Made by a program: the position numbers and the translations under genes. DNA of 64,000 nt from Granulicella sp. L56 (GTDB lineage Bacteria > Acidobacteriota > Terriglobia > Terriglobales > Acidobacteriaceae), in assembly GCF_009765835.1 (NCBI RefSeq), contig NZ_LMUS01000001.1:558001-622000 (forward strand), given 5' to 3'. Positions within the stretch are counted from its first letter, which is position 1. The number at the start of each line of letters is the position of its first letter. This document shows, in pieces, positions 1 to 64,000 of this stretch. The notes under the pieces are model-generated. The model worked only from the letters and a program-made list of their open reading frames with translations, did not search any database and was not told the DNA's origin.

Positions 1-51
1 ATGACTCGTCATCAAAACTCCTCAAAATCTTTCAGAAACTCACTAACTGCA

Positions 52-90
52 CGTCATCTCGACCGAAGCGAAGCGGAGTGGAGAGACCCC
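52..90. repeat. Intergenic repeat, CGTCATCTCGACC family
   Basis: A 39-bp stretch beginning CGTCATCTCGACCGAAGCGA and ending in GTGGAGAGACCCC. A diverged copy lies at 32419-32456 between the GH36 and GH127 genes. Both are intergenic. A short reading frame runs through this copy, but the repeated nature argues against a protein. The rest of 1-243 shows no gene; it should hold the mtnA promoter, which I cannot place with confidence. Confidence 0.6.
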
Positions 91-243
91 TGTATTTCGT
101 TCTTGCTTTTGTCGTTGCCTGTTTTTCCAAACTCCAAAATCAAATTGGTCAGTCCAATATCGGGATGGCTGAAATTTTCGTTTGGCCAGACAACATCTGT
201 CAAGGACAGCTCACCTCACCCACTCGTCTAGACTAGTAAAGAC

Positions 244-1311
244 ATGATTCCTACCCTCGAATGGCTCCCTACCGGCGTTAACTTCCTCGACCAGACCAAG
301 CTCCCCCTCGAAGAGACCTACGTCCTCGCGACGGACTACAAGCAGGTCGCCACCGTCATCCGCGACATGATCGTCCGCGGAGCACCCGCCATCGGCGTCT
401 CTGCCGCCATGGGCGTGGCCATCGGCGTCGACCGCAGCACAGCCACCACGCTGCCCGCACTCTCCGAAGAAGTCGCCGTCATTGCAAAGACCCTCGCCGA
501 AACCCGCCCCACCGCGGTCAATCTCTTCTGGGCCATCCAGCGTATGCGCGACAAGTACAACGCCCTCGCCGCCGCCAACACCCCTATCCCCGAGATCAAG
601 GCAGCCCTCATCGCCGAGGCCCAGCTCATGTACGACGAAGACATCGCTGCCTGCAAGCAGATGGGAGCACACGGGGCAGCGCTGCTCCCCCAGCAAGGCA
701 CCGTACTCACCCACTGCAACGCCGGAGCCCTCGCCACCTGCGGCTACGGCACCGCCCTCGGTGTCATCCGCGCCGCCGTCGAGCGCGGCCACAATATCGA
801 CGTCTTCGCCGACGAGACCCGCCCCTATCTACAAGGCGCACGTCTCACCGCATGGGAGCTGCTCCACGACAACATCCCCACCACCGTCCTCTGCGACAAC
901 ATGGCCGGTGCGCTCATGCGCCAGGGCCGCATCCAGGCCGTCATCGTCGGTGCCGACCGCATCGCCGCCAACGGCGATACCGCCAACAAGATCGGCACCT
1001 ACACCGTCGCCGTCCTCGCCAAAGAGCACAACATTCCCTTCTACGTGGCCGCTCCCCTCTCCACCATCGACCGCGCCACCGCTCACGGCGATCTCATCCC
1101 CATCGAGCAGCGCGCCGCCACCGAAGTCACCCACTCCAACGGCAAGCAGATGACGCCCAACGGAGCCGCCATTCAAAACCCAGCCTTCGACGTCACCCCC
1201 GCCAAGTACATCACCGCCATCATCACCGAGCACGGAGTCCTCCGTGCTCCCTACAACGACTCCATCCAGCAGATGGCCGACGAAGCCGCCTCCCAACTCA
1301 CCACCGCCTAA
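244..1311 (+). CDS. mtnA: S-methyl-5-thioribose-1-phosphate isomerase
   Basis: Isomerises methylthioribose-1-phosphate to methylthioribulose-1-phosphate in the cytosolic methionine salvage pathway. The 355-residue length is normal for the eIF2B-related MtnA family. Visible motifs are [11 protein letters not shown] near residue 45, [10 protein letters not shown] with the expected catalytic Cys at about 158, and [11 protein letters not shown] with the expected catalytic Asp at about 238, followed by NKIGTY. The ATG at 244 begins the conserved start (TLEWLP) and no upstream in-frame start is better. No other salvage gene is adjacent, so it probably stands alone. A hairpin 26 bp after the stop may end its transcript. 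Identification is very secure from motifs and length. Confidence 0.97.
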
Positions 1312-1336
1312 CTCTTACCAGAAATGCTCGGGTGCT

Positions 1337-1364
1337 CCATCCTTCGTGCCTTTGCGAAGGATGG
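1337..1364. repeat. GGGTGC-type hairpin repeat downstream of mtnA
   Basis: Arms CCATCCTTCG (1337-1346) and CGAAGGATGG (1355-1364) are a perfect 10-bp inverted repeat around an 8-nt loop, preceded by GGGTGCT. A related hairpin with the same GGGTGCCCCAT lead is at 5968-6000. It probably acts as a transcription-end hairpin for mtnA, although no T-run follows; it is also a recurring intergenic repeat. Confidence 0.6.
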
Positions 1365-1461
1365 GAGTGTAAACATTTCGTCCGGCACGTTCCGCCGTCG
1401 CTCCTCCTCCAGTAGAACTTCAACCCGCCCCTAAGCCAATCCGCCCCTCCATAGCCTATCC

Positions 1462-1797
1462 TTGGCTGTACCAATTTTTGAGTACAGCGTGAGACCCCAA
1501 ATCCTCAACCCGCACAACCGTTCCCTCATTCGAGGCAACACACTCGTACTCGCAAGTTTCGCGGTGGCCTACCTGCTCTCCGGCTTCCCCAACGACCGAG
1601 CCAACCCATTCCTCGTCATTCCCGCCTGCATCGCCATCCTCGGCACCGCCGACACCTTCCGCTGCCTGCGACGCCAGCGGTGGGACCTTTACCAGGCAGG
1701 CATCCTGCTCTGTCTCTATATGGATCTCCTCTCCATCTGCCTCATCCTGTTCCTTCTCCTCTACCCCTACATGCTCTGGCTCACCGGCGAACACTAA
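1462..1797 (+). CDS. Small integral membrane protein, unknown function
   Basis: Not recognised as a named family. The 111-residue reading has about three hydrophobic segments: LVLASFAVAYLL, FLVIPACIAILGTA, and a long C-terminal stretch LYMDLLSICLILFLLLYPYM. It is therefore probably an inner-membrane protein with three helices. The frame opens with TTG at 1462; an in-frame GTG at 1489 is another possible start, and there is no strong ribosome site before either. It lies alone between mtnA and the acetylesterase, 74 bp ahead of the latter and on the same strand. It could be co-transcribed with the esterase, but nothing shows a functional link. Confidence 0.6.
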   Translation: MAVPIFEYSVRPQILNPHNRSLIRGNTLVLASFAVAYLLSGFPNDRANPFLVIPACIAILGTADTFRCLRRQRWDLYQAGILLCLYMDLLSICLILFLLLYPYMLWLTGEH

Positions 1798-1871
1798 GGG
1801 CAGACTTCCTTGCACTCTATTCAAAATGCTAAAATTCTCCCCTTGAAATAGTTTCTAAAATAAGGAGCAGC

Positions 1872-3182
1872 ATGACCCGCATCACCCTCGCCGCATCAAC
1901 CTTGGCCTTCGCCGCCCTCCTTCCCGCCGCACACGCTCAAAAGTTTCTCTGCGGAGCCAGCAAATCTGGCGAAACCACCCTCATCTCATCCTCCGCTTAC
2001 ACCGAAACCACCCCCGGCTTCGATCTCGAGACCGCCCCCGTCGTCTCCGCGAAGTCCTGCTCCAGCGACAAACCCTTCTTCTTCTCTGCCGCAGTCCCCG
2101 AAGGCAGCTACCGCGTCACCGTGGTCCTCGGCTCCAACAAAGCCTCCACCACCACCGTCTGGGCCGAAGCCCGCCGCCTCATGCTCGAAAAAATCCCCAC
2201 CGGCGCCGGCGTCTCCACGAAGCACACCTTCGACGTCAACGTCCGCTACCCAGAGTTCACCGACGCCGTCGGCACCGTCCAGCACGTCCACCTCAAGCCC
2301 CGCGAGATCGGCAACATGGACTGGGACCACAAGCTCACCCTCGAATTCAACGGCGACAACCCCAGCGTCCGCAGCATCACTATCGAGCCCATCAAAAAAG
2401 AGCCCACCCTCTACATCACCGGAGACTCTACCGTCGTCGATCAGGACGTCGAGCCTTGGACGGCCTGGGGCCAGATTCTTCCCCGCTTCCTCCGTCCCGG
2501 CGTCGTCGTTGCCAACCACGCCGAATCCGGCGAGACCATCAAGAGTTTCGTCAGCGAGCGCCGCTTCGACAAGATCTTCACCCAGATCAAGCCCGGCGAC
2601 TATCTCTTCATGCAGTTCACCCACAACGACCAGAAGATCGACCACCGTACCGGCCAGCCCGTCGTCCCCATCGACCAGTACAAAGCGCTGCTCATCGAAT
2701 ACATCGCCAAAGCCCGCGCCGCCGGAGCAACACCCGTCCTCGTCACCAGCATGAACCGCCGCACCTTCGATGCCTCCGGCCACATCACCAACTCACTCGC
2801 CGGATATCCCGATGCCATGCGCGAGGTCGCCCACCAGCAGCACGCCGCCCTCATCGACCTCAACGCCATGAGCAAGACGCTGTTCGAAGCCATGGGCCCC
2901 GAAGGCTCCGAGAAAGCCTTCATGCACTTCCCCGCCAACGCCTATCCCAACCAGACCAAGGCCATCAGCGACGACACCCACTTCAACAGCTACGGAGCCT
3001 ACGAACTGGCGCGCTGCATCGTCGACGGCATCCGCCAGAACAATCTTCCACTCAAAAAATTCCTCACCAAAGATGCAGTCGAATTCAACCCCGCTCACCC
3101 CGACTCGCAGCCTGACTTCCACCTGCCTGCGACTCCGATCCCGGCCTCAACCCCCGACGTCATGAAGGTCCCGCAAGTCTGA
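1872..3182 (+). CDS. Rhamnogalacturonan acetylesterase, SGNH hydrolase (CE12-like), secreted
   Basis: Predicted to remove acetyl groups from the rhamnogalacturonan backbone of pectin outside the cytoplasm. A Sec signal peptide (MTRITLAAST to AHAQ) leads a galactose-binding-like N-terminal domain of roughly 150 residues. The SGNH core follows: block I YITGDSTVVD (nucleophile Ser), block II Gly in HAESGETIKSF, block III FTHNDQK, and block V DDTHFNSYGAYELA with the Asp/His pair. At 436 residues it is longer than one-domain esterases because of the extra N-terminal domain. AAGGAG sits 7 nt before the ATG. It lies 3 kb upstream of the GH35-GH106-GH28 operon on the same strand, which supports a role in pectin use. 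Confidence 0.9.
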   Translation: MTRITLAASTLAFAALLPAAHAQKFLCGASKSGETTLISSSAYTETTPGFDLETAPVVSAKSCSSDKPFFFSAAVPEGSYRVTVVLGSNKASTTTVWAEARRLMLEKIPTGAGVSTKHTFDVNVRYPEFTDAVGTVQHVHLKPREIGNMDWDHKLTLEFNGDNPSVRSITIEPIKKEPTLYITGDSTVVDQDVEPWTAWGQILPRFLRPGVVVANHAESGETIKSFVSERRFDKIFTQIKPGDYLFMQFTHNDQKIDHRTGQPVVPIDQYKALLIEYIAKARAAGATPVLVTSMNRRTFDASGHITNSLAGYPDAMREVAHQQHAALIDLNAMSKTLFEAMGPEGSEKAFMHFPANAYPNQTKAISDDTHFNSYGAYELARCIVDGIRQNNLPLKKFLTKDAVEFNPAHPDSQPDFHLPATPIPASTPDVMKVPQV

Positions 3183-3244
3183 CCATCCAGCATTCACTCA
3201 ACATCAAAACGAGGCGGCAACGCTAATCCAAGATTGCCATCGCC

Positions 3245-3313
3245 TCTGCACTCGCAGTTGCTTCTGCAGTTACCTCTGCACTTGCAATTACTTCTGCGGT
3301 TGCAATTGCTTCT
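3245..3313. repeat. Degenerate 18-bp tandem repeat
   Basis: Units beginning TCTGC follow each other: 3245-3262 (18 bp), 3263-3274 (12 bp, shortened), 3275-3292 (18 bp) and 3293-3310 (18 bp), then TCT. They differ mainly in CACT/GGTT and AGTT/AATT. It lies between convergent genes and is not coding on either strand. Function unknown. Confidence 0.7.
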
Positions 3314-3318
3314 AGGTA

Positions 3319-3380
3319 CGCCAAGGCTTCAGCCTTGGCCTCTATCCCAACACAAATAACGGGGGCTTCAGCCCCTGGGG
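3319..3380. repeat. Pair of GGCTTCAGCC hairpins between convergent genes
   Basis: CCAAGGCTTCAGCCTTGG (3321-3338) is a near-perfect palindrome, and GGGGGCTTCAGCCCC (3361-3375) is a second one, each closing on a TC loop. They occupy the gap between the acetylesterase and the convergent tlpA-like gene. They may act as a bidirectional transcription stop or be a REP-like repeat. Confidence 0.6.
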
Positions 3381-3412
3381 TATGCCTTCCTTAGCAAACT
3401 CCGAATCATGAG

Positions 3413-3946
3413 CTACTCCGCCAACAGCGCATCCACATCCACCGCAAAGACCGCTCGCTCGACCGCTCCCACATAGACCTTCGCCACGCGGCCATTCTTA
3501 TCCAGAAGCATGGTCGTAGGCACAGCCTCTACCGTATCCGCCAACTGCGACATCGGCTCAGGAAACACAATCGGATAAGGCACCCGAAACTGCTCTGCAA
3601 ACGACCGCACCTTCTCCCTGCTGCCAACATCCAGCGATAGCCCCACCACTGCCAATCCCTTCGGCTCCTCATCCTTAAAGAGCCGCACCAGCCCCGGAGT
3701 CTCTTCGCGGCAAGGCCCGCACCATGTAGCCCAAAGATTAATCAGCACCACCTGGCCGCGATGTTCCCGCAGTCTCCACGTTCCTCCATCCAGTTGCTCG
3801 AACTCCATATTCGGAGCCAGTTGCCGCTTCGCCACAGGCGTAAGACTGCCAGCCCTCACCGGACCATGCCGCAGCGTCATAAAGACTCCCAGCGCAGCCG
3901 CAGCTAAAAGAAACGCCGCCAGCCAGCCTCTCCGGCCCTCATCCAT
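3413..3946 (-). CDS. TlpA/ResA-like membrane-anchored thiol-disulfide oxidoreductase
   Basis: A periplasmic thioredoxin-fold protein likely to reduce or exchange disulfides outside the cytoplasm. An N-terminal anchor (WLAAFLLAAAALGVFM) precedes a TlpA domain with LINLWATWCGPCREE (CxxC active site), then LSLDVGS and VPTTMLLDKNG, which carries the cis-Pro loop. The frame extends upstream to 4030, but ATG at 3946 has AGGAG nine bases before it (GCAGGAGTCTATGAG). That start also avoids overlap with the divergent gene at 4012, so I chose it; the protein is then 177 residues. Substrate partner unknown; no cytochrome c maturation genes lie nearby. Confidence 0.9.
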   Translation of the reverse strand: MDEGRRGWLAAFLLAAAALGVFMTLRHGPVRAGSLTPVAKRQLAPNMEFEQLDGGTWRLREHRGQVVLINLWATWCGPCREETPGLVRLFKDEEPKGLAVVGLSLDVGSREKVRSFAEQFRVPYPIVFPEPMSQLADTVEAVPTTMLLDKNGRVAKVYVGAVERAVFAVDVDALLAE

Positions 3947-4011
3947 CTCATAGACTCCTGCGCCCATCATAGATACCTGCCACCGGATACACTTGCGGTT
4001 ATCCTCACCAC

Positions 4012-5325
4012 ATGCACAGGCATCCAGCAAACCCGATCCACCACTACAAAGTTTTCCTGCTTGTGCTCGTCCTCTTTCTCTTCTCGCAATCCGGCCTCTC
4101 CTACTCCGTCCAGACCCACGAACAGCTCATCGACCTCACCTGGAAGCAGTCCATCCGCCCTTTGCTCCTCCAGCGCTTTCCCAACATGACTGAGGCCCAG
4201 CTCCACGAAGCCCACGCCTACGCCTACGGCGGCTGCGCCATTCAGGACCTCGGCTACTATCCCTTCGGCAAACCCTTCTTCAGCGACCTTACGCACTACG
4301 TCCGCCCTGGCGACTTCGTCCTCAGCCTCATCCATAATGCCCATAGCCCTGACGAGCTGGCCTTCGCCATCGGCACCCTATCCCACTACATCGGAGACAC
4401 CATCGGCCACGGCCAGGCCGTCAACGAAGCCGTCGCCATCGAGTTTCCCAAGCTCGCAAAAAAATATGGCCCCGTCGTCACCTACGACGAGGGCGAGCAC
4501 CCCCACGTCCGCACCGAGTTCGCCTTCGACGTCAACGAGATCAGCAAGCGCCGCTTCGCTCCCTCCGCCTACCTCCGCCACGTCGGCCTCGAGATCCCGG
4601 GCCCGCTTCTTCGCCGCGCTTTCTTTCAGACCTACGGCCTCGACCTTCCCAAACTTATCGGACGCAAACGCCCCGTCATGCGTGGCTATCGCTTCGCCGT
4701 CCGCAACTTTCTTCCCCGCATCGCCTACGCCGAAGTCATCCTGCACAGAAAAAGCTTCCCCGCCGACACGCCCGGTCCCGACTTCGACAAGCTCTCCAAA
4801 GACCTCGCCCAATCCGACTTCGAAAATGATTGGGATCAGTACCGCAAAAAGGCCGGCATCGGAACTTATATGCTGGCCGGAGTCATCTATATCCTGCCTC
4901 GAATCGGCCCACTCTCCGACGCCGCCATCCGCGTCCCCACCCCGCATACGCAAGACCTCTACGTTAAAAGCCTCAACGAATCCACCGAGACCCTGCGTCA
5001 CGCCATCGCCAACTTCGACGCCATTGCTACCTTCGTCCCTAACCGCGACCTCGACACCGGAGCCGCGGTAAGGCCCGGCGGCTATCGCCTCACCGACGAG
5101 ACTTACGCGCAGCTGCTCGCAGTCGTCACGCGCAATCAGTCGCAGCCCGTCCCCGCTGGCCTCAAGCAAAATATCGCGAACTACTACGCAGACCCCGCCG
5201 CTCCCATCTGCACCAAAAAAAATCGGCAGAAATGGGCACAGGTCCAGACTGAACTAAAACTCCTCGCCACCATGCCCACCACGCGGGAACCCCTCCCCAC
5301 GCCAACTGTCGCCGAAGCCAACTAG
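4012..5325 (+). CDS. Zinc-dependent phospholipase C-like protein, exported
   Basis: A 437-residue protein of the zinc-dependent phospholipase C / S1-P1-like fold. A hydrophobic signal segment (FLLVLVLFLFSQSGLSYS) is followed by a histidine-rich core: THEQLIDLTW near the mature start, YAYGGCAIQDLGYYPFG, FVLSLIHNAHSPDELAFAIG and LSHYIGDTIGHGQAVN, which together resemble the metal-binding His/Asp set. About 200 residues at the C-terminus match no family I recognise. The start codon lies 66 bp from the divergent TlpA start. Actual substrate (phospholipid or other phosphoester) is not shown by sequence. Confidence is high for fold, moderate for enzyme class. Confidence 0.8.
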   Translation: MHRHPANPIHHYKVFLLVLVLFLFSQSGLSYSVQTHEQLIDLTWKQSIRPLLLQRFPNMTEAQLHEAHAYAYGGCAIQDLGYYPFGKPFFSDLTHYVRPGDFVLSLIHNAHSPDELAFAIGTLSHYIGDTIGHGQAVNEAVAIEFPKLAKKYGPVVTYDEGEHPHVRTEFAFDVNEISKRRFAPSAYLRHVGLEIPGPLLRRAFFQTYGLDLPKLIGRKRPVMRGYRFAVRNFLPRIAYAEVILHRKSFPADTPGPDFDKLSKDLAQSDFENDWDQYRKKAGIGTYMLAGVIYILPRIGPLSDAAIRVPTPHTQDLYVKSLNESTETLRHAIANFDAIATFVPNRDLDTGAAVRPGGYRLTDETYAQLLAVVTRNQSQPVPAGLKQNIANYYADPAAPICTKKNRQKWAQVQTELKLLATMPTTREPLPTPTVAEAN

Positions 5326-5386
5326 CTGCAAATCATCACTCCTCCCAAATCCTGCATCAAACCAAAATGTAACCAGAGACGACCAA

Positions 5387-5926
5387 ATGAAACCATCGAC
5401 CCTTCTGAAATCCGCCCTGGCCTGTACCCTTCTCCTCCCCTTCGCCGGATGCCACTCCAAATCCGCACCCACGTCCGAGAATTTCCTTCAGGGGCTCAAC
5501 AAGCACTACGTCGACCACCCCGACTGCCTGCTCGCCAACATCCATTTCCCCTACGAGACCACCGACCCCAAAGAGACTGCGCAGATGGACACGCTGGTTA
5601 AATCGCAACTCCTCGACAAGAGCGTTGAGATGGCCATCCATGTCAGCCGCTACACCGTCACCACCGTTGGCACTCGGTACGCACCAAGCTTCTGCTACGG
5701 CCACCGCGTCGCCAATACCATCGACAGCTTCACTCCACCCGCCGTCGCCAACGGCTTCAACGAGACCCAGGTGACCTACCACTACACCATGGAAGAGGTT
5801 CCCGTGTGGGCCAAATCCGCGAATGTCCTCAATGCCTTCCCATCCATGGCCGAGATCACCAGCGGCCACGCCACCGGCGTCGCCACGCTCGCCCAAACCC
5901 CCGTTGGCTGGCAAGTCCCCGACTAG
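5387..5926 (+). CDS. Putative lipoprotein, unknown function
   Basis: A 179-residue protein with a lipoprotein signal: charged start, hydrophobic run SALACTLLLPFAGC, and Cys of the lipobox at about residue 22, so probably lipid-anchored in the envelope. The mature part has LNKHYVDHPDCLL near its start and alternating strand-like sequence afterwards. I do not recognise a family. It follows the phospholipase C-like gene by 61 bp on the same strand and could share its transcript. A GGGTGC-type hairpin repeat lies 42 bp after the stop. Confidence 0.75.
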   Translation: MKPSTLLKSALACTLLLPFAGCHSKSAPTSENFLQGLNKHYVDHPDCLLANIHFPYETTDPKETAQMDTLVKSQLLDKSVEMAIHVSRYTVTTVGTRYAPSFCYGHRVANTIDSFTPPAVANGFNETQVTYHYTMEEVPVWAKSANVLNAFPSMAEITSGHATGVATLAQTPVGWQVPD

Positions 5927-5967
5927 CACTCTCCCACCACCCAACCAAGCTGTCACCCCAATCAAAG

Positions 5968-6030
5968 CGGGTGCCCCATGTCCGGACTTTCGGACATGGG
6001 TTTCACGACACCCACAGTTTGCGAGGGGGG
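5968..6030. repeat. GGGTGC-type hairpin repeat
   Basis: GCGGGTGCCCCATGTCCG begins this element; arms CCCATGTCCG (5975-5984) and CGGACATGGG (5991-6000) are a perfect 10-bp inverted repeat. The lead sequence matches the repeat after mtnA at 1330-1364. It sits between the lipoprotein and the GH35 operon and may end the upstream transcript. Confidence 0.6.
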
Positions 6031-6140
6031 ACGCATAGCCGAGCGCCCCTCCACTCCCGCCACAGATTCCCCCTTAAAAATCCTCCCTTGAAACATTCTC
6101 TCAAATGAACTAACTTGGCTGCGTCGCCTGAAATCCATTA

Positions 6141-8060
6141 ATGATGAAACGAACCCTCCTCGCCGCGCTCCTCATCCTCTGTTCCCTACCGTTTTACGCC
6201 CAGCAAAAGCACACCTTCACCACTCAGGGAAACCACTTCGCCCTCGACGGCCAGCCCTTCAAAGTGCTCTCCGGCGAGCTGCACTACGAGCGCATACCCC
6301 GCGCCTACTGGCACGCCCGTCTCAAGATGGCAAAAGCGATGGGCCTCAACACCATTGCCACCTACGTCTTTTGGAACATGCACAAGCCCATCCCCGGCCA
6401 CTTCGACTTCACCGGCAACAACGACGTAGCCGCCTTCATCCGCGCCGCTCAGAAAGAAGGACTCTACGTCATCCTGCGCACCGGCCCCTACTCCTGCGCC
6501 GAGTGGGATCTCGGCGGCCTCCCCGCGTGGCTGCTCAAAGACCCGGCCTCCGCCGCTGCACTCCGCTCCAACGACCCCGCCTTCATGGTCCCGGCCGAGC
6601 GCTGGATCGACCGACTCGCCAAAGAACTTACCCCATTACAGATCGGCCGCGGCGGCCCCATCCTCATGACCCAGGTCGAAAACGAATACGGCAACTTCGG
6701 CTCCGACCACGTCTACATGGAGCACCTCCACCAGATCTTCCTCCACGCCGGATTCACCGACTCACTCCTCTACACCGCCGACAACTGGCGCAACATCCCC
6801 AATGGCTCCATCCCCGGCCTCTACGCCGCCACCAACTTCGGCATCGGCAACCATCAGGGCGGCATGGACGCCCTCGCAAAGCTCCGCCCCGACGCTCCGC
6901 TCTTCGTCTCCGAGTACTGGCCCGGCTGGTTCGATAGCTGGGGCCATCCCCACGAGACCCGCCCCATCGGCCCGCAGATCGAAGACCTCGACTACATTCT
7001 CAAGCGCGGAGCCGGGATCAACATTTACATGTTCCACGGCGGCACCAGCTTCGGCTTCATGTCCGGCTCCAGCCTCATCAAGGGCCACTTCCTCCCCGAC
7101 GTCACCAGCTACGACTACGACGCCCCGCTCGACGAAGCCGGACACACCACGCCCAAGTTCTTCGCCTACCGCAAAGTCCTCGCGCAATTCTCCCCATGCG
7201 GCAACGAGTCCTGCCTCCCGCCCGTCCCCGCCGCACCGCAAGTCATCACCATCCCACAAATCGATCTCACCCAGTCCACTCCCCTCTGGGCCAACCTACC
7301 TGCACCGATCCACAGCGAACTCCCTAAGCCAATGGAGCACTTCGACCAGTCCTACGGCTACATCCTCTACCGCACCCAGCTACCCGCCCACACCCACGGT
7401 GATCTCGTCATCGATCAGGTCCACGACTACGCCCAGATCTACCTCAACGGCAAACTCACCGCCACCCTCGACCGACGCTTCGCAGACCCCCAGGGCAATC
7501 TCCCCCCAGTCTCCATCAAGACCAACGGCCCCGCCCGCCTCGACATCCTCGTAGCCGACGACGGCCGCATCAACTCCACCCGCAACATGCGCGGCGAAGC
7601 GAAGGGCATCACCCACGCCGTCACCCTCGCGGGCCAGCCCCTCACCAACTGGCAGGTCTACCCCCTCCCCATGACGACCACTTCAAAGCTCGTCATTGTG
7701 ACCCTGAACAAGTCGAAGGGGAAGAACCCCCGCAGTTCGCCCGAAGTGCCACAAAGCGCCCCAGCAACCCCCATCTTCTTCCGAGCCACCTTCACCCTCG
7801 CCTCCACCGGAGACACCTTCCTCGACATCCGCGACCTCGGCAAGGGAGCCCTCTGGATCAACGGCCACGCCATAGGCCGCTTCTGGAACACAGGCCCCCA
7901 GCAGACCCTCTACGTCCCGGGCCCCTGGCTCCGCAAAGGACGCAACCAGATCACCATCTTTGACATGGCTCCCCAATCCGTCCATCCACACGTTGCCGGA
8001 TTAGCCCAGCCCATCCTTAACGGCCCGGTCGCCGACCAGACAACCAGTAACCAGCAATAA
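6141..8060 (+). CDS. Beta-galactosidase, glycoside hydrolase family 35, exported
   Basis: Releases terminal beta-D-galactose, here probably from galactan or arabinogalactan side chains of pectin. A signal peptide (LLAALLILCSLPFYAQQ) precedes the GH35 TIM barrel, with conserved openers FKVLSGELHYERIP, WHARLKMAKAMGLNTI and RTGPYSCAEWDLGGLPAW. The acid/base Glu is in QVENEYG (about residue 182) and the nucleophile Glu in VSEYWPGW (about 258). The remaining third holds beta-sandwich domains with a galactose-binding-like WINGHAIGRFW near the end. Its 639 residues fit bacterial GH35. It leads the operon: the GH106 gene starts 15 bp after its stop. Confidence 0.95.
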   Translation: MMKRTLLAALLILCSLPFYAQQKHTFTTQGNHFALDGQPFKVLSGELHYERIPRAYWHARLKMAKAMGLNTIATYVFWNMHKPIPGHFDFTGNNDVAAFIRAAQKEGLYVILRTGPYSCAEWDLGGLPAWLLKDPASAAALRSNDPAFMVPAERWIDRLAKELTPLQIGRGGPILMTQVENEYGNFGSDHVYMEHLHQIFLHAGFTDSLLYTADNWRNIPNGSIPGLYAATNFGIGNHQGGMDALAKLRPDAPLFVSEYWPGWFDSWGHPHETRPIGPQIEDLDYILKRGAGINIYMFHGGTSFGFMSGSSLIKGHFLPDVTSYDYDAPLDEAGHTTPKFFAYRKVLAQFSPCGNESCLPPVPAAPQVITIPQIDLTQSTPLWANLPAPIHSELPKPMEHFDQSYGYILYRTQLPAHTHGDLVIDQVHDYAQIYLNGKLTATLDRRFADPQGNLPPVSIKTNGPARLDILVADDGRINSTRNMRGEAKGITHAVTLAGQPLTNWQVYPLPMTTTSKLVIVTLNKSKGKNPRSSPEVPQSAPATPIFFRATFTLASTGDTFLDIRDLGKGALWINGHAIGRFWNTGPQQTLYVPGPWLRKGRNQITIFDMAPQSVHPHVAGLAQPILNGPVADQTTSNQQ

Positions 8061-8075
8061 ACAGGAGTAGTTTCG

Positions 8076-10850
8076 ATGCCAGCCAACCCAACCAAATCGC
8101 CACGCCACGTTGCCAAGCTATCCCTGCTGGCCGCGGCTCTTGCGTGCACGTCATTAACGCATTTGTATGCAAAAACATACATAACAAACCTCCACCAGAA
8201 CTTCGACAATCCTCCCACCAGCGCGCGACCCATGGTGCGCTGGTGGTGGTTCGGTCTCGCCGTAGAGAAGCCCGAGATCCTGCGCGAACTTCAGCAGATG
8301 AAGGCCGACGGCATCGGCGGTGCGGAACTCGCCTTCGAGTACCCTCAAGTCCTCGACGACTCCGCTAAAGGTCTCAAGAACCTGCCCTTCCTCTCCCCCG
8401 AATTCCTCGACGACGTGAACTACGCCCAATCCGAAGGCCGCAAGCTCGGCCTGCGCATCGACGTGACGCTCGGCAGCGGCTGGCCCTACGGCGGTCCCGC
8501 CACCACTCTCGCCGAAGCCTCAGGCCGTCTCCGCATCGCCGAGATTCCCGTCCCCGCCAACGCAACCTCTCTTCCAAAGCTCAAGCTGGCAGAGGGCGAG
8601 TCCATCATCTCCATCGCAGTTGCCAACGGAGAGCCGAAGCACTGGGACGCCACCACCGCCAAGACCATCAGCGCCGATCAGACCGACCACCTGCCTCTAT
8701 CAGCCAATCCGCGCACCGCACTCTTCTTCATCTCCAGCCACACCAAGCAAGAGGTCAAGCGCGCCGCCGCAGGAGCCGAAGGCTATGTCCTCGACCCCTT
8801 AAGCCATCAGGCTGTAGCCACGCACCTCAAAGCCGTAGGCGAGCCGCTGCTCAAAGCCTTCGGCTCCACCCCGCCCTACGCCATCTTCTCCGACTCGCTC
8901 GAAGCTTACGGCTCCGACTGGACCCCCAACCTTCCCGCCGAGTTTAAAAAGCGCCGTGGCTACGATCTGCTGCCGCACCTGCCCGAACTGGTCGCCGGTG
9001 GAACTCCCGAAGCAGAAAAGGTCCGCCACGACTGGGGCAAGACCCTCACCGAACTGGTCGACGAAAATTACCTCACCCAAATCAACAGTTGGGCCATAGC
9101 TCATCACACGAAGTTTCGCTCGCAAACCTATGGAAACCCAGCAGTCTCCTTCTCCAGTCAACGTCTCGCCGCGCTACCAGAAGGTGAAGGCCCACAGTGG
9201 CGGCAATTCTCCACCCTTCGCTGGGCAACCTCCGCCAATCACGTCTTCGGCAACAATGTAACCTCTGGCGAGACCTTTACCTGGCTACACTCCCCCGTCT
9301 TCCGCGCCACGCCGCTCGACATGAAGGCTGAAGCCGACATCGACTTCCTCACCGGCGAAAACCAGATCGTCTGCCACGGCTGGCCCTACTCCGCGCCACA
9401 GGTAGGAGAGCCCGGCTGGTCGCTCTACGCCGCCGGCGTCTTCAATGACCACAACCCCTGGCACCCGGTCATGCCCGATGTCACCCGCTACATCGGCGGC
9501 GTCAGCTATCTCCTCCGCCAAGGCCAGCCCGCCAATCAGGTCGCCATCCTGCTTCCCACCGATGACGCCTGGGCCTCCTTCACCCCCACACAGGACAGCA
9601 TCACCGCCCTGATGTCCCTCGTCGTCACACCGCAGCTCATGTCCACCATCCTCTCGGCGGGCTACAACGTCGACTTCATCGATGCCGACGCCATCAACTC
9701 CGTCGGCCTCGGCACCCACAAAGTCCTCATCCTTCCACCCACCGACCGCATCCCCGCAAACACTCTTCGCAAGATCAAGCAGTTCGTCGCCGCAGGAGGC
9801 AAAGTCATCTCCATCGGCCGCGCACCCTCCATCTCACCCGAAGGCAAAGCCCTGCCTGAGATCACCAGCCTCTCCCAAGAACTCTTTACCGCCGCCAAAG
9901 GCAGCCTCGTCCCCGACGATTCCGCTCTCGCCACAGCTCTGCACAACGCAGCCGCCCCAGATTTCGAGGTCACCTCGGGCAAGGACGAGATCGGCTTCAT
10001 CCGTCGCAAGCTCCCCACGTCGGATATCTACTTCGTAGCCAACACCGGCAACCACCCCATCGACACCACCGCAACCTTTGCCACCGCGCACAAGTTCGGC
10101 GAGCAGTGGAACCCAGCCAGCGGCGAAGCCTCGAGCACCGCGTCCAACAACGTCCAACTCCACCTCGCTCCCTACGAGTCCCGCATCTTCCTCTTCAGCA
10201 ATACCGATCCCAAAGCCCCGGCACCGCGCACCGCGCCAACCACACAGCTAGCCGACCTCAGCGGCAACTGGCAGGTACGCTTCGCCGCCACCGGCAAGAC
10301 CAAGTCCGAAGCCGCCCTCACTGATTGGATCGCCAGCCCCGACACCATCCACTACTCGGGCGAAGCCGTCTACACCCGCGACTTCAACCTCCAGTCCACT
10401 CCCAATTCACCCACTTATCTCCAGATCGACGGTGGCACCCCGATCACACCACCCGCCGGTGTCCTCGACCGTCCTGCTCCCTTGCACGACGGCGTCCCTG
10501 ACCCTCGCGTCACCCGCACCGGCCCCGGCATGAGAGCGTGGTTCGAGCCGCCCGTCCGCGAGGCGGCCATCGTCTTCATCAACGGCAAGCGCGCAGGCTC
10601 GCTCTGGCATCCGCCTTATCGACTCGACGTAACGCCATTCCTCAAGCCCGGCCAGAACCGCGTCGAGATCCACGTCTACAACACCGCACTCAACGCGTGG
10701 TCGGCGCTGCCGCCGCACGACTACAAACCACTCATCGCCAGGTACGGCGACCGCTTCCAGATGCAGGACCTCAACAAGGTAGTCCCCACCTCCTCCGGCA
10801 TCCTCGGCACCATCAAACTCGTCACCAATGAATCTCAGGAGCAGAAATAG
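8076..10850 (+). CDS. Alpha-L-rhamnosidase-like, glycoside hydrolase family 106
   Basis: Predicted to cleave alpha-L-rhamnose from rhamnogalacturonan or glycosides. A signal segment is followed by the GH106 opening FDNPPTSARPMVRWWWFG and QQMKADGIGGAELAFEYPQ, then a long catalytic region and a C-terminal galactose-binding-like beta sandwich (VFINGKRAGSLWHPPYRLDV). The 924 residues fit the family. AGGAG lies upstream of the ATG. Middle gene of the GH35-GH106-GH28 operon; its TAG stop abuts the GH28 start. A longer paralogue (1140 residues) is at 35812-39234 and diverges strongly, so the two probably act on different linkages. Confidence 0.88.
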   Translation: MPANPTKSPRHVAKLSLLAAALACTSLTHLYAKTYITNLHQNFDNPPTSARPMVRWWWFGLAVEKPEILRELQQMKADGIGGAELAFEYPQVLDDSAKGLKNLPFLSPEFLDDVNYAQSEGRKLGLRIDVTLGSGWPYGGPATTLAEASGRLRIAEIPVPANATSLPKLKLAEGESIISIAVANGEPKHWDATTAKTISADQTDHLPLSANPRTALFFISSHTKQEVKRAAAGAEGYVLDPLSHQAVATHLKAVGEPLLKAFGSTPPYAIFSDSLEAYGSDWTPNLPAEFKKRRGYDLLPHLPELVAGGTPEAEKVRHDWGKTLTELVDENYLTQINSWAIAHHTKFRSQTYGNPAVSFSSQRLAALPEGEGPQWRQFSTLRWATSANHVFGNNVTSGETFTWLHSPVFRATPLDMKAEADIDFLTGENQIVCHGWPYSAPQVGEPGWSLYAAGVFNDHNPWHPVMPDVTRYIGGVSYLLRQGQPANQVAILLPTDDAWASFTPTQDSITALMSLVVTPQLMSTILSAGYNVDFIDADAINSVGLGTHKVLILPPTDRIPANTLRKIKQFVAAGGKVISIGRAPSISPEGKALPEITSLSQELFTAAKGSLVPDDSALATALHNAAAPDFEVTSGKDEIGFIRRKLPTSDIYFVANTGNHPIDTTATFATAHKFGEQWNPASGEASSTASNNVQLHLAPYESRIFLFSNTDPKAPAPRTAPTTQLADLSGNWQVRFAATGKTKSEAALTDWIASPDTIHYSGEAVYTRDFNLQSTPNSPTYLQIDGGTPITPPAGVLDRPAPLHDGVPDPRVTRTGPGMRAWFEPPVREAAIVFINGKRAGSLWHPPYRLDVTPFLKPGQNRVEIHVYNTALNAWSALPPHDYKPLIARYGDRFQMQDLNKVVPTSSGILGTIKLVTNESQEQK

Positions 10851-12236
10851 ATGTCCCGCGCCCTTATCCTCACCTGCGCCCTTGCACTCACCACCACCGC
10901 CTTCGCCGCACCCAGAACTTTTGTAGCCAACGACTACGGAGCCAAAGGCGACGGCACCACGCTCGACACCGCCGCCATCCAAAAGGCCATCGACGCAGCC
11001 GCCAAGGTACACGGCACCATCACTCTCAAGCCGGGAACCTACCTCAGCGGTTCACTCTTCCTGAAGTCCGGCACCACACTCGACGTTCCCGAAGGCGCGA
11101 CCATCATCGGCTCTGAAAAACTGGCCGACTATCCCGAGCTGCCCACCCGCATCGCAGGCATCGAGATGACCTGGCCCGCCGCCCTCATCAACGCCCGCAA
11201 CCAGCACGAGGTCACCATCACCGGGCACGGCACCATCGACGGCGACGGCCCCATCTGGTGGAAGTCTTACTGGGACCTGCGCAAGATCTACGAGCCCAAG
11301 GGTCTGCGCTGGGCCTCCGACTACGACGCCAAGCGCCCCCGCCTCGTCCTTCTGCAAAACTCCTATAACGTTCACCTCGGCGGCGGCATCCTGCTCCGGC
11401 GCTCCGGCTTCTGGACGGTGCAGGTGCTCTACTCGCACGACGTCACCATCGACAGCGTCACCATCCGCAACAACGAGGGAGGCAAAGGCCCCTCCACCGA
11501 CGGCATCGACATCGACTCCTCGCGCAAGGTCCTCGTCCAGCACGCCGACATCGAGGTCAACGACGACGCGCTCTGCCTCAAATCCGGCCGCGACTCCGAC
11601 GGCCTCCGCGTCAACCGGCCTACAGAAGATATCGTGATCCGCGACTCCATCATCCGCCACGGCGCAGCCGCCATCACCATCGGCTCCGAAACCTCCGGCG
11701 GCTTCCACAACATCGAGGTCTACAACCTCACCGCACTCAGCGGAGTTCCCTCGGGCGTCCTCTTCAAATCCGCGCACACCCGCGGCGGCACCGCCACCGA
11801 CATCCGCATCCACGACCTCAACCTTCAGGGCGTAGCCATCCCCATCCACATGACCATGAACTGGAACCCCAGCTACAGCTACGCCACGCTTCCACCCGAC
11901 ACAAAGAACCCGCCACACTACTGGGTCGTCCTCACCACACCAGTCACTCCGCCTGAAAAAGGTCTGCCCCACTTCTCTGGCGTCCACATCTGGAACATCA
12001 AGGCCGTAGGAGCAAAGGAGGCCTTCAACGTCAGCGCCTACCCGGATGCTCCGCTGACTAACTTCCGTCTCGATCATCTCGACATCGAAGCCAAGACCGC
12101 AGGCACCATCGCCAACGCCAAGAACTGGACGATGACCGACAACGACATCAAGACCGCCGACGGCTCCAAGGTGCAGTTCACCGACACTCCTATCACCCCC
12201 GGCAAAAAGGACGTCCCCTACGGCGAACCAAAATAG
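10851..12236 (+). CDS. Polygalacturonase-type hydrolase, glycoside hydrolase family 28
   Basis: Pectinase-family right-handed beta-helix enzyme that hydrolyses galacturonan or rhamnogalacturonan chains. A signal peptide (LTCALALTTTAFA) precedes the FVANDYGAKGDGTTLDT start typical of GH28/pectate-lyase-like proteins. The catalytic block is present: STDGIDIDS, VNDDALCLKSG with its Asp pair, RHGAAAITIGSE with the conserved His and Gly, and later VLFKSAHTRGG. 461 residues is normal. The ATG starts on the base after the GH106 stop, and its ribosome site (AGGAG) lies inside the GH106 end, so translation is probably coupled. A 19-bp hairpin follows the stop. Whether it is exo or endo, or prefers rhamnogalacturonan, cannot be told. 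Confidence 0.93.
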   Translation: MSRALILTCALALTTTAFAAPRTFVANDYGAKGDGTTLDTAAIQKAIDAAAKVHGTITLKPGTYLSGSLFLKSGTTLDVPEGATIIGSEKLADYPELPTRIAGIEMTWPAALINARNQHEVTITGHGTIDGDGPIWWKSYWDLRKIYEPKGLRWASDYDAKRPRLVLLQNSYNVHLGGGILLRRSGFWTVQVLYSHDVTIDSVTIRNNEGGKGPSTDGIDIDSSRKVLVQHADIEVNDDALCLKSGRDSDGLRVNRPTEDIVIRDSIIRHGAAAITIGSETSGGFHNIEVYNLTALSGVPSGVLFKSAHTRGGTATDIRIHDLNLQGVAIPIHMTMNWNPSYSYATLPPDTKNPPHYWVVLTTPVTPPEKGLPHFSGVHIWNIKAVGAKEAFNVSAYPDAPLTNFRLDHLDIEAKTAGTIANAKNWTMTDNDIKTADGSKVQFTDTPITPGKKDVPYGEPK

Positions 12237-12244
12237 TCGCTAAA

Positions 12245-12294
12245 AACTAATGCGGCTGTTGCCTTTGATCTGTCTGGCAACAGCCGCATTAGTT
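12245..12294. terminator. Strong bidirectional hairpin between convergent genes
   Basis: A perfect 19-bp inverted repeat: left arm 12245-12263 (AACTAATGCGGCTGTTGCC), 12-nt loop, right arm 12276-12294. It sits between the GH28 stop and the glycosyltransferase stop, 8 bp after the former. A-rich sequence (TAAAAA) precedes the left arm, giving a short T-run on the minus strand, so it can serve both transcripts. Confidence 0.85.
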
Positions 12295-12311
12295 CGGCGC
12301 GAGTCCAAGCT

Positions 12312-13547
12312 CTATATACCGAGCACAAGGTTCTGCAGGTTCTGTTCAAACTGCAACAGCACCTGCTCCTTGCCCAAATGCTCAACGGCGTATTCGCGGG
12401 CAGCAGCGCCGAGTTGCCGTCGCAGAGCTTCATCGTCAATGAGCTGCTGAACCGCAGCGTGCAGCGCTGGAGCATCTTCCGCTGGGACCACGAGGCCGCA
12501 GCCTTCAACTACCTGCGCAACCTGAGTACCAGCATCGGCGGTAGCAATGACAGGACGCCCGCTGGAGAGCATTCCCGTGAGCTTCGAGGGCATCACCAGA
12601 TCAGCCGCTCCGGCACGCTGTGGCAGCAGGTGGATATCCGCCGCATTCAGCAGGTCGTTGAGCCGTGAGAACGGCTGTAGCGGCAGTAGTGTCACATTCG
12701 GCAGATGCGCGACCAGCGTCTCAAGCTGAGGACGAAAGGCTCCGTCGCCGCAAAAAAGAAAGTGGACGCGAGGATCATCTTCAAAGGTTCGAGCCAGCGG
12801 AGCAAGCAGCTCCAGCCCCTGCTTCGCTCCCATATTGCCGGAGTAGAGAAGGATGATCTTGTCTTCGAGGGCAAGCTCGCGGCGAAAGCTGTTGGCAGTA
12901 TCGCGCGCCTGCGGATGGATGGCATCGACGTCGACCCAGTTCGGAAAAAGAATCGTGCGCGCGACGGGGACCCCTTTGGCCAGCGCCCGTTCGACCATCT
13001 TGTGCGAGATGCTGGAGACACGGGTAAACGCCTGGGTAAAGAACTCCTCAAGGCCCAGCGCGAAGTCATGCACCAGCCCCTCAGCGGGCAGCAGGCCCAG
13101 GTCGAATGCGGCATCGACTTCAAAGTCCTGCACATGCAGCCACGAAGCCGCACCCGAGCCCTGGGCCACCAGTAACGCAAGCGGCGCGCCGAAAAAAGTC
13201 GGTTCCACGGTGAAGACGATCTGAGGTTGCCAGAAGATCTCGCGCAGCATCACCGGCAGGCTCCCCAGCATGAACGAGAAGAGATGCACCATGCGCTTCA
13301 CCCCGGTCGGCTTAGCCGGAACATAAAGCGGTGTGCGGTAGACGACAGGCTCGCCGGGAACTTTCTCCGTACGATAGAGTTTGCCGCGATAGTCTTCACG
13401 AATGCTCCACGCCGGATAGTAGGGGGGCGCGGTGACCACATGAACATCATGGCCCCGGGCAACCAGCCACGACGACATCTCGCCGGTGTACTTGCCGATG
13501 CCGGTCAGTTCCGGAGCATAGTTCAGGCCGTAGATCAGGATTCTCAC
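12312..13547 (-). CDS. WcaI-like glycosyltransferase, GT4 family
   Basis: A cytosolic or membrane-associated transferase for exopolysaccharide assembly. The N-terminus MRILIYGLNYAPELTGIGKY, with YTGEMSSWLVARGHDVHVVT, TAPPYYPAW and YRTPLYVPAKPTG, is characteristic of the WcaI/WbuB group. The C-terminal half has the GT4 nucleotide-sugar fold with ILLYSGNMGAKQGLE and the region MPSKLTGMLSSGRPVIA that carries the sugar-nucleotide-binding residues. 411 residues is normal. No other polysaccharide genes are adjacent, so its product cannot be assigned. It converges on GH28 and diverges from the DppC-like permease. Confidence 0.9.
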   Translation of the reverse strand: MRILIYGLNYAPELTGIGKYTGEMSSWLVARGHDVHVVTAPPYYPAWSIREDYRGKLYRTEKVPGEPVVYRTPLYVPAKPTGVKRMVHLFSFMLGSLPVMLREIFWQPQIVFTVEPTFFGAPLALLVAQGSGAASWLHVQDFEVDAAFDLGLLPAEGLVHDFALGLEEFFTQAFTRVSSISHKMVERALAKGVPVARTILFPNWVDVDAIHPQARDTANSFRRELALEDKIILLYSGNMGAKQGLELLAPLARTFEDDPRVHFLFCGDGAFRPQLETLVAHLPNVTLLPLQPFSRLNDLLNAADIHLLPQRAGAADLVMPSKLTGMLSSGRPVIATADAGTQVAQVVEGCGLVVPAEDAPALHAAVQQLIDDEALRRQLGAAAREYAVEHLGKEQVLLQFEQNLQNLVLGI

Positions 13548-13608
13548 TTAATGCAGTGTAAAGCAGCGTGATGACTGAAGCGTTGAAGAGCTTGCGCTTC
13601 CCTGCCCA

Positions 13609-14499
13609 ATGGCCGCATCCTGTGAGTGGATGAATGCTGACGCAATCACGGCGAGGACGGGCCTGCTGCACCGCTCGAGGCAGCAGCCGCTGGCTGCTCT
13701 GGGGATCGTGTTGCTGATCCTCTTCACGCTCTGCGCCCTGTTCGCCCCGTGGCTTGCGCCCTACGATCCGGCACGACTGGATCTCACTGGACGCCTGATG
13801 GGTCCAAGCGCAGCACACTGGTTCGGCACCGACGAGTTGGGGCGGGACATTCTTTCGCGAACCATCTACGGCGCGCGAATTTCGATGATCGTCGCCGTCA
13901 GCGTTGTCGGGCTATCGCTCGCCGTGGGACTGGTGGCCGGATGTCTGTCCGGCTTCTACGGCGGAGTAACCGACACCATCCTGAATATCTATGTGACCAA
14001 CGCCTTCATGTCGCTGCCGGGAATTCTGCTGGCCATCGCCTTCGTCGCCTTCATGGGGCCCGGCCTGTTCAACGTGATTCTGGCACTGGCGATCTCCGGC
14101 TGGGTAGGCTATGCGCGGCTGGTGCGCGGACAGGTGATGGCGGTGAAGGAGCGCGAGTTCGTCGAGGCAGCACGCGCCTTGGGAGCCTCCGACCTGCGTG
14201 TCCTCTGCCGCCACATCCTGCCGAACATCGTCCAGCCGCTGATTGTGCAGGCAGCCATCGGCATGGCCGGTGCCGTCCTCGCCGAAGCCACGTTGAGCTT
14301 CCTCGGGCTGGGCGTTCCGCCACCGGCAGCCAGTTGGGGATCGATGCTCAACGACGCCCGTTCGCACCTCTTCGACTCGCCACACCTCGTCTTCTTTCCT
14401 GCGATGGCGGTGATGCTCTGCGTGCTCTCGTTCAACTTTATCGGCGACGCGCTGCGAGACTATCTCGACCCGCGAACGAAGATGGAAACTGGCATTTAG
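13609..14499 (+). CDS. Peptide/nickel-type ABC transporter permease, DppC/OppC family
   Basis: Inner-membrane subunit of a peptide- or nickel-type importer. It has the DppC N-terminal pattern (helix LAALGIVLLILFTLCALFAP, then HWFGTDELGRDILSR), several further hydrophobic helices, and the EAA loop ARALGASDLRVLCRHILPNI that contacts the ATPase. 296 residues from the first ATG; a second ATG at 13630 has a slightly better upstream GAG and could be the real start. The partner DppB-like permease is 1 kb away on the opposite strand (15517-16464), and no ATPase or binding protein is in the window. The substrate is therefore undetermined. Confidence 0.9.
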   Translation: MAASCEWMNADAITARTGLLHRSRQQPLAALGIVLLILFTLCALFAPWLAPYDPARLDLTGRLMGPSAAHWFGTDELGRDILSRTIYGARISMIVAVSVVGLSLAVGLVAGCLSGFYGGVTDTILNIYVTNAFMSLPGILLAIAFVAFMGPGLFNVILALAISGWVGYARLVRGQVMAVKEREFVEAARALGASDLRVLCRHILPNIVQPLIVQAAIGMAGAVLAEATLSFLGLGVPPPAASWGSMLNDARSHLFDSPHLVFFPAMAVMLCVLSFNFIGDALRDYLDPRTKMETGI

Positions 14500-14572
14500 G
14501 CCCTGCATCACAAGCGGACGGCATTTACGCGACGATATCGGATATGCTTGGGGCTGAGGTCTGTGGGCATTT

Positions 14573-15052
14573 ATGCGTAAGAGTATCGTTTCACCGTCGC
14601 CTGTAGCCGCAACTCCGATTCGCGACCTCTGGCGCGATCTCGAGCGTATCGCACGAGTGGAGATCACCTCGGAAGACGAAGGATTTCCCATTGAACACGC
14701 GCTGGGCAAGACCGAGACCACTGGCTGGCGCGCAGCCGAAACGGGACCGCAGATCATCCGGCTGCACTTCGACGAGCCGCTGTCGATTCACCGCATTCAA
14801 CTGCACTTCATCGAGAAGGCAACGGAGCGTTCGCAGGAGTTCGCCGTATTTGCCGGCTCTGGTACAGAGCTGCGCGAGGTCGTTCGCCAGCAGTTCACCT
14901 TCAGCCCCGGCGGCTCGACCGAAGAGATCGAGGACTACACCGTCTCTCTCGATGGCGTGACCGTGATGGAGTTGAAGATCGATCCCGACCGCAGCCACGA
15001 TCCAAAGCAGAGCCAGAGCTATGCCTCGCTGCAAAGCCTGCGACTCGCCTGA
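14573..15052 (+). CDS. Conserved hypothetical protein, discoidin/XRCC1-like fold suspected
   Basis: 159 residues, cytosolic (no signal). After about 40 residues, the part from GWRAAETGPQIIRLHFDEP through IHRIQLHFIEKATERSQEFA to DPDRSH...ASLQSLRL has the pattern of a galactose-binding / XRCC1 N-terminal-like beta sandwich: strands with a conserved final LRL. The ligand is unknown; the fold assignment is inference from pattern only. It is followed after 6 bp by the phosphoesterase gene, so the two are probably co-transcribed, possibly with the upstream DppC-like gene (73 bp gap). Confidence 0.7.
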   Translation: MRKSIVSPSPVAATPIRDLWRDLERIARVEITSEDEGFPIEHALGKTETTGWRAAETGPQIIRLHFDEPLSIHRIQLHFIEKATERSQEFAVFAGSGTELREVVRQQFTFSPGGSTEEIEDYTVSLDGVTVMELKIDPDRSHDPKQSQSYASLQSLRLA

Positions 15053-15058
15053 GCACCC

Positions 15059-15514
15059 ATGTTGATCGGAGTCATCTCGGATACGCATGGCCTGCTGCGG
15101 CCTGAGACGCTCACCGCGCTGGCTGGCGCAGACCACATCCTTCACGCCGGAGATGTGGGCGACGCACGGATTTTAGATACCCTGCGAAAGATCGCTCCTG
15201 TGACAGCGATTCGCGGCAATATCGACCAATGGGGCGAGTGTGCCGAGCTTCCAGCCACGGACGTGGTGGAGTTGGACGAGCGACTGTTCTACCTTGTGCA
15301 TTCGCTGACCGACCTCGACATCAATCCCTCAGTGGCGGGAATAGCAGCCGTCATCAGCGGACACTCGCACAAGCCCTCGATTGAGCAACGCAACGGTGTA
15401 CTGTACCTGAATCCGGGCAGCGCCGGGCCACGCCGCTTTAACCTGCCCATCACCATCGCTCTCATGACAGTGAACGAAGCCGGACTCGAAACCCGGCTGG
15501 TAAACCTGCTCTAG
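15059..15514 (+). CDS. YfcE/MJ0936-type metallophosphoesterase
   Basis: A small cytosolic calcineurin-like phosphodiesterase. All five metal motifs are seen: GVISDTHGLL (D-x-H), ILHAGDVGD (GD), RGNID (GNxD, where His of GNHD is replaced as in the YfcE/MJ0936 group), ISGHSH (GHSH) and LNPGSAGPRR, the family's C-terminal signature. 151 residues is the usual size for this compact subfamily. The start is 6 bp after the preceding gene. It converges on the DppB-like gene with only 2 bp between the two stop codons, and I see no terminator there. Confidence 0.92.
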   Translation: MLIGVISDTHGLLRPETLTALAGADHILHAGDVGDARILDTLRKIAPVTAIRGNIDQWGECAELPATDVVELDERLFYLVHSLTDLDINPSVAGIAAVISGHSHKPSIEQRNGVLYLNPGSAGPRRFNLPITIALMTVNEAGLETRLVNLL

Positions 15515-15516
15515 AT

Positions 15517-16464
15517 CTATTGGTCGCGCATCCGTGGGTTGGCAATCGTGTAAGCCACGTCGGTCAGCAGATTGATGGCGACATAAGTTAGGCCAACCGC
15601 CAGGATGCATCCCTGCACCAGCGCATAGTCGCGGTTCGAGATCGCCGAAAGCGTAAGCCGACCTATGCCCGGCCAACTGAAGATGGTCTCGGTCACAATC
15701 GCACCCGAGAGCAGCGACCCAAATTGCAGTCCGATGACTGTCAGCACAGGAATCAGCGCATTGCGCAGCGCGTGGCGATAGACGATTCTGTTCTCGCTCA
15801 GCCCCTTTGCGCGCGCGGTGCGAATGTAATCCTGCCCCAGCTCTTCGAGCATCGCCGTGCGCACCATGCGCGTGAGGATGGCAGCTAGGCCAAGGCCAAG
15901 CGTGATCGCCGGAAGGATCAGGTGCAGCAGAAAATCGCCGATGCCACCAGTTCCCGCAGTCGATACCGGAAGCCAGCCAAAGTAGATGGAAAAAATAATG
16001 ATGAGGATCGGCCCCAGCGCAAAGTTCGGAAACGAGAGCCCGACCAGCGAGACCACGCCGAGTGCACGGTCCTGCCAGCGGTTGCGATGCAGCGCCGAGA
16101 GGATGCCCGACGGAACCGACACCGCAATCCCAATGAGCAGCGCAGCCAGCGTCAGCGCCAACGTGTATGGATAGCGCTGCAGCACAAGATGCGTCACCGA
16201 GTCATGCAGCCGCAGCGACTGGCCAAGATCACCATGCAAGATGCCGCGCCAGTAATGAATGTACTGCTGGCTCAGAGAAGCGTCGAAGCCATAAGCATGG
16301 CGCAGCGCGGCGATGTCGGCGGTGTTCGCGCCTTCGCCAAGCATCTGCGCAATAGGGTCGCCGGGCACAAGATGGATCAGCAGGAAGACGACCGAGACCA
16401 CCACCCAGATGACCGGCAGCGTAAGCAGAATGCGGCGAATCGGGTTCCAGAGAGCTGGCTTCAT
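15517..16464 (-). CDS. Peptide/nickel-type ABC transporter permease, DppB/OppB family
   Basis: Partner-type permease of the Dpp/Opp family with six predicted helices. The N-terminal pattern RRILLTLPVIWVVVSVVFLL then HLVPGDPIAQMLGE is typical of DppB, as is the EAA loop TARAKGLSENRIVYRHALRN followed by LIPVLTVIGLQFG. 315 residues is normal. Its ATG overlaps the stop of the upstream HlyC/CorC gene (ATGA), so the two are translationally coupled. The DppC-like gene lies on the opposite strand at 13609-14499. No ATPase or substrate-binding protein is nearby; they must be elsewhere if the transporter works. Confidence 0.92.
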   Translation of the reverse strand: MKPALWNPIRRILLTLPVIWVVVSVVFLLIHLVPGDPIAQMLGEGANTADIAALRHAYGFDASLSQQYIHYWRGILHGDLGQSLRLHDSVTHLVLQRYPYTLALTLAALLIGIAVSVPSGILSALHRNRWQDRALGVVSLVGLSFPNFALGPILIIIFSIYFGWLPVSTAGTGGIGDFLLHLILPAITLGLGLAAILTRMVRTAMLEELGQDYIRTARAKGLSENRIVYRHALRNALIPVLTVIGLQFGSLLSGAIVTETIFSWPGIGRLTLSAISNRDYALVQGCILAVGLTYVAINLLTDVAYTIANPRMRDQ

Positions 16465-17852
16465 GCCGTCGCTTCCCTGCTTCCGGATTCAATCGCTTTT
16501 GCAGACGTCAGCGTTTGCACGGTGACGCGGCTGATGCGCCGGCCATCCATCTCGGCGACGGAGTAGCGGCGTGCTCCCTCCTCGATACTTTCGCCGACCT
16601 CGGGGATGTGGCCGAGATGCGCGAGCAGAAATCCAGCCAGCGTCTCCACTCCGGCCTCCCGAGGAAAGCTCCAACGAAGTTGCGTATCAAGATCGCGCAG
16701 TGTCGTGCTGCCATCGAGCGACATGGCTCCGGTAGAGCTCAAGAGCAAATTGCGCGGAACGATGTCGAACTCGTCATCCAGCTCGCCGACGATCTGCTCC
16801 AGCGCATCTTCGGCGGTCACGATGCCGACGGTCGAGCCGAACTCGTCGACCACAATCGCCATCTGGCGGCGACGCTCTTGGAACTCCTGCAACAACTCAA
16901 CCGCCAGCTTGGTCTCGGGAACCACCGTCAACCCATGCATGACCTGGCGCAACGTAAGGCCGGAACTGCCCTTGCCGCCGAGTGCGAGCGCCACTCCGCG
17001 AAAATGCATCAGTCGCGAGATGTCCTTGGAGTAGACGATGCCGATAATGTTCTCCGGCCCATTCGCAGGATCGTACACAGGAATGCGCGAGTGCTGCTCT
17101 TCGACGATGCGAGCGCTGGCCTGCTCGACCAGCAGGTCGGCGGACAGCGAAAAGATCTTGCCGCGCGGAGTCATGATCTCGCGGACGGTGACGTGGTTCA
17201 GCTCGATGGCGCGATGGATGATCTCCTCCTGAAAGGGAGGCAGCAGCCCCATGCGCCGGGTCGCGGTAGCAATCAGCTTGATCTCTTCGGGCGAGTGGAC
17301 AGCGCCTTCCCCATGCAGCGGTGCGCGAAAGAGCTTCAGCACAAGCGTCGCGGAGTTGTTCATCAGGTTGACCGCCGGCCGCGTAATGCGGATGAATACG
17401 TCCATCGGTCCTGCCACAGCCAGGGCAATGCGCTCGGCACGCTGCAGCGCCAGCGACTTGGGAACAAGCTCGCCGAGCAGAACTTCAAAGTAAGTAATCA
17501 GTCCGAAAGCGATGATGACCGCAAGGGTGTGAGCATAGAGGACGGCGTGCGCAGGCAGAACGTTGAGCCAGTTGTGCACCAGTTGCAGAATCATCTGCGC
17601 GACGGCAGGCTCTCCGATCCAGCCCAGCGCCAGCGCGGCCAGCGTAACCCCAAACTGGACGGCAGGAAGAAACTCATCGATGTTGTGCTTAAGCTGAAGC
17701 ACAGTGCGCGCCCCCGGACGGCCCAGCGCGATCAACTGCTGGATGCGCGTCTCGCGCACGCTGACCAGCGCGAACTCAGCAGCGACGAAGAAGCTGTTGG
17801 CCAAAATGAAGAAGGCCACCATGATCGTGCGGAAGAGCATCCATTCGAGCAT
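16461..17852 (-). CDS. HlyC/CorC (CNNM-type) membrane protein with CBS domains
   Basis: A hemolysin-C/CorC family inner-membrane protein, linked in other bacteria to magnesium or other cation handling. The order is: DUF21 (CNNM) transmembrane domain in the first 200 residues (ILANSFFVAAEFALVSVRETRIQQL near the start), a CBS pair (REIMTPRGKIFSL ... HSRIPVYD ... NIIGIVYSKDI; then MAIVVDEFGSTVGIVTAEDALEQIVGEL), and the C-terminal CorC_HlyC transporter-associated domain (RRYSVAEMDGRRISRVTVQ). 463 residues is typical. Its stop overlaps the DppB start. The ion it moves is not shown by sequence; older haemolysin naming does not imply toxin function. Confidence 0.93.
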   Translation of the reverse strand: MLEWMLFRTIMVAFFILANSFFVAAEFALVSVRETRIQQLIALGRPGARTVLQLKHNIDEFLPAVQFGVTLAALALGWIGEPAVAQMILQLVHNWLNVLPAHAVLYAHTLAVIIAFGLITYFEVLLGELVPKSLALQRAERIALAVAGPMDVFIRITRPAVNLMNNSATLVLKLFRAPLHGEGAVHSPEEIKLIATATRRMGLLPPFQEEIIHRAIELNHVTVREIMTPRGKIFSLSADLLVEQASARIVEEQHSRIPVYDPANGPENIIGIVYSKDISRLMHFRGVALALGGKGSSGLTLRQVMHGLTVVPETKLAVELLQEFQERRRQMAIVVDEFGSTVGIVTAEDALEQIVGELDDEFDIVPRNLLLSSTGAMSLDGSTTLRDLDTQLRWSFPREAGVETLAGFLLAHLGHIPEVGESIEEGARRYSVAEMDGRRISRVTVQTLTSAKAIESGSREATA

Positions 17853-17968
17853 TTACAAAGTGTAACGGGTGAGGATAGGTTCGGTAATTGAGAAGAAGAG
17901 CAAGAACTTGAACAAACAAGAAAATCTATCCTTCACAGAAGCAAAGGATGGATTTTAGTAAGCCTTTA

Positions 17969-18436
17969 TTAATTCTTTACTGTCATCGCGTCCGAGTTGA
18001 CAGCCTTCTTGCCGGTAATTCCTTCCAGCGCGGCTAATATGCCACGATATTCATTCTTATCGCATTGCATTACAAAGCCACCCTTTTGATCAATATTCGC
18101 CCATGTCAAACCAACATAGTGCTTCTTGGACTTCGTAAGGGCCATTAACGCCCCAACGCCCAGGCTGACCACAGCGAGACCAATAGCAGCACCGACGCGT
18201 CTATGGACATCCAGACCATAAGAGATCTCAGTGATAGAAGAGGCAGGAATCGCAACGACGTCCTTCTTGTCCTCTACGATTCTTACGGCAGTGGGATCTA
18301 CATAAAGTTTTACTGTTTTGCTGGCTTTTATGCCTGGAAGTGAACCTCCATCGTAGATAACTTTGTAACTGTTATCGGCTGCAAAAGCGCAGGCAGGGAC
18401 CATCAGGCAGAGAACTGCTATAAGCAAGCGTTTCAT
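17969..18436 (-). CDS. Secreted or periplasmic hypothetical protein
   Basis: 155 residues from the ATG at 18436, which has GAGG six bases upstream and begins a clean signal peptide (MKRLLIAVLCLMVPACAFA, cut before ADNS). Longer in-frame readings add 21 residues without a good ribosome site. The mature part begins YKVIYDGGSLPGIKASKTVKLY and has a hydrophobic stretch VGAAIGLAVVSLGVGALMAL in its middle, so it may be membrane-associated. The C-terminal half, with GGFVMQCDKNEYRGILAALE, looks like an acidobacterial conserved hypothetical. No function can be assigned. It lies 116 bp downstream of the HlyC gene start and 226 bp upstream of the thioredoxin stop. Confidence 0.75.
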   Translation of the reverse strand: MKRLLIAVLCLMVPACAFAADNSYKVIYDGGSLPGIKASKTVKLYVDPTAVRIVEDKKDVVAIPASSITEISYGLDVHRRVGAAIGLAVVSLGVGALMALTKSKKHYVGLTWANIDQKGGFVMQCDKNEYRGILAALEGITGKKAVNSDAMTVKN

Positions 18437-18619
18437 TGATACCTCGAAAAATGGAGTTTGATCTGTATATAAGACGATCACTCCTTTAGCAATACCCAAA
18501 TCGGTTGCTCAATCGCTTTAGATTTGGGAATCGGTATTGGCGACATGAAGGACAGCCCAAATCCCCTCCATCCGAAGACACCGGCGTAAAGCAGAGCAGA
18601 ATGCAATTTAAAAAGAAAT

Positions 18620-18641
18620 GGCCCGGCTGGTTTGCCGGGCC
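18620..18641 (-). terminator. Rho-independent terminator of the thioredoxin gene
   Basis: Arms GGCCCGGC (18620-18627) and GCCGGGCC (18634-18641) close on a 6-nt loop. Read on the minus strand, the hairpin comes 21 bp after the thioredoxin stop and is followed by ATTTCTTTTTAAATT, a T-rich tract. Confidence 0.85.
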
Positions 18642-18662
18642 GCTTGCGAATTTGGATAAAAC

Positions 18663-18995
18663 TTATGCCAAAACTTTAAGCACAGACTTGTCGATGGTGT
18701 CCTTGGGGACATAGCCCACGATCTGTTCGGCAACCTGGCCGCCCTTGAAGATCAGCAGTGCGGGGATGCCGCGAATTCCATAACGCGCAGGGGTTGAGGT
18801 GTTGGCATCAACGTCCATCTTCATGACCTTAAGCTTGCCCTGATACGAGTTGGCAATCTCATCGACGATCGGCGCAAGCGCGCGACAGGGGCCACACCAT
18901 GCGGCCCAGAAATCGACCAATACTGGTTGATCCGACTGAAGAACCTCTTTTTCAAAGGATGCATCGTTGATGTTGGTTACGAACTGACCTGCCAT
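18663..18995 (-). CDS. trxA: Thioredoxin
   Basis: A cytosolic disulfide reductase. The active site VDFWAAWCGPCRALAP is canonical, followed by KMDVDANTSTPARYGIRGIPALLIFKGG with the cis-Pro (IPALL). The open frame extends to 19100, but ATG at 18995 is preceded by GGAGGGAAGTAC, an excellent ribosome site, and gives 110 residues, the standard size. The upstream extension (with a CEDC sequence) is then untranslated. A hairpin with a T-run ends the gene. Stand-alone transcript between the hypothetical protein and thrB. Confidence 0.97.
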   Translation of the reverse strand: MAGQFVTNINDASFEKEVLQSDQPVLVDFWAAWCGPCRALAPIVDEIANSYQGKLKVMKMDVDANTSTPARYGIRGIPALLIFKGGQVAEQIVGYVPKDTIDKSVLKVLA

Positions 18996-19261
18996 GTACT
19001 TCCCTCCAGGATGTTCTGCCATTACTGAGCAGTCCTCACAATAATAGATGCTAAGAGCCAGGAAGAGTTTCATGACGGCCGTATGTGGCTGAAAAAGCAA
19101 ACGCCCGGACCTCTGTAAAAGAGGTCAACGGGCGGCGTAGCAGCCCTCCCCAGAACTGCCCACAGGAGCTAAGGTACGAAGGAAGTGAAGAAAGGTAAAG
19201 AAATCTTAGGTAACTTTGAGGTAACTCCTTGAAGATTACCCCGTTTACCTGATCATTTTGC

Positions 19262-20152
19262 CTACTTTTGAACGGTGGTTCCCGCAGCAATCGTGGTTTG
19301 AATAATCTCCAGTTCAGGGTCATTCGCAGCCTTCCGGATAGCGGCTGTCAGCCCATTCGCAGCCTCTTCCGCAATAATCAGCACCGACGGCCCAGCACCG
19401 CTAAGCGCCACTCCCAGAACACCCGGCGTTCCGTTCAGCGGCAACAGCCGTGGCAACAGAGGGCAGGCCTCCATGCGGTAAGGCTGGTGGATTCGGTCCT
19501 GCATCGCCGCCCGCAGCAGATCGCCGCGATTGAGCGCAAATGCCGAGACCAGTAGCGCTGTATTCTGCACATTCGCCACGGCGTCGGCACGAGAGTAGGT
19601 CGCAGGCAAAAGCGCCCGGGCTTTCTCGGTGGCAAGGCTGGTCGAAGGCAGCGCAATCAGCAACTTCCAGTTTAGACTCTGCCCACAAGTTGCTGTTACG
19701 ATGCGGCTTCCATCGTTAGCAGATGCCGTCATCCCGCCCAGAAAACAGGCGGCAACATTGTCAGGATGCCCCTCGCGGCGGCAAGCCTCTTCAAGAATTT
19801 GCTGTCCGCTCCAGTTGAGTTCGCCAAAGTGATTCGCCAGCAGCACCCCGGCCAGCAGCGCGGCGGCGCTGGAGCCACAACCCATTCCCAGTGGTATCTC
19901 GTTATTCAGTTCAAGATGCAGCGGCGTAACCGGCTTGCCGTTTGCGGCGAGAACGCTGTTATAAGTGGTGAAGATCAGGCTATGGGCGGCATCGCCGCAA
20001 CGGTCCGCATTCCGTCCCGTAGCCCTGATACTAAAAGCCTCTGTCTCCACCGCATCGATGGTCAGATACAGAGCCATGGCAAGGCCCAGCGCATCGAAGC
20101 CGGGGCCAAGGTTGGCGGAGGTCGCAGGTAAGCGCAGATGTAGGGGCGTCAT
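19262..20152 (-). CDS. thrB: Homoserine kinase
   Basis: Phosphorylates homoserine in threonine synthesis. GHMP-kinase fold: LRLPATSANLGPGFDALGLA at the N-terminus, ATP-binding motif EIPLGMGCGSSAAALLAGVLLA, ACRREGHPDNVAACFLGG in the middle, and the C-terminal GHMP motif GVALSGAGPSVLIIA. 296 residues is normal. Its ATG overlaps the thrC stop (ATGA at 20149-20152), so it is the second gene of a thrC-thrB operon with coupled translation. Confidence 0.96.
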   Translation of the reverse strand: MTPLHLRLPATSANLGPGFDALGLAMALYLTIDAVETEAFSIRATGRNADRCGDAAHSLIFTTYNSVLAANGKPVTPLHLELNNEIPLGMGCGSSAAALLAGVLLANHFGELNWSGQQILEEACRREGHPDNVAACFLGGMTASANDGSRIVTATCGQSLNWKLLIALPSTSLATEKARALLPATYSRADAVANVQNTALLVSAFALNRGDLLRAAMQDRIHQPYRMEACPLLPRLLPLNGTPGVLGVALSGAGPSVLIIAEEAANGLTAAIRKAANDPELEIIQTTIAAGTTVQK

Positions 20153-21543
20153 ACGGTCTGGGCTATCTTCATGTGGGATTCCAGCGCGCGCAGCACAACA
20201 TCCGAGTCCGGTTCAAGGACGATAGGAGGCTTACGCAGCGCCGTATGCAGCGCCTGATCCGAAGCCGAGATCTGTGCATTTTCCGCTTCGGTCAGCAACT
20301 CGCCCCGGTGATAGTCGATGGTGTACTGCGAGTCCTTGAGCGTGTGCCCGGTAAGGATGAGCACGACGCGCTCCTCGCGGCCAACCTTGCCCAGCGCAAC
20401 CAGCTTCTTGAGCCCCGCGAAGGTAACCGCAGAGGCCGGCTCGCAGCCCACGCCTTCGGCTCCGATCTGCGCCTTGGCCAGCGCGATCTCCTGCTCCGAG
20501 ACCTCTTCGCACCAGCCGCCGAGCCGGTCGATAATATTGGCCGCCTTGCGCCACGAGGCCGGGTTGCCGATGCGGATGGCGGTAGCGCGCGTGTCCGCCG
20601 TGACCGGCCGCATGATGCGGTTCGAGTCGATAAACCAGCGATAGAGCGGATTGGCCCCCTCAGCCTGAATGATGCTGATCTTCGGCATCTTCGAGATAAG
20701 GCCAAGCCGGTGCATCTCCATGAAGCCCTTGCCCAGCGCCGAAGAGTTGGCGAGGTTGCCGCCGGGAACGATGATGTGATCCGGGACCTGCCAGTCGAGC
20801 TGTTCAAGAATCTCGAAGGCGGGAGTCTTCTGCCCTTCCAGCCGATAGGGATTGACCGAGTTGAGCAGATAGATGGGGAAGCGCGTCACCAGATCAGTCA
20901 GGATGCGCACGCAGCCGTCGAAGTCGGTCTTGAGCTGGATCGTCAGCGCGCCGTAGTCCATCGACTGCGACAGCTTGCCCCAGGCGATCTTACCTTCGGG
21001 GATGAAGACGATGCTGCGCAGACCGGCGCGAGCGGCATAAGCGGCCATGGCAGCCGATGTGTTCCCTGTAGAGGCACAGGCGACCCACTCGAAGCCACGG
21101 TCGGCAGCGACCGAGAGCGCAGCAGTCATGCCGGTGTCTTTGAAGGAGCCGGTGGGATTCATGCCCTGATGCTTGGCGGTCAGCCAGTTCAGGCCAATCG
21201 CTTTGGCGCAGCGCGGCAGATCATAGAGCGGCGTATTGCCCTCACGCAGCGTGACCACATTGTCCGGGTTCTCGATAATCGGGAAGAGGTCACGGAAGCG
21301 CCAGACGCCGCTCTGGTCCAGCGGCAGGGTCGAGGTGCGGCGCTCCTGCCACAGCCAGCGGAGAGCGCTCGCATTAGGCAGATTGCTGTTGCTCGCGTCA
21401 GGCGAGCCGGTATTAGGCGACCACGGATAGATGACGTCGTAGAGCCCATTGCAGTCCGGGCAGCGAAATATACTGTTTACGGCGCTGCCAGCGATGACGG
21501 CTCCGCATTCTGTGCATCTAAGATGATGGGTCGCGACTTTCAT
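20149..21543 (-). CDS. thrC: Threonine synthase
   Basis: PLP enzyme converting O-phosphohomoserine to threonine. From the ATG at 21543 the protein is 464 residues: a short N-terminal zinc-ribbon-like Cys set (LRCTECGAVIAGS ... FRCPDCNGLYDV), LREGNTPLYDLPRCAKAIGL, the PLP lysine in NPTGSFKDTGMTAAL, ACASTGNTSAAMAAYAARAGL, and the phosphate-binding PGGNLANSSALGKGF. The upstream in-frame extension to 21645 would overlap the divergent modA start and lacks support. It is first in the thrC-thrB operon. The modA ATG lies only 41 bp away, so the two divergent promoters must overlap. Confidence 0.95.
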   Translation of the reverse strand: MKVATHHLRCTECGAVIAGSAVNSIFRCPDCNGLYDVIYPWSPNTGSPDASNSNLPNASALRWLWQERRTSTLPLDQSGVWRFRDLFPIIENPDNVVTLREGNTPLYDLPRCAKAIGLNWLTAKHQGMNPTGSFKDTGMTAALSVAADRGFEWVACASTGNTSAAMAAYAARAGLRSIVFIPEGKIAWGKLSQSMDYGALTIQLKTDFDGCVRILTDLVTRFPIYLLNSVNPYRLEGQKTPAFEILEQLDWQVPDHIIVPGGNLANSSALGKGFMEMHRLGLISKMPKISIIQAEGANPLYRWFIDSNRIMRPVTADTRATAIRIGNPASWRKAANIIDRLGGWCEEVSEQEIALAKAQIGAEGVGCEPASAVTFAGLKKLVALGKVGREERVVLILTGHTLKDSQYTIDYHRGELLTEAENAQISASDQALHTALRKPPIVLEPDSDVVLRALESHMKIAQTV

Positions 21544-21584
21544 TGTTCTATCTAGGTTACCGTAAAGAGCGGAGTGGACCAAAG

Positions 21585-22346
21585 ATGAGAGCTGTTCTTC
21601 TTTGCCTGGTGATGTTGAGCGGGTTCTTCGGTGCGGAAGCGGCACAGGGCCAGAAAGAATTACACATAGCGGCAGCCGCTGATCTGCAACCGGTCATGCC
21701 GGTGCTGGCCGAGGCTTACGAGCACGCTACTGGAATCAAGCTTGTGGTGAGCTACGGATCGTCCGCCACGCTGACCACGCAGATACTCAATGGCGCACCG
21801 ATGGACATCTTTTTAGCAGCCGACTTTATCTTTCCAGAAAAAATAGTAGCCGCTGGACTCTCCGACATGAAAGCTCCAACCGCCTACGCCAAGGGCGCGC
21901 TGGTGCTGTGGGCGCGCAAAGACTCTCCGCTCCAGCCCATCAGCATGGACAAACTGACCGACCCGCGTGTAACGCGCATCGCCATCGCCAACGAGGACCA
22001 CGCGCCCTATGGCCGTGCAGCAGTGGCCGCGCTGAAGAAGTTGAACATCTATGACAAAGTATCTTCCCATCTCGTCGTTGCAGAAAATATCGCACAGACC
22101 GCCCAGTTTGTAGAGTCGGGCAACGCTCAGCTCGGCCTCATCTCGTTGACCACGGCAAGCACGGCACACTTCAAGGAGATCGGCACCTACGTCTTGGTGC
22201 CGACTGTCTACCCCGAGATGCGCCAGTGCGCCGTCGTCATGGCGAAGTCCGAACACCGCGCCGAAGCCCACGCCTTTCTCGACTGGCTGCTCACTCCAGC
22301 CGTACAGGGAAATATGAGCAAGCTGGGCCTGAGTGCGGTGCAGTAG
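21585..22346 (+). CDS. modA: Molybdate ABC transporter substrate-binding protein
   Basis: Periplasmic molybdate-binding protein. ATG at 21585 starts a signal peptide (MRAVLLCLVMLSGFFGAEA, cut before AQGQ), so I prefer it to the frame opening at 21543. The mature protein begins ELHIAAAADLQPVMPVLAEAYE and has VVSYGSSATLTTQILNGAPMDIFLAAD, the ModA signature with the ligand-binding serines, then VTRIAIANEDHAPYGRAAV. 253 residues, normal. First gene of modA - small gene - modB - modC. Divergent from thrC. Confidence 0.95.
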   Translation: MRAVLLCLVMLSGFFGAEAAQGQKELHIAAAADLQPVMPVLAEAYEHATGIKLVVSYGSSATLTTQILNGAPMDIFLAADFIFPEKIVAAGLSDMKAPTAYAKGALVLWARKDSPLQPISMDKLTDPRVTRIAIANEDHAPYGRAAVAALKKLNIYDKVSSHLVVAENIAQTAQFVESGNAQLGLISLTTASTAHFKEIGTYVLVPTVYPEMRQCAVVMAKSEHRAEAHAFLDWLLTPAVQGNMSKLGLSAVQ

Positions 22347-22405
22347 GGCACCGAAATCGGCTCCATCCTCTTCCAATGAAGATCATTCAAGTCGGGAGTG
22401 GATCA

Positions 22406-22642
22406 ATGACATCACCAAGCCAAACATCAGAGAACGAAAAAAGTAAGGCGGAGACCGCAGCACAGCCAACGCCGGAGCAGGCAGGCATCACGCCGTCGGG
22501 CCCTGCGGGAGATAATCCTTCCACTGCTGGCGCCGAACATACTGCTGTCCGCTCGAATACGCCAGAAAACAATCTGGGGCATATCAATCCGTCCGCGCCT
22601 GAGGATGCAAATGTCACTCCCGGCAGTGTGGACAAGAAGTAG
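22406..22642 (+). CDS. Small disordered protein between modA and modB
   Basis: A 78-residue, strongly hydrophilic protein rich in Ser, Thr, Pro, Ala, Gly, Asn and Glu (MTSPSQTSENEKSKAET ... NVTPGSVDKK), with no Cys, Trp or hydrophobic core, so probably disordered. ATG at 22406 has GGGAG about 10 bases upstream; another ATG at 22376 lacks a site. It starts 60 bp after the modA stop and ends 98 bp before modB. The composition could also come from a chance frame, but the ribosome site and operon position favour a gene. Function unknown. Confidence 0.5.
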   Translation: MTSPSQTSENEKSKAETAAQPTPEQAGITPSGPAGDNPSTAGAEHTAVRSNTPENNLGHINPSAPEDANVTPGSVDKK

Positions 22643-22739
22643 GGTGGTCAAATCTCGCCCTTCCTTGGGGTGACGAACGCAACCATCGTCGAAACAATCG
22701 GCGAGGACTGCACCTCATGAAACGGTAGACTGGCGCTGT

Positions 22740-23414
22740 ATGGATTTCGAGGCGCTTTGGTTGACCCTGCGGCTGGCTGCGAGCACGACAGCGATTCTGC
22801 TGGTCATCGCGCTGCCACTGGCATGGTGGATCGCCTCCGGCAAAGGAGCCGCGCGAGCAGTCGTGCAAGCGCTCGTAGCCCTGCCGCTGGTCCTGCCGCC
22901 CACCGTGCTGGGATTCTACCTGCTGGTCATGCTGGGGCCGCTCACCGCTCCGGGACGCATCCTGACGCGAATCTTCGGCCACTCCCTCGCCTTCAGCTTC
23001 TCAGGCTTGCTGGTCGGTTCGGTCCTCTACAGCCTGCCCTTCGCCGTGCAGCCGCTGGTAGCCGGATTCGCCGTTGTAGATCGCGGCTATATCGAAGCAT
23101 CAGCGGGACTAGGCGCGTCGCCGTGGCGCACCTTCTGGAGCATCGTCATGCCCCTGACCCGCGGTTCCCTCCTGACCGCTGCGGTACTGGCATTCACCCA
23201 CACCGTTGGTGAGTTCGGCGTTGTGCTGATGCTCGGCGGCAACATCCCCGGAGCCACGCAGACGCTCTCCATCTCGCTCTACGACCAGGTGCAGGACTTC
23301 CAATACAAGGCCGCCAACCAGACCGCGCTGGCGCTGGTGGTCGTCTCTCTGATAGCGCTGATCGTGATCTATTCGCGGCGCGGCAGCGGACTGGGGCGAG
23401 GCGAACTTGTCTGA
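22740..23414 (+). CDS. modB: Molybdate ABC transporter permease
   Basis: Inner-membrane subunit of the molybdate importer; 224 residues, about five helices. It begins MDFEALWLTLRLAASTTAIL, continues ALVALPLVLPPTVLGFYLL (the ModB signature) and has the EAA loop IEASAGLGASPWRTFWSIVMPL that docks to ModC. The end of the gene overlaps the start of modC by 8 bp, so translation is coupled. Very secure by order and motifs. Confidence 0.95.
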   Translation: MDFEALWLTLRLAASTTAILLVIALPLAWWIASGKGAARAVVQALVALPLVLPPTVLGFYLLVMLGPLTAPGRILTRIFGHSLAFSFSGLLVGSVLYSLPFAVQPLVAGFAVVDRGYIEASAGLGASPWRTFWSIVMPLTRGSLLTAAVLAFTHTVGEFGVVLMLGGNIPGATQTLSISLYDQVQDFQYKAANQTALALVVVSLIALIVIYSRRGSGLGRGELV

Positions 23415-24159
23415 GCGCAAGCCCCATCTCAGTTTTTCCATGCAACACCGTCAGGGAGCACTCTCCTTCGATGCCGCCTTCCGCCTGACCGAGCCATGGA
23501 CGGTCCTCTTCGGCCCATCCGGCAGCGGCAAAACAACGATCCTGCGAGCAATTGCAGGGCTGATGCGACCCGATCAGGGACGCATCGTGCTGCATGGCGC
23601 CGCGACAAATGTGCCGACGACATTGTTCGATAGCGCAACCGGAACCTCCCTGCCCGCCTATCGCCGCGGCGTCCGGCTTGCGGCGCAGGTCGCCGCGCTG
23701 TTCCCGAACATGACCGTGCAGCAGAACATCGCCTACGGCGTCCCGTCAGCATCGGCTGAAATCGTCGAAGAGGCACTCCAGCGCTTCCGCCTCACCGGGC
23801 TGGCCGAGTCCATGCCATGGAAGCTGTCCGGAGGCGAGCGTCAGCGAGTCGCCGTAGCCCGCGCGGCAGCCTCCGCCATTACCGTAACCGGCAACAGCCT
23901 GCTTCTGCTCGACGAGCCATTCGCCGGGTTGCATCTCCCCCTGCGCGACGAACTGCTCGATGACCTGCGAAGCTGGCTCGCCGCCAAAAAGACGCCTGTA
24001 CTCTCCGTCACCCACGACGTCGGCGAAGCCTTCCAACTGGCCGCCGAGGTCATCAAGTTCTCCGACGGCCGCGTCCTCGAACAAGGGCCAGTCGAAACCG
24101 TTCTGGCCGAAGAGCGGACACGTCTGCTCGAACAACTCTCCCGGCTCCAGCAGAGGTAG
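23407..24159 (+). CDS. modC: Molybdate ABC transporter ATP-binding protein
   Basis: ATPase of the molybdate importer. Walker A GPSGSGKTT near residue 37, Q-loop region QVAALFPNMTVQQNIAYG, signature LSGGERQRVAVARA, Walker B SLLLLDEPFAGL, and switch His in LSVTHDVGEA. The 250-residue length stops after the nucleotide-binding domain, so the C-terminal molybdate-binding (TOBE) domain of long ModC proteins is absent. Start is TTG at 23407 overlapping modB; the ATG at 23440 is possible but would cut the first beta strand. Followed by a repeat and a terminator-like hairpin. Confidence 0.93.
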   Translation: MSERKPHLSFSMQHRQGALSFDAAFRLTEPWTVLFGPSGSGKTTILRAIAGLMRPDQGRIVLHGAATNVPTTLFDSATGTSLPAYRRGVRLAAQVAALFPNMTVQQNIAYGVPSASAEIVEEALQRFRLTGLAESMPWKLSGGERQRVAVARAAASAITVTGNSLLLLDEPFAGLHLPLRDELLDDLRSWLAAKKTPVLSVTHDVGEAFQLAAEVIKFSDGRVLEQGPVETVLAEERTRLLEQLSRLQQR

Positions 24160-24160
24160 C

Positions 24161-24256
24161 TACTATAGCTATTTCCTCTCAGGCGTAGATTCTTCTCCTT
24201 TGTCATTCCCGAAGGGAATCTGCGTTTTGCTCGAATCGCCAAAGCGACATCTGGAA
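24161..24256. repeat. Intergenic repeat, left copy of an inverted pair
   Basis: Contains TGTCATTCCCGAAGGGAATC (24201-24220), TGCGTTTTGCTCGAATC, and at its left edge CTATAGCTATTTCCTCTCAG. The reverse complement of these blocks, in the same order, is at 27119-27243. The two copies flank murB, the bacilliredoxin gene and the AAA+ regulator. TCATTCCCGAAGGGAAT contains a small palindrome (TTCCC-GAA-GGGAA). Confidence 0.75.
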
Positions 24257-24314
24257 GAGAACCCCTCTAAAACTATTGACAGCGCCGCTATAATTAACAC
24301 AGCGAAGAAAGCAT

Positions 24315-24341
24315 AAAAGTCCGGCCCCGTGCCGGACTTTT
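24315..24341. terminator. Hairpin terminator after modC / murB
   Basis: AAAAGTCCGGC (24315-24325), 5-nt loop CCCGT, GCCGGACTTTT (24331-24341): a perfect 11-bp inverted repeat with A/T ends on both sides. It lies between the convergent modC and murB ends and can stop both transcripts. Confidence 0.85.
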
Positions 24342-24424
24342 CATTTGACCAGGTCCATACCGAAGTTGTACTTAAAGCATCTACTTCGAAGACTTTAGGA
24401 CTTAAGTACAGGGGGTACCCTCGG

Positions 24425-25516
24425 TTAGACGGAACCAGAAGACGGCTGAACCGGCTCCTGCTCCAGCCGGATTCCGAATCGGGACAGCACCTCGGCAGAA
24501 ATGCTGTCGCGTAGAGCAAGAATGTCGGCAGCCGTAGCATGACCCCGGTTAATGAGCGCCAGCGTATGACGCGACGAGATGCCAGCCTGACCAAGGGCAA
24601 ACCCCTTGGTGAATCCAGCCTTCTCCAGCAGCCAGGCAGCCGGAAGTTTGATCTGCCCATCTGCGGCTGGCCAGTGAGGAATCTCGCTGAGGGGAAGATG
24701 GAACTTGGCGGCGATACGGTCGAGCGCGGGGGGCGCGACGATAGGGTTCTTAAAGAAGGAACCAGCGCTGCGGCAGTCCGCCTCTCCTTCGACGATCAGC
24801 ATCCCCTTGCGATGACGAATGGCGCGAACAGCGTGATAGACGTCAAGCGGTGTCGGCGCGGGCCCGTTCGCATCCCAATCGGCAAAGTGCCGCTGCAGAT
24901 CGGCATAAGCAAGGTTTGGCCGAGCGTCGCGGTCGAACCGAAAGGTAACCGCAGTGACGACATAACACCCTCGCTGGCTGGTGTTGAAGATGCTGTGGCG
25001 ATAAGCGAAGCCGCACTGCTCGTGCGCAAGCGTGACAAAGACACCCGCTTCAAGGTCGAAGGCCCGAACAGCAGTGATCGTGCTGGCGACCTCCTGCCCA
25101 TAAGCGCCGACGTTCTGGACGGGAGTTCCGCCGACCAAGCCGGGAATGCCCGCGAGGCATTCGACGCCGCTGATTCCCTGCTCGCACAGGCGCAGCACAA
25201 AGGCGTTCCAGTCGGTTCCGGCAGCGGCGGTGTAGTTGACGAAGCGGCCATCATGAAAAGGTTCGACAGGCTCGACTGGCTCGTCGATGACGATGCGGAT
25301 GACGAGGCCATCGAAGCCGTCATCGTTCACAAGCAGGTTGCTGCCGCCGCCCAGAATGAAGATTTTGAGGCCATGCTGGCGAGCGAACTGAACCGCTTCG
25401 ACAAGCTCTGCCTCGCTAGCAGCCTCGCAAAAGTAGCTCGCAGGCCCACCGATGCGGAAGGTGGTAAACGGAGCCAGCAAAACCTGCTCCTGCACGCGGA
25501 TGGAAAGATTCGGCAC
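24425..25516 (-). CDS. murB: UDP-N-acetylenolpyruvoylglucosamine reductase
   Basis: FAD- and NADPH-dependent reductase in peptidoglycan precursor synthesis. Motifs: APFTTFRIGGPASYF, FILGGGSNLLVNDDGFDGLVI (FAD), GVECLAGIPGLVGGTPVQNVGAYGQE, FAYRHSIF with the conserved Tyr/Arg, and CRSAGSFFKNPIV with the proton-donating Ser. At 363 residues and with the inserted YRHSIF loop it is a type I (long) MurB. The start is GTG at 25516, directly before the conserved N-terminus; no strong ribosome site. Divergent from the bacilliredoxin gene. Confidence 0.95.
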   Translation of the reverse strand: MPNLSIRVQEQVLLAPFTTFRIGGPASYFCEAASEAELVEAVQFARQHGLKIFILGGGSNLLVNDDGFDGLVIRIVIDEPVEPVEPFHDGRFVNYTAAAGTDWNAFVLRLCEQGISGVECLAGIPGLVGGTPVQNVGAYGQEVASTITAVRAFDLEAGVFVTLAHEQCGFAYRHSIFNTSQRGCYVVTAVTFRFDRDARPNLAYADLQRHFADWDANGPAPTPLDVYHAVRAIRHRKGMLIVEGEADCRSAGSFFKNPIVAPPALDRIAAKFHLPLSEIPHWPAADGQIKLPAAWLLEKAGFTKGFALGQAGISSRHTLALINRGHATAADILALRDSISAEVLSRFGIRLEQEPVQPSSGSV

Positions 25517-25614
25517 GGCTTAGAGACTACAACACCGGCTCCAACTGGCGTGGCAGCAGGCAAGACCGTACAATCAAAGCAGGCGGCCGTTTCGGCCGTT
25601 TCAAGGAGATGCTC

Positions 25615-26040
25615 ATGTATCCAGAGATTATGGTGATTCCCATGCGCGAGGAGCTTACCCGCGCAGGCCTGACGGAAGCCCGCACCGCAGCCGATGTAGA
25701 CACTGCCGTGGCGCAACCGGGAACGACGATGGTGGTAGTGAACTCGATCTGTGGATGCGCAGCCGGCAAGATGCGCCCCGGCGTTCGCCTGGCCATGCAG
25801 CACAGCGCAAAGCCAGACCACGCGGTAACGGTATTTGCAGGTCAGGACCGCGAAGCGACGGAGAAGGCCCGCGGCTACTTCGGCGGCCATCCTCCCACCT
25901 CGCCCGCAATTGCGATTCTGCGCGACGGCCAGTTGGTGTACCTGATGCAGCGCTCGGCGATCGAGACCTCGACCGCTCCCGCCATTGCTCAGGAGTTGAC
26001 GCGGGCGTTCGACACCTACTGCACGACGACCACTGCTTAG
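25615..26040 (+). CDS. Bacilliredoxin (BrxA/BrxB, YphP/YqiW family)
   Basis: A cytosolic thioredoxin-fold protein of the family that removes bacillithiol or other low-molecular-weight thiols from proteins. It has the typical N-terminal MYPE start, the active-site CGC motif in VVVNSICGCAAGKMRPGVRLA, and FAGQDREATEKARGYFGGHPPTSPAIAILRDG, where PTSPA holds the cis-Pro. 141 residues. AAGGAG is 6 nt before the ATG at 25615; an ATG six bases earlier is too close to it. Acidobacteria commonly carry this family; whether bacillithiol is the partner is not shown here. Confidence 0.93.
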   Translation: MYPEIMVIPMREELTRAGLTEARTAADVDTAVAQPGTTMVVVNSICGCAAGKMRPGVRLAMQHSAKPDHAVTVFAGQDREATEKARGYFGGHPPTSPAIAILRDGQLVYLMQRSAIETSTAPAIAQELTRAFDTYCTTTTA

Positions 26041-26056
26041 AAGATAGAACCGATCA

Positions 26057-26095
26057 AAGCGAGCCGGACACCACGCAAGGGTGTTCGGCTCGCTT
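26057..26095 (+). terminator. Terminator hairpin after the bacilliredoxin gene
   Basis: AAGCGAGCCGGACACC (26057-26072) and GGTGTTCGGCTCGCTT (26080-26095) pair over 16 bp with one G-T wobble around a 7-nt loop. It starts 16 bp after the stop and is followed by CATTTAATC, a weak T-run. Confidence 0.8.
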
Positions 26096-26146
26096 CATTT
26101 AATCTGACTCATCCTGCGACAGTTTTTGCCGATGAAGGAAGTAGCT

Positions 26147-27109
26147 ATGGCAACCTCCAGCTACATCTCCTCTCCTTTTCAGCCTGTTGCAGGGATAGAA
26201 CCGCAAGGCGATCCCCTCACCTTTCCCTATCTGCTCAAGCGAGCTGACGGTGAGATCGTCGGCGACAGTGCAACCATAAAGCGCCTGCGCTTGCAGATTC
26301 GCCGTATCGGGCCGCACTTTCGCGCGGTGCTGATCCATGGCGAGCGCGGGACAGGAAAAGAAAGAGTAGCGCGCTCGTTGCACCGGGAGAGCGTCAAGAC
26401 CGATGAACCGTTCATCACGGCCGCCCCCGGCAACCGGATCTCATACCTGATGAAGATGGCGCGAGGAGGCACACTCTTCTTTAAGGACATCGACGAGATG
26501 CCTCTGGAGACACAGGACGAACTGGTGGATGCACTGCGAAGGCACGAGTGGTCGCAGGAGGGTTTGGCTGCTCCGCAGAAGCTGGGCACGCGGATGATCG
26601 CGTCGACCAGGCAGGATCTGAGGGGGCTGGTTGCGTCAGGGCGCTTCCGCCAGGAGCTTTATCAGCGAATCGCCATGGTGCAGATCGGTGTACCTTGCCT
26701 GCGCGAAAGAATGGATGACCTGCCCGCGCTGACGATGCACTTTCTGGCTGAGTTTGAAAGGCAGTACCGTCAGACGATTACGATTGCGAAGAATGCGATG
26801 GAGCTGTTGCAGTCCCATTGCTGGCCGGGCAACGTTCAGGAGCTGAGAAGCGTGTTGCAGGATGCGGCAGTGAAAAACAAAGGTGGAGTGATTGAGTCGC
26901 GGGAGCTAATCTTCGCTCCATCTCCGGAGAAAAGTTGGGGGCAACCCACTGGAGAAGACCTGACTAAGACGGCCCGGTTGCAGGAGGTCGTGGACCGGCA
27001 TGTTCTCCGCGTTTTGAATGACTGCGCAGGCAACAAGCTGCGTGCGGCGGAGTTGTTGGGGATTAGCCGTTCGACGCTGTATCGAATGCTGGATAGCCGA
27101 TCTCTTTAG
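26147..27109 (+). CDS. NtrC-like AAA+ regulator with Fis-type HTH, lacking the GAFTGA loop
   Basis: Resembles sigma-54 activators but without the sigma-54 contact. In the 320-residue protein: no receiver domain, Walker A GERGTGKE at 65-72, Walker B region GGTLFFKDIDEM at 107-118, sensor/Arg-finger region GRFRQELYQRI and VPCLRER, and a C-terminal Fis-type helix-turn-helix NKLRAAELLGISRSTLYRML. Walker A and B are only about 36 residues apart; the span that holds GAFTGA in normal activators is absent. Walker B also has FKDID where LDEI is usual. It therefore probably does not activate sigma-54 promoters and may be a DNA-binding repressor or sigma-70 regulator. ATG at 26147 is chosen for GGAAG upstream. 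Confidence 0.88.
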   Translation: MATSSYISSPFQPVAGIEPQGDPLTFPYLLKRADGEIVGDSATIKRLRLQIRRIGPHFRAVLIHGERGTGKERVARSLHRESVKTDEPFITAAPGNRISYLMKMARGGTLFFKDIDEMPLETQDELVDALRRHEWSQEGLAAPQKLGTRMIASTRQDLRGLVASGRFRQELYQRIAMVQIGVPCLRERMDDLPALTMHFLAEFERQYRQTITIAKNAMELLQSHCWPGNVQELRSVLQDAAVKNKGGVIESRELIFAPSPEKSWGQPTGEDLTKTARLQEVVDRHVLRVLNDCAGNKLRAAELLGISRSTLYRMLDSRSL

Positions 27110-27118
27110 AGCGTGCTG

Positions 27119-27243
27119 CTCCAGATGTGGTTTTGGGGATTCGAGCAAAACGCAGATTCCCTTCGGGAATGACAAATAAGAAAGGTACTCCTGATTCGGG
27201 AATGACAAGCGAAGGAAGCTGCACCTGAGAGGAATAGCTATAG
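27119..27243. repeat. Intergenic repeat, right copy of an inverted pair
   Basis: GATTCGAGCAAAACGCAGAT (27139-27158) and TCCCTTCGGGAATGACA, ending CTGAGAGGAATAGCTATAG. It is the reverse complement of 24161-24256 in block order, with an extra GATTCGGGAATGACA duplication near 27193. It lies between the AAA+ gene and the convergent padR operon. Confidence 0.75.
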
Positions 27244-27258
27244 GGTCGCAGCTAGTAA

Positions 27259-28776
27259 CTAAGTGCCGGGAGCGGCGAGATTGGCTTCGGGAAAGAGGAC
27301 CTCCCACGATGAATCGAGATAGAGCCAGCGCTGAGTGCTGAACCAGCTCGTTGGCATCTCGGGAACGTGCAGCAAGCCATGGCCTCCGACGCAGATCAGC
27401 TCGGTTCCATTCCATGCGAGAAAGGTTCTGGAGGGCTGTCCGACACGGGCGGGGTTTGTCAGCTTGCCAAGGCAGACAGGGCAACGCTTTCTTTGGTCGC
27501 GAAGTGTCCAGCGCAGAGCAAACAGGCAGATGGAGAACGAGACGACGATCTGAATGTAATCGGAGGTCTCCTGGCTCATCGAAGCGCTGAGGTGGGCAAG
27601 GTCGATTGAGCCAAAGTAGACGATGGGGAGGATCAATACGATTTTCGTCGCGAAAAAGACCCAACGACGAAATTGTTTAGCTCGCGATAGCTTGTGATGA
27701 GTTGCAGCGTACTCGCCCAGCGGCAGAGACGTCGTGGCCGGCAGTGCAAGAAACGCGAGACAGACCGTGAAAAGAAAGATGTTGAAGGTTCCCCGCGCCT
27801 GACCGGATAGCGAGTTGCATGTGAGGTAGTCGGTATCATTCGGCCCAGCCGATACGGACACGTCCCACTGATCGGCGAGATGGTTGTGTTCGGGCGAGGG
27901 CGCAAGATGACCGACTAAAAATCCGCGTGCCTCTGCCGGTATGGTCGCAATATTCAAGTCGGGTTCAAGCAGCCAGGCATCGATGTGGCCGGGCAGCCTC
28001 CATTGATCAGATGGGATGACCCCCACAATCTCGACCATGCGGTTCCCGATGGCGATGGTCTCTGCAGTCGCTTCTCGATCTTTGCCAAAATACTTTTGCC
28101 ATGTCTCCTGTGTAACGACGAGTTTGGGTAAGTCGCCATGCAGGATATGATCGGGATTTAACAGTTGAACCGGCAGCCCGAGCAGTTCGAATAGGTTCCG
28201 GCTGGATTGTGCGACGGACAGCTTTATCGAGTGATGCGGCGACAGAGCTACCGACCGGACCGTGGGCCGATAGAAGGCGAAGTCGCTGAATAGCTGCTGC
28301 TTTTTAGTTCTCCACGCGCGAAACTGTTCTGCCCTGATCGTCGGAGAGGATGTTCCCGACAGTCCTGCGCGCGTGATGAGCATCAGATGGTGCGGGTCGC
28401 GATAGGGTGAAGGCTGCGCAGCGATGCGAGCACCAGGAAGAAACATGAAGAGGCACCACGTAGCCAGGGCGATGCTCGCCAGAAATAAAAGGCACCGGGC
28501 AGCGGACGAGAGATGTTGCCTCGGCGGAAGGACGCTTCGCAGATCTTGCCGAAGGCAGAGGGCATCCTGAAACGCTCCCAAGCAGAAGGCGGCAACTTGG
28601 CTTTCTGCTTGCCAGAGGATTTGATCTTCGGCGCCACAGGCCTGACGAACGTGCCACAACTCCGCTCGCCACTCCTTCAGCCATTCCGATCGATGGCAAC
28701 GAGGAACCAAGGATGCCGCCCCCATAAGAGTCGCGAGGTCAAACGCCCTGAACGCTCGAATCGCTAGAAGCTTCAT
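27259..28776 (-). CDS. MacB/FtsX-like membrane protein of the PadR-associated type
   Basis: Related to the acidobacterial permease proteins found beside PadR regulators. From ATG at 28776 it has 505 residues: a cytosolic start with HRSEWLKEWRAELWH, a helix (LLFLASIALATWCLFMFLPG), a MacB-like periplasmic core (DPHHLMLITRAG ... LVVTQETWQKYFGKDREATAETIAIGNRMVEIVGVIP), then two or three helices and a cytosolic tail with CPVCLGKL. The usual four-helix permease core is incomplete and no ATPase is nearby, so it may not transport. ATG overlaps the padR stop (ATGA), so both are one operon. Confidence 0.75.
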   Translation of the reverse strand: MKLLAIRAFRAFDLATLMGAASLVPRCHRSEWLKEWRAELWHVRQACGAEDQILWQAESQVAAFCLGAFQDALCLRQDLRSVLPPRQHLSSAARCLLFLASIALATWCLFMFLPGARIAAQPSPYRDPHHLMLITRAGLSGTSSPTIRAEQFRAWRTKKQQLFSDFAFYRPTVRSVALSPHHSIKLSVAQSSRNLFELLGLPVQLLNPDHILHGDLPKLVVTQETWQKYFGKDREATAETIAIGNRMVEIVGVIPSDQWRLPGHIDAWLLEPDLNIATIPAEARGFLVGHLAPSPEHNHLADQWDVSVSAGPNDTDYLTCNSLSGQARGTFNIFLFTVCLAFLALPATTSLPLGEYAATHHKLSRAKQFRRWVFFATKIVLILPIVYFGSIDLAHLSASMSQETSDYIQIVVSFSICLFALRWTLRDQRKRCPVCLGKLTNPARVGQPSRTFLAWNGTELICVGGHGLLHVPEMPTSWFSTQRWLYLDSSWEVLFPEANLAAPGT

Positions 28777-29090
28777 AGGGATTCGACCTCGGTGGATGCG
28801 ATCAGCTTTGTGAGGAGCGGATATCTCTTTCGCGATACTTCCAGAGTGGTATTTCCGCCTCGCGTGAGCTTGTAATACTTTCTCGGCGGGCGCTGTTCCG
28901 CATCCGCGATCGATTGCTGCTCCCAATGAGAGCGAATCAACTCATCGCGCTCCAGCCGTCGCATCGCGGGATAGACCGTTCCGCTGGGAAGGCCGGTCAC
29001 CTCCATGACGCTGAAGCCGTAGACATAACCGGCATTGACAGCCTGAAGAATCAACGCGGCGGTATGAGAGAGCCGAGGTTCGCCTGCCAT
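28773..29090 (-). CDS. PadR-family transcriptional regulator
   Basis: A 105-residue winged-helix regulator. LSHTAALILQAVNAGYVYGFSV, then GLPSGTVYPAMRRLERDELI (recognition helix) and PRKYYKLTRGGN (wing) are the PadR pattern. It probably represses its own operon with the downstream MacB-like gene; the genes overlap. The sequence just before the ATG (29098-29135) has ATGTAGCACACTACTTGGCT followed by AGTGGTAATTA, which could be its operator, but I cannot confirm the symmetry. Confidence 0.92.
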   Translation of the reverse strand: MAGEPRLSHTAALILQAVNAGYVYGFSVMEVTGLPSGTVYPAMRRLERDELIRSHWEQQSIADAEQRPPRKYYKLTRGGNTTLEVSRKRYPLLTKLIASTEVESL

Positions 29091-29191
29091 GCGGTCATTC
29101 TAACTATGTAGCACACTACTTGGCTAGTGGTAATTAAGCGGGCTGCGCCGGATTGAAGGTACGAGCAGAGATACATCTGCCCGGTAGTGTC

Positions 29192-29644
29192 TCAGTTTGA
29201 ATAATCCACGCGTCGCGGTGGCTGCTTGGAAGTATCCATAACGACTATCCCGGCTTTATGATATCGCTTCCAGCCATACTCTTCGTCGAAGTCGTGCAGA
29301 TGCTCATGTTCGGCCAAGGTCACGGTACAACCCACGGCTGTCTCTAGGATTTCATCCACTCTCTCTGGATGCGCCAATAATTCTTCTCTCATTTTGACGC
29401 ACTGAAAAACATGATCGTGCCGCAGGTTTCCCTTGTCGCGGAACTTGAGCGCATCCTGGCTTTGAAAACGAGTCCTGTGCGAAGACGACTCGGCCTGCGT
29501 GGCCTTCCACATCAATATGCGAAGCAGTTCGTTGAGATGCTGAGGCAATATTTCACTATCATTCCTTGCTGCGAGTAGCACTTTGGTTAGAGCTATTGCG
29601 CTGCGTGTACGGTCGGCAGCGTCCAGATGAGGGGTAAAATTCAT
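29192..29644 (-). CDS. Conserved hypothetical protein
   Basis: A 150-residue soluble protein I do not recognise. The first 50 residues look helical (RSAIALTKVLLAARN); the middle has RTRFQSQDALKFRDKGNLRH, and the end is His/Asp/Glu rich (TLAEHEHLHDFDEEYGWKRY), which could bind a metal. ATG at 29644 is preceded by GTAGGGC. It directly follows (on the minus strand) the remnant of a transposase gene, so it may have arrived with a mobile element. It could be a nuclease-like or toxin-like protein, but nothing proves this. Confidence 0.6.
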   Translation of the reverse strand: MNFTPHLDAADRTRSAIALTKVLLAARNDSEILPQHLNELLRILMWKATQAESSSHRTRFQSQDALKFRDKGNLRHDHVFQCVKMREELLAHPERVDEILETAVGCTVTLAEHEHLHDFDEEYGWKRYHKAGIVVMDTSKQPPRRVDYSN

Positions 29645-29650
29645 GCCCTA

Positions 29651-29790
29651 CTATATATCGGCTAGTGCCGCGATTTCCTCGTAGCTCCAAACGTGATCCG
29701 AGATGCCCCCGCCATCGCTGGTGTGATCCGCAAGGTCTTATGGATGCGGGCGAGGTTGTAGTGCATGAAGTACAACGCTCCAGGCAATTC
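29651..29790 (-). pseudogene. C-terminal remnant of a DDE transposase (IS1-like), frameshifted
   Basis: Minus-strand reading gives LYFMHYNLARIHKTLRITPA, the C-terminal signature of an IS1-like DDE transposase. After a run of five G (near 29710-29716) it continues in another frame as GISDHVWSYEEIAALADI and a stop at 29651-29653. About 45 codons remain and the catalytic part is gone. An insertion sequence was therefore once here, between the hypothetical gene and the GH36 gene. The family name is from pattern memory, not a search. Confidence 0.75.
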
Positions 29791-29834
29791 AACCTGTGAC
29801 ACTACCCTCTGCCCGCATCGCTCTTGATATCTGT

Positions 29835-32129
29835 TTAGTTCCCTGCTTTTGCGGAGCCGGCTTGCTCCAGAGTGAAGGCTGCGGCCTGGAAATCGCCTCG
29901 CAACTCCACATCCACTCCACGGTGCATCCAGTAGGCTCCGCTGGCGGAGGCTGGAGTGTCCTTCGCAAGTTTTCCATCGAGGACAGTGATGCGATAGTTG
30001 GCGTTGGCATCGAGTCCGCGAAGGTAGATCCGAGGGTAGGGATATAGCTCGCGGCTGGAATGCAGGAAGGCGAAGGCTACTGCCTGCTTGCCATCGCGTG
30101 AGACGGACTCGGTGACAGATTGCTCACTGTTATTTTCGGGCGTGATGAGTCGGTACAGCGAGCCGCGCTGGACGGTCTCGCGAATCGACTTGTATTGGGC
30201 AACCATTGTTTTCGCTGTGGCGAAGTCTTCCGGCGTCCATTTATTCAGATTTGCTCCGATGCCGAGAGACCCCTGCATGGAGGAGAGGAAACGGTATTCG
30301 AGGGAGAGCGTGCGCTGATTGACCCAGGTTGGCGAGTCGGTGACCCACGCCATCATGACTCCTGGAGTGTACGCGTAGGTGAAGCCATTCTGGATAAGCA
30401 GCCGATCGTAAGCGTCAGTGTTGTCGGATGGCCAGACCTCGTCGGTAAGGTTCATGATGCCCAGATCCACACGGCTGCCGCCGCCGGAGCAGCTTTCAAT
30501 CTCGACGTTGGGATGCTTCGCGCGCAGCTCCGCGAGGATGGAATAAAGGTTGCGGATGAAGTCGACGTAGACCTTCTTCTGATCTTCGGGAGCGACAGCA
30601 GGCCAGCCCGGTTCAGACCAGTTGCGGTTGTAGTCCCACTTGAGAAACGCGATGTCGTTTTCGTTGAGGAGCTTGTCGAGGAAGCCGTAGACATAGGCGC
30701 GGACGTCGGGACGGGCGAGATTGAGCACTAGCTGATTGCGGCCTTCGGTGCGCGGGCGGCCCGTGAAGTTCAACACCCAGTCGGGATGCTTGCGGTAGAG
30801 ATCGCTGTCGGGATCGACCATCTCCGGCTCTACCCACAGGCCGAAATCCATGTTGAGAGAGTGGACCTTATCGATGAGCGGCTTGAGGCCGTGGGGGAAC
30901 TTCTGCGGATTGACGTACCAGTCGCCGAGACCGGCATGATCGTCCTTGCGCTGGCCGAACCAGCCATCGTCCATCACGAAGCGCTCTACGCCGAGGCTGG
31001 CGGCCTTTTCTGCTAGCGCCATCTGGCCAGCTTCATCGACGCGAAACTCTGTTGCCTCCCATGAGTTGTAGAGGACTGGGCGCAGCTTCGGAGTTGGCGC
31101 GTGAGGCAGCAGAGAGTCGATTTCGAAGCGATGCATGAGACGCGATGCGCCACCGATGCCGTGGCTGGAGTATCCGCCATAGAAGTAGGGAGTCTGGAAG
31201 TGCTCGCCTTTCTGGAGACGGTAGCCGAAGTCGAAGGCGTTGAGTCCGCCAGTGACGCGTACCTGCTGGAGCAGATCTTGTTCGACGGAGATCTGCCATG
31301 AGCCGCTCCAGCCAAGTGCGCCGAACCATGCCTCGCCGCTGTCCTGATCGTTGTTGCCAACGTGGTCGATTGCGAACCATGGATTGTTCTGCGCGCCCGT
31401 GGTGCCTCTGCGGCTCTCAAGCACCGTCTTGCCCGGGTGAACTGCCTGCTCTTGCACATTCCACTCTCCGGCCCAACGGCCGGTGAGATAGCGTAGCCGA
31501 TAGCCTGTGTCGCGGGGCAGGTTCCATGTCGCGGCGGCGACCTGCTCGATGGTGAAGGGAGCATCGGTGCGGTTTTCGATGTCGGCAGAGCGGCGGAGGA
31601 TGCCGGTCTCGGGGTCTGCCTGATATTGCAGCGTGACGTAGACTTCGCGCGAGATGTCCTTCATCACGATGTCGAGCTTGTTGCCATCGATGCGGTGCGA
31701 GACGTATTTCAGAGCGAGATCGCGATTGCCGTCAGGGAAGGTGATCTTGAGGTCGGGTTCGACGTACAGGCCACCACCCCAGCCGACGAACTCGTGCGGC
31801 GTCGTTGTGATGGGGAGATCGAAGGCCGCTGCGCCGGGCATAGCTTTGGCTGACGGAAAACTATCGTCAGCACCCAGCCGCTTACCCCAGTAGAGTGACT
31901 GTACCTGCTGGTTCTCGTTGATGCCGAGAACATAACTGGTATCGGCGGCATCGATACGGAAGATGTGCGTTGCAGCGTCGAAGCGGATGGTGGCTCCGGT
32001 CTCAGCCGTTGCAGCAACGGTTTGCATGCCGAACAAGACCAGGAGTGCAAGCACGCAGATATGCCCAAGGCGGAAAACCTTGCGTTTGCCAGATAAAGAT
32101 GCGAATGATACATCGTGTCTCTCGTTCAT
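29835..32129 (-). CDS. Alpha-galactosidase, glycoside hydrolase family 36, exported
   Basis: Hydrolyses terminal alpha-1,6-galactosides (raffinose family, galactomannan side chains). 764 residues from ATG at 32129, which has GAGGAG about 9 nt upstream. A signal-anchor (HICVLALLVLFGMQTVAATA) precedes an N-terminal beta sandwich, then the TIM barrel: FVMDDGWFGQRKDDHAGLGD, FGLWVEPEMV, the nucleophile Asp in LKWDYNRNW, ESCSGGGSRVD and the acid/base Asp in WPSDNTDAYDR. All are canonical for GH36. Last gene of the minus-strand carbohydrate locus and probably separately transcribed, because 397 bp separate it from GH127. Confidence 0.95.
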   Translation of the reverse strand: MNERHDVSFASLSGKRKVFRLGHICVLALLVLFGMQTVAATAETGATIRFDAATHIFRIDAADTSYVLGINENQQVQSLYWGKRLGADDSFPSAKAMPGAAAFDLPITTTPHEFVGWGGGLYVEPDLKITFPDGNRDLALKYVSHRIDGNKLDIVMKDISREVYVTLQYQADPETGILRRSADIENRTDAPFTIEQVAAATWNLPRDTGYRLRYLTGRWAGEWNVQEQAVHPGKTVLESRRGTTGAQNNPWFAIDHVGNNDQDSGEAWFGALGWSGSWQISVEQDLLQQVRVTGGLNAFDFGYRLQKGEHFQTPYFYGGYSSHGIGGASRLMHRFEIDSLLPHAPTPKLRPVLYNSWEATEFRVDEAGQMALAEKAASLGVERFVMDDGWFGQRKDDHAGLGDWYVNPQKFPHGLKPLIDKVHSLNMDFGLWVEPEMVDPDSDLYRKHPDWVLNFTGRPRTEGRNQLVLNLARPDVRAYVYGFLDKLLNENDIAFLKWDYNRNWSEPGWPAVAPEDQKKVYVDFIRNLYSILAELRAKHPNVEIESCSGGGSRVDLGIMNLTDEVWPSDNTDAYDRLLIQNGFTYAYTPGVMMAWVTDSPTWVNQRTLSLEYRFLSSMQGSLGIGANLNKWTPEDFATAKTMVAQYKSIRETVQRGSLYRLITPENNSEQSVTESVSRDGKQAVAFAFLHSSRELYPYPRIYLRGLDANANYRITVLDGKLAKDTPASASGAYWMHRGVDVELRGDFQAAAFTLEQAGSAKAGN

Positions 32130-32526
32130 CAACTAGCTCCTCACAACTACAGACTGGTCTGTGTAAAACTTTCCGGGATGATGGCGAGCAGCGCGAAGAT
32201 GCAAACGCGCTTCTCTGCCGACAGTGCAACCGAACAATACTATGGCTTCATGAAAGAAATGCCCTGACCGCGTTTTGCCTGCAACGATAACAGGAAGAAG
32301 TGTATCGCCCATCGGTCAAGCTATGTTTTATCTTGTATTTCTCTTTCAGAAATTGTCCAGAAACTGCTGTGAAGAATACTTTGTTATTCCTGTCCCTTCA
32401 ATCCCACAAAAAAATGCGCCTCATCTCGACCCAAGCGCAGTGGAGTGGAGAGATGGCGTGGTTCCTGATTTTCGATGAGGCTTTTAGAAGTTTCTTCCCT
32501 GAAGTCTCCCTGTAGCCCGCCGAGCT
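32130..32526. other. Intergenic stretch between GH36 and GH127 with a repeat copy
   Basis: No gene is supported on either strand. It must hold the GH36 promoter in its left part (32130-32330). At 32419-32456 lies a diverged copy of the CGTCATCTCGACC repeat seen at 52-90. A GCCTCATC / GATGAGGC pair (near 32418 and 32474) could form a hairpin that ends the GH127 transcript. Confidence 0.6.
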
Positions 32527-34359
32527 TTAGGTCTGCTGATAGAGGCGGTAGGTCTCGTTCTTGATTTCGGGAAAAGGAACCATGCGGACATTGCCGGAAT
32601 CCGTCGCGACTTGCCAGGCAGAGGAATCGCCGATGCGTTGGGCGGCGAGTAGCTGTTTCTGTGTGATTATCTCCGCGGAGGGCTCGATGGCAAAGAGGGC
32701 AACGGGGCCATAAAGCAGTGCGACGAATTGAGGATGACGGTCATCGATCGGAGCCAGCCGGAGCGGCATATCGAGCGAGAGCTCAATCCGATCGTCGTTC
32801 TTCCATATGCGATCGATGCTCGCCCATGTTCCTGGAGTTAGAGCAGTGTCAACTGGCTTACCGTTGACTGTCACCTTTGTGCTTTTTCCGGCCCAAGTCG
32901 GAATGCGCAGAGCAACGACGAAGCGTTCCGGATGCGAGAGGGCCAGGTGCATACTGGTGTCGCCGTTGGCGGGATACTGGGTCTGCTGCGTAAGCGAGAC
33001 ATGTGCGCTTCCCTGCTGCCAGTTGATACGTGAGGGGACGTAGAGGTTAACGTTGATCCCTTTGGCGCTGCGAAAATAAGAACTGATACCGTAGTCGGCA
33101 GTGAGCTGCGGAAAAGTGCCGGAGCAACACGGCCACTCCTGCTCGTAGTCTACTTTTTTCGCATCGCGATTGTAGTCCGAGTAGTAGAAGCTCACTCCGT
33201 CGGAACGAATGGGGCGAGCACCGAGAATGGTGTTGTAGAGGATGGTCTCCATGCTGTCGCCATAACGGCTGTCGCCGGTGACGCCCATGAGGTACCGAGT
33301 AATTTTGAAGTGTCCATAGGCACCGCATGGAGTCTCAAAGCTGCTGTGGGTCTTAGTAAGGCTATCGGCAAGTCCATCGCCGTTAGGCTCCTGAAAGGTT
33401 TCGTTTGGTCCCCAGCCTCCTGTGGCAAAGCTTTGCTGCTGAACAAAGGCGAAGCCATTACGGGCAGCGGTTAGATGCTTTTGGCTGCCGTCAGTAAGGT
33501 AGGCCTGCATGGCCGAGTTGAGCGCATTGACGTGACTATAGGCATGCTGGCCAGGAAGAACATTTTTATTTTCGGAGAGCGGGCCAAAGTAGGTGTCGTC
33601 CTGAAGAAAGCGCTGGGCAAGCTGTCGATAACGAGAGCCAGCACCTCGCTGATAGGCAAGATAGAAATTTTCGGGAAGGGTGTAAGTTTCGTCCCAGGTA
33701 AAGGAGATGTTTTTGTGAGGGCGCGCCATCATTTCAGCGCGATCGAGAGCTTTTGGCGGAAGGAATGGCAGCACCGCATCGGTGGCGTGGTTGAGTACGG
33801 CCAGAGCCTGAGGATCGCGAGCAAACTGATGCGCATCGATGAGGCCACAGTTCGTCTTGTCGAAGGTGTAGGCGGGAATGCAGTAGTCGCTGTAAAACTT
33901 CTGGCTGATCGTTGGAGCAAAACCGGCGACAAGACGCTGGACCTTGGCTTGAGTGGGCTTGTCACCGGTGACGGCGTAGGCACGCGCGAGTCCTGAAAGA
34001 TACTGGCCGAAGCTGTGTCCGGGAACATATCCGGTCATATTTTTTGGAGGATCGAAGAGGGGCGACGGAGAGTACCAGCCACCCATGTCTTCGCCAGGAG
34101 CAGGCAGGCCGGAGAGTTGGCGGAAGGGCTTGAGGAGGCTGTCGTCATTGAGATTGAGAAAGAGTTCATGGTTTTGGCGGAACTGCTCCAACATGGGGCC
34201 GTCGAGAAGCTGGACATCGTGGTATTGAAATTGGGTGAGCGGTGTCGCAGCCGCAGAGGCGCCCATCGGTGTAACGAATGCCGGCGCATTGCGGAGGACT
34301 GCACTTCCGGCAGCAAGCGCGCCACTCTTGAGAAAGGCTCGGCGGGTTGGCTTGGTCAT
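32527..34359 (-). CDS. Beta-L-arabinofuranosidase-like, GH127 (DUF1680), Tat-exported
   Basis: Predicted to remove beta-L-arabinofuranose from plant glycans. From ATG at 34359 (AAAGGA upstream), 610 residues begin with a twin-arginine signal KPTRRAFLKSGALAAGSA. The GH127 barrel shows DSLLKPFRQLSGL, GWYSPSPLFDPPKNMTGYVPGHSFGQYLS and TPCGAYGHFKITRYLMGVTGD. The Cys pair in EWPCCSGTFPQL is where the family has its zinc-bound nucleophilic cysteine. A beta-sandwich tail follows. The Tat signal fits a protein folded with a metal before export. Sits between GH36 and the TPR gene; 256 bp separate it from the latter. Confidence 0.9.
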   Translation of the reverse strand: MTKPTRRAFLKSGALAAGSAVLRNAPAFVTPMGASAAATPLTQFQYHDVQLLDGPMLEQFRQNHELFLNLNDDSLLKPFRQLSGLPAPGEDMGGWYSPSPLFDPPKNMTGYVPGHSFGQYLSGLARAYAVTGDKPTQAKVQRLVAGFAPTISQKFYSDYCIPAYTFDKTNCGLIDAHQFARDPQALAVLNHATDAVLPFLPPKALDRAEMMARPHKNISFTWDETYTLPENFYLAYQRGAGSRYRQLAQRFLQDDTYFGPLSENKNVLPGQHAYSHVNALNSAMQAYLTDGSQKHLTAARNGFAFVQQQSFATGGWGPNETFQEPNGDGLADSLTKTHSSFETPCGAYGHFKITRYLMGVTGDSRYGDSMETILYNTILGARPIRSDGVSFYYSDYNRDAKKVDYEQEWPCCSGTFPQLTADYGISSYFRSAKGINVNLYVPSRINWQQGSAHVSLTQQTQYPANGDTSMHLALSHPERFVVALRIPTWAGKSTKVTVNGKPVDTALTPGTWASIDRIWKNDDRIELSLDMPLRLAPIDDRHPQFVALLYGPVALFAIEPSAEIITQKQLLAAQRIGDSSAWQVATDSGNVRMVPFPEIKNETYRLYQQT

Positions 34360-34615
34360 CGTAGAGATCCTTTGTGCTAGGCACAATTCATTTCCAACAA
34401 AGGAGAAATCGTTTACTTCATGTTGACGATTTGGCCTTCGTAGAAACGAAATGAGGGTAGCAGCATTGCCTCATAGGTGTAAACCTAACGTATTGATGCG
34501 GAGGTTGACATCTATTGCCTATTCAGCCGTTGGGAGCTTGCCAGGCGATGCGAGATCGCGCCAGCGTCGAAATCGATCCGCTCGCCTATGAACGGCTAAA
34601 GAAGCCTCTTCTCTT

Positions 34616-35811
34616 CTACGGAGTGCCGTTCGATGGAGCAGGGATTGTCTGCTTAACTTCTTGTCGGCTGACATCCCGGGTTGATTCTGCCCGGCTTGTT
34701 CCTTCATTGCTGTGAAGCTTGAAGAACTCTTTCATGGCGGCTTCCTGCTCAGCTCTGTGGCCGAGCGAACGCTCGACAAGCGACAGGCGGTACCATGAGG
34801 CATCGTCATTCGGATCGTTGGCGATGGCTACCTTGAGGTACGGGAGCGCCTTTGCCGGTTGTCCCATCGTAGCGAGCACCGTCCCTAGCCCAAGATTCGC
34901 CTCAGGGAAGTCGGGGTAAATCTTTAAAGCAGCTTCAAAATATGTCTTTGCGGCATCGTTCTCTCCTGCCAACCGATGAATTTCTCCGATCTCATAGGAC
35001 GCGTTCGCATTGTCTGGATTGAGCTTCAGTTCCTGTTGAAACTCCGCCATCGCGTTGACCAGGTCTTCGGGATGATGCGTGTGCCGTTCTCGCTCTCGCA
35101 GGCATCGCCCGATCCGGTAATGAATTCCACGATGCTTCGGATCAAGGACCAATATCTGACGGTAAGCTGCAATTGCATCATCGAAGGCCCCTTCGCTTTC
35201 CTTCGCCTCGGCTGCTGCCTGTTGTCGCCAGATAGAGTCCGGCGCAACAGCTACCAGCTTTTGCACCGTGAGAAAGGCGAAGTTCCCGAAGATACGCTCG
35301 TTGTGATACAGAATTTCAGGGTCAGAGGGAAAGATGCGTTGCAACTCCAGCGCCACCTCTACCGCTTTGCTGTCCTGCTGCAAGGCAGTGTAGGCGCGTT
35401 CTAGCTCCAGACCGCTCATTCGCTTTACCGGCTCGTCCTGTGTGGTGCGGAAGGTCTCTTCCAGATTTGGCAATGCCTGTTTGTAATCTCCCAACTCAGA
35501 CTGCGACATTGCTATGAGGCCGTCAAGTTTCGGGAGCGCAGGCTTGAGCCGCCTGGCTTCGTCAAGTTGCTTGAGAGCCTCCGGGTAATCTCCTTGTTGA
35601 AAGTAGATGACTCCGATTGTTGCGTGTATCTCGGCAATATCCGGATTAGCGCGGCTTAGTCGCTCGAAGAGCTTGAGCGCACTATCGACATCGCCAGATG
35701 CCAGAGCTCTTTGAGCAGTGGCGTAGTCGCGCTGCATCTCAGTCTGCTGAGCTGGAACGTGAACAGGAAGTAGCAGCAGACTGAGAGCGGCGACGGCAAG
35801 GGAACAAAACT

Positions 35812-35815
<4 letters not shown>
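34616..35815 (-). CDS. Secreted tetratricopeptide repeat protein
   Basis: A 399-residue protein with a signal peptide (KFCSLAVAALSLLLLPVHVPAQQ) and about nine TPR units, for instance ALASGDVDSALKLFERLSRA, YFQQGDYPEALKQLDEARRL and AGENDAAKTYFEAALKIYPD. The C-terminal tail is Ser/Thr/Glu-rich. TPR proteins serve as protein-binding scaffolds; the partner is unknown. Its ATG overlaps the stop of the GH106 gene (ATGA at 35812-35815), so it is translated together with that enzyme, which suggests a role in the same polysaccharide system. No catalytic motif is seen. Confidence 0.88.
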
Positions 35816-39234
<3,419 letters not shown>

Positions 39235-39309
39235 GAGAGCTCCAGTATTTGTGGTCAGTCAGATTAAACGACCGCGGGCGCAACGTTAGATTGGATTTAC
39301 GTGAAGACT

Positions 39310-39345
39310 GAGAGGAGCCCACTGCATTCGCAATGAGCTCCTCTC
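39310..39345 (-). terminator. Hairpin after the Oar-like receptor gene
   Basis: GAGAGGAGC (39310-39318) pairs with GCTCCTCTC (39337-39345); inner CATT/AATG can extend the stem. It lies 19 bp past the receptor stop on the minus strand and 76 bp before the GH106 start. It may end or attenuate the receptor transcript before the GH106-TPR genes. Confidence 0.65.
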
Positions 39346-39363
39346 TGCTGTAGCTCTGTCGGG

Positions 39364-42300
39364 TTAGAACGTCAGCTTTCCACTCAACTGAATGACCCTG
39401 CCGGGCGATGCACTCGTAATCTTTCCTGCGAGCGAATCTGTCAGACCGTTATCGATTGAAGAGCCACCACCCGATCCTCCGGTAGCCAGTCCTCCAACGT
39501 TGATCGCATATTGATGATGGTTGAAAGTATTGAACGTATCGAAACGGAAGGAAATTCTCAATAGCTCTGTGATCGGAATGCTCTTTGCCAGGCCCATGTC
39601 GAAGTTGCTGATGCCCGGCTGGCGCAGGAAGTTGCGACCCGTATTGCCGTATACCCCTGGCGCCGATTGATAGAAGCAGGCCATGTTCAGCCGCTGGAAC
39701 TGCGCCGTCAAACCGCCATGAATACTGCATCCCGGAATATAGCTTGCCCGAGGTGCGATGCTGCCGGTATAGCCAAGTGGATCTGCTGAGTTGATTCCAA
39801 ATGGGAATCCAGTCTGGAAGGTTGTAATGCCGGTCAACTCCCAACCACCTACCAATGCGTCGGTAGCACGATTAGATTTCCCCATCAATTTTTTGCCTCG
39901 ACCGATAGGGAGATCGTAGACATAGCTTGCGACAAAACGCTGATTCACGTCGAAGTCGGATGGAGCGTAGTCTAACTGCGGGTTGTGGTTATCCATAAAT
40001 CCCTGGTAACCGGCACCGCTGGCACCTACGCCAGCCGCCGCCGACTTATCATCCATGCTCTTCGCCCAGGTATAGACCGCCGTCACTGCCAGCGAACTAG
40101 TGCGATGCTCGAATTTCGCATTGACCGAGTTGTAGTTGGAGTAGCCGTGCCAGTCACTGTTGATGAAGATGTTAGTGAAGTTTGGATAAGGCAACCGCGA
40201 GTTCGGTGTGCATGGAGCCTTCGCTCGGTTTATGTAACTGTCGTCCGCGGGATCCTGTTCCTGGCAAAAAGCTAAACTTGCTGTCGGGATTGAATTTGGT
40301 TGAGCTATATCATGCCGAGTCAGAAGATGTGTCCCCTTTGAACCGATATAGTTCAACTCGAACGTTGTATTTCTTGCAAGAGACCGCTGTGTTGAAAGCG
40401 ACCATTGCTGGACATATGGATTCAACGGATTGTCGGACTCGATTACCGCGAGGAACGTCAATGTTGATACAGGGAACGGTCCCAGCGTTGTGAAAGGCGT
40501 GAATAGGTTATTTGTAAGCTTGGCAGCATCGGGATTCGTTGCCGGGCTAAGATTGTTGCGAACGGAATACGGATAGATGTCTCCCGAGTCGTCGATCTCG
40601 CGGCCTTCAGACGAATCCCAGAAGATGCCGTAGCCGCCGCGAATAACCGTCTTCTCTCCAAGCTGGTATGCAAAGCCAAACCGCGGAGCGAAGGGAGTCT
40701 TAGAGCCAGGATGAGGGACATTTGATCCGCAGTAGCGCAGAATGGGTGTCTTGCCATCTAAGCCAAGTCCGGTGGCCACACCGTTTGTCCCCAGGGCCTT
40801 GTCCGCGTAGCACAGACCGCCCTGCGTGTTCTGATTGTCCAGCCAGAAGAAGTGATTTTGCTCTTCATAAGGTGCAGCCCGGTAATCCCAGCGCAAGCCG
40901 ACATTCAAGGTGAGTCTCTGGCTTATCTTGATGTCATCCTGCGCGTAAGGCGCAAAATAGCTAAAGATGTGTGTCTGTGGATTGCCTGCCTGATCCGTCG
41001 GGCTCAGCGGGCCTGGAACGTAACCGGCCGCGCTGCTGTAATAACCAAGAAGCATATCTGCGACAGCGTTGCCAGTACCGCAATCTTGCGTGCTGTTCGG
41101 ACAGCTGATCTGGTTGTTGCTAATGGTAGAGGCACTAAATCCATAATCCCCAAGGAAATCGTCATCGAGGTTGCGGATCAGCCGCCAACGCCTGTAGTCG
41201 CCACCAAATCCAAACGTATTTCTTCCTTTCACCCAGGTATACGAGTCGGCAAACTCCCATGCAGGCTGATCAGAACCGGTATAAGCATTCCCCGGACCGC
41301 CTGTACCCGCATACTGGCTCAAACCGATGCTGGGATAGGTCAACTGAAGAGGGCCAAATTTTTGAAAGATTCCTGTCAGCCCTAGTGCGGAAACGAAAGA
41401 ATCAGGAGGAGTGGTAGCTCCCTGCGGGGCCTGAGCATCGAGATAACCGAAGCGGAAGTTGTTCGTGCTTCGAGTGCCGAGGCTGATGGTATGGGAGATC
41501 TCCCAGTTCTTCTGCTTCTCATATTGGGTTTCGAGGCCATAGAGGAGCGAGGCGGAATTGAGACTGCTATTTTGATACGTCGAATAGGTGTAGCGCCCAA
41601 AGATGAGACCATACTTTCCTAACGTCTGGTCCACGCGATAGGTCTGCTGATTGGTGGTCAAAGGCAATCCAACGGACTTCACAAAATTGACCGTACCTGG
41701 AGCGGCGTTGGTCGCACCTGCATTGGGAGTCGGCCAGAATCCAGCGGCAATCGCAGTATTCGCAAGGCGTGCATTAATGCGGCTTGTGGGAATCTTATTT
41801 CCAGGAAAGGGTTGTCCTGTTAGTGGATCTACAGGAAGGCAGTTCAGGTTTGAAGCCAGATTTGCCGTGCAGGTAGCAGATCCATATGCCGGCAACGACT
41901 CAGAAGAAAAGTCTCCCGTCAGAACCGCTGGATTGGGAACGGACGCCTTTTCGATCGTTCCGTTGATGATGCGCCAACCTTCATAGTTTGCCATCCAGAA
42001 GGTCTTATTCCGCCCGTCGTACAGCTTGGGAATGTAGACCGGTCCATCTGCGACGAAGCCAAACTGGTTCTGACGCAACTTCGGGTTTGAAGTATTCACG
42101 CCTGCCTGAAAGTCTGCCGCGGTCGGGAAGGGGCTGGCGTCAAACTTATCGTTGCGATTGAATTCGAATACTGTTCCGTGAATTCTGTTCGTGCCACTCT
42201 TACTAACGAGATTGATCTGGTTCGCGCTGAAGCCAAACTCCGCGGGATAACTACCGCTCTCAACCTTGAACTCCTGGATCGCGTCCTGCGACAGGATGAC

Positions 42301-42981
42301 TGCAGGAGTTACCAATGCCGTATCTGTGTTGATTAGACCATCGAGCGTGTAGTTATTCGACTCAGGCCGGGCTCCGTTGATGCTGATCGCATTGCCCGAT
42401 CCTTGCCGCATCGTGCCTTGCTCGCCGCCTACCGTCACAGCACCTGCACCCAGCAAGAGCAACTGCATGAAGTTGCGCCCGTTCAGCGGAAGCTCTTCGA
42501 CCTGCTTCTGGCTTACCAACTGCCCAATAGCGGAGCTGTCAGTGTCAAGCGCTAACGCCTGCGCCATCACTTGTACAGTCTCGGTTACCGCTCCCGGCTT
42601 CAAGACCACATTGACGCGAACCTTCTGGTCAACTGCAAGCGTGAACGCGCTGGTCACCGACTTTTGAAATCCTGCCATCTCCGCAGACACCGAGTAGGAT
42701 CCCGGGTTCAAGGATGAAGCCTGATAGTCTCCCGATGAACTGGAAGTCGTACGAACCTTGGCATCTGTCGCTGTGTTGGTCACGGTCACAACCGCATTCG
42801 AGATGATTGCACCGGTACTATCGGTCACAGTCCCCAGAATCGTTCCCGTAGCTCCTGCCTGCGCATAAAGCCTATTAGAGATTGCGAACAAACTGACGAA
42901 GAGGAGGGTTGCCTGAACTGCTCTCAAAAAGAATATCGACTTAGTCAATTTGTTTTCTTGAAGTATCTCGTGGTCCTGCAT
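39364..42981 (-). CDS. Oar-like TonB-dependent outer-membrane receptor
   Basis: 1205 residues, the large acidobacterial receptor type. A signal peptide (LLFVSLFAISNRLYAQAG) is followed by a carboxypeptidase-regulatory-like domain (ATGTILGTVTDSTGAIISNA, SGDYQASSLNPGSYSVSAEM), a plug domain (VEELPLNGRNFMQLLLL, ARPESNNYTLDGLINTD, IQEFKVESGSYPAEFG) and about 900 residues of beta-barrel ending LSGKLTF with the terminal aromatic needed for barrel insertion. AGGAGG lies 8 nt before ATG. Likely imports oligosaccharides released by the neighbouring glycosidases, but the substrate is inference from neighbours. A good promoter is seen at 43237-43265. Confidence 0.93.
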   Translation of the reverse strand: MQDHEILQENKLTKSIFFLRAVQATLLFVSLFAISNRLYAQAGATGTILGTVTDSTGAIISNAVVTVTNTATDAKVRTTSSSSGDYQASSLNPGSYSVSAEMAGFQKSVTSAFTLAVDQKVRVNVVLKPGAVTETVQVMAQALALDTDSSAIGQLVSQKQVEELPLNGRNFMQLLLLGAGAVTVGGEQGTMRQGSGNAISINGARPESNNYTLDGLINTDTALVTPAVILSQDAIQEFKVESGSYPAEFGFSANQINLVSKSGTNRIHGTVFEFNRNDKFDASPFPTAADFQAGVNTSNPKLRQNQFGFVADGPVYIPKLYDGRNKTFWMANYEGWRIINGTIEKASVPNPAVLTGDFSSESLPAYGSATCTANLASNLNCLPVDPLTGQPFPGNKIPTSRINARLANTAIAAGFWPTPNAGATNAAPGTVNFVKSVGLPLTTNQQTYRVDQTLGKYGLIFGRYTYSTYQNSSLNSASLLYGLETQYEKQKNWEISHTISLGTRSTNNFRFGYLDAQAPQGATTPPDSFVSALGLTGIFQKFGPLQLTYPSIGLSQYAGTGGPGNAYTGSDQPAWEFADSYTWVKGRNTFGFGGDYRRWRLIRNLDDDFLGDYGFSASTISNNQISCPNSTQDCGTGNAVADMLLGYYSSAAGYVPGPLSPTDQAGNPQTHIFSYFAPYAQDDIKISQRLTLNVGLRWDYRAAPYEEQNHFFWLDNQNTQGGLCYADKALGTNGVATGLGLDGKTPILRYCGSNVPHPGSKTPFAPRFGFAYQLGEKTVIRGGYGIFWDSSEGREIDDSGDIYPYSVRNNLSPATNPDAAKLTNNLFTPFTTLGPFPVSTLTFLAVIESDNPLNPYVQQWSLSTQRSLARNTTFELNYIGSKGTHLLTRHDIAQPNSIPTASLAFCQEQDPADDSYINRAKAPCTPNSRLPYPNFTNIFINSDWHGYSNYNSVNAKFEHRTSSLAVTAVYTWAKSMDDKSAAAGVGASGAGYQGFMDNHNPQLDYAPSDFDVNQRFVASYVYDLPIGRGKKLMGKSNRATDALVGGWELTGITTFQTGFPFGINSADPLGYTGSIAPRASYIPGCSIHGGLTAQFQRLNMACFYQSAPGVYGNTGRNFLRQPGISNFDMGLAKSIPITELLRISFRFDTFNTFNHHQYAINVGGLATGGSGGGSSIDNGLTDSLAGKITSASPGRVIQLSGKLTF

Positions 42982-43236
42982 AGTGGATCCTCCTGAGTGT
43001 TTCGAACCGAATTCTTAAGGGTGATAACTTCGCCAATCTTGCAAACGGTGCTGTCTTTACCCAATGGCCCTATATAAAACTTCTTTGCCTGGAGCTCCGG
43101 CCGCTCTCTTCGCAACACCATTCCGAAGAAGGCGTAATTGGACAGGCAGCGGCTACTCAACAAATAGAACTATCCATGGAAGCAAGTAAGCCTGAGTTGC
43201 CGTATCGAAACTTGTTCGCTATTGAGGAACGGCGCA

Positions 43237-43265
43237 ACAATAGCGCCACGAACTAGCAATGTCAA
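43237..43265 (-). promoter_or_regulatory. Sigma-70-type promoter of the Oar-like receptor
   Basis: On the minus strand TTGACA (43265-43260), 17-bp spacer, TATTGT (43242-43237). Good match to -35 and moderate match to -10. It predicts a leader of about 250 nt before the receptor ATG. Confidence 0.5.
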
Positions 43266-44347
43266 GACTTAAAAATAGTTTTTCTATTGATAACCAGGGC
43301 GATCCAGAAACATGTCTGATCAAGGAGTCGCAATGTACCTGTCAACATTCAAGCTGTCAGACCACTGCTATAGTTTGACCGTGACAGGTCTACAAAAAAT
43401 CGACGCTGCCAGTCGTTTGCAATGCGGCAAAATACTGGCCACATGCCTGTATTACGTTAAGTCGTCTCGTCGCACCTTATAGCTCGAATAGAAACGGGCC
43501 GACATCAAGACCGGGCGCCAACGCACAGTTTTGGAACACTTAACCTATTGAGGTCAGACCACCTACTTGTACCTGCCTCGACTCTATTTCGAGAGAACAG
43601 CGCCCATTGCTAGCAAGCTTTCTTCTTTGGAAACGAATAGGCATACGTTCTAAACGTCCCAATTTAATTTCTGTATAGACGGGCTGTAAGGGTACGACGA
43701 ATAGTCGAATTCCGGTTCGCTTTCCTTGATCGCAAGGTCACGTCATCTCCGTGGCATCATGGCACTCATATTCTTCACCTTGTATTGTCTTGCTACCGGA
43801 ACAGGATGACATTGGGCAGCAGCTCTATCTAGCCAACGAAGGACAGGTGCGGCCCAGATGTTCGATGACGGTACGGTAATGACCGAAAGCGAATCGCAAT
43901 CTATGCCGCAATCATTGCGGCATCTTCCGAGATCGAATTTCCATTGGACGACATACCGATGCAGGCGCTTGAAATCGTGTTGTTTTGCACTTCAAGCGAT
44001 AGGAGGTAATTTTCCCAGAGGTCAAAATTACTCCCAGCCATAAGTTCGTCCCATCCCCATTTGAAATCAGCAACACTATAGGTGTGGGGGACGCTAGCGA
44101 AATAAGTCGGATGCAATCTAATATCTATGGGCGCGACAGATATAGAGCCGGGAGACGATGTGCCGCCTTCGAGCATATCTAAGATCAACTGAGGTGCTGA
44201 GCAGTATCACGCACAGCGTGCGGTTCCGCCTTAGGCCCACAAATCAGGAGCAAGGCCGAGCATCAGGGCGACCTAAGCGAATCCACGGTCGCTGATCTGC
44301 CTTTATTTTCAGCATTTTATGGGTTTCAATAAGGGTTCTCAGGGATA
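43266..44347. other. Gene-poor stretch beside the tRNA-Ser
   Basis: About 1.1 kb with no convincing gene and lower GC than its surroundings. Stop codons are frequent in all frames except for one short minus-strand frame (43901-44176), listed separately. No repeats, tRNA or rRNA were recognised here. It may be eroded sequence from older insertions at the adjacent tRNA gene. Confidence 0.6.
43901..44176 (-). CDS. Doubtful small open frame
   Basis: A 91-residue frame starting MLEGGTSSPGSISVAPIDIR and including FKWGWDELMAGSNFDLWENY. Composition is protein-like (balanced, Trp-containing), but no family is recognised and there is no clear ribosome site. It could be the remnant end of a larger protein in a decayed region. 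Reported because it is the only plausible coding frame in this gap. Confidence 0.25.
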   Translation of the reverse strand: MLEGGTSSPGSISVAPIDIRLHPTYFASVPHTYSVADFKWGWDELMAGSNFDLWENYLLSLEVQNNTISSACIGMSSNGNSISEDAAMIAA

Positions 44348-44439
44348 TGGCGGAGAGGGAGGGATTCGAACCCCCGATAGCCTTGCGACTATGTCTGATT
44401 TCGAGTCAGGTGCATTCAACCGGGCTCTGCCACCTCTCC
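44348..44439 (-). tRNA. tRNA-Ser(CGA)
   Basis: Class II tRNA on the minus strand. GGAGAGG (5' end, 44439 down) pairs with CCTCTCC near the 3' end, then discriminator G and encoded CCA (44350-44348). D arm GCA/TGC; anticodon arm CTGACTCGAAATCAG with anticodon CGA; a long variable arm (CATAGTCGCAAGGCTATC); T arm GGGGGTTCGAATCCCTC. About 89 nt plus CCA. It is the integration target of the element to its right: its 5' half is repeated at 62127-62171. Confidence 0.97.
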
Positions 44440-44440
44440 G
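44396..44440. repeat. Left attachment site (att) within tRNA-Ser
   Basis: 45 bp from the anticodon arm to just past the tRNA 5' end. It matches 62127-62171 at 43 of 45 positions; the two differences are A/G at 44419 and G/A at 44424. The anticodon loop lies at its left end, where tyrosine integrases often exchange strands. Confidence 0.9.
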
Positions 44441-44482
44441 TACCTTTATCCTACATCAACTCAACGACTTGGAAAACTTCCA

Positions 44483-45532
44483 CTACTGAACCATCTGGCT
44501 GCTGTGACCGAAAGTGTGCCTACTTGAGTTTCGATCGTTCATGATGGCAGCAATATCAGCGCTCCGACTGTGATTGTATCGTGCTGTGGTTGAAAGTGCA
44601 GTATGACCGAGGGCCTTCTGTGTCTTCGAAAGGTTGCCGGTCGCTTCCGTCAGATCCGTGGCAAAGGTATGACGGGCCGAGTAGAGCACTAAATCATCAG
44701 ATAATCCTTCCTTCTTTTTGAAGTTGCTAAAGCGGCTGCTGATGCTATGGGCAGTCATCGACTTACCAGCCCGCTTCCCTTTTCTGGATGGAAAAGCCCA
44801 GATACAACCGACGGTCAACTTGGCACGTTCCAGCATCATCTCTCGCACGCGAGTCGTCATGGAGATATAACGCTTCGCCTTGATACCCGTCTTTCCTCCC
44901 ATGATGAGGATGTCATTTCGGGAGAAGTCGACGTGGTCCCATTGGATAGACACTGCATCATCAGGGCGGATGCCTAGGTCAGCGACGAGCAGATATGCAT
45001 CCCGTAGCGTCCGTGGCGCCTTAGCCAGGATGAGCGACTCTTCGACAGCCTCGACAAGCCGTTTCCTCTCTACCTCTTCGACCATGGTGATCCGTGGCCG
45101 TTTGGTGATGAGTTCGTTCTCGACAGCCAGCGAAAGCATCCTGCGCAGAGTACGCAGAGCGCAATTCACGCTCGACCCAGAGCCAGGGATACTGAGGATC
45201 TGAGTCGTCGAACGCTTGATAGCATCGATTCTCATTCCGGAGATATCCTCCTTCTCAAGTAGTCGCCAGCCGTTGCGGTAATACTCCTTCGTCTTGTCGC
45301 TCAAACGAGTCTTTGCAACAAAATCGAGGAAGGTCACCGCATAGTCCCGAAGGTATGGTGCTTTGTTGTGGATGGTCGTAAGCTTCCCGGCCATCGCTTT
45401 CTGGATGAGCAGGATTTCAGCCTGCTTTGCTTTCTGGACCGTGGTTTGTTCGGTCGATCCTCTATGGCGTTTGCCGGCGACATAGAAGTCGTACCAGAGA
45501 AACCGACTCCCCTTTTTAGGCTTTACTGACAT
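44483..45532 (-). CDS. Tyrosine recombinase (phage-type integrase)
   Basis: Catalyses site-specific integration of the element at tRNA-Ser. 349 residues from ATG at 45532, which has GGAGGAG upstream. An arm-binding region is followed by a SAM-like core-binding domain (YLRDYAVTFLDFVAKTRLSD) and the catalytic domain: box I Arg in LGIRPDDAVSIQW, Lys in GGKTGIKAKR, box II SARHTFATDL where Tyr stands in place of the usual first His (LYSARH), LGH in KALGHTALSTT, and the Tyr nucleophile in TARYNH. Stop is 43 bp from the attachment site. The start overlaps the excisionase gene end by 17 bp, so the two form one operon. Confidence 0.95.
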   Translation of the reverse strand: MSVKPKKGSRFLWYDFYVAGKRHRGSTEQTTVQKAKQAEILLIQKAMAGKLTTIHNKAPYLRDYAVTFLDFVAKTRLSDKTKEYYRNGWRLLEKEDISGMRIDAIKRSTTQILSIPGSGSSVNCALRTLRRMLSLAVENELITKRPRITMVEEVERKRLVEAVEESLILAKAPRTLRDAYLLVADLGIRPDDAVSIQWDHVDFSRNDILIMGGKTGIKAKRYISMTTRVREMMLERAKLTVGCIWAFPSRKGKRAGKSMTAHSISSRFSNFKKKEGLSDDLVLYSARHTFATDLTEATGNLSKTQKALGHTALSTTARYNHSRSADIAAIMNDRNSSRHTFGHSSQMVQ

Positions 45533-45734
45533 GCCGCTCCTCCATGAATGCCTGCACGGACGGTTGGCGGGTGCATGAACGTAGGAACGCGTCGAGCACA
45601 TCTGAATCATAGACCACGGTCTTGTGGGAGAGCCGGATAAACGGGGGCCCGATTCCGGAATTTCTCCAGTTTTTCAGACGCCCCCGCGGTATTCCCAGCC
45701 TTTCCGCAGCTTTTGTCGCATCGAGTGTAGCCAT
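45516..45734 (-). CDS. AlpA/MerR-like excisionase
   Basis: A 72-residue DNA-binding protein: ATKAAERLGIPRGRLKNWRN is a MerR-type helix-turn-helix and IGPPFIRLSHKTVVYDSDVL is the wing of the AlpA/HTH_17 family. It lies directly upstream of the integrase on the same strand and overlaps it, the classic int-xis order, so it probably steers excision or controls int expression. Three other proteins of this family are in the island (53145, 55880, 56594), plus a relic at 61748. Confidence 0.88.
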   Translation of the reverse strand: MATLDATKAAERLGIPRGRLKNWRNSGIGPPFIRLSHKTVVYDSDVLDAFLRSCTRQPSVQAFMEERHVSKA

Positions 45735-45811
45735 GTTTCCCTTCCCGTATCCCCCGCCTCCACCACGTCAACAAAACCCTCACTGGGTCCCAAAATGCGC
45801 CACTCAAAGCA

Positions 45812-46312
45812 TCAGCAAGGCAAAAGCGTCGAAATAACTTGCTGGCTGAGCTCGTCCAGGCTGGGATAGCTTCGCCCGGTAGTGAACAGAAGTTCGTCCA
45901 CGCTTGCCGTCCCGTGAGAAGCGGATTTGAGCCCTACCGACAATGGAACTGACTTCGCGCCTCCGAAGACTTGCCATGACAACGTGGGCGGAGCGGAAAC
46001 ATAGGTCAAAGCGGCTATTCTCTCTGGGCCCCCGAGTTCCCCGAGACGCACTTCGAAGGTCCCGTCACCCAATGCTTTGGTCCGCATCATTTCTTCGCCA
46101 TATTCTTGATTGAACTCTGCTACATGGCCCTTGAGAGTAGCCTGCAATCCTTCCCAGAGCCTTTGCCCCACTATGGGACCTTCCGTGGCCACGCGATTCT
46201 CCCGCGACCGTCTCAGCTCCTCTTCGCGAAGCAGTTGGTCATTCTCTCTGCGTTGTGTAACCAGATGTTGACCATAGTTTTCTGCGGCCTTCCGTATCCA
46301 AGCTGTCTGCAT
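45812..46312 (-). CDS. Hypothetical protein of the tail-gene module
   Basis: 166 residues, soluble, no family recognised. The first half is helical and charged, with a likely coiled coil (QRRENDQLLREEELRRSREN). The second half is beta-rich (DGTFEVRLGELGGPERIAAL). GGAG lies about 8 nt before ATG. It follows the small gene at 46397 on the same strand and is probably part of the same transcript as the tail-tip genes. Short of homology, no role can be given. Confidence 0.7.
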   Translation of the reverse strand: MQTAWIRKAAENYGQHLVTQRRENDQLLREEELRRSRENRVATEGPIVGQRLWEGLQATLKGHVAEFNQEYGEEMMRTKALGDGTFEVRLGELGGPERIAALTYVSAPPTLSWQVFGGAKSVPLSVGLKSASHGTASVDELLFTTGRSYPSLDELSQQVISTLLPC

Positions 46313-46396
46313 AATTGCACTCCGTCTTTCTAAATTTGTGCTGCGATGAAGGTGAATAGCATTGCGGCGCCCTGTGCGAGCAGCGCCAGGATGCGC

Positions 46397-46747
46397 TTAC
46401 TTATTTGCTAGTACTTCCTTTGCTGCGAGCGCGTAGCCGATTCGCCGACCGCCATTTTTCTGCTCTGCAATGTGCGCGGTGATTCTCTCGGCGAGCGCCT
46501 TTGGATCGTCTGCATTGCGAGCTGCTTCCGCCGCTTGTAAAACCTTGACCTGTTCCACGGCGTCTTTTTGCTCTCTTGTGGGTTCGGCGGCCTCTGCTGC
46601 AGTCGGCGCTGCTGCTGCGACAGTACTCGACTGTGCGGTTTGGGATGCACTTGCACGGCCCCGTTCCTCTGCGGCGGCGATGTCTGCCGTATATTGGCTT
46701 TCGGGGATTCGAACGAAATTGCCAGGACGGCCGGTGAGCATTGTCAT
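46397..46747 (-). CDS. Small phage-like hypothetical protein, Ala-rich
   Basis: 116 residues. A short start (MTMLTGRPGNFVRIPESQY) leads to a long Ala/Glu/Gln-rich helical middle (EERGRASASQTAQSS ... EAAEPTREQKDAVEQV) and a basic end (GGRRIGYALAAKEVLANK). No family recognised; the composition resembles phage scaffold or assembly-type proteins but that is only impression. Its ATG overlaps the stop of the winged-helix gene (ATGA), with AAGGATC upstream, so it is translated as part of the tail operon. Confidence 0.7.
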   Translation of the reverse strand: MTMLTGRPGNFVRIPESQYTADIAAAEERGRASASQTAQSSTVAAAAPTAAEAAEPTREQKDAVEQVKVLQAAEAARNADDPKALAERITAHIAEQKNGGRRIGYALAAKEVLANK

Positions 46748-47103
46748 AGTGATCCTTTCGTGGAACGGTTGAGGGGTGCCGAGGCATCCGGGTTATCGAA
46801 TATTGGCTGGTCGCCTAATGCCGCAACCCGCGCTGCGGATATCACAACTCTTTGATTGGCCTCCATCTTGCGTATCGCAAGCCTGAAGTACTCGTCTGTA
46901 CGAAAGATCCAGCCCTCTGATTCGAGTTCGCCTAGAATTCTCGTCAAAGTACCTGCTCCCAATTCGGTAGCGTTCCGCAGACGCCTGTCGGATGCGATAC
47001 CTGCTCCACCATGTCTGGCGTCAAACGCCAGGGCGAACAGGACCATGCGCTTGTGAGCTCCTATGCGTGTCAGACCGTGTACTAATTTCATCTCGAGCTT
47101 CAC
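46744..47103 (-). CDS. Winged-helix-like small protein
   Basis: 119 residues from GTG at 47103, which has GGAGG 8 nt upstream; the frame is open further up but would run into the TipJ-like gene. MKLVHGLTRIGAHKRMVLFA, then RLRNATELGAGTLTRILGELESEGWIFRT is a winged-helix pattern (recognition helix TLTRILGELESEG), so a DNA-binding role is likely. It stands between the tail-tip gene and the Ala-rich small gene in one minus-strand operon. It could regulate this module. Confidence 0.6.
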   Translation of the reverse strand: MKLEMKLVHGLTRIGAHKRMVLFALAFDARHGGAGIASDRRLRNATELGAGTLTRILGELESEGWIFRTDEYFRLAIRKMEANQRVVISAARVAALGDQPIFDNPDASAPLNRSTKGSL

Positions 47104-47132
47104 TACGACGTCCTCCGATTGATGGACTGCAT

Positions 47133-49670
47133 TTATGCCCTCGACTGCTGCCATGCTCCCGAAGTGCCCGACCATGGACCGATAACTGTCACATTCATCA
47201 CCGATGTGGTATTTCCCGAATCGTCAAGAGGTGAAAGGAATTGGCTTGAATCGATAATTAGAAGGTCGGGCGGCGCTGGCGCATCCAGCCACGGCTGGCC
47301 GGTGATTTGCGATGTCCACGTCGGCGGCGTTCCTGAGTCAGCATCAAGCACGGCGTAGGCAGCATCGACGGCCGTGATCTTCGCGGCGAAGTCAGCAGCG
47401 GGTTCGATCTTCGTTATCACCAGCGGGATGCTGTCTTTTCCAGCTTCACCCCACAGAACCAAGTCACCTGGGAGGATGCCCTCGAGAGCAGTCGTCAGAT
47501 TGATCAGATTTGTAGGCTCACCCCAAACACCTGGCGTGGCTGACACCAGCGCAGTAGTTCCATCCTGCTTCCGGATCCTGACCGCATAGGCCGTCCCCTC
47601 TACGCCAGTCACCTGCTCATCAAGAACTATCGCTGAGAGAAACGGGTTAGTCGGGTCGGTTGGATCTGTCTCAACGGTCTTGGTGATGCGGCCCTGGGCG
47701 AGTCCAACGCCAATGACATCGTTTGCGAACTGGACGAGGTCACCGCGGCTGCACACCAGATTCTCGACGTCGGCGTTCCAGAAATAGGTATTTGGACGAA
47801 GCCGGGAAACCGCCAGATGATAGCGACCGAGACGCCATGCTCCATTTGCGTTGGTGCATCCTGCAATGGTCATCTGCTCGAAATTCGTCGCGAGGGCTAA
47901 CGTGGGGTCCGCTGCCACCATATCTTCATCGCCGAATCCATCGTCGTAAACAATTCGCTCATCCTGCTGAAAGCTCGCTTCTTCGTTGATGAACTGAACG
48001 CGTAGAGCGTCAACGGCATCGGGAAAGGCTCGATTGCCCCCAAAGCCCCAAGAGTTGCGCGGTGTGAACACTTGCACCGGAGTGCTCTGCAGCTCGTCGC
48101 GAATCACACCATATTTGCCGTTGCTGATGTTGAAGCTGGCGCGGCCCGCGCCGGCGATGTCTTTCAGAACCGCATAAAGTGTCGTGGACTGATCGAAGGT
48201 ATTGGAATACGTGAATTCCTTATCGTCGCACTCGACTGCCCAAGCAATGAGGGCGTCATCGTCGATGCGCGATGCATCAATCCTGCGCGGATTCGCCGGG
48301 CAGTCACGCAACAGCCAGCGGAAGACGTATGCCGGGTTATCGCTAAACTCTGTAATCCACGTCGACGTGTCGGCATGCCAGACGGGAACGGGCTGGGAAA
48401 TGATGCAGTTGAACTGATCGATATTGCCGCTGAGTTGGTCCGTCGCCTTGATGCGCATCGCCAGCTTCTTCGTTCCGGTTGAAGAAACCACCGAATAGCG
48501 AATGCTGCGGATGACGGTCCAGGTCAGGTCGCCCACCTCAGATGACGAGTCGGATGAGCCCCAATCAGTCGAGATGCGTGTCACCTTGACGTCATATTGA
48601 TCCTGAGAGGGAAACTTCCACCGAACGCCAACGCGTATAGCCTTCCGCTCTCCGTTTACAACGTGGATTGTGCCGTCGACGTTCGCTGTCGCTGCCGACG
48701 TGCTGATTGTGAGCCCAGATGACGAAGGCACGATGGCTGTCCAAATTCCGGTACCAGTAAGCGAATATTCCACCCTTACCTTGCAAGTCACGGTGACGGC
48801 GTTTCCGTTTTTGTCCAGGCCAAAGAGACCGGATGCGAAGCAAAGGTCTATGGAGCCTTCGTCTGCCGAGACTGACGTTGTGCGCGTGGCCGTGGTTCCA
48901 TCAGTATTGAGCGCATCGCCGGCAGTCGCCTCCGTAATGTCCTGAGAAAAGAGACTGGGGCTAGTGCCGATCTCTGTCTCAACGTCGGTATAGTTGGCGA
49001 GATCGTTATCGCCGATCTTCATATCAGAGGGATCAGGATCGCCATAGCCAAGGTCAAACAAGCACCGGAGGTACTGATCATCTCCGCTCAACTCCGTATA
49101 GGGCAGCGCGGCGTATGGCGGGTAGTAGAGGACGTACCCAACGGGGCATGGGATAGAACCGTAGCGATTCACCTGGTTGCTTGTACCGGTGATACTACTC
49201 AGCAGGTTAGTACTTGCTGATGCGCTCGTAATCGCGCTGGAGGTCTGCGGGGGAATGAGAGCATTAATCACCAGCGAACCTACAAGGCCGAGTCCAGCCG
49301 CCGCAAGACCGGCCGCGACCGCTGCGCTCACATGCAGAAACGAACCTATGGATGCGAATATAGGAGCCGTCGAACCGGCTGTCAGAATGACTCCGACAGC
49401 GAGAGCGGCAAACGCAACGATGCGAAGGATTGTCTTGCCGTTCCCCCCCTCTGGAAAACGGGTGATCATCACGGCATGGCCAGCTTTAGGCCGGATGTGT
49501 GTCCACCATTCAGGCGGTATCGTCATGCCGCCGATTTCGACGTTGCAGGCCGTCGCCGCTGGACCAAGGATCTCCGCTACAGTCAATCCGGCCGGAAACT
49601 CTGCATGAACAATTTCCATAGAAAAAGGATGTGGGCGAGCATGGACAACGATTTCTGCGAGGTTATTCAT
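47133..49670 (-). CDS. Phage tail tip / host-specificity protein, TipJ-like
   Basis: 845 residues resembling the lambda J / TipJ tail tip, which in phages contacts the host surface. The start (VVHARPHPFSMEIVHAEFPA) precedes a hydrophobic segment pair (IVAFAALAVGVILTAGSTA; VSAAVAAGLAAAGLGLVGSL) typical of TipJ, NRYGSIPCPVGYVLYYPPYA, and the central J-type region (AYVFRWLLRDCPANPRRIDASRIDD split, NTFDQSTTLYAVLKDIAGAG). It is shorter than the 1100-1300 residues common in the family, lacking the C-terminal fibronectin-like part; it could be a short form or truncated. Start overlaps the DUF1833 stop (ATGA). Confidence 0.85.
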   Translation of the reverse strand: MNNLAEIVVHARPHPFSMEIVHAEFPAGLTVAEILGPAATACNVEIGGMTIPPEWWTHIRPKAGHAVMITRFPEGGNGKTILRIVAFAALAVGVILTAGSTAPIFASIGSFLHVSAAVAAGLAAAGLGLVGSLVINALIPPQTSSAITSASASTNLLSSITGTSNQVNRYGSIPCPVGYVLYYPPYAALPYTELSGDDQYLRCLFDLGYGDPDPSDMKIGDNDLANYTDVETEIGTSPSLFSQDITEATAGDALNTDGTTATRTTSVSADEGSIDLCFASGLFGLDKNGNAVTVTCKVRVEYSLTGTGIWTAIVPSSSGLTISTSAATANVDGTIHVVNGERKAIRVGVRWKFPSQDQYDVKVTRISTDWGSSDSSSEVGDLTWTVIRSIRYSVVSSTGTKKLAMRIKATDQLSGNIDQFNCIISQPVPVWHADTSTWITEFSDNPAYVFRWLLRDCPANPRRIDASRIDDDALIAWAVECDDKEFTYSNTFDQSTTLYAVLKDIAGAGRASFNISNGKYGVIRDELQSTPVQVFTPRNSWGFGGNRAFPDAVDALRVQFINEEASFQQDERIVYDDGFGDEDMVAADPTLALATNFEQMTIAGCTNANGAWRLGRYHLAVSRLRPNTYFWNADVENLVCSRGDLVQFANDVIGVGLAQGRITKTVETDPTDPTNPFLSAIVLDEQVTGVEGTAYAVRIRKQDGTTALVSATPGVWGEPTNLINLTTALEGILPGDLVLWGEAGKDSIPLVITKIEPAADFAAKITAVDAAYAVLDADSGTPPTWTSQITGQPWLDAPAPPDLLIIDSSQFLSPLDDSGNTTSVMNVTVIGPWSGTSGAWQQSRA

Positions 49671-50149
49671 ATGAAAAGTCCGGGCGAATTTGTGGGTGTG
49701 TAAGTTGATCCTGGGATTGCGGTATTCAAGATGTCATCCTCGAGGCCGATCGTGCCGGTGATTGTGCCGTCGTCATAGTCGATGGAGAGCATCTTGAAAT
49801 CTATCGGACCCGAAACTAACGTATCGGGCTCCGAAGCTGTCACGACCTCCATGACGATGTTTGGGCGCGTGCCGGCGGGCAGATTACGGATTGCCAGCAA
49901 GATCTTGTTATCTACGTTGTCAATCACCAGCTGAACCTGAGGCAGTGAGTCATCATCCTGATTAGGTAGATTGAGCGAGAATGCGAAGGGTTCGAAGGTT
50001 CCGGAGCTACGAACCAGCGGCATCGTGTCGGTCACGAGAAGGTATGGCGAGATGAAACTTGGATGCGATATCGTCAGGCACATCAGGAAGACTTCGCTTG
50101 TCTCCTGGGCCAGTATGGCGCGTAGTTGCGTTGGGCTTATCGTTGACAT
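49667..50149 (-). CDS. DUF1833-family phage tail protein
   Basis: 160 residues: TQLRAILAQETSEVFLMCLT, FEPFAFSLNLPNQDDDSLPQ and VQLVIDNVDNKILLAIRNLP match the DUF1833 tail-associated family found just before TipJ genes in siphophage-like tails. The order DUF1833-TipJ is the normal phage order, which strengthens both calls. AAAGGA precedes the ATG. The 96-bp repeat 50164-50259 lies directly upstream and probably holds its promoter. The usual NlpC/P60 tail gene between the two is missing. Confidence 0.85.
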   Translation of the reverse strand: MSTISPTQLRAILAQETSEVFLMCLTISHPSFISPYLLVTDTMPLVRSSGTFEPFAFSLNLPNQDDDSLPQVQLVIDNVDNKILLAIRNLPAGTRPNIVMEVVTASEPDTLVSGPIDFKMLSIDYDDGTITGTIGLEDDILNTAIPGSTYTPTNSPGLFI

Positions 50150-50163
50150 CGAGGCTATCCTTT

Positions 50164-50259
50164 CGTGACTTCCATTGACTGCAATAGTCGCTCAATATCG
50201 TATTTAGCTTTACAACATTCTCAACCGGCTCTCTTTCGCTTCAAGAGCATGTCAAAAAA
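50164..50259. promoter_or_regulatory. Duplicated regulatory region, copy A
   Basis: A 96-bp direct repeat of 53386-53481; the first 62 bp differ at one position. On the minus strand it contains TTGAGA and TACGAT 16 bp apart, a plausible promoter, and further upstream TTGACATGCTCTT, conserved in both copies. ATTGACTGCAAT gives a small ATTG/CAAT dyad near the gene side. It sits 14 bp upstream of the DUF1833 ATG. Confidence 0.6.
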
Positions 50260-50756
50260 GAGCGATTGTCCCTTTCTGAAAGCCACCGTGCCCAATTGCT
50301 CAAATCCTCCGTTTGGACTTTTTATGTGAGAAACGAATAGTCGAAAATGCGCTGAAGCCCTTGTCGTTACTACCTCAAATAAAAGTAAAGTGACGTCTGA
50401 AACCCTCACAAAACGATCTTTCGCCGTCTCATGAGACCTGCAAAACGCCCCAAGTTTCGCGGATTCGATATTCCGAAATCTTCAATAGACATAGGGGCCC
50501 GAGCGGCCACAGGTACGGTTTTTGATCCCGACTGGAGACACAGGCGGGACGTGCGCTTTCAGTCGCGACTGTCGCTGAGGTGTTATCTCACTGCAAGGTA
50601 TTGCAGGTCAGCGATATAGCGGACATTTTGTCCGGTTTGAAAGTAAACTAAAGTGCCAAAATTTACAGCTTCGTCTGGCGTGCCGGCGCCGTTCGAATTA
50701 CCCGCAATGGCTCAGACTCGGGAAGAACCTAGTGTTTTCTGGAGAGGGCGGGGACT
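50260..50756. other. Gene-free stretch with an isolated iteron and a long repeat
   Basis: No supported gene. At 50619-50640 is GCGGACATTTTGTCCGGTTT, the same dyad motif as inside the initiator gene. From 50652 starts a 120-bp repeat found again at 59213. The left part (50260-50600) shows nothing recognisable; a 62-codon plus-strand frame at 50431 has no ribosome site. Confidence 0.6.
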
Positions 50757-50771
50757 CTAATTTCCTGCCAT
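50652..50771. repeat. 120-bp direct repeat, copy 1
   Basis: Begins AGTGCCAAAATTT, includes GTCTGGCGTGCCGGCGCCGT (a block identical in both copies) and TTCTGG, and ends AATTTCCTGCCAT, the last codons of the gene at 50757-51290. Copy 2 is at 59213-59329. GGCGTGCCGGCGCC is partly palindromic. Confidence 0.8.
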
Positions 50772-51290
50772 GATCATCCGATAGAACGCATCTACTCTGT
50801 CGACGTTTGCCTGCGTCATTCGAGATCGTCGGAACTGGAGTTTCGGCGTCCTCATTCCGAGTCGCAGTGCAAGGTGTGCTCTGTTGAATCCTTCCGCGAT
50901 GAGCTCGTCGATCTGAGCCCAGGCTCCTGATGCTTCCACCTGCGCACCCTTGCGTGCCGCATTGTTATCTACAGCGAGAATCAGCGCCTCGGTGCTTTGG
51001 CGTATCAGAGGTCTTTTGCCGGTCCGGATATCCTTCAGCGTGCATTCTCCAAGAGTGCTGGCTTGAGCCACGGCCTTACGACCTACGCCAGCGCTCGATA
51101 AACGCCTCAGGTGCTCGCGGCAGCGCTCAGACGACACCAGCCTGTCACCACCACCACCACGACGCACCAGACGGCAGCGTTGGCGAAAGCGTGCGTTCGC
51201 TGCCCTGCAAGCCACGCACCTACATCCTGAAATAAACCTCGGCCGGGTTCCATGTGCCGACTGGACGTTTATGTCTCTCCGCTGCTCCAT
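50757..51290 (-). CDS. Cys-motif, HTH-like small protein co-transcribed with the initiator
   Basis: 177 residues from ATG at 51290. The start SAHGTRPRFISGCRCVACRA has a CxCxxC cluster in a HGTR...GCRC..CRAA pattern seen in phage-borne small proteins, probably zinc-binding. The C-terminal half (GAWAQIDELIAEGFNRAHLA, then LRLGMRTPKLQFRRSRMTQA) looks like a helix-turn-helix. Start overlaps the upstream HNH-like gene stop by one base (TGATG) with GGAG 8 nt before it, so translation is coupled. Likely a regulator of, or accessory to, replication. Its last codons lie in the 120-bp repeat. Confidence 0.65.
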   Translation of the reverse strand: MEQRRDINVQSAHGTRPRFISGCRCVACRAANARFRQRCRLVRRGGGGDRLVSSERCREHLRRLSSAGVGRKAVAQASTLGECTLKDIRTGKRPLIRQSTEALILAVDNNAARKGAQVEASGAWAQIDELIAEGFNRAHLALRLGMRTPKLQFRRSRMTQANVDRVDAFYRMIMAGN

Positions 51291-51796
51291 CACGCTTGCT
51301 CCAATCCGTGCGAATCGTCTGCAGATTTTGAAACCATCCATTTCGGTCCATCAAACGTTTTGCGTGTCACCACCTCGGAGATGGTCTGTCTGCAAACGGA
51401 AAGTTCCTTTGCAAGCTCCGGTTGAGTCATACCAGGCCATTGCTCGCGGATGTATCGAACGTCTGCGTCTGTCAGCTTGCGATACCGAATGATCTTTTTG
51501 TCACCGTGCGCCCATTCCAGGTTCGAGACCGCGCAATTCGATCGATCACCATCCTTGAAAATCACTGGGAACGTCGGCTTGCCTCTCAGAAACGCCTTTG
51601 CGACCAGCCGGTGTAATGTGAAGTTTTTCCGTATCTCTCCATGTCGATCCCGAACAATGAGCAGACCAGAGGATAGACGCGTGGGTTTGTGCAGTTTGCC
51701 CGTGGTTAGATCAAGAACCCTGCCGAGCGAGGAAACTGCAAATCTCTGTCCTTCCCCTATTTGCCTAATCGTCTTCCAACGCTCATTCGCTGTCAT
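51290..51796 (-). CDS. NUMOD4/HNH-like protein with C-terminal HTH
   Basis: 168 residues. The N-terminal part ERWKTIRQIGEGQRFAVSSL matches the NUMOD4 motif of HNH homing-type nucleases; LHRLVAKAFLRG then VIFKDGDRSNCAVSNLEWA follows the HNH layout, with His in LHRLV and Asn in NLEW, but Phe-Lys-Asp where the central H/N-H-K-D is usual. Catalysis is thus uncertain. The C-terminal LTDADVRYIREQWPGMTQPE and LAKELSVCRQTISEVV is an HTH. ATGA overlap with the initiator stop and TGATG with the next gene place it in the middle of a coupled operon. May be a selfish endonuclease or a replication accessory. Confidence 0.75.
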   Translation of the reverse strand: MTANERWKTIRQIGEGQRFAVSSLGRVLDLTTGKLHKPTRLSSGLLIVRDRHGEIRKNFTLHRLVAKAFLRGKPTFPVIFKDGDRSNCAVSNLEWAHGDKKIIRYRKLTDADVRYIREQWPGMTQPELAKELSVCRQTISEVVTRKTFDGPKWMVSKSADDSHGLEQA

Positions 51797-52959
51797 GCCG
51801 CCGCTCCCGTCGCACTCAGCAGGTGAACTTGCTCAACACCTGCCGGCAAAAAACTCGCGATGTCGTATCGATCCGCGACATGCGCGAAGTCAGGCGATGG
51901 AATCTGCAGGTAAAGTTCTCCGTTCATCGCCCCGAGCGGCTTGATCGGCTTGATCCAGGTCTCATAGCTCTGGATTCCTAGCTCGCTCTTCAGCGCCTTG
52001 TTCATGCCCGTCCAGATCCGCGCACCTAGCTCGGTGTCGACACCTTCAGGCGCTGACTCGGCTTCCACCTCGGCGGGTTTGTCATCACCCTGGTACACAC
52101 CCACCGCGGCGGGAGATGGCGCACCCTTCCACTTCGAATCCTCAAACCAAAACGAATTCACCGGCTCACCGCGTTCCTGCGATAGGGAGGCCTGCCGTTC
52201 AATCAGCAACATCGCTTTATGGGCAGTCGTTGCCAAAGCGCCAGCCTGAAGACGGATTGCCTCCGCGGCCAATCGAAGAATCTTGTCGGTACTGATGATC
52301 GCCAGTCTCTCGAGCATCGCTTTCGCTAGAGTTGTTTCAGAAGTGTCACCGACAGTCGCAGGGGAGTTATTGGTTTCCGTGACGGTTCCCCTTGACGGTT
52401 CTATGACGGTTCTTAACGGTTCTCTATAGGGATGACGTGAATGTCCGGTATTAGTGACGTCAATGTCCGGTATCGATGACGTGAATGTCCGGTATCGAGC
52501 TACGTGGATGTCCGGTATCGACGGTTGAATAGCGGACATTTTGTCCGGTGTTGAGTGTGCCGAAGCGGTGGTGACAGCGGACATATTGTCCGGTGTTGAA
52601 GGGGTGGCTGATTGCTCCATTGCGGACATTTTGCCCGGTATCTTTCTCGCAAGGAATGAAAGCTCTTCGGAGCTCAGCTTGATGCCACTCTCCAACGCTG
52701 AGAGGCAGAGCTTCGGCACATCCAGAACGTATTCTTTGCGACGTCCCACTTTCACCACCTTCACCCATCCCGCTCTTGCCAGCTTCGGCATATTGCGCCG
52801 CGTGTTTCTGGAATCCTGTCGGCACCACATAGCGAGTCTCTCTACGCTCGGGTAGCATGCGCCGTCTTCGTTGGCATGATCTGCCAGGGCGAGGTACAAC
52901 AAAAGGTCGCTGCTATTCGTCGGACCGCCTTTGAACGCTAGTCCTAACAAGGTCACCAT
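51793..52959 (-). CDS. Replication-initiator-like protein: N-terminal winged helix, C-terminal DnaA-N-like domain
   Basis: 388 residues from ATG at 52959 (GGGAG 8 nt upstream; a longer frame starts at 52995). Residues 1-90 are a helix_turn_helix_36-type domain (DHANEDGACYPSVERLAMWC, DSRNTRRNMPKLARAGWVKV). Residues 100-190 are low-complexity and encoded by the repeats described separately. The last 80 (ARIWTGMNKALKSELGIQSY, ETWIKPIKPLGAMNGELYLQ, PSPDFAHV) match the DnaA N-terminal domain, which binds DnaB-type helicase partners. This layout is that of phage replication initiators. First gene of a three-gene coupled operon with the HNH-like and Cys-motif genes. Role inferred; no ATPase domain is present. 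Confidence 0.8.
   Translation of the reverse strand: MVTLLGLAFKGGPTNSSDLLLYLALADHANEDGACYPSVERLAMWCRQDSRNTRRNMPKLARAGWVKVVKVGRRKEYVLDVPKLCLSALESGIKLSSEELSFLARKIPGKMSAMEQSATPSTPDNMSAVTTASAHSTPDKMSAIQPSIPDIHVARYRTFTSSIPDIDVTNTGHSRHPYREPLRTVIEPSRGTVTETNNSPATVGDTSETTLAKAMLERLAIISTDKILRLAAEAIRLQAGALATTAHKAMLLIERQASLSQERGEPVNSFWFEDSKWKGAPSPAAVGVYQGDDKPAEVEAESAPEGVDTELGARIWTGMNKALKSELGIQSYETWIKPIKPLGAMNGELYLQIPSPDFAHVADRYDIASFLPAGVEQVHLLSATGAAA
52381..52643. other. Candidate replication origin: iteron array inside the initiator gene
   Basis: Three repeat groups. (1) GACGGTTC-type at 52381, 52394, 52405 and 52415. (2) GACGTGAATGTCCGGTAT at 52434-52451, 52456-52473, 52478-52495 and (variant) 52501-52518, spacing 22, 22, 23 bp. 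(3) GCGGACATTTTGTCCGGT at 52532, 52577 and 52622, spacing 45 bp, each a GGACA/TGTCC dyad. All in groups 2 and 3 share TGTCCGGT (one TGCCCGGT). Group 2 is read in all three frames of the gene, so the similarity is DNA-level. Another group-3 copy is at 50619. Origin function is inferred. Confidence 0.65.
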
Positions 52960-53109
52960 GCAGAGATCTCCCATCGCGCAAGCTGGCGCTGGCAAACTTC
53001 GCTCTGCTGAAATAAACGCGGTTTATCTACGCCGATAAAGGCAGTAGAATAGCGGCATCGAGTCCGGATCGGTGGCACGATCCTGCTTGTGATAGCAAGG
53101 ATGTTTGGC

Positions 53110-53140
53110 GACCCGGTTTGAGTGGGGAACTCACCGGGTC
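53110..53140 (-). terminator. Hairpin after the AlpA-like gene
   Basis: GACCCGGT (53110-53117) pairs with ACCGGGTC (53133-53140); inner GAGT/ACTC extends the stem around GGGGA. It lies 5 bp past the stop of the AlpA-like gene on the minus strand and upstream of the initiator gene. No T-run; it may be an attenuator or another DNA structure. Confidence 0.5.
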
Positions 53141-53144
53141 CCAT

Positions 53145-53369
53145 CTATCCCACCGCCGTCGTTTCGTTTGTCGCGGGCTTGCAGATATTCGGTAACGCGG
53201 CGCTTCCGCCAGCATTTCGAAACCTCCGAAGTTCATTCTCGGAGATCATCGTTCGTCGGCCAATTTTTGTGCGCTTCAATTTCCCTTGAGACAGCCAAAG
53301 TTTTATAGTTCCGGGACTGACTCCCCCGAGCTTCTCCGCTGCTGCATTTATCGAGTAGAGATTATCCAT
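53145..53369 (-). CDS. AlpA/excisionase-family DNA-binding protein
   Basis: 74 residues: MDNLYSINAAAEKLGGVSPG, TIKLWLSQGKLKRTKIGRRT and MISENELRRFRNAGG are the MerR-like HTH_17 fold. GAGGTGGAAGC precedes the ATG. Upstream lies the duplicated regulatory region (53386-53481); downstream, the initiator operon on the same strand. It may control replication or excision. Of the four family members in the island, this is the one closest to the putative origin. Confidence 0.85.
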   Translation of the reverse strand: MDNLYSINAAAEKLGGVSPGTIKLWLSQGKLKRTKIGRRTMISENELRRFRNAGGSAALPNICKPATNETTAVG

Positions 53370-53385
53370 GCTTCCACCTCAGTAT

Positions 53386-53481
53386 CGTGACTTCCATTGA
53401 CTGCAATGGTCGCTCAATATCGTATTTAGCTTTACAACATTCTCAACTGGCTCTATCCTAACCAAAGAGCATGTCAAGAAA
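53386..53481. promoter_or_regulatory. Duplicated regulatory region, copy B (divergent)
   Basis: Direct repeat of 50164-50259. It lies between the AlpA-like gene (minus, start 53369) and the gene at 53494 (plus). On the minus strand TTGAGA and TACGAT are 16 bp apart; both copies keep TTGACATGCTCTT at the far end. Probably a shared promoter/operator that gives the initiator region and the tail genes common control. Confidence 0.6.
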
Positions 53482-53493
53482 CGGAATGAGGCC

Positions 53494-54369
53494 ATGATGA
53501 CGGTGCGCAAAGTGAACTCGAAACTCAATCCATATGAGAGCAATGAATATCTGCTCCTTCGAGCTGGATCCGCAGAGAATGGCGACCCCCGAGCGGCCAA
53601 CTTACTCCAATGGATCAACCGAAACTTTGAGGCCCTCAAGCAGTCGCCAGCTTGGATAAAACCTAGGCGAAAGCCAGGATTCATCTATGCAGGCCCGGAT
53701 CGCACCGCGCTCCCGACGCTCGTGTCTGTACAACGAGTGATAAAACTCATCGAGGCTTTCGCCTGGGCTGGCGCAACGCTAAAAAATTGCCTCGAGAAAT
53801 GGCCAGATCGAGACTTCTTCGACAATCCACCTACCGAACTCTTGGCGGCCTACCGACAAGTAAATCGGCGCCTTCACGCCTATCGCGGCGAATACGGCAT
53901 CGACACCCACCACAAGCTACGTCAGCCGGCGTTCGACAAGTTCATCCCCAAGAAATACCTGGCGGCCGAAATCCGCGATTCGCGCAAGATAGACACCGAC
54001 GGAACCGCCGGTCTTTTACTAAGTTTTGTGTTGACGGGCAGATTTCCATTCGGGGAACAACAGGCAGTCGCTGATCTAGTCAAGCTTATTCAAGATCAGC
54101 GGTTTCACTTGCTCCGGAAATGCAATGCTCCCGTTGCAAGTCAGCGCGGTGAGCGTGAAGTAAAAAAGCCTCGACCGTGCGGGCATTGGTTTCTTGCTAG
54201 CCGGATCGATCAGAAATTCTGTTCGAAGGCTTGCAGTCGTCGAGATCGCGAGAACACACCTGAATTTAGAAATGCTCGAAAGGTTTGGGCACGAGAGCAC
54301 TACGCTGAGTGGTATGCCGTCAAAAAGCCTAAACCAGCAGACAAGCTAAATAATAGAAGGGGCCAGTGA
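53494..54369 (+). CDS. Hypothetical protein with CGNR-like zinc finger
   Basis: 291 residues. The N-terminal 200 are mostly helical (LPTLVSVQRVIKLIEAFAWA, FIPKKYLAAEIRDSRKIDTD). Near 225 the motif CGHWFLASRIDQKFCSKACS matches the CGNR zinc-finger pattern (C..WF....R..FCS..C), followed by basic RRDRENTPEFRN and KVWAREHYAEWY. CGNR proteins are thought to bind nucleic acid as regulators. It is divergent from the AlpA-like gene across repeat copy B. GAGGCC lies just upstream of the first of two ATGs; the second (53497) may be the start. Confidence 0.72.
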   Translation: MMTVRKVNSKLNPYESNEYLLLRAGSAENGDPRAANLLQWINRNFEALKQSPAWIKPRRKPGFIYAGPDRTALPTLVSVQRVIKLIEAFAWAGATLKNCLEKWPDRDFFDNPPTELLAAYRQVNRRLHAYRGEYGIDTHHKLRQPAFDKFIPKKYLAAEIRDSRKIDTDGTAGLLLSFVLTGRFPFGEQQAVADLVKLIQDQRFHLLRKCNAPVASQRGEREVKKPRPCGHWFLASRIDQKFCSKACSRRDRENTPEFRNARKVWAREHYAEWYAVKKPKPADKLNNRRGQ

Positions 54370-54372
54370 AGC

Positions 54373-54504
54373 GTGGTATTTAGGCTACACGCCCTGCTCA
54401 AACGCGGCGTCGGCTGGCCTTGGAACGGCTACGAGCTCATCCAGATGAAGCGTGCAGGGTGTTATCCGCCTACGCGCCTCACCGGCACACCGTCGAATAA
54501 GTGA
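54373..54504 (+). CDS. Possible 43-residue protein
   Basis: GTG at 54373 opens 43 codons (VVFRLHALLKRGVGWPWNGY ... TRLTGTPSNK), 3 bp after the previous stop. The Trp-rich, basic sequence is unlike a random frame and has the look of a small phage or AlpA-like protein fragment. Ribosome site is weak. Function unknown. Confidence 0.35.
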   Translation: MVFRLHALLKRGVGWPWNGYELIQMKRAGCYPPTRLTGTPSNK

Positions 54505-54562
54505 CATGAGAGAACACCACTAATGGCTTGCCACTGGTGTTTTGCCCTGAGACGATGCCTGC

Positions 54563-54817
54563 ATGAATAAAACAAAATTCTTTGATGTTCTCTGGCTCGG
54601 TATCGTAGCGGGAATGCTCACAATCGTCGTCATTCACACCGCGGAGTATCTTCGTTTTCAACCCATTGAGGCGGTCGGCATTGCCATCGTAGTTGCACTC
54701 GTGGAATTGGCTTATCTCTTTAACAACACGGTTGAAGCTATCGTGGAGAATTTTGACCTCAAGATTGACGAAGCTATTCTTCACCTTGATCGATCGAACG
54801 GTACGGATCCCTACTGA
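54563..54817 (+). CDS. Small membrane protein, two predicted helices
   Basis: 84 residues: first helix FDVLWLGIVAGMLTIVVIHT, second IEAVGIAIVVALVELAYLFN, then an acidic tail (NTVEAIVENFDLKIDEAILH). No family recognised. It faces the minus-strand gene 54836-55144 tail to tail (18 bp apart). Could be a holin-like or accessory island protein; the sequence does not tell. Confidence 0.55.
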   Translation: MNKTKFFDVLWLGIVAGMLTIVVIHTAEYLRFQPIEAVGIAIVVALVELAYLFNNTVEAIVENFDLKIDEAILHLDRSNGTDPY

Positions 54818-54835
54818 TCTGATCTCATCGTCTCT

Positions 54836-55144
54836 TCACAGATCCCCTCGACCTCGGACGTCGCAGAGATATGGCTTCTGGGTTCGCTTGCTGATAAACA
54901 CCACCACATCCTCATGACAGGAACGGCAGGTTGTTCGCTTCAAGTCCGGAGGTATTGGCTTACCCATCACGCGGCCGCCAGACGACTGTTGCTGTGCCGG
55001 CGGCGCCGAGGCTGGCTTCGATCCTGACTCCATCACCTGAGCCAAGCCCAGCGCTATCTCGCGCACTGCCATGATCAGCGGGTCAACGTCTTCGTATTCT
55101 GTCTCAGCGATCTCTTTCAATCGCTCTATGGTTATCTGGCTCAT
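54836..55144 (-). CDS. Small zinc-binding protein
   Basis: 102 residues from ATG at 55144, which has GAGGACAGC upstream. The first half is helical (MSQITIERLKEIAETEYEDV, MAVREIALGLAQVM), then a linker rich in Pro/Ser/Gln and a C-terminal zinc-ribbon-like part (TTCRSCHEDVVVFISKRTQK, PYLCDVRGRGDL) with CxxC plus a third Cys and His. Divergent from the gene at 55174, sharing a 29-bp gap. Unknown role, perhaps nucleic-acid binding. Confidence 0.6.
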   Translation of the reverse strand: MSQITIERLKEIAETEYEDVDPLIMAVREIALGLAQVMESGSKPASAPPAQQQSSGGRVMGKPIPPDLKRTTCRSCHEDVVVFISKRTQKPYLCDVRGRGDL

Positions 55145-55173
55145 GCTGTCCTCTGAAGTGGTAGGCTTTCGGG

Positions 55174-55371
55174 ATGACAAAACTCAACCTTGAATACAGC
55201 GACAACCTGGGACATCCGATTGCCGAAACAGAACTTTCCGCAGACGAATCCCATATACTTCCGTTGCCCGGTGACACGGTTTATATCAATGGCAAAGGAT
55301 TTGAGGTAAGCCGACGAGAGTTCTCTTTTTTGGCGGGAAACATAACTATCTCCCTGATCAGGGACCGCTAA
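55174..55371 (+). CDS. Small beta-rich hypothetical protein
   Basis: 65 residues: LEYSDNLGHPIAETELSADE, ILPLPGDTVYINGKGFEVSR, then EFSFLAGNITISLIRDR. The pattern (short strands, PGD turn, valine-rich) suggests a small beta barrel similar in outline to the protein at 58940-59170. No family recognised. Divergent from the zinc-binding gene and followed after 66 bp by the gene at 55438. Confidence 0.55.
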   Translation: MTKLNLEYSDNLGHPIAETELSADESHILPLPGDTVYINGKGFEVSRREFSFLAGNITISLIRDR

Positions 55372-55437
55372 TATATGTGCGGTCGCTACCGCACCAGCGG
55401 CCCCTAGATGCTGAACAATAAGTGAAAGGCCCGGAAT

Positions 55438-55728
55438 ATGAGAGACATCAAAGTCTATGGAACGCTCGCCATCGAACCAATCAATTTCCCCGACGAAGTG
55501 CGGATTCTTATCTATCCGCAACATCCCGACACCGGAATATGGAGCGGCAATCCGATTGCACTGACTCCAAATAGATCGTGGGAATGGATAAAAATGCATT
55601 ACCCCGTCACCAAGCAGACTTTTATTGAATGCGAGCGATATCTCCGCGATGGAGAGATCGGCAGCCTTATTAGGGACATTCACCCGATAACGGTACCAGA
55701 CGATTTTGAAGTACAGCCGATCACGTAA
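55438..55728 (+). CDS. Hypothetical protein
   Basis: 96 residues: MRDIKVYGTLAIEPINFPDE, RILIYPQHPDTGIWSGNPIA, FIECERYLRDGEIGSLIRDI. Mixed strands and one helix; no Cys pair, signal or membrane segment. AAAGGCCCGG lies upstream of the ATG. Not recognised. Part of a plus-strand run of small island genes. Confidence 0.55.
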   Translation: MRDIKVYGTLAIEPINFPDEVRILIYPQHPDTGIWSGNPIALTPNRSWEWIKMHYPVTKQTFIECERYLRDGEIGSLIRDIHPITVPDDFEVQPIT

Positions 55729-55879
55729 CTTCATCGCGGCACCGCTGGGAACTGGTGGTACTCTTTGCCGTCGAGTAGATGGCCAGCAGCCTTTGCTTAT
55801 CTGATGGCAAGAAATGGGCAAGTTCGCCCTGGGACGCTGAACAGTTACCCCGCTAAAAATTCCACTGGATGTGATCCGT

Positions 55880-56113
55880 ATGTTGTCGACAAAAGAAGCC
55901 GCAGCATTCCTTGGCGTGCAGCCAGCGACCCTGCGCAGTTGGCGCTGTTCGCGAATTGGGCCGCCATTTATTCAACTCAGCCCGCGAAACGTTCGATATG
56001 CCGAGGTCGACTTGGAGCGATATGCGGCGGATCGCAGGATAGACCCGGCCGAACTAATCAAATCTCGGATCGTATCCACGGAACAACGTCGAGCAAAGAA
56101 GACGTCGCTCTAA
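55880..56113 (+). CDS. AlpA/excisionase-family DNA-binding protein
   Basis: 77 residues from ATG at 55880 (GTG at 55871 would add three). LSTKEAAAFLGVQPATLRSW is the HTH; CSRIGPPFIQLSPRNVRYAE and VDLERYAADRRIDPAELI complete the AlpA fold. A frameshifted copy of the same gene lies at 61748-61960 with matching DNA (for example GAGGTCGACTTGGA in both). The neighbours are small island genes, so its target is unknown. Confidence 0.82.
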   Translation: MLSTKEAAAFLGVQPATLRSWRCSRIGPPFIQLSPRNVRYAEVDLERYAADRRIDPAELIKSRIVSTEQRRAKKTSL

Positions 56114-56133
56114 GATAAGGCGAATCGCTTTGG

Positions 56134-56463
56134 CTACAGTCTCAGAGTGTGACCGGCAATGAAACATCGCGCACAAAGAAGGCGCAGGTCGAAATCATTG
56201 CCATTATCGTCTTTCTCACCAAGCTTCATTTGCTCCTGAAGCGCCTGGCGATACTCCTCGGCAATAAGCAAAAAGGCGGGCGAGTATGCAAGGTTGGTGA
56301 TGACGGAGACTACATCGTCGACCTCGGAAGCTTCGCGCATTGTGGCGAGCGCAAACGCTGCGTTTTCCAGCGTTGAATCGGAATCGAAGGTCAACGCAGT
56401 GTTGGAATATTTCGAGTTAGCTTTCTTCCGTTTTTTGTGATCAGACTGGGGCCCTTGTTGCAT
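56134..56463 (-). CDS. Hypothetical protein
   Basis: 109 residues, starting with a basic segment (MQQGPQSDHKKRKKANSKYS) and continuing with helices (TLENAAFALATMREASEVDD, FLLIAEEYRQALQEQMKLGE). Two Cys near the end (LLCARCFIAGH). Not recognised. It converges on the AlpA-like gene with 20 bp between the stops. Frame quality is fair; ribosome site weak. Confidence 0.5.
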   Translation of the reverse strand: MQQGPQSDHKKRKKANSKYSNTALTFDSDSTLENAAFALATMREASEVDDVVSVITNLAYSPAFLLIAEEYRQALQEQMKLGEKDDNGNDFDLRLLCARCFIAGHTLRL

Positions 56464-56593
56464 ATCGGGTTCTTTCTCTAAGCGTTGCCTAGTGGGGGAA
56501 TGCGATTAGTCTATGCGGGTTTCAGCATCTGTCGCTGGCACTTCTGTGTGATTGCCTCGAGGTGAGAGCATTTCGGTTTGTCATATAATTCGG

Positions 56594-56824
56594 TCACGCT
56601 CGTACGGACGGGTCATGGCTGCATTCGGCGATGTAGGCGAGTAAATCGGCTTCATCATACCGAATGCGGCCTCCCAGCTTGAAGTACCGAGGACCTCTAC
56701 CCTCTGCCCGCCATCGGTTGATTGTGCCGACCGGCCTCGTGAGCAATGCGGCAGCTTCTTCCGGCGTCAGGAATGTTGGGACCTTAGCCGATCTCTTTTT
56801 CGGGGGATTCACTTGGTCATCCAT
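56594..56824 (-). CDS. AlpA/excisionase-family DNA-binding protein
   Basis: 76 residues from ATG at 56824. FLTPEEAAALLTRPVGTINR and WRAEGRGPRYFKLGGRIRYD are the textbook HTH_17 pattern (second half: EADLLAYIAECSHD). Start overlaps the stop of the upstream winged-helix gene by 8 bp, so it is co-translated with 56817-57137 and probably 57149-57358, forming a three-gene regulatory operon divergent from the S24-like gene. Confidence 0.88.
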   Translation of the reverse strand: MDDQVNPPKKRSAKVPTFLTPEEAAALLTRPVGTINRWRAEGRGPRYFKLGGRIRYDEADLLAYIAECSHDPSVRA

Positions 56825-57137
56825 AAGACTCTTCCATTCTTGACGTGCTGAGATCACCCTCAACGAATGTGAGCATATTTTCGGCCGCTATACGCTTCTG
56901 TAGGGCCGTTCGGCCTTTTTCCGAGATGGAATACCATGGCTCAGTCGATCGCTCTCTCCTGACGCACCCTAGGCGCGTGAGTGTATCCATCGTGCTCGTG
57001 CGCACCAGATCGACTGTAAGTTCATCCAGAGTGAAGTAAAAGCGGCCGTCAGTGTCGCAATACCAAATCGCAACTCCGTCCTGATTGAGACGTTGTAGCA
57101 TCTGCCACGATGCCAGAGATAGACGCAGGTCTCGCAT
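56817..57137 (-). CDS. Winged-helix-like small protein
   Basis: 106 residues from ATG at 57137 (GAGG about 9 nt upstream; a GTG at 57146 is too close to it). LASWQMLQRLNQDGVAIWYC, TSTMDTLTRLGCVRRERSTE and PWYSISEKGRTALQKRIAAE have the order of a winged helix: recognition helix, wing (SISEKG), and terminal helix. Not assigned to a family. Middle gene of the RHH - wHTH - AlpA operon. Confidence 0.65.
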   Translation of the reverse strand: MRDLRLSLASWQMLQRLNQDGVAIWYCDTDGRFYFTLDELTVDLVRTSTMDTLTRLGCVRRERSTEPWYSISEKGRTALQKRIAAENMLTFVEGDLSTSRMEESYG

Positions 57138-57148
57138 ATCTTCCACCC

Positions 57149-57358
57149 TCAGTATTTTTCAGCCTTAAGCACCATCTCTATACCGCGATTCACATATGTC
57201 TGCATAGGCATGCGGGTATCGAATGCAAGCTTTCTGAGACGATCATGGATTGATTTCTCTATCCTCAGCGACGAGGCAACAAACTCGGGGGGACCGCCTT
57301 CGGTAGCAGTTGCCGGTGCTGTTGCCTTGACTATCTTTTTGCCAGTTCCTTTACGCAC
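57149..57358 (-). CDS. Ribbon-helix-helix-like protein
   Basis: 69 residues starting with GTG at 57358 (GGGAG upstream). A basic, disordered N-terminus (RKGTGKKIVKATAPATATEG) is followed by FVASSLRIEKSIHDRLRKLA and FDTRMPMQTYVNRGIEMVL, the CopG/Arc ribbon-helix-helix pattern. Likely a repressor, and the candidate to bind the operator 57386-57407 in the shared promoter region upstream of itself and the S24-like gene. Confidence 0.75.
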   Translation of the reverse strand: MRKGTGKKIVKATAPATATEGGPPEFVASSLRIEKSIHDRLRKLAFDTRMPMQTYVNRGIEMVLKAEKY

Positions 57359-57385
57359 TTTGGCTCTCCCTTAGAGGTTCAATAT

Positions 57386-57435
57386 AACATCTTTACCGCA
57401 TGATGTTGACAAGTACAAATGTGACGCTGTATGAA
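57386..57435. promoter_or_regulatory. Divergent promoter region with inverted-repeat operator
   Basis: Plus strand: TTGACA (57406-57411), 18-bp spacer, TATGAA (57430-57435), driving the S24-like gene. AACATC (57386-57391) and GATGTT (57402-57407) form an inverted repeat with 10-bp centre; its right half overlaps the -35 box and its left half lies in the likely minus-strand promoter of the RHH gene. A bound repressor would block both directions. Confidence 0.55.
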
Positions 57436-57564
57436 TACACACACGATGGTGCTCGGTGAATTGATTCTTCAACTCTTCCTGGCCCGTAAACGCAAAAGCG
57501 CCCCGAACCTGTGTTACTAGCACAAGTCCGAGGCTAACCAAACGAAGTCGGATAGGACTCCATA

Positions 57565-58131
57565 ATGGCTAAGACCAAGAATACCAGCGCTATAAGTGCA
57601 TCTGCACTAAAAACCACCAACAAAACCAAGACCTCCGAGATCGTCCGCAACGCCGTTCCGTATGTTGAACAGAGCAAAGATTCGGCCACCTACTTTTGCT
57701 GGACAGAGCCTTTTGCATTTCACATCCTCGGCGCCACAATGCTTCCCAATTTCAACGTCGGCGACACCGTCATCATCGATCCATACCGAAAGCCAAAAGA
57801 TGGTGATTTTGTAGTCGCAGGCCTGCCCGGCCAGTCACTCGTCTTCCGCAAGTATGCCTGCACACTAGGCGCACCTTATCAACTTCTCGCTACAAACCCA
57901 CAATACGCGCCGCTGGATCCGGTTCTTCCCGTTGTCGGAGTCATGACCTCTCATCATTCCAAGGTCGATGACCATAAGGAGGTTGAACACGCCATTCTCT
58001 CGCTGATTAGCTCGGCACGCAGCTCAGTTGAGGATGGCGTTACGGGAACGAAGATCCGCTCTTATCCGCCTCGTCACAAATTAATACTGATTTCACCTTG
58101 GCTGCTCAGTGCGAGGCCGAAGACGATTTGA
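57565..58131 (+). CDS. S24/LexA-fold protein lacking HTH and the catalytic pair
   Basis: 188 residues. The central part (FHILGATMLPNFNVGDTVII, DPYRKPKDGDFVVAGLPGQS, LVFRKYACTLGAPYQLLATN) follows the S24 peptidase fold of LexA and phage repressors. Where active enzymes have GDSM (Ser nucleophile), this has GATM, and the Lys of VKR is shifted (VFRKY). There is no N-terminal HTH, only 35 basic/Thr-rich residues. It may be a non-cleaving dimerisation protein or antirepressor. Promoter at 57406-57435; divergent from the RHH operon. The last 60 residues are not conserved in pattern. Confidence 0.72.
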   Translation: MAKTKNTSAISASALKTTNKTKTSEIVRNAVPYVEQSKDSATYFCWTEPFAFHILGATMLPNFNVGDTVIIDPYRKPKDGDFVVAGLPGQSLVFRKYACTLGAPYQLLATNPQYAPLDPVLPVVGVMTSHHSKVDDHKEVEHAILSLISSARSSVEDGVTGTKIRSYPPRHKLILISPWLLSARPKTI

Positions 58132-58133
58132 CC

Positions 58134-58415
58134 ATGGACGACATGGATCAAGGATTCTTCGACTTGTTCCGTTCACCCACATATTGGAAACTACGCGAAG
58201 CTTTTGTGAAGGCGGCCGATGCCGGCGACGAATACGCATTCATGACAGCAGTTTGGAGAGGATACAACGCGGGGCGAGTCTCTCCAGATCGTTTCATCCC
58301 GAATACAGCGAAAGAGCTTCAATCCTCTACAGCATTGGGGATTGCAAGCACTCACGCCGCCGATGCCCGCCGCGCCACCTCCAGACGTGCAAAGGGGGTA
58401 GGCAATGCCAAGTAA
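58134..58415 (+). CDS. Hypothetical protein
   Basis: 93 residues from ATG at 58134, 2 bp after the S24-like stop: MDDMDQGFFDLFRSPTYWKL, REAFVKAADAGDEYAFMTAV, WRGYNAGRVSPDRFIP, then a basic helical tail. Helical, soluble, not recognised. Its last codons overlap the next gene by 11 bp, so four genes (57565 to 58876) form one compact operon. Confidence 0.6.
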   Translation: MDDMDQGFFDLFRSPTYWKLREAFVKAADAGDEYAFMTAVWRGYNAGRVSPDRFIPNTAKELQSSTALGIASTHAADARRATSRRAKGVGNAK

Positions 58416-58686
58416 AGCCCTTAGAAAACATAAGACTCTGCAGCGCTCAGTCGCGGGCCAGAAGGATCTGGTTCGCGTCGCGCCCTATCGTGCCACCTGG
58501 GTATGCAGATGTGGCTATATGAACGTGGTCTATTTCAAGAAAGAACTTATCATCGGCCACGTATTCCCTGAGCGGATAAAGTGTTTGTCATGCCCGCTCG
58601 AGTATCGAGGCAGATACATCACCGCTCCGGCCGTCACTATGCCGGGAGATCTATTCGAAGCCGAACCCACCACCAGAACTGCATAA
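58405..58686 (+). CDS. Small zinc-ribbon protein
   Basis: 93 residues with two Cys pairs: ATWVCRCGYMNVVYF and ERIKCLSCPLEYRGRY, the spacing of a zinc ribbon. The N-terminal 20 are basic (MPSKALRKHKTLQRSVAGQK). GGGGTAGGCA precedes the ATG. Such proteins often bind nucleic acids in phage-related islands; no specific function can be assigned. Overlaps the preceding gene and is followed after 10 bp by a 59-residue gene. Confidence 0.65.
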   Translation: MPSKALRKHKTLQRSVAGQKDLVRVAPYRATWVCRCGYMNVVYFKKELIIGHVFPERIKCLSCPLEYRGRYITAPAVTMPGDLFEAEPTTRTA

Positions 58687-58696
58687 GGAGACCACC

Positions 58697-58876
58697 ATGC
58701 AGGTAACAGTCGAAGGAAATGAGCTCGTAATCCGTTTGCCGCTCGAAACGCCAAAGCTATCGAGCAGCGGCAAGACCATGCTTGTCGCCACCACACGCGG
58801 AAACGTCACAACAGACGCCATGGTGGAGGGGAAGAACGTCACCATTGGCGTGAATGCCTACATCTCTAAGGATTGA
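58697..58876 (+). CDS. Small conserved-type protein, 59 residues
   Basis: ATG at 58697 has a strong AAGGAG 6 nt upstream. MQVTVEGNELVIRLPLETPK, LSSSGKTMLVATTRGNVTTD, then AMVEGKNVTIGVNAYISKD: almost entirely beta strands with GN/GK turns, so a small beta-sheet protein, probably ssDNA- or protein-binding by analogy with other small phage proteins, but no family is recognised. Last gene of the plus-strand operon that begins with the S24-like gene. The ribosome site makes it very likely to be translated. Confidence 0.8.
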   Translation: MQVTVEGNELVIRLPLETPKLSSSGKTMLVATTRGNVTTDAMVEGKNVTIGVNAYISKD

Positions 58877-58939
58877 TTTTCGGGATGCAATTCCGACTGG
58901 TTTCTGAAGTTGGGCCCTGCACCTGTCAGCGGAAGAATA

Positions 58940-59170
58940 TCAACTTGGCCAGAGTTCAGGCTCATTTTCTTCAATCACGAAGATCTGGGCCTGCACTGCG
59001 GTCGGTTGGTCCAAGTGATAGGCGACGTCTTTTACCCGCAGGTAATGGGTTCTGACGGGCGCGCCCGCGATGCCATATTCCAGAACGATACGTTCTCCGA
59101 TACGCGGTACAAATTCAGTCTTGTAGTCTTGTCGATTGCCAGCTTCGTCGATAACCCTAAGATTTTCCAT
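58940..59170 (-). CDS. Small beta-rich hypothetical protein
   Basis: 76 residues: MENLRVIDEAGNRQDYKTEF, VPRIGERIVLEYGIAGAPVR, THYLRVKDVAYHLDQPTAVQ. Looks like a small beta barrel (strand-turn pattern, GER turn); the outline resembles the protein at 55174. Acidic C-terminus (EENEPELWP). It converges on the 59-residue gene. Ribosome site weak. Not recognised. Confidence 0.55.
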   Translation of the reverse strand: MENLRVIDEAGNRQDYKTEFVPRIGERIVLEYGIAGAPVRTHYLRVKDVAYHLDQPTAVQAQIFVIEENEPELWPS

Positions 59171-59212
59171 GCGTGAAGTTTAGCAGTCGCGTGCGTTAGG
59201 AAAGGCTAGTCT

Positions 59213-59329
59213 AGTGCCAAAATTTTCACCTGTGTCTGGCGTGCCGGCGCCGTTCGAACAACCCGCATTGATTCAGGCTCAGGGAGAACCTGTCGTTTTC
59301 TGGGAATGGGGGCACTAATTTCCTGCCAT
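59213..59329. repeat. 120-bp direct repeat, copy 2
   Basis: Copy of 50652-50771: AGTGCCAAAATTTT, the identical block GTCTGGCGTGCCGGCGCCGT followed by TCGAA, and the terminal AATTTCCTGCCAT, which in copy 1 is the end of a gene. Here that gene is absent; only its last codons remain. It ends 6 bp before the GH92 stop codon and so marks the boundary between the phage-like part and the cargo gene. Confidence 0.8.
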
Positions 59330-59335
59330 CCTAGA

Positions 59336-61678
59336 TCATTTTGAATGACGTGCGATCTCCGTTGACATCGAAGGCGGCAGATCAGGCTGTTGAGTAGCCC
59401 ATGTGCTGCCTTGCGTGTCACTAAGATCGAAATCGATCTCCTCGCTTGAGCCTTGCAGTTCGTCTAGCGATAGCCACGAGCTACGGTGCGCCTTGCCGTT
59501 GATCTTCACTCCCTCCACATAGTTTCCTTTACCATTGCGAACCACAGTAAGGGTCCTGCCTCGACTAAGTCGCAAGGTCGCTCGTGAGAACCGGGGCGTA
59601 CCCAGCACAACTCCATCGCGCCCAGGGATGGCGGGATACATACCAAGAGCATTCCAGAGATAGACACCTGATGTAGCGCCCAGATCGTCATTGCCCGGGA
59701 TGCCTCCCGGCGTCGCGTTGAACGTCTCGTCTTCAATCCGGGTAACCAGGCTGGCCGTCTTCCATGGTTTACCCAAAAACGTATAAGCGTAGGGAGTCAC
59801 GAAGTCAGGTTCGTTCGCCATGTTGAAACATGGCTCTCCCCAACACACCAGCTTGGAGAAGAACCGATCCAGCCGTTTCTCGACCATCTCATTGCTGCCG
59901 ATCGAAGCAAACAATCCCTGGTAGTCGAAGGGCAGCATGAACGTGTACTGATAGGTGTTTCCTTCTTCAAAACCAAGCTGATCGGTCGGCACCGAGGCCT
60001 TGGGTCTATGCGGCAACGACTTCTCTGCATCGAACCCAGGCAGCCACGAGCCATCGGCGAGCCTCGGCCTCATCCAGTGCGTAGTCGGGTCCATAAGATT
60101 GCGCCAGTTACTCGCGAGCTTCAGATGGAGGTTATACGACGCCTTATCGCCGAGAGACTTAGCCAACTGCGAGGCAGCAAAATCCGCATTCGCAAACTCA
60201 AGTGTCTCAGAGACTGAGATGACATTGCTCGACGGGATATACCCCAGCTTTAGATAGTCTGCCAGATTATCGCGCTCGGTACGGCCATGCTGTCCAAGGC
60301 CGGGAATCGTTGCCACCTTGTCTGCATACTTCAGGGCTGACTTCGCATCGAACTTCCTCGCTCCAAATGCATAGATGGACGAGACGATGATCGGTGGCGA
60401 ATCGCCGCCCATAACGTAAGAACCATCGTTCGCCGTTACCCATCGCGGGTAAGACCCTAATTGCTCAGCGTCGTTCACCAACGACTGTGCAAGGTCGCTG
60501 GCCTCCTGAGGAAACAGAAGCGCCTGAAGCTGTACCGTGTTGCGGTAGATATCCCAATCAGAAATGTTTGTGTATTGCCCCGTCTGGCCCGGGTGCAGAT
60601 GGTGAACCTTATTGTCGAGCCCCATGTACTCGCCGTCGGCATCACTGAAGAGAGTTTGCCCAATCAATTCATGATAAAGCCCGGTATAAAAGATCTTGCG
60701 ATCGGCCGCATTTGCGCCTTCAATCTTGATACTCGCAAGCGCATTCTCCCAACGATCCTGAGCATGCCGCCGAGTCGCATCAAAATTCCATCCCGGCAAT
60801 TCAGCCCGTAAGTTTGCTCGAGCCTTTTCTTCGCTTACATAAGACAATCCCACCTTTATCAACTGTGTCTGATCGTCGCCTAGGTCAACCCACGCGGCAG
60901 CCTTCTTCCCGGCAACATGTTGCTTCGAAGATTGCTGAACATCGTCCTGCCAGAGAGATATAGCGCGAGGCTTAGACTGGAATGCATAGGCCACATGCAG
61001 CGTATATTTGGTCGGAGACCCGCAGAATCCACCTGCCGTGACCGTTCCACTTAGAATGCCGTCGCCTCCAACACTCAGGCTTTCTCCATCATGTTCTCGG
61101 CCAAGCGGTGGCAGAAAAGATATATGCACATCTGCCGAAGCGCTGCCGGGGCCATTAACTAATACACCTGCATGACGCCCTTTAGGAAAAGTGAGCCGTG
61201 CCATCCCGCTACGGTCAGATGAAGTTAGTTCGACAATCGTTCCATCGGCGAGCTTCACCGAATAGTACCCGGGCTGCGCCACTTCATCGGTGTGCTTGAA
61301 TGCTACACTTTCAAGCTGCTTCGGATCTCGCGTCGCGTTCGGCGGCACACTCAATGGAAGTATCGGCATGTCTCCAAATAGCGGACATCCACCACCACTC
61401 AAATGCGTCAAACTGAAACCGCGAATCTTCTTCTGGTCATAAAAGTAGAAGTTCTGGTCCGTGTCTGGACTCCACTGGATCATGCCGAAGGGCAGCGTTG
61501 CTCCCGGATAAGTATTTCCGCCATTCGTTGTGCCGATCATTGGATCGACGCTGTCAATCAGGCGCTCCTGCCCCTTGACTGTTGAAACGCATGCAAGTAA
61601 GAGAAAGAAAGTTGTAACAAATGCCTTCGCATCAGGGCCACAGATCCCCCTCAGCCGTCTTATGCAGCGTTCGAGCAA
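59336..61678 (-). CDS. Alpha-mannosidase-type glycoside hydrolase family 92, exported (island cargo)
   Basis: 780 residues. Start chosen as TTG at 61678, with AGGAG 8 nt upstream; it gives a basic n-region (ERCIRRLRGICG) and a hydrophobic core (AFVTTFFLLLACVSTVKG). The frame further upstream runs antisense through a pseudogene and is not credible. GH92 features: LIDSVDPMIGTTNGGNTYPG, ATLPFGMIQWSPDTD, the acid Glu in FEEGNTYQYTFMLP, and GIPGNDDLGATSGVYLWNAL with the base Asp. Family enzymes cleave alpha-mannosides with calcium. It is a metabolic gene within a phage-like island, next to a relic recombination module. Confidence 0.92.
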   Translation of the reverse strand: MLERCIRRLRGICGPDAKAFVTTFFLLLACVSTVKGQERLIDSVDPMIGTTNGGNTYPGATLPFGMIQWSPDTDQNFYFYDQKKIRGFSLTHLSGGGCPLFGDMPILPLSVPPNATRDPKQLESVAFKHTDEVAQPGYYSVKLADGTIVELTSSDRSGMARLTFPKGRHAGVLVNGPGSASADVHISFLPPLGREHDGESLSVGGDGILSGTVTAGGFCGSPTKYTLHVAYAFQSKPRAISLWQDDVQQSSKQHVAGKKAAAWVDLGDDQTQLIKVGLSYVSEEKARANLRAELPGWNFDATRRHAQDRWENALASIKIEGANAADRKIFYTGLYHELIGQTLFSDADGEYMGLDNKVHHLHPGQTGQYTNISDWDIYRNTVQLQALLFPQEASDLAQSLVNDAEQLGSYPRWVTANDGSYVMGGDSPPIIVSSIYAFGARKFDAKSALKYADKVATIPGLGQHGRTERDNLADYLKLGYIPSSNVISVSETLEFANADFAASQLAKSLGDKASYNLHLKLASNWRNLMDPTTHWMRPRLADGSWLPGFDAEKSLPHRPKASVPTDQLGFEEGNTYQYTFMLPFDYQGLFASIGSNEMVEKRLDRFFSKLVCWGEPCFNMANEPDFVTPYAYTFLGKPWKTASLVTRIEDETFNATPGGIPGNDDLGATSGVYLWNALGMYPAIPGRDGVVLGTPRFSRATLRLSRGRTLTVVRNGKGNYVEGVKINGKAHRSSWLSLDELQGSSEEIDFDLSDTQGSTWATQQPDLPPSMSTEIARHSK

Positions 61679-61747
61679 GTTCGCATCTCCTGAATCATGT
61701 ATTAGATCGATGGGGAATTCTACTAGAATCGCGCCTAGACTGGTCTG

Positions 61748-61960
61748 ATGCAGCTGATTCCTCGGAGTGCAACCAGCCCCCTCGTAGTTGGCGATGTTCA
61801 CGGATCAGTCCTCCGTTTATCCAAACTTTGGCTCACGAATGTGAAGTATCCCGAGGTCGACTTGGAACGCTGTGTAGCTCATCGTCGAATAGATCCAGGA
61901 ACATTATTTGGTCACGGAAAGTACAAGCTCCGCACTGACGATGTGCGTCTAGTTCACTAC
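61748..61960 (+). pseudogene. Decayed AlpA/excisionase gene
   Basis: A degraded copy of the gene at 55880-56113. One frame reads SWRCSRISPPFIQ (as in SWRCSRIGPPFIQ); after a shift another reads KYPEVDLERCVAHRRIDPG (as in RYAEVDLERYAADRRIDPA). Identical DNA blocks include GAGGTCGACTTGGA. The N-terminal HTH start is missing and at least one frameshift is needed, so it cannot be functional. Confidence 0.8.
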
Positions 61961-61965
61961 AGCAA

Positions 61966-62031
61966 CTACAGCAAATCCTCGGTGCCGCTGTGACCAAAAG
62001 TGTGACCAAACGCATCCGTTCGTACCCATAC
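61966..62031 (-). pseudogene. C-terminal tail of a lost tyrosine integrase
   Basis: Minus-strand reading ends in AFGHTFGHSGTEDLL and a stop at 61966-61968. The island's own integrase ends in HTFGHSSQMVQ, so this is the same kind of C-terminal tail. The reading is closed by a stop at 62032-62034, leaving about 20 codons. No catalytic part remains. It sits 95 bp left of the right attachment site. Confidence 0.6.
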
Positions 62032-62126
62032 TTATTGGGATTTATGATGCAACAGTCCGTGCAGGCATTGGCTTATAAAGCGTTTGTTTTGAATTGGTTG
62101 ATTTAGATATCAGGGGACCGGGAGGA

Positions 62127-62171
62127 TGATTTCGAGTCAGGTGCATTCAGCCGGACTCTGCCACCTCTCCG
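62127..62171. repeat. Right attachment site: orphan 5' half of tRNA-Ser
   Basis: 45 bp matching 44396-44440 at 43 positions: from TGATTTCGAGTCAGG (anticodon arm) to CCACCTCTCCG (5' end). No 3' half of the tRNA follows on its left, so this is not a tRNA gene but the site remnant left by integration. Confidence 0.9.
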
Positions 62172-62238
62172 CTATAAAGTCATTCTAATACAAATTGTTT
62201 CAACAGGATTGGATCGGCATTTCGCCAGGATTAGCGAT

Positions 62239-62273
62239 TCTCCATGGCACTTCAGGAAGAAGTGCCATGGAGA
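62239..62273 (-). terminator. Hairpin after the GH27 gene
   Basis: TCTCCATGGCACTT (62239-62252), 7-nt loop, AAGTGCCATGGAGA (62260-62273): a perfect 14-bp inverted repeat 18 bp past the GH27 stop on the minus strand. No T-run follows. Confidence 0.75.
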
Positions 62274-62291
62274 AACGCAGAACCCTTGGAT

Positions 62292-63557
62292 TTATTGTGC
62301 GGTGACCCGATAGATGACGGAACCGTGCGGCGGCACAATTGCCTCAATCGTCCCCTTCGATGTCGTGATCGATTTCGATACCAGATTCTTGAGCTTCAGG
62401 GATGAAGGGCTCTTGAATCCCGCGAGCGTAGCCGTCGTGGCAATCTTCTTCGGAGCGCTCCCCTTGTTGTACAGCACCACTGCCACGTCCCCGTTTGAGA
62501 GCGGCTTGGCAAGCACATCATAGGTCTCCCCGAACTGCACAATGTGGCCCTGAACGCCTGCCGGGTCCTGATCGACTGCAATTACATCCGCGTTGCTCAA
62601 TATAGAGAGCGCCGCTGGACTGATCTTTGCGATATTTGTGCTGCTGATGAGCGGCGCAGCCATGATTGCCCATAGGGACATCTGAGATTGCATCTCATCG
62701 CCGCTGAGACCGCTGTCACCAACTAACAGGAAGTCCGGATCATTCCAATGCCCCGGGCCGGCGTACTTCCAAAGGCCAACGTTGTAGCTGTAGTTATAGT
62801 TAAGGCTCTTCCACTTGCTTGCGCCAGAGTACTGTCCCAGCGCGATATCGTCACCTTCGCGCCACAGATTTCCATACTTCGCAACCCACCCCAACACCAG
62901 ATACCAGTCATCAGGAGTATTTTGAAAATAAGCGGGCGCAGACTCGGAGTACACCATCTTCCGGTGGGTATGTAGGATGGCATCACTAAACGCCTTATAT
63001 GCGTAATGGTATGCCTCTTCGTTTGTTTTACCCGGCACCGCTGGTACGTTGCAGCCATCGAGCTTAATGTAGTCCACATTCCATTTTGCGAAGGTGTCCG
63101 CATCTTTTTGGAAGAAATTCCACGAGCCCGGAAATCCCGCGCACGTCTTGTCACCCGCATCTTCATAGATGCCGAACTTGAGGCCTAGTGCGTGTACCTG
63201 TTGCCCCATCCATGCCATCCCGTGAGGAAACTTCTGTGGATCGCCAGCAAGCGTTCCATCGCTGTTGCGCTTCTTTGCCATCCAGCAATCGTCAATGGTG
63301 ATGGTGTCGTATCCTTTTTTGGCAAGACCGGAGCTGACCAATGCCTTCGCTTGCGCCAGAATCAACGCTTCGTTGATATTGCACTGGTAATACGACCAAT
63401 TGTTATATCCCATGGGTGGAGTGGGTGCAAGACCGTTCCACGCGGGAGTTGTGTTCCCTGCCACAGGTGCGGCATTTCCAGTCCCAGACGTGCCGAGAGC
63501 AAGACAAATTGCGAAGCCGCCAATCAGGATAAACTTGCGGACATGTGCGATAACCAT
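62292..63557 (-). CDS. Alpha-galactosidase, glycoside hydrolase family 27, exported
   Basis: 421 residues. A signal peptide (ILIGGFAICLALGTSGTGNA) precedes the GH27 barrel: LAPTPPMGYNNWSYYQCNIN, YDTITIDDCWMAKKRNSDG, FPHGMAWMGQQVHALGLKFG, IYEDAGDKTCAGFPGS, the nucleophile Asp in YIKLDGCN, and the acid/base region WREGDDIALG. A C-terminal beta sandwich ends with VPPHGSVIYRV. GAGGAG lies just before the ATG. It complements the GH36 alpha-galactosidase at 29835 (different family, same bond type). Lies just outside the island, in the original host flank. Confidence 0.95.
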   Translation of the reverse strand: MVIAHVRKFILIGGFAICLALGTSGTGNAAPVAGNTTPAWNGLAPTPPMGYNNWSYYQCNINEALILAQAKALVSSGLAKKGYDTITIDDCWMAKKRNSDGTLAGDPQKFPHGMAWMGQQVHALGLKFGIYEDAGDKTCAGFPGSWNFFQKDADTFAKWNVDYIKLDGCNVPAVPGKTNEEAYHYAYKAFSDAILHTHRKMVYSESAPAYFQNTPDDWYLVLGWVAKYGNLWREGDDIALGQYSGASKWKSLNYNYSYNVGLWKYAGPGHWNDPDFLLVGDSGLSGDEMQSQMSLWAIMAAPLISSTNIAKISPAALSILSNADVIAVDQDPAGVQGHIVQFGETYDVLAKPLSNGDVAVVLYNKGSAPKKIATTATLAGFKSPSSLKLKNLVSKSITTSKGTIEAIVPPHGSVIYRVTAQ

Positions 63558-63621
63558 CGATTCTCCTCTGTGCTAATTCCGTCAAACTACAATTTATTGC
63601 TACTCAACATGAAAGGCGCAA

Positions 63622-64000
63622 TCAAGTCCGTTTCCTGACTACACTGACTGCCTTTAAGATCACAGCGTTGCTTTCTATCACTGGACCGTAGCTGTTATTA
63701 AAATCATTCGAGCCACCGCGGAAATCCTTAGTTCCTTTTAGTCGGACCTCTTCAATCACTTTACCTAATCTAGGATTTATCCACTCGAAAGCGAAAAATG
63801 AAATATTACTGTCTGGATGGCTTCCAACAGACAGGGCATCTGCGCCATAGCAATAATTATGTGCAGTAGGTCTTCGTCCCCAATCCCATTCGAGAATATT
63901 GACACCGTAGCGAATCGGGATACTAGTAATAAATCCATCTTCATAGACGATTTCATACCATCCCAATAGATCCGCTGTGTCTTCTTGGTCCCAGATGAGT
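63622..64000 (-). CDS. 3' part of a gene running off the window, hypothetical
   Basis: The frame is open to the window edge (126 codons before the stop), so the start lies beyond 64000. It reads LIWDQEDTADLLGWYEIVYE, DGFITSIPIRYGVNILEWDW, then HNYCYGADALSV, FFAFEWINPRLGKVIEEVRL and ends SNAVILKAVSVVRKRT. This looks like the C-terminal beta-sandwich of a glycan-related extracellular protein, where the last strands carry a similar VILKAVSVV pattern, but no family can be named from the tail. Upstream of GH27 on the same strand. Confidence 0.7.
   Translation of the reverse strand, partial: LIWDQEDTADLLGWYEIVYEDGFITSIPIRYGVNILEWDWGRRPTAHNYCYGADALSVGSHPDSNISFFAFEWINPRLGKVIEEVRLKGTKDFRGGSNDFNNSYGPVIESNAVILKAVSVVRKRT

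What the first reader, a model, noticed from the sequence alone, without database searches (positions are those of the whole stretch)
52381..52643. Iteron-like array read in all three frames inside a replication-initiator-like gene
Four copies of an 18-bp motif (GACGTGAATGTCCGGTAT type) lie 22, 22 and 23 bp apart within the coding sequence. Because the spacing is not a multiple of three, successive copies are translated as different peptides (IPDIHV, RYRTFTS, IPDIDV, NTGHSRH). A protein-level repeat would not look like this, so the repetition is maintained or was created at DNA level. Twenty-two bp is about two helical turns, so bound proteins would sit on one face. Next to them are three dyad versions (GGACA-TTT-TGTCC) of the same TGTCCGGT core, 45 bp apart. 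The host gene has a winged helix and a DnaA-N-like domain. Lambdoid O genes carry their origin inside the initiator gene in the same way; here the domain pairing and motif are, as far as I can tell, not described.
Basis: partly seen in the sequence, partly recalled or inferred. Interest (0 to 1): 0.85.

Follow-up and report, generated by a model that had tools for sequence, protein, structure and literature searches.

The report
Phage replication origin inside initiator gene
A virus-like DNA element integrated in this bacterial chromosome carries what looks like its replication start site inside the gene for its start-site-binding protein, and next to it lies a short repeated DNA word that is shared by many phages whose binding sites otherwise differ.

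Summary
Four 21-bp iterons (52431-52518; spacing 22, 22, 23) and three dyads (45 bp apart) lie inside a 400-codon initiator-like gene (51793-52995, minus strand; HTH_36 plus DnaA_N). The seven cores fall in frames 2,2,2,2,1,2,0; 40 shuffles give at most four copies.

The design is not unusual. Of 44 representative HTH_36/O-like genes (window and lambda included), 34 carry significant internal repeats, 33 of them in more than one frame. Lambda's annotated iterons also use three frames. So this is a new member of the lambda-O kind of intragenic origin, with a rare DnaA-domain-I tail.

The word GAACC(A/G)TCA is conserved while iterons vary: 37 of 44 genes. A blind IMG/VR scan for two copies lay in wHTH genes in 63 of 80 loci, those 63 all on the coding strand; a reversed control gave 0 of 60. 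A longer variant gave 74 of 80. Codons and frames show constraint on DNA. I read it as a conserved unwinding-element repeat. Nine paper searches showed me no description of it.

The parts
51793..52995 (-). initiator gene, 400 codons from TTG at 52995; the 388-aa form P0001 starts at the ATG at 52959
   Evidence: PHROG 'replication initiation protein' phrog_1032 E 3e-13 and O-like phrog_391 E 6e-11
52762..52914 (-). winged helix (HTH_36), residues 28-78; presumed iteron-binding domain
   Evidence: Pfam E 3.5e-10
52621..52644 (.). dyad 3 (imperfect: TGCCC)
   Evidence: family D2
52576..52599 (.). dyad 2, GGACA-TAT-TGTCC
   Evidence: family D2
52531..52554 (.). dyad 1, GGACA-TTT-TGTCC
   Evidence: family D2
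52498..52518 (+). iteron 4
   Evidence: family D1
52475..52495 (+). iteron 3
   Evidence: family D1
52453..52473 (+). iteron 2
   Evidence: family D1
52431..52451 (+). iteron 1
   Evidence: family D1
52414..52422 (-). GAACC array copy 1 (GAACCGTTA), frame 0
   Evidence: family of 81 copies in 30 of 43 genes
52404..52412 (-). GAACC array copy 2 (GAACCGTCA), frame 1
52393..52401 (-). GAACC array copy 3 (GAACCGTCA), frame 0
52380..52388 (-). GAACC array copy 4 (GAACCGTCA), frame 1
52385..52465 (.). least stable stretch within the gene (the 40-bp windows that start at coding positions 530-570); presumed unwinding element; holds the last iteron and most of the array
   Evidence: nearest-neighbour profile; an intergenic stretch upstream of the gene is weaker still and one downstream about equal (same call)
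51895..52020 (-). DnaA_N (DnaA domain I-like) C-terminal domain, residues 326-367; presumed helicase-recruiting part
50618..50641 (.). further dyad outside the gene, between the 49667-50149 and 50757-51341 ORFs; possible operator or copy-control site
   Evidence: family D3, 88% to the reference copy
44396..44440 (.). left attachment repeat in tRNA-Ser (44348-44439)
   Evidence: 43 of 45 bases equal to the right repeat
62127..62171 (.). right attachment repeat; element about 17.7 kb
44483..45610 (-). tyrosine integrase of the element
   Evidence: Pfam Phage_integrase E 5e-22

Best explanation
The region is the replication origin of an integrated phage-like element, placed inside the gene of its own initiator. 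The winged helix binds the dyads and iterons, which sit about two, three or four helical turns apart. It builds a compact protein-DNA complex and strains the adjacent weak stretch. That stretch carries the GAACC(A/G)TCA array, about one copy per helical turn and in one orientation; it opens, and one of its strands is held by the initiator or by the helicase machinery. The DnaA-domain-I-like C-terminus then brings in the host DnaB helicase, the job done by the separate P protein in lambda. The repeats encode a floppy linker between the two domains, so any reading frame is tolerated. Shown: repeats, frames, phasing, array conservation, low stability within the gene, domain folds (predicted). Inferred: binding, opening, helicase recruitment, activity in this element.
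For: Repeats and frames. The same design occurs in 34 of 44 representative genes. The array is in 37 of 44 by a leave-one-out test; its blind scan hits wHTH genes in 63 of 80 loci against 0 of 60 for the reversed control, and the variant scan in 74 of 80 (no control scan for the variant). In 36 linker EPS tripeptides the E codon is GAA 36 of 36 times (358 of 720 elsewhere) and the S codon TCA 34 of 36 (152 of 749 elsewhere). The array sits at the weakest stretch: z +1.93, s.e. 0.18, n 30 genes. The last iteron precedes it by a median of 23.5 bp over 28 genes, 19-28 bp in 20 of them. The linker is predicted disordered, pLDDT under 50 at residues 116-205 of P0001. The C-terminus folds as DnaA domain I. 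For precedent: winged-helix plasmid initiators bind iterons and one strand of the repeated unwinding element (PMC4081077, passages seen), and lambdoid O genes hold iterons plus an AT-rich tract (PMC7466680, passages seen).
Against: No replication or binding experiment exists for this element. It is only 17.7 kb and I identified few structural genes, so it may be defective. GAACC(A/G)TCA is itself weak DNA compared with GC-rich genes, so part of the stability dip follows from the motif. In the window the dip is the minimum of the gene only: an intergenic stretch upstream is weaker (-1.25 against -1.32 kcal per step) and one downstream about equal (-1.31). Five of seven iteron cores and 43 of 81 array copies share one frame, so the peptide may also matter. 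Ten of 44 genes show no significant iterons and 7 of 44 no significant array. The DNA of the close homologues (P0002-P0004) was not available; their shift of frame is read from peptides only.
Confidence: 0.87

Rival explanations
1. The dyads and iterons are operators or copy-control sites by which the initiator (or another regulator) represses its own or nearby genes, and replication starts elsewhere.
For: A dyad copy lies outside the gene at 50618-50641, in a gap upstream of the 49667-50149 ORF. Palindromic sites are typical of operators (recalled). A weaker stretch of DNA lies upstream of the gene.
Against: The repeats sit inside the coding sequence behind the winged helix, phased by helical turns and followed by the weak GAACC array, as in many related genes (34 of 44 for the repeats; 30 of 43 for the strict array). 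In lambda the same position is the origin (annotation).
Confidence: 0.08
2. The array is not an unwinding element but a binding site for a host factor, or a priming site used on single strands, that phages of this class share.
For: It is conserved across phages of different hosts while the iterons vary, and its orientation is fixed in 63 of 63 scan loci inside wHTH genes.
Against: It lies at the weakest DNA next to the last iteron in 30 genes taken together, where lambda and iteron plasmids have the unwinding element. Lambda O, which uses the same host machinery (recalled), lacks it (p 0.119).
Confidence: 0.3
3. The repeats are a protein-level repeat in a disordered linker.
For: Five of seven iteron cores and 43 of 81 array copies share a frame. 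L063 keeps six copies in a single frame.
Against: 33 of 34 significant genes use more than one frame; 26 of 30 arrays use more than one frame and codons are nearly fixed; 28% of spacings are multiples of three.
Confidence: 0.02
4. A decayed, inactive prophage relic that keeps an old origin.
For: The element is 17.7 kb between its attachment repeats, and I identified few structural genes.
Against: The initiator frame is open over 400 codons, iterons are near identical, and integrase and attachment repeats are present.
Confidence: 0.3

Closest known systems
Phage lambda ori within gene O (and Stx phages P27, 933W)
   Same: Initiator with repeats 20-24 bp apart in the middle of its own gene, read in several frames (coordinates); AT-rich DNA beside them (PMC7466680, passages). 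Repeated motifs in lambda's AT-rich region have been reported (a sentence in PMC4081077), so the idea of such repeats in a phage origin is not new
   Different: Lambda O has no GAACC array and works with a separate P protein; here the C-terminus is DnaA domain I-like, and HTH_36 is the winged helix Pfam finds
Iteron plasmids RK2 and F (TrfA, RepE)
   Same: Winged-helix initiator, iterons, and repeats within the unwinding element, one strand of which is bound (PMC4081077, passages)
   Different: Origin lies outside the rep gene (recalled); repeats there are 13-mers or 8-mers of an AT-rich region, here GAACC(A/G)TCA at 10-13 bp; no plasmid Rep domain found
DnaA / DnaD at Bacillus oriC (DnaA-trios, DnaD recognition element)
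   Same: DnaA domain I present; 20 of 43 surveyed proteins match DnaD_N at E <= 0.01; short strand-specific words within an opening region (PMC10201434, passages)
   Different: No AAA+ domain; words differ; no sign that the array is a DnaA-trio
Phage P1 lytic origin inside repL
   Same: Origin thought to lie inside the initiator gene; synonymous changes in an AT-rich part of it cut replication (PMC9948254, abstract and outline)
   Different: Different initiator (recalled); no such array in the abstract

Membership tests
Lambda-type intragenic phage origin | repeated initiator sites inside the initiator gene | tested here: met
Lambda-type intragenic phage origin | each site a dyad | tested here: inconclusive
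   three (one imperfect) of seven are dyads; the four iterons share one half-site only
Lambda-type intragenic phage origin | weak (unwinding) DNA directly beside the sites | tested here: met
   weakest stretch of the gene, though a stretch upstream of the gene is weaker; 30 genes together
Lambda-type intragenic phage origin | P-like helicase loader encoded next door | tested here: not met
   next gene 51290-51796 is HNH-like, then phrog_1590 of unknown function
Lambda-type intragenic phage origin | initiator binds the sites and starts replication there | not testable with these tools
   needs footprinting and a replication test
Lambda O protein family (Pfam Phage_rep_O, name recalled) | match to that Pfam model | tested here: not met
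   only HTH_36 and DnaA_N at E <= 0.1; PHROG O-like families do match
HTH_36 / O-like phage initiators | HTH_36 winged helix, then repeats, then GAACC array (layout as defined in this report) | tested here: met
DnaA | AAA+ domain and DnaA-box-binding domain | tested here: not met
   not found
DnaA domain I (as a domain) | sequence profile and fold | tested here: met
   (profile positions 2-44 of 65)
Iteron-plasmid Rep (TrfA, RepE) | plasmid Rep domain | tested here: not met
   not found

The most novel reading that the evidence does not exclude
GAACC(A/G)TCA (with its variant GAACC(A/G)GTCA) is a widely shared unwinding-element word of tailed-phage origins: one strand of the array is recognised through the conserved winged-helix initiator or a universal helicase partner, independently of the fast-changing iterons. 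It would be the phage counterpart of DnaA-trios and plasmid 13-mers, hidden because it is read in three frames as EPS, NHQ and RTV peptides.
Probability: 0.45. Interest if true: 0.8.

Novelty: new variant of a known kind. Interest (0 to 1): 0.66.

Why it matters
Origins of most phages are unmapped (recalled). A DNA word that marks the opening region inside the initiator gene would let origins be called from sequence alone, and it isolates one testable question: what reads a word that stays fixed while the iterons change? The DnaA-domain-I tail suggests how a phage may reach the host helicase without a separate loader. The case also shows that 'protein repeats' in such linkers can be DNA sites.

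Tried and rejected
Direct homology in collections: tblastn with the whole protein found nothing among 50,697 phage records or 72,556 plasmid records. Proteins P0002-P0004 were compared as peptides only. I replaced that test by the survey of 44 genes.

Host capture of the DnaA domain: the C-terminus is 42% identical to a DnaA-like match of its own genome over 53 residues and 49% to a Desulfotruncus locus over 37 (I did not check that this locus is dnaA), so there is no sign that it came from the host.

Does the origin travel with the C-terminal half? It seems not. L005, L006 and L008 match that half on other N-domains (L006 only over residues 219-290) and hold no AACC(A/G)T word at all. Their best repeats are within 20 shuffles for L006 (4 copies, shuffle maximum 5) and L008 (5, maximum 5); L005 exceeds them by one (5, maximum 4), but at distances 11, 206, 12, 11, unlike the iterons.

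Phylum scan: of 297 genomes 6 have the array pair; besides this one only L298 lies in a wHTH gene, the other four do not. NCBIfam matched none of eight proteins; the ninth, P0011, matched DnaA far below its cut-off. PDB by sequence: nothing. The BstA aba element, looked at because the paper turned up, shows no GAACC in the printed letters (passages). The lambda-O scan kept 80 of 501 loci, all 99-100% identical to lambda O, useless as a diverse negative set, so lambda is my only member of that class. Of the 14 of 44 genes without a strict array, seven (L043, L069, L094, L100, L105, L108, L110) still pass the leave-one-out test with a degenerate array; the other seven (lambda, L060, L084, L086, L095, L096, L104) do not. 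A match of the array to DnaD's TnnT word was considered; it would fit the A form only and was dropped, untested.

Full report
WHAT IS THERE. The gene at 51793-52995 (minus strand) encodes a 400-residue protein with an HTH_36 winged helix at residues 28-78 and a DnaA_N domain at 326-367; PHROGs calls it a replication initiation or O-like protein. Between the two domains its DNA holds, in coding order, three dyads 45 bp apart, four iterons 23, 22 and 22 bp apart, and then four copies of GAACCGT(C/T)A 10, 11 and 13 bp apart at 52422-52380. The seven ACCGGACA-type cores (one is ACCGGGCA) are in frames 2,2,2,2,1,2,0. ACCGGACA is in excess in the window (7 against 1.68 expected, 0 of 100 shuffles). 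ATGTCCGGTRT occurs four times in the 4.7-Mb genome, all here; its backward control occurs three times.

SETTING. A tyrosine integrase (44483-45610) lies beside tRNA-Ser (44348-44439). A 45-bp stretch of that tRNA is repeated at 62127-62171 with 43 of 45 bases equal. The element is thus about 17.7 kb. It holds tail-like ORFs (named from the translations, by recall), excisionase-like HTH genes and an S24 peptidase.

IS IT SPECIAL? I collected 76 viral loci by the winged helix alone. With the window and lambda that is 78 ORFs; 7 were dropped as incomplete or under 450 nt, and the 71 left form 44 clusters at 60% identity. In the linker of 34 of 44 a 9-mer occurs at least three times with at most 0.025 of 40 shuffles reaching its count, and 33 of these 34 use more than one frame; L063 is the exception. 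Ten of 44 did not pass, lambda among them in this crude test (3 copies, p 0.65), although its four annotated iterons lie in frames 0, 2, 2, 1. Of 132 spacings the commonest are 22 (33), 23 (22), 17 (16) and 21 (12); 37 are multiples of 3. So codon phasing is absent, and two-turn spacing is the commonest; 17 bp is the main departure. This window is one case of many.

THE SECOND ARRAY. K-mers repeated 8-14 nt apart in those linkers are dominated by one word: GAACC in 25 of 44 genes against 0.55 expected from 20 shuffles each. The consensus is GAACC(A/G)TCA; 81 copies in 30 of 43 genes (lambda left out), frames 43, 18, 20 (frames 0, 1, 2), more than one frame in 26 of 30. My rule fixed AACC and allowed two mismatches in all, so the consensus is partly imposed. 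A leave-one-out weight matrix finds a pair at p <= 0.02 in 37 of 44 (100 shuffles each); lambda does not pass. In linker EPS tripeptides GAA is used 36 of 36 times and TCA 34 of 36, against 358 of 720 and 152 of 749 elsewhere in the 43 genes. Of the 80 loci kept, 63 have the pair inside a wHTH ORF, all 63 on the coding strand, 41 clusters. Of the other 17, seven sit in ORFs cut by the end of the stretch held (L121, L123, L146, L156, L162, L168, L188), six are simple repeats (L128, L133, L140, L144, L145, L185) and four are in other ORFs (L120, L130, L138, L178). The reversed pattern did not reach the limit and gave 60 loci, 0 in wHTH ORFs. The HMM used was built from the survey itself, and this is one control pattern only. 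The iterons vary between genes, though some cores recur, such as CCCCGCA and GGGTGAC.

A SISTER WORD. Twelve named phages, picked by hand for host spread from the 80 hits listed (of 96 and 151 records), were fetched. Five carry the array (Pseudomonas PP9W2, LESphi3, phi2; Vibrio 1.036.O; Sphingopyxis VSN-002). Five more (mEp460, 118970_sal3, ZF40, PseuP_222, ST13-OXA48phi12.5) carry two or three copies of a one-base-longer form, GAACC(A/G)GTCA, 17 bp and in three of them also 12 bp apart; SI8 has one copy and mEp021 none. No gene of the survey has two copies of the longer form. A blind scan for it also stopped at 120; 74 of 80 loci kept are in wHTH ORFs on the coding strand (11 clusters), five of the other six are cut by the end of the stretch and one is a tandem repeat. 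I ran no control scan for the longer form.

WHERE IT SITS. In 30 genes taken together the array coincides with the weakest stretch (z +1.93, s.e. 0.18, 20 bp into the array; from 50 bp outward on either side the means lie between about -0.3 and +0.5); the word itself contributes to this. The last iteron precedes it by 19-28 bp in 20 of 28 genes, median 23.5, range 10-64, and by exactly 22 bp in the three Pseudomonas aeruginosa phages (positions). In this window the last iteron and the array are the weakest part of the gene, but an intergenic stretch upstream is weaker and one downstream about equal.

HOW IT LIKELY WORKS. See Best explanation. The step from array to opening rests on position, weakness and precedent in plasmids (PMC4081077, passages). 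DnaA domain I binding DnaB at oriC is stated for E. coli (PMC6127211, abstract in the listing). Which protein reads the array is unknown.

LITERATURE. In nine searches I saw no account of this array. Several lists were capped (20 of 1,379 papers shown, 15 of 218), and the library lacks most subscription journals, so this is weak evidence of novelty. One passage (PMC4081077) notes that repeated motifs in AT-rich origin regions, lambda's included, are known as a kind.

VERDICT. Observation confirmed. The intragenic multi-frame origin is of a known kind. The conserved array makes it a new variant.

Noticed in passing
50163-50259 and 53385-53481: A control-region-like stretch is duplicated: 70 nt at 97% plus 17 nt at 94% in the same register, once beside the start of the 49667-50149 ORF and once between the divergent genes next to the initiator.
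   Followed up: no
50630-50771 and 59191-59329: A second duplicated stretch, 122 nt at 76% followed by 22 nt at 91%; the first copy overlaps the extra dyad.
   Followed up: no
50618-50641: A dyad copy outside the initiator gene, a possible operator or copy-control site.
   Followed up: partly
59336-61801: A long ORF that looks like a GH92 alpha-mannosidase (recalled from sequence, no call) lies inside the element, before the right attachment repeat: possible cargo.
   Followed up: no
53145-53369, 55871-56113, 56594-56863: Three separate excisionase-like HTH_17 genes in one 17.7-kb element.
   Followed up: no
L063 and L096: L063 keeps six iterons 21 bp (once 27) apart in a single frame; L096 has an in-frame peptide repeat (VVRQTDK), not significant: cases where frame and helix phase may agree.
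   Followed up: partly
L077 / L078: A distantly related viral initiator whose linker peptides (TGHPCP, HRTPVS) suggest a dyad with the same ACCGGACA half-site; read from peptides only.
   Followed up: no
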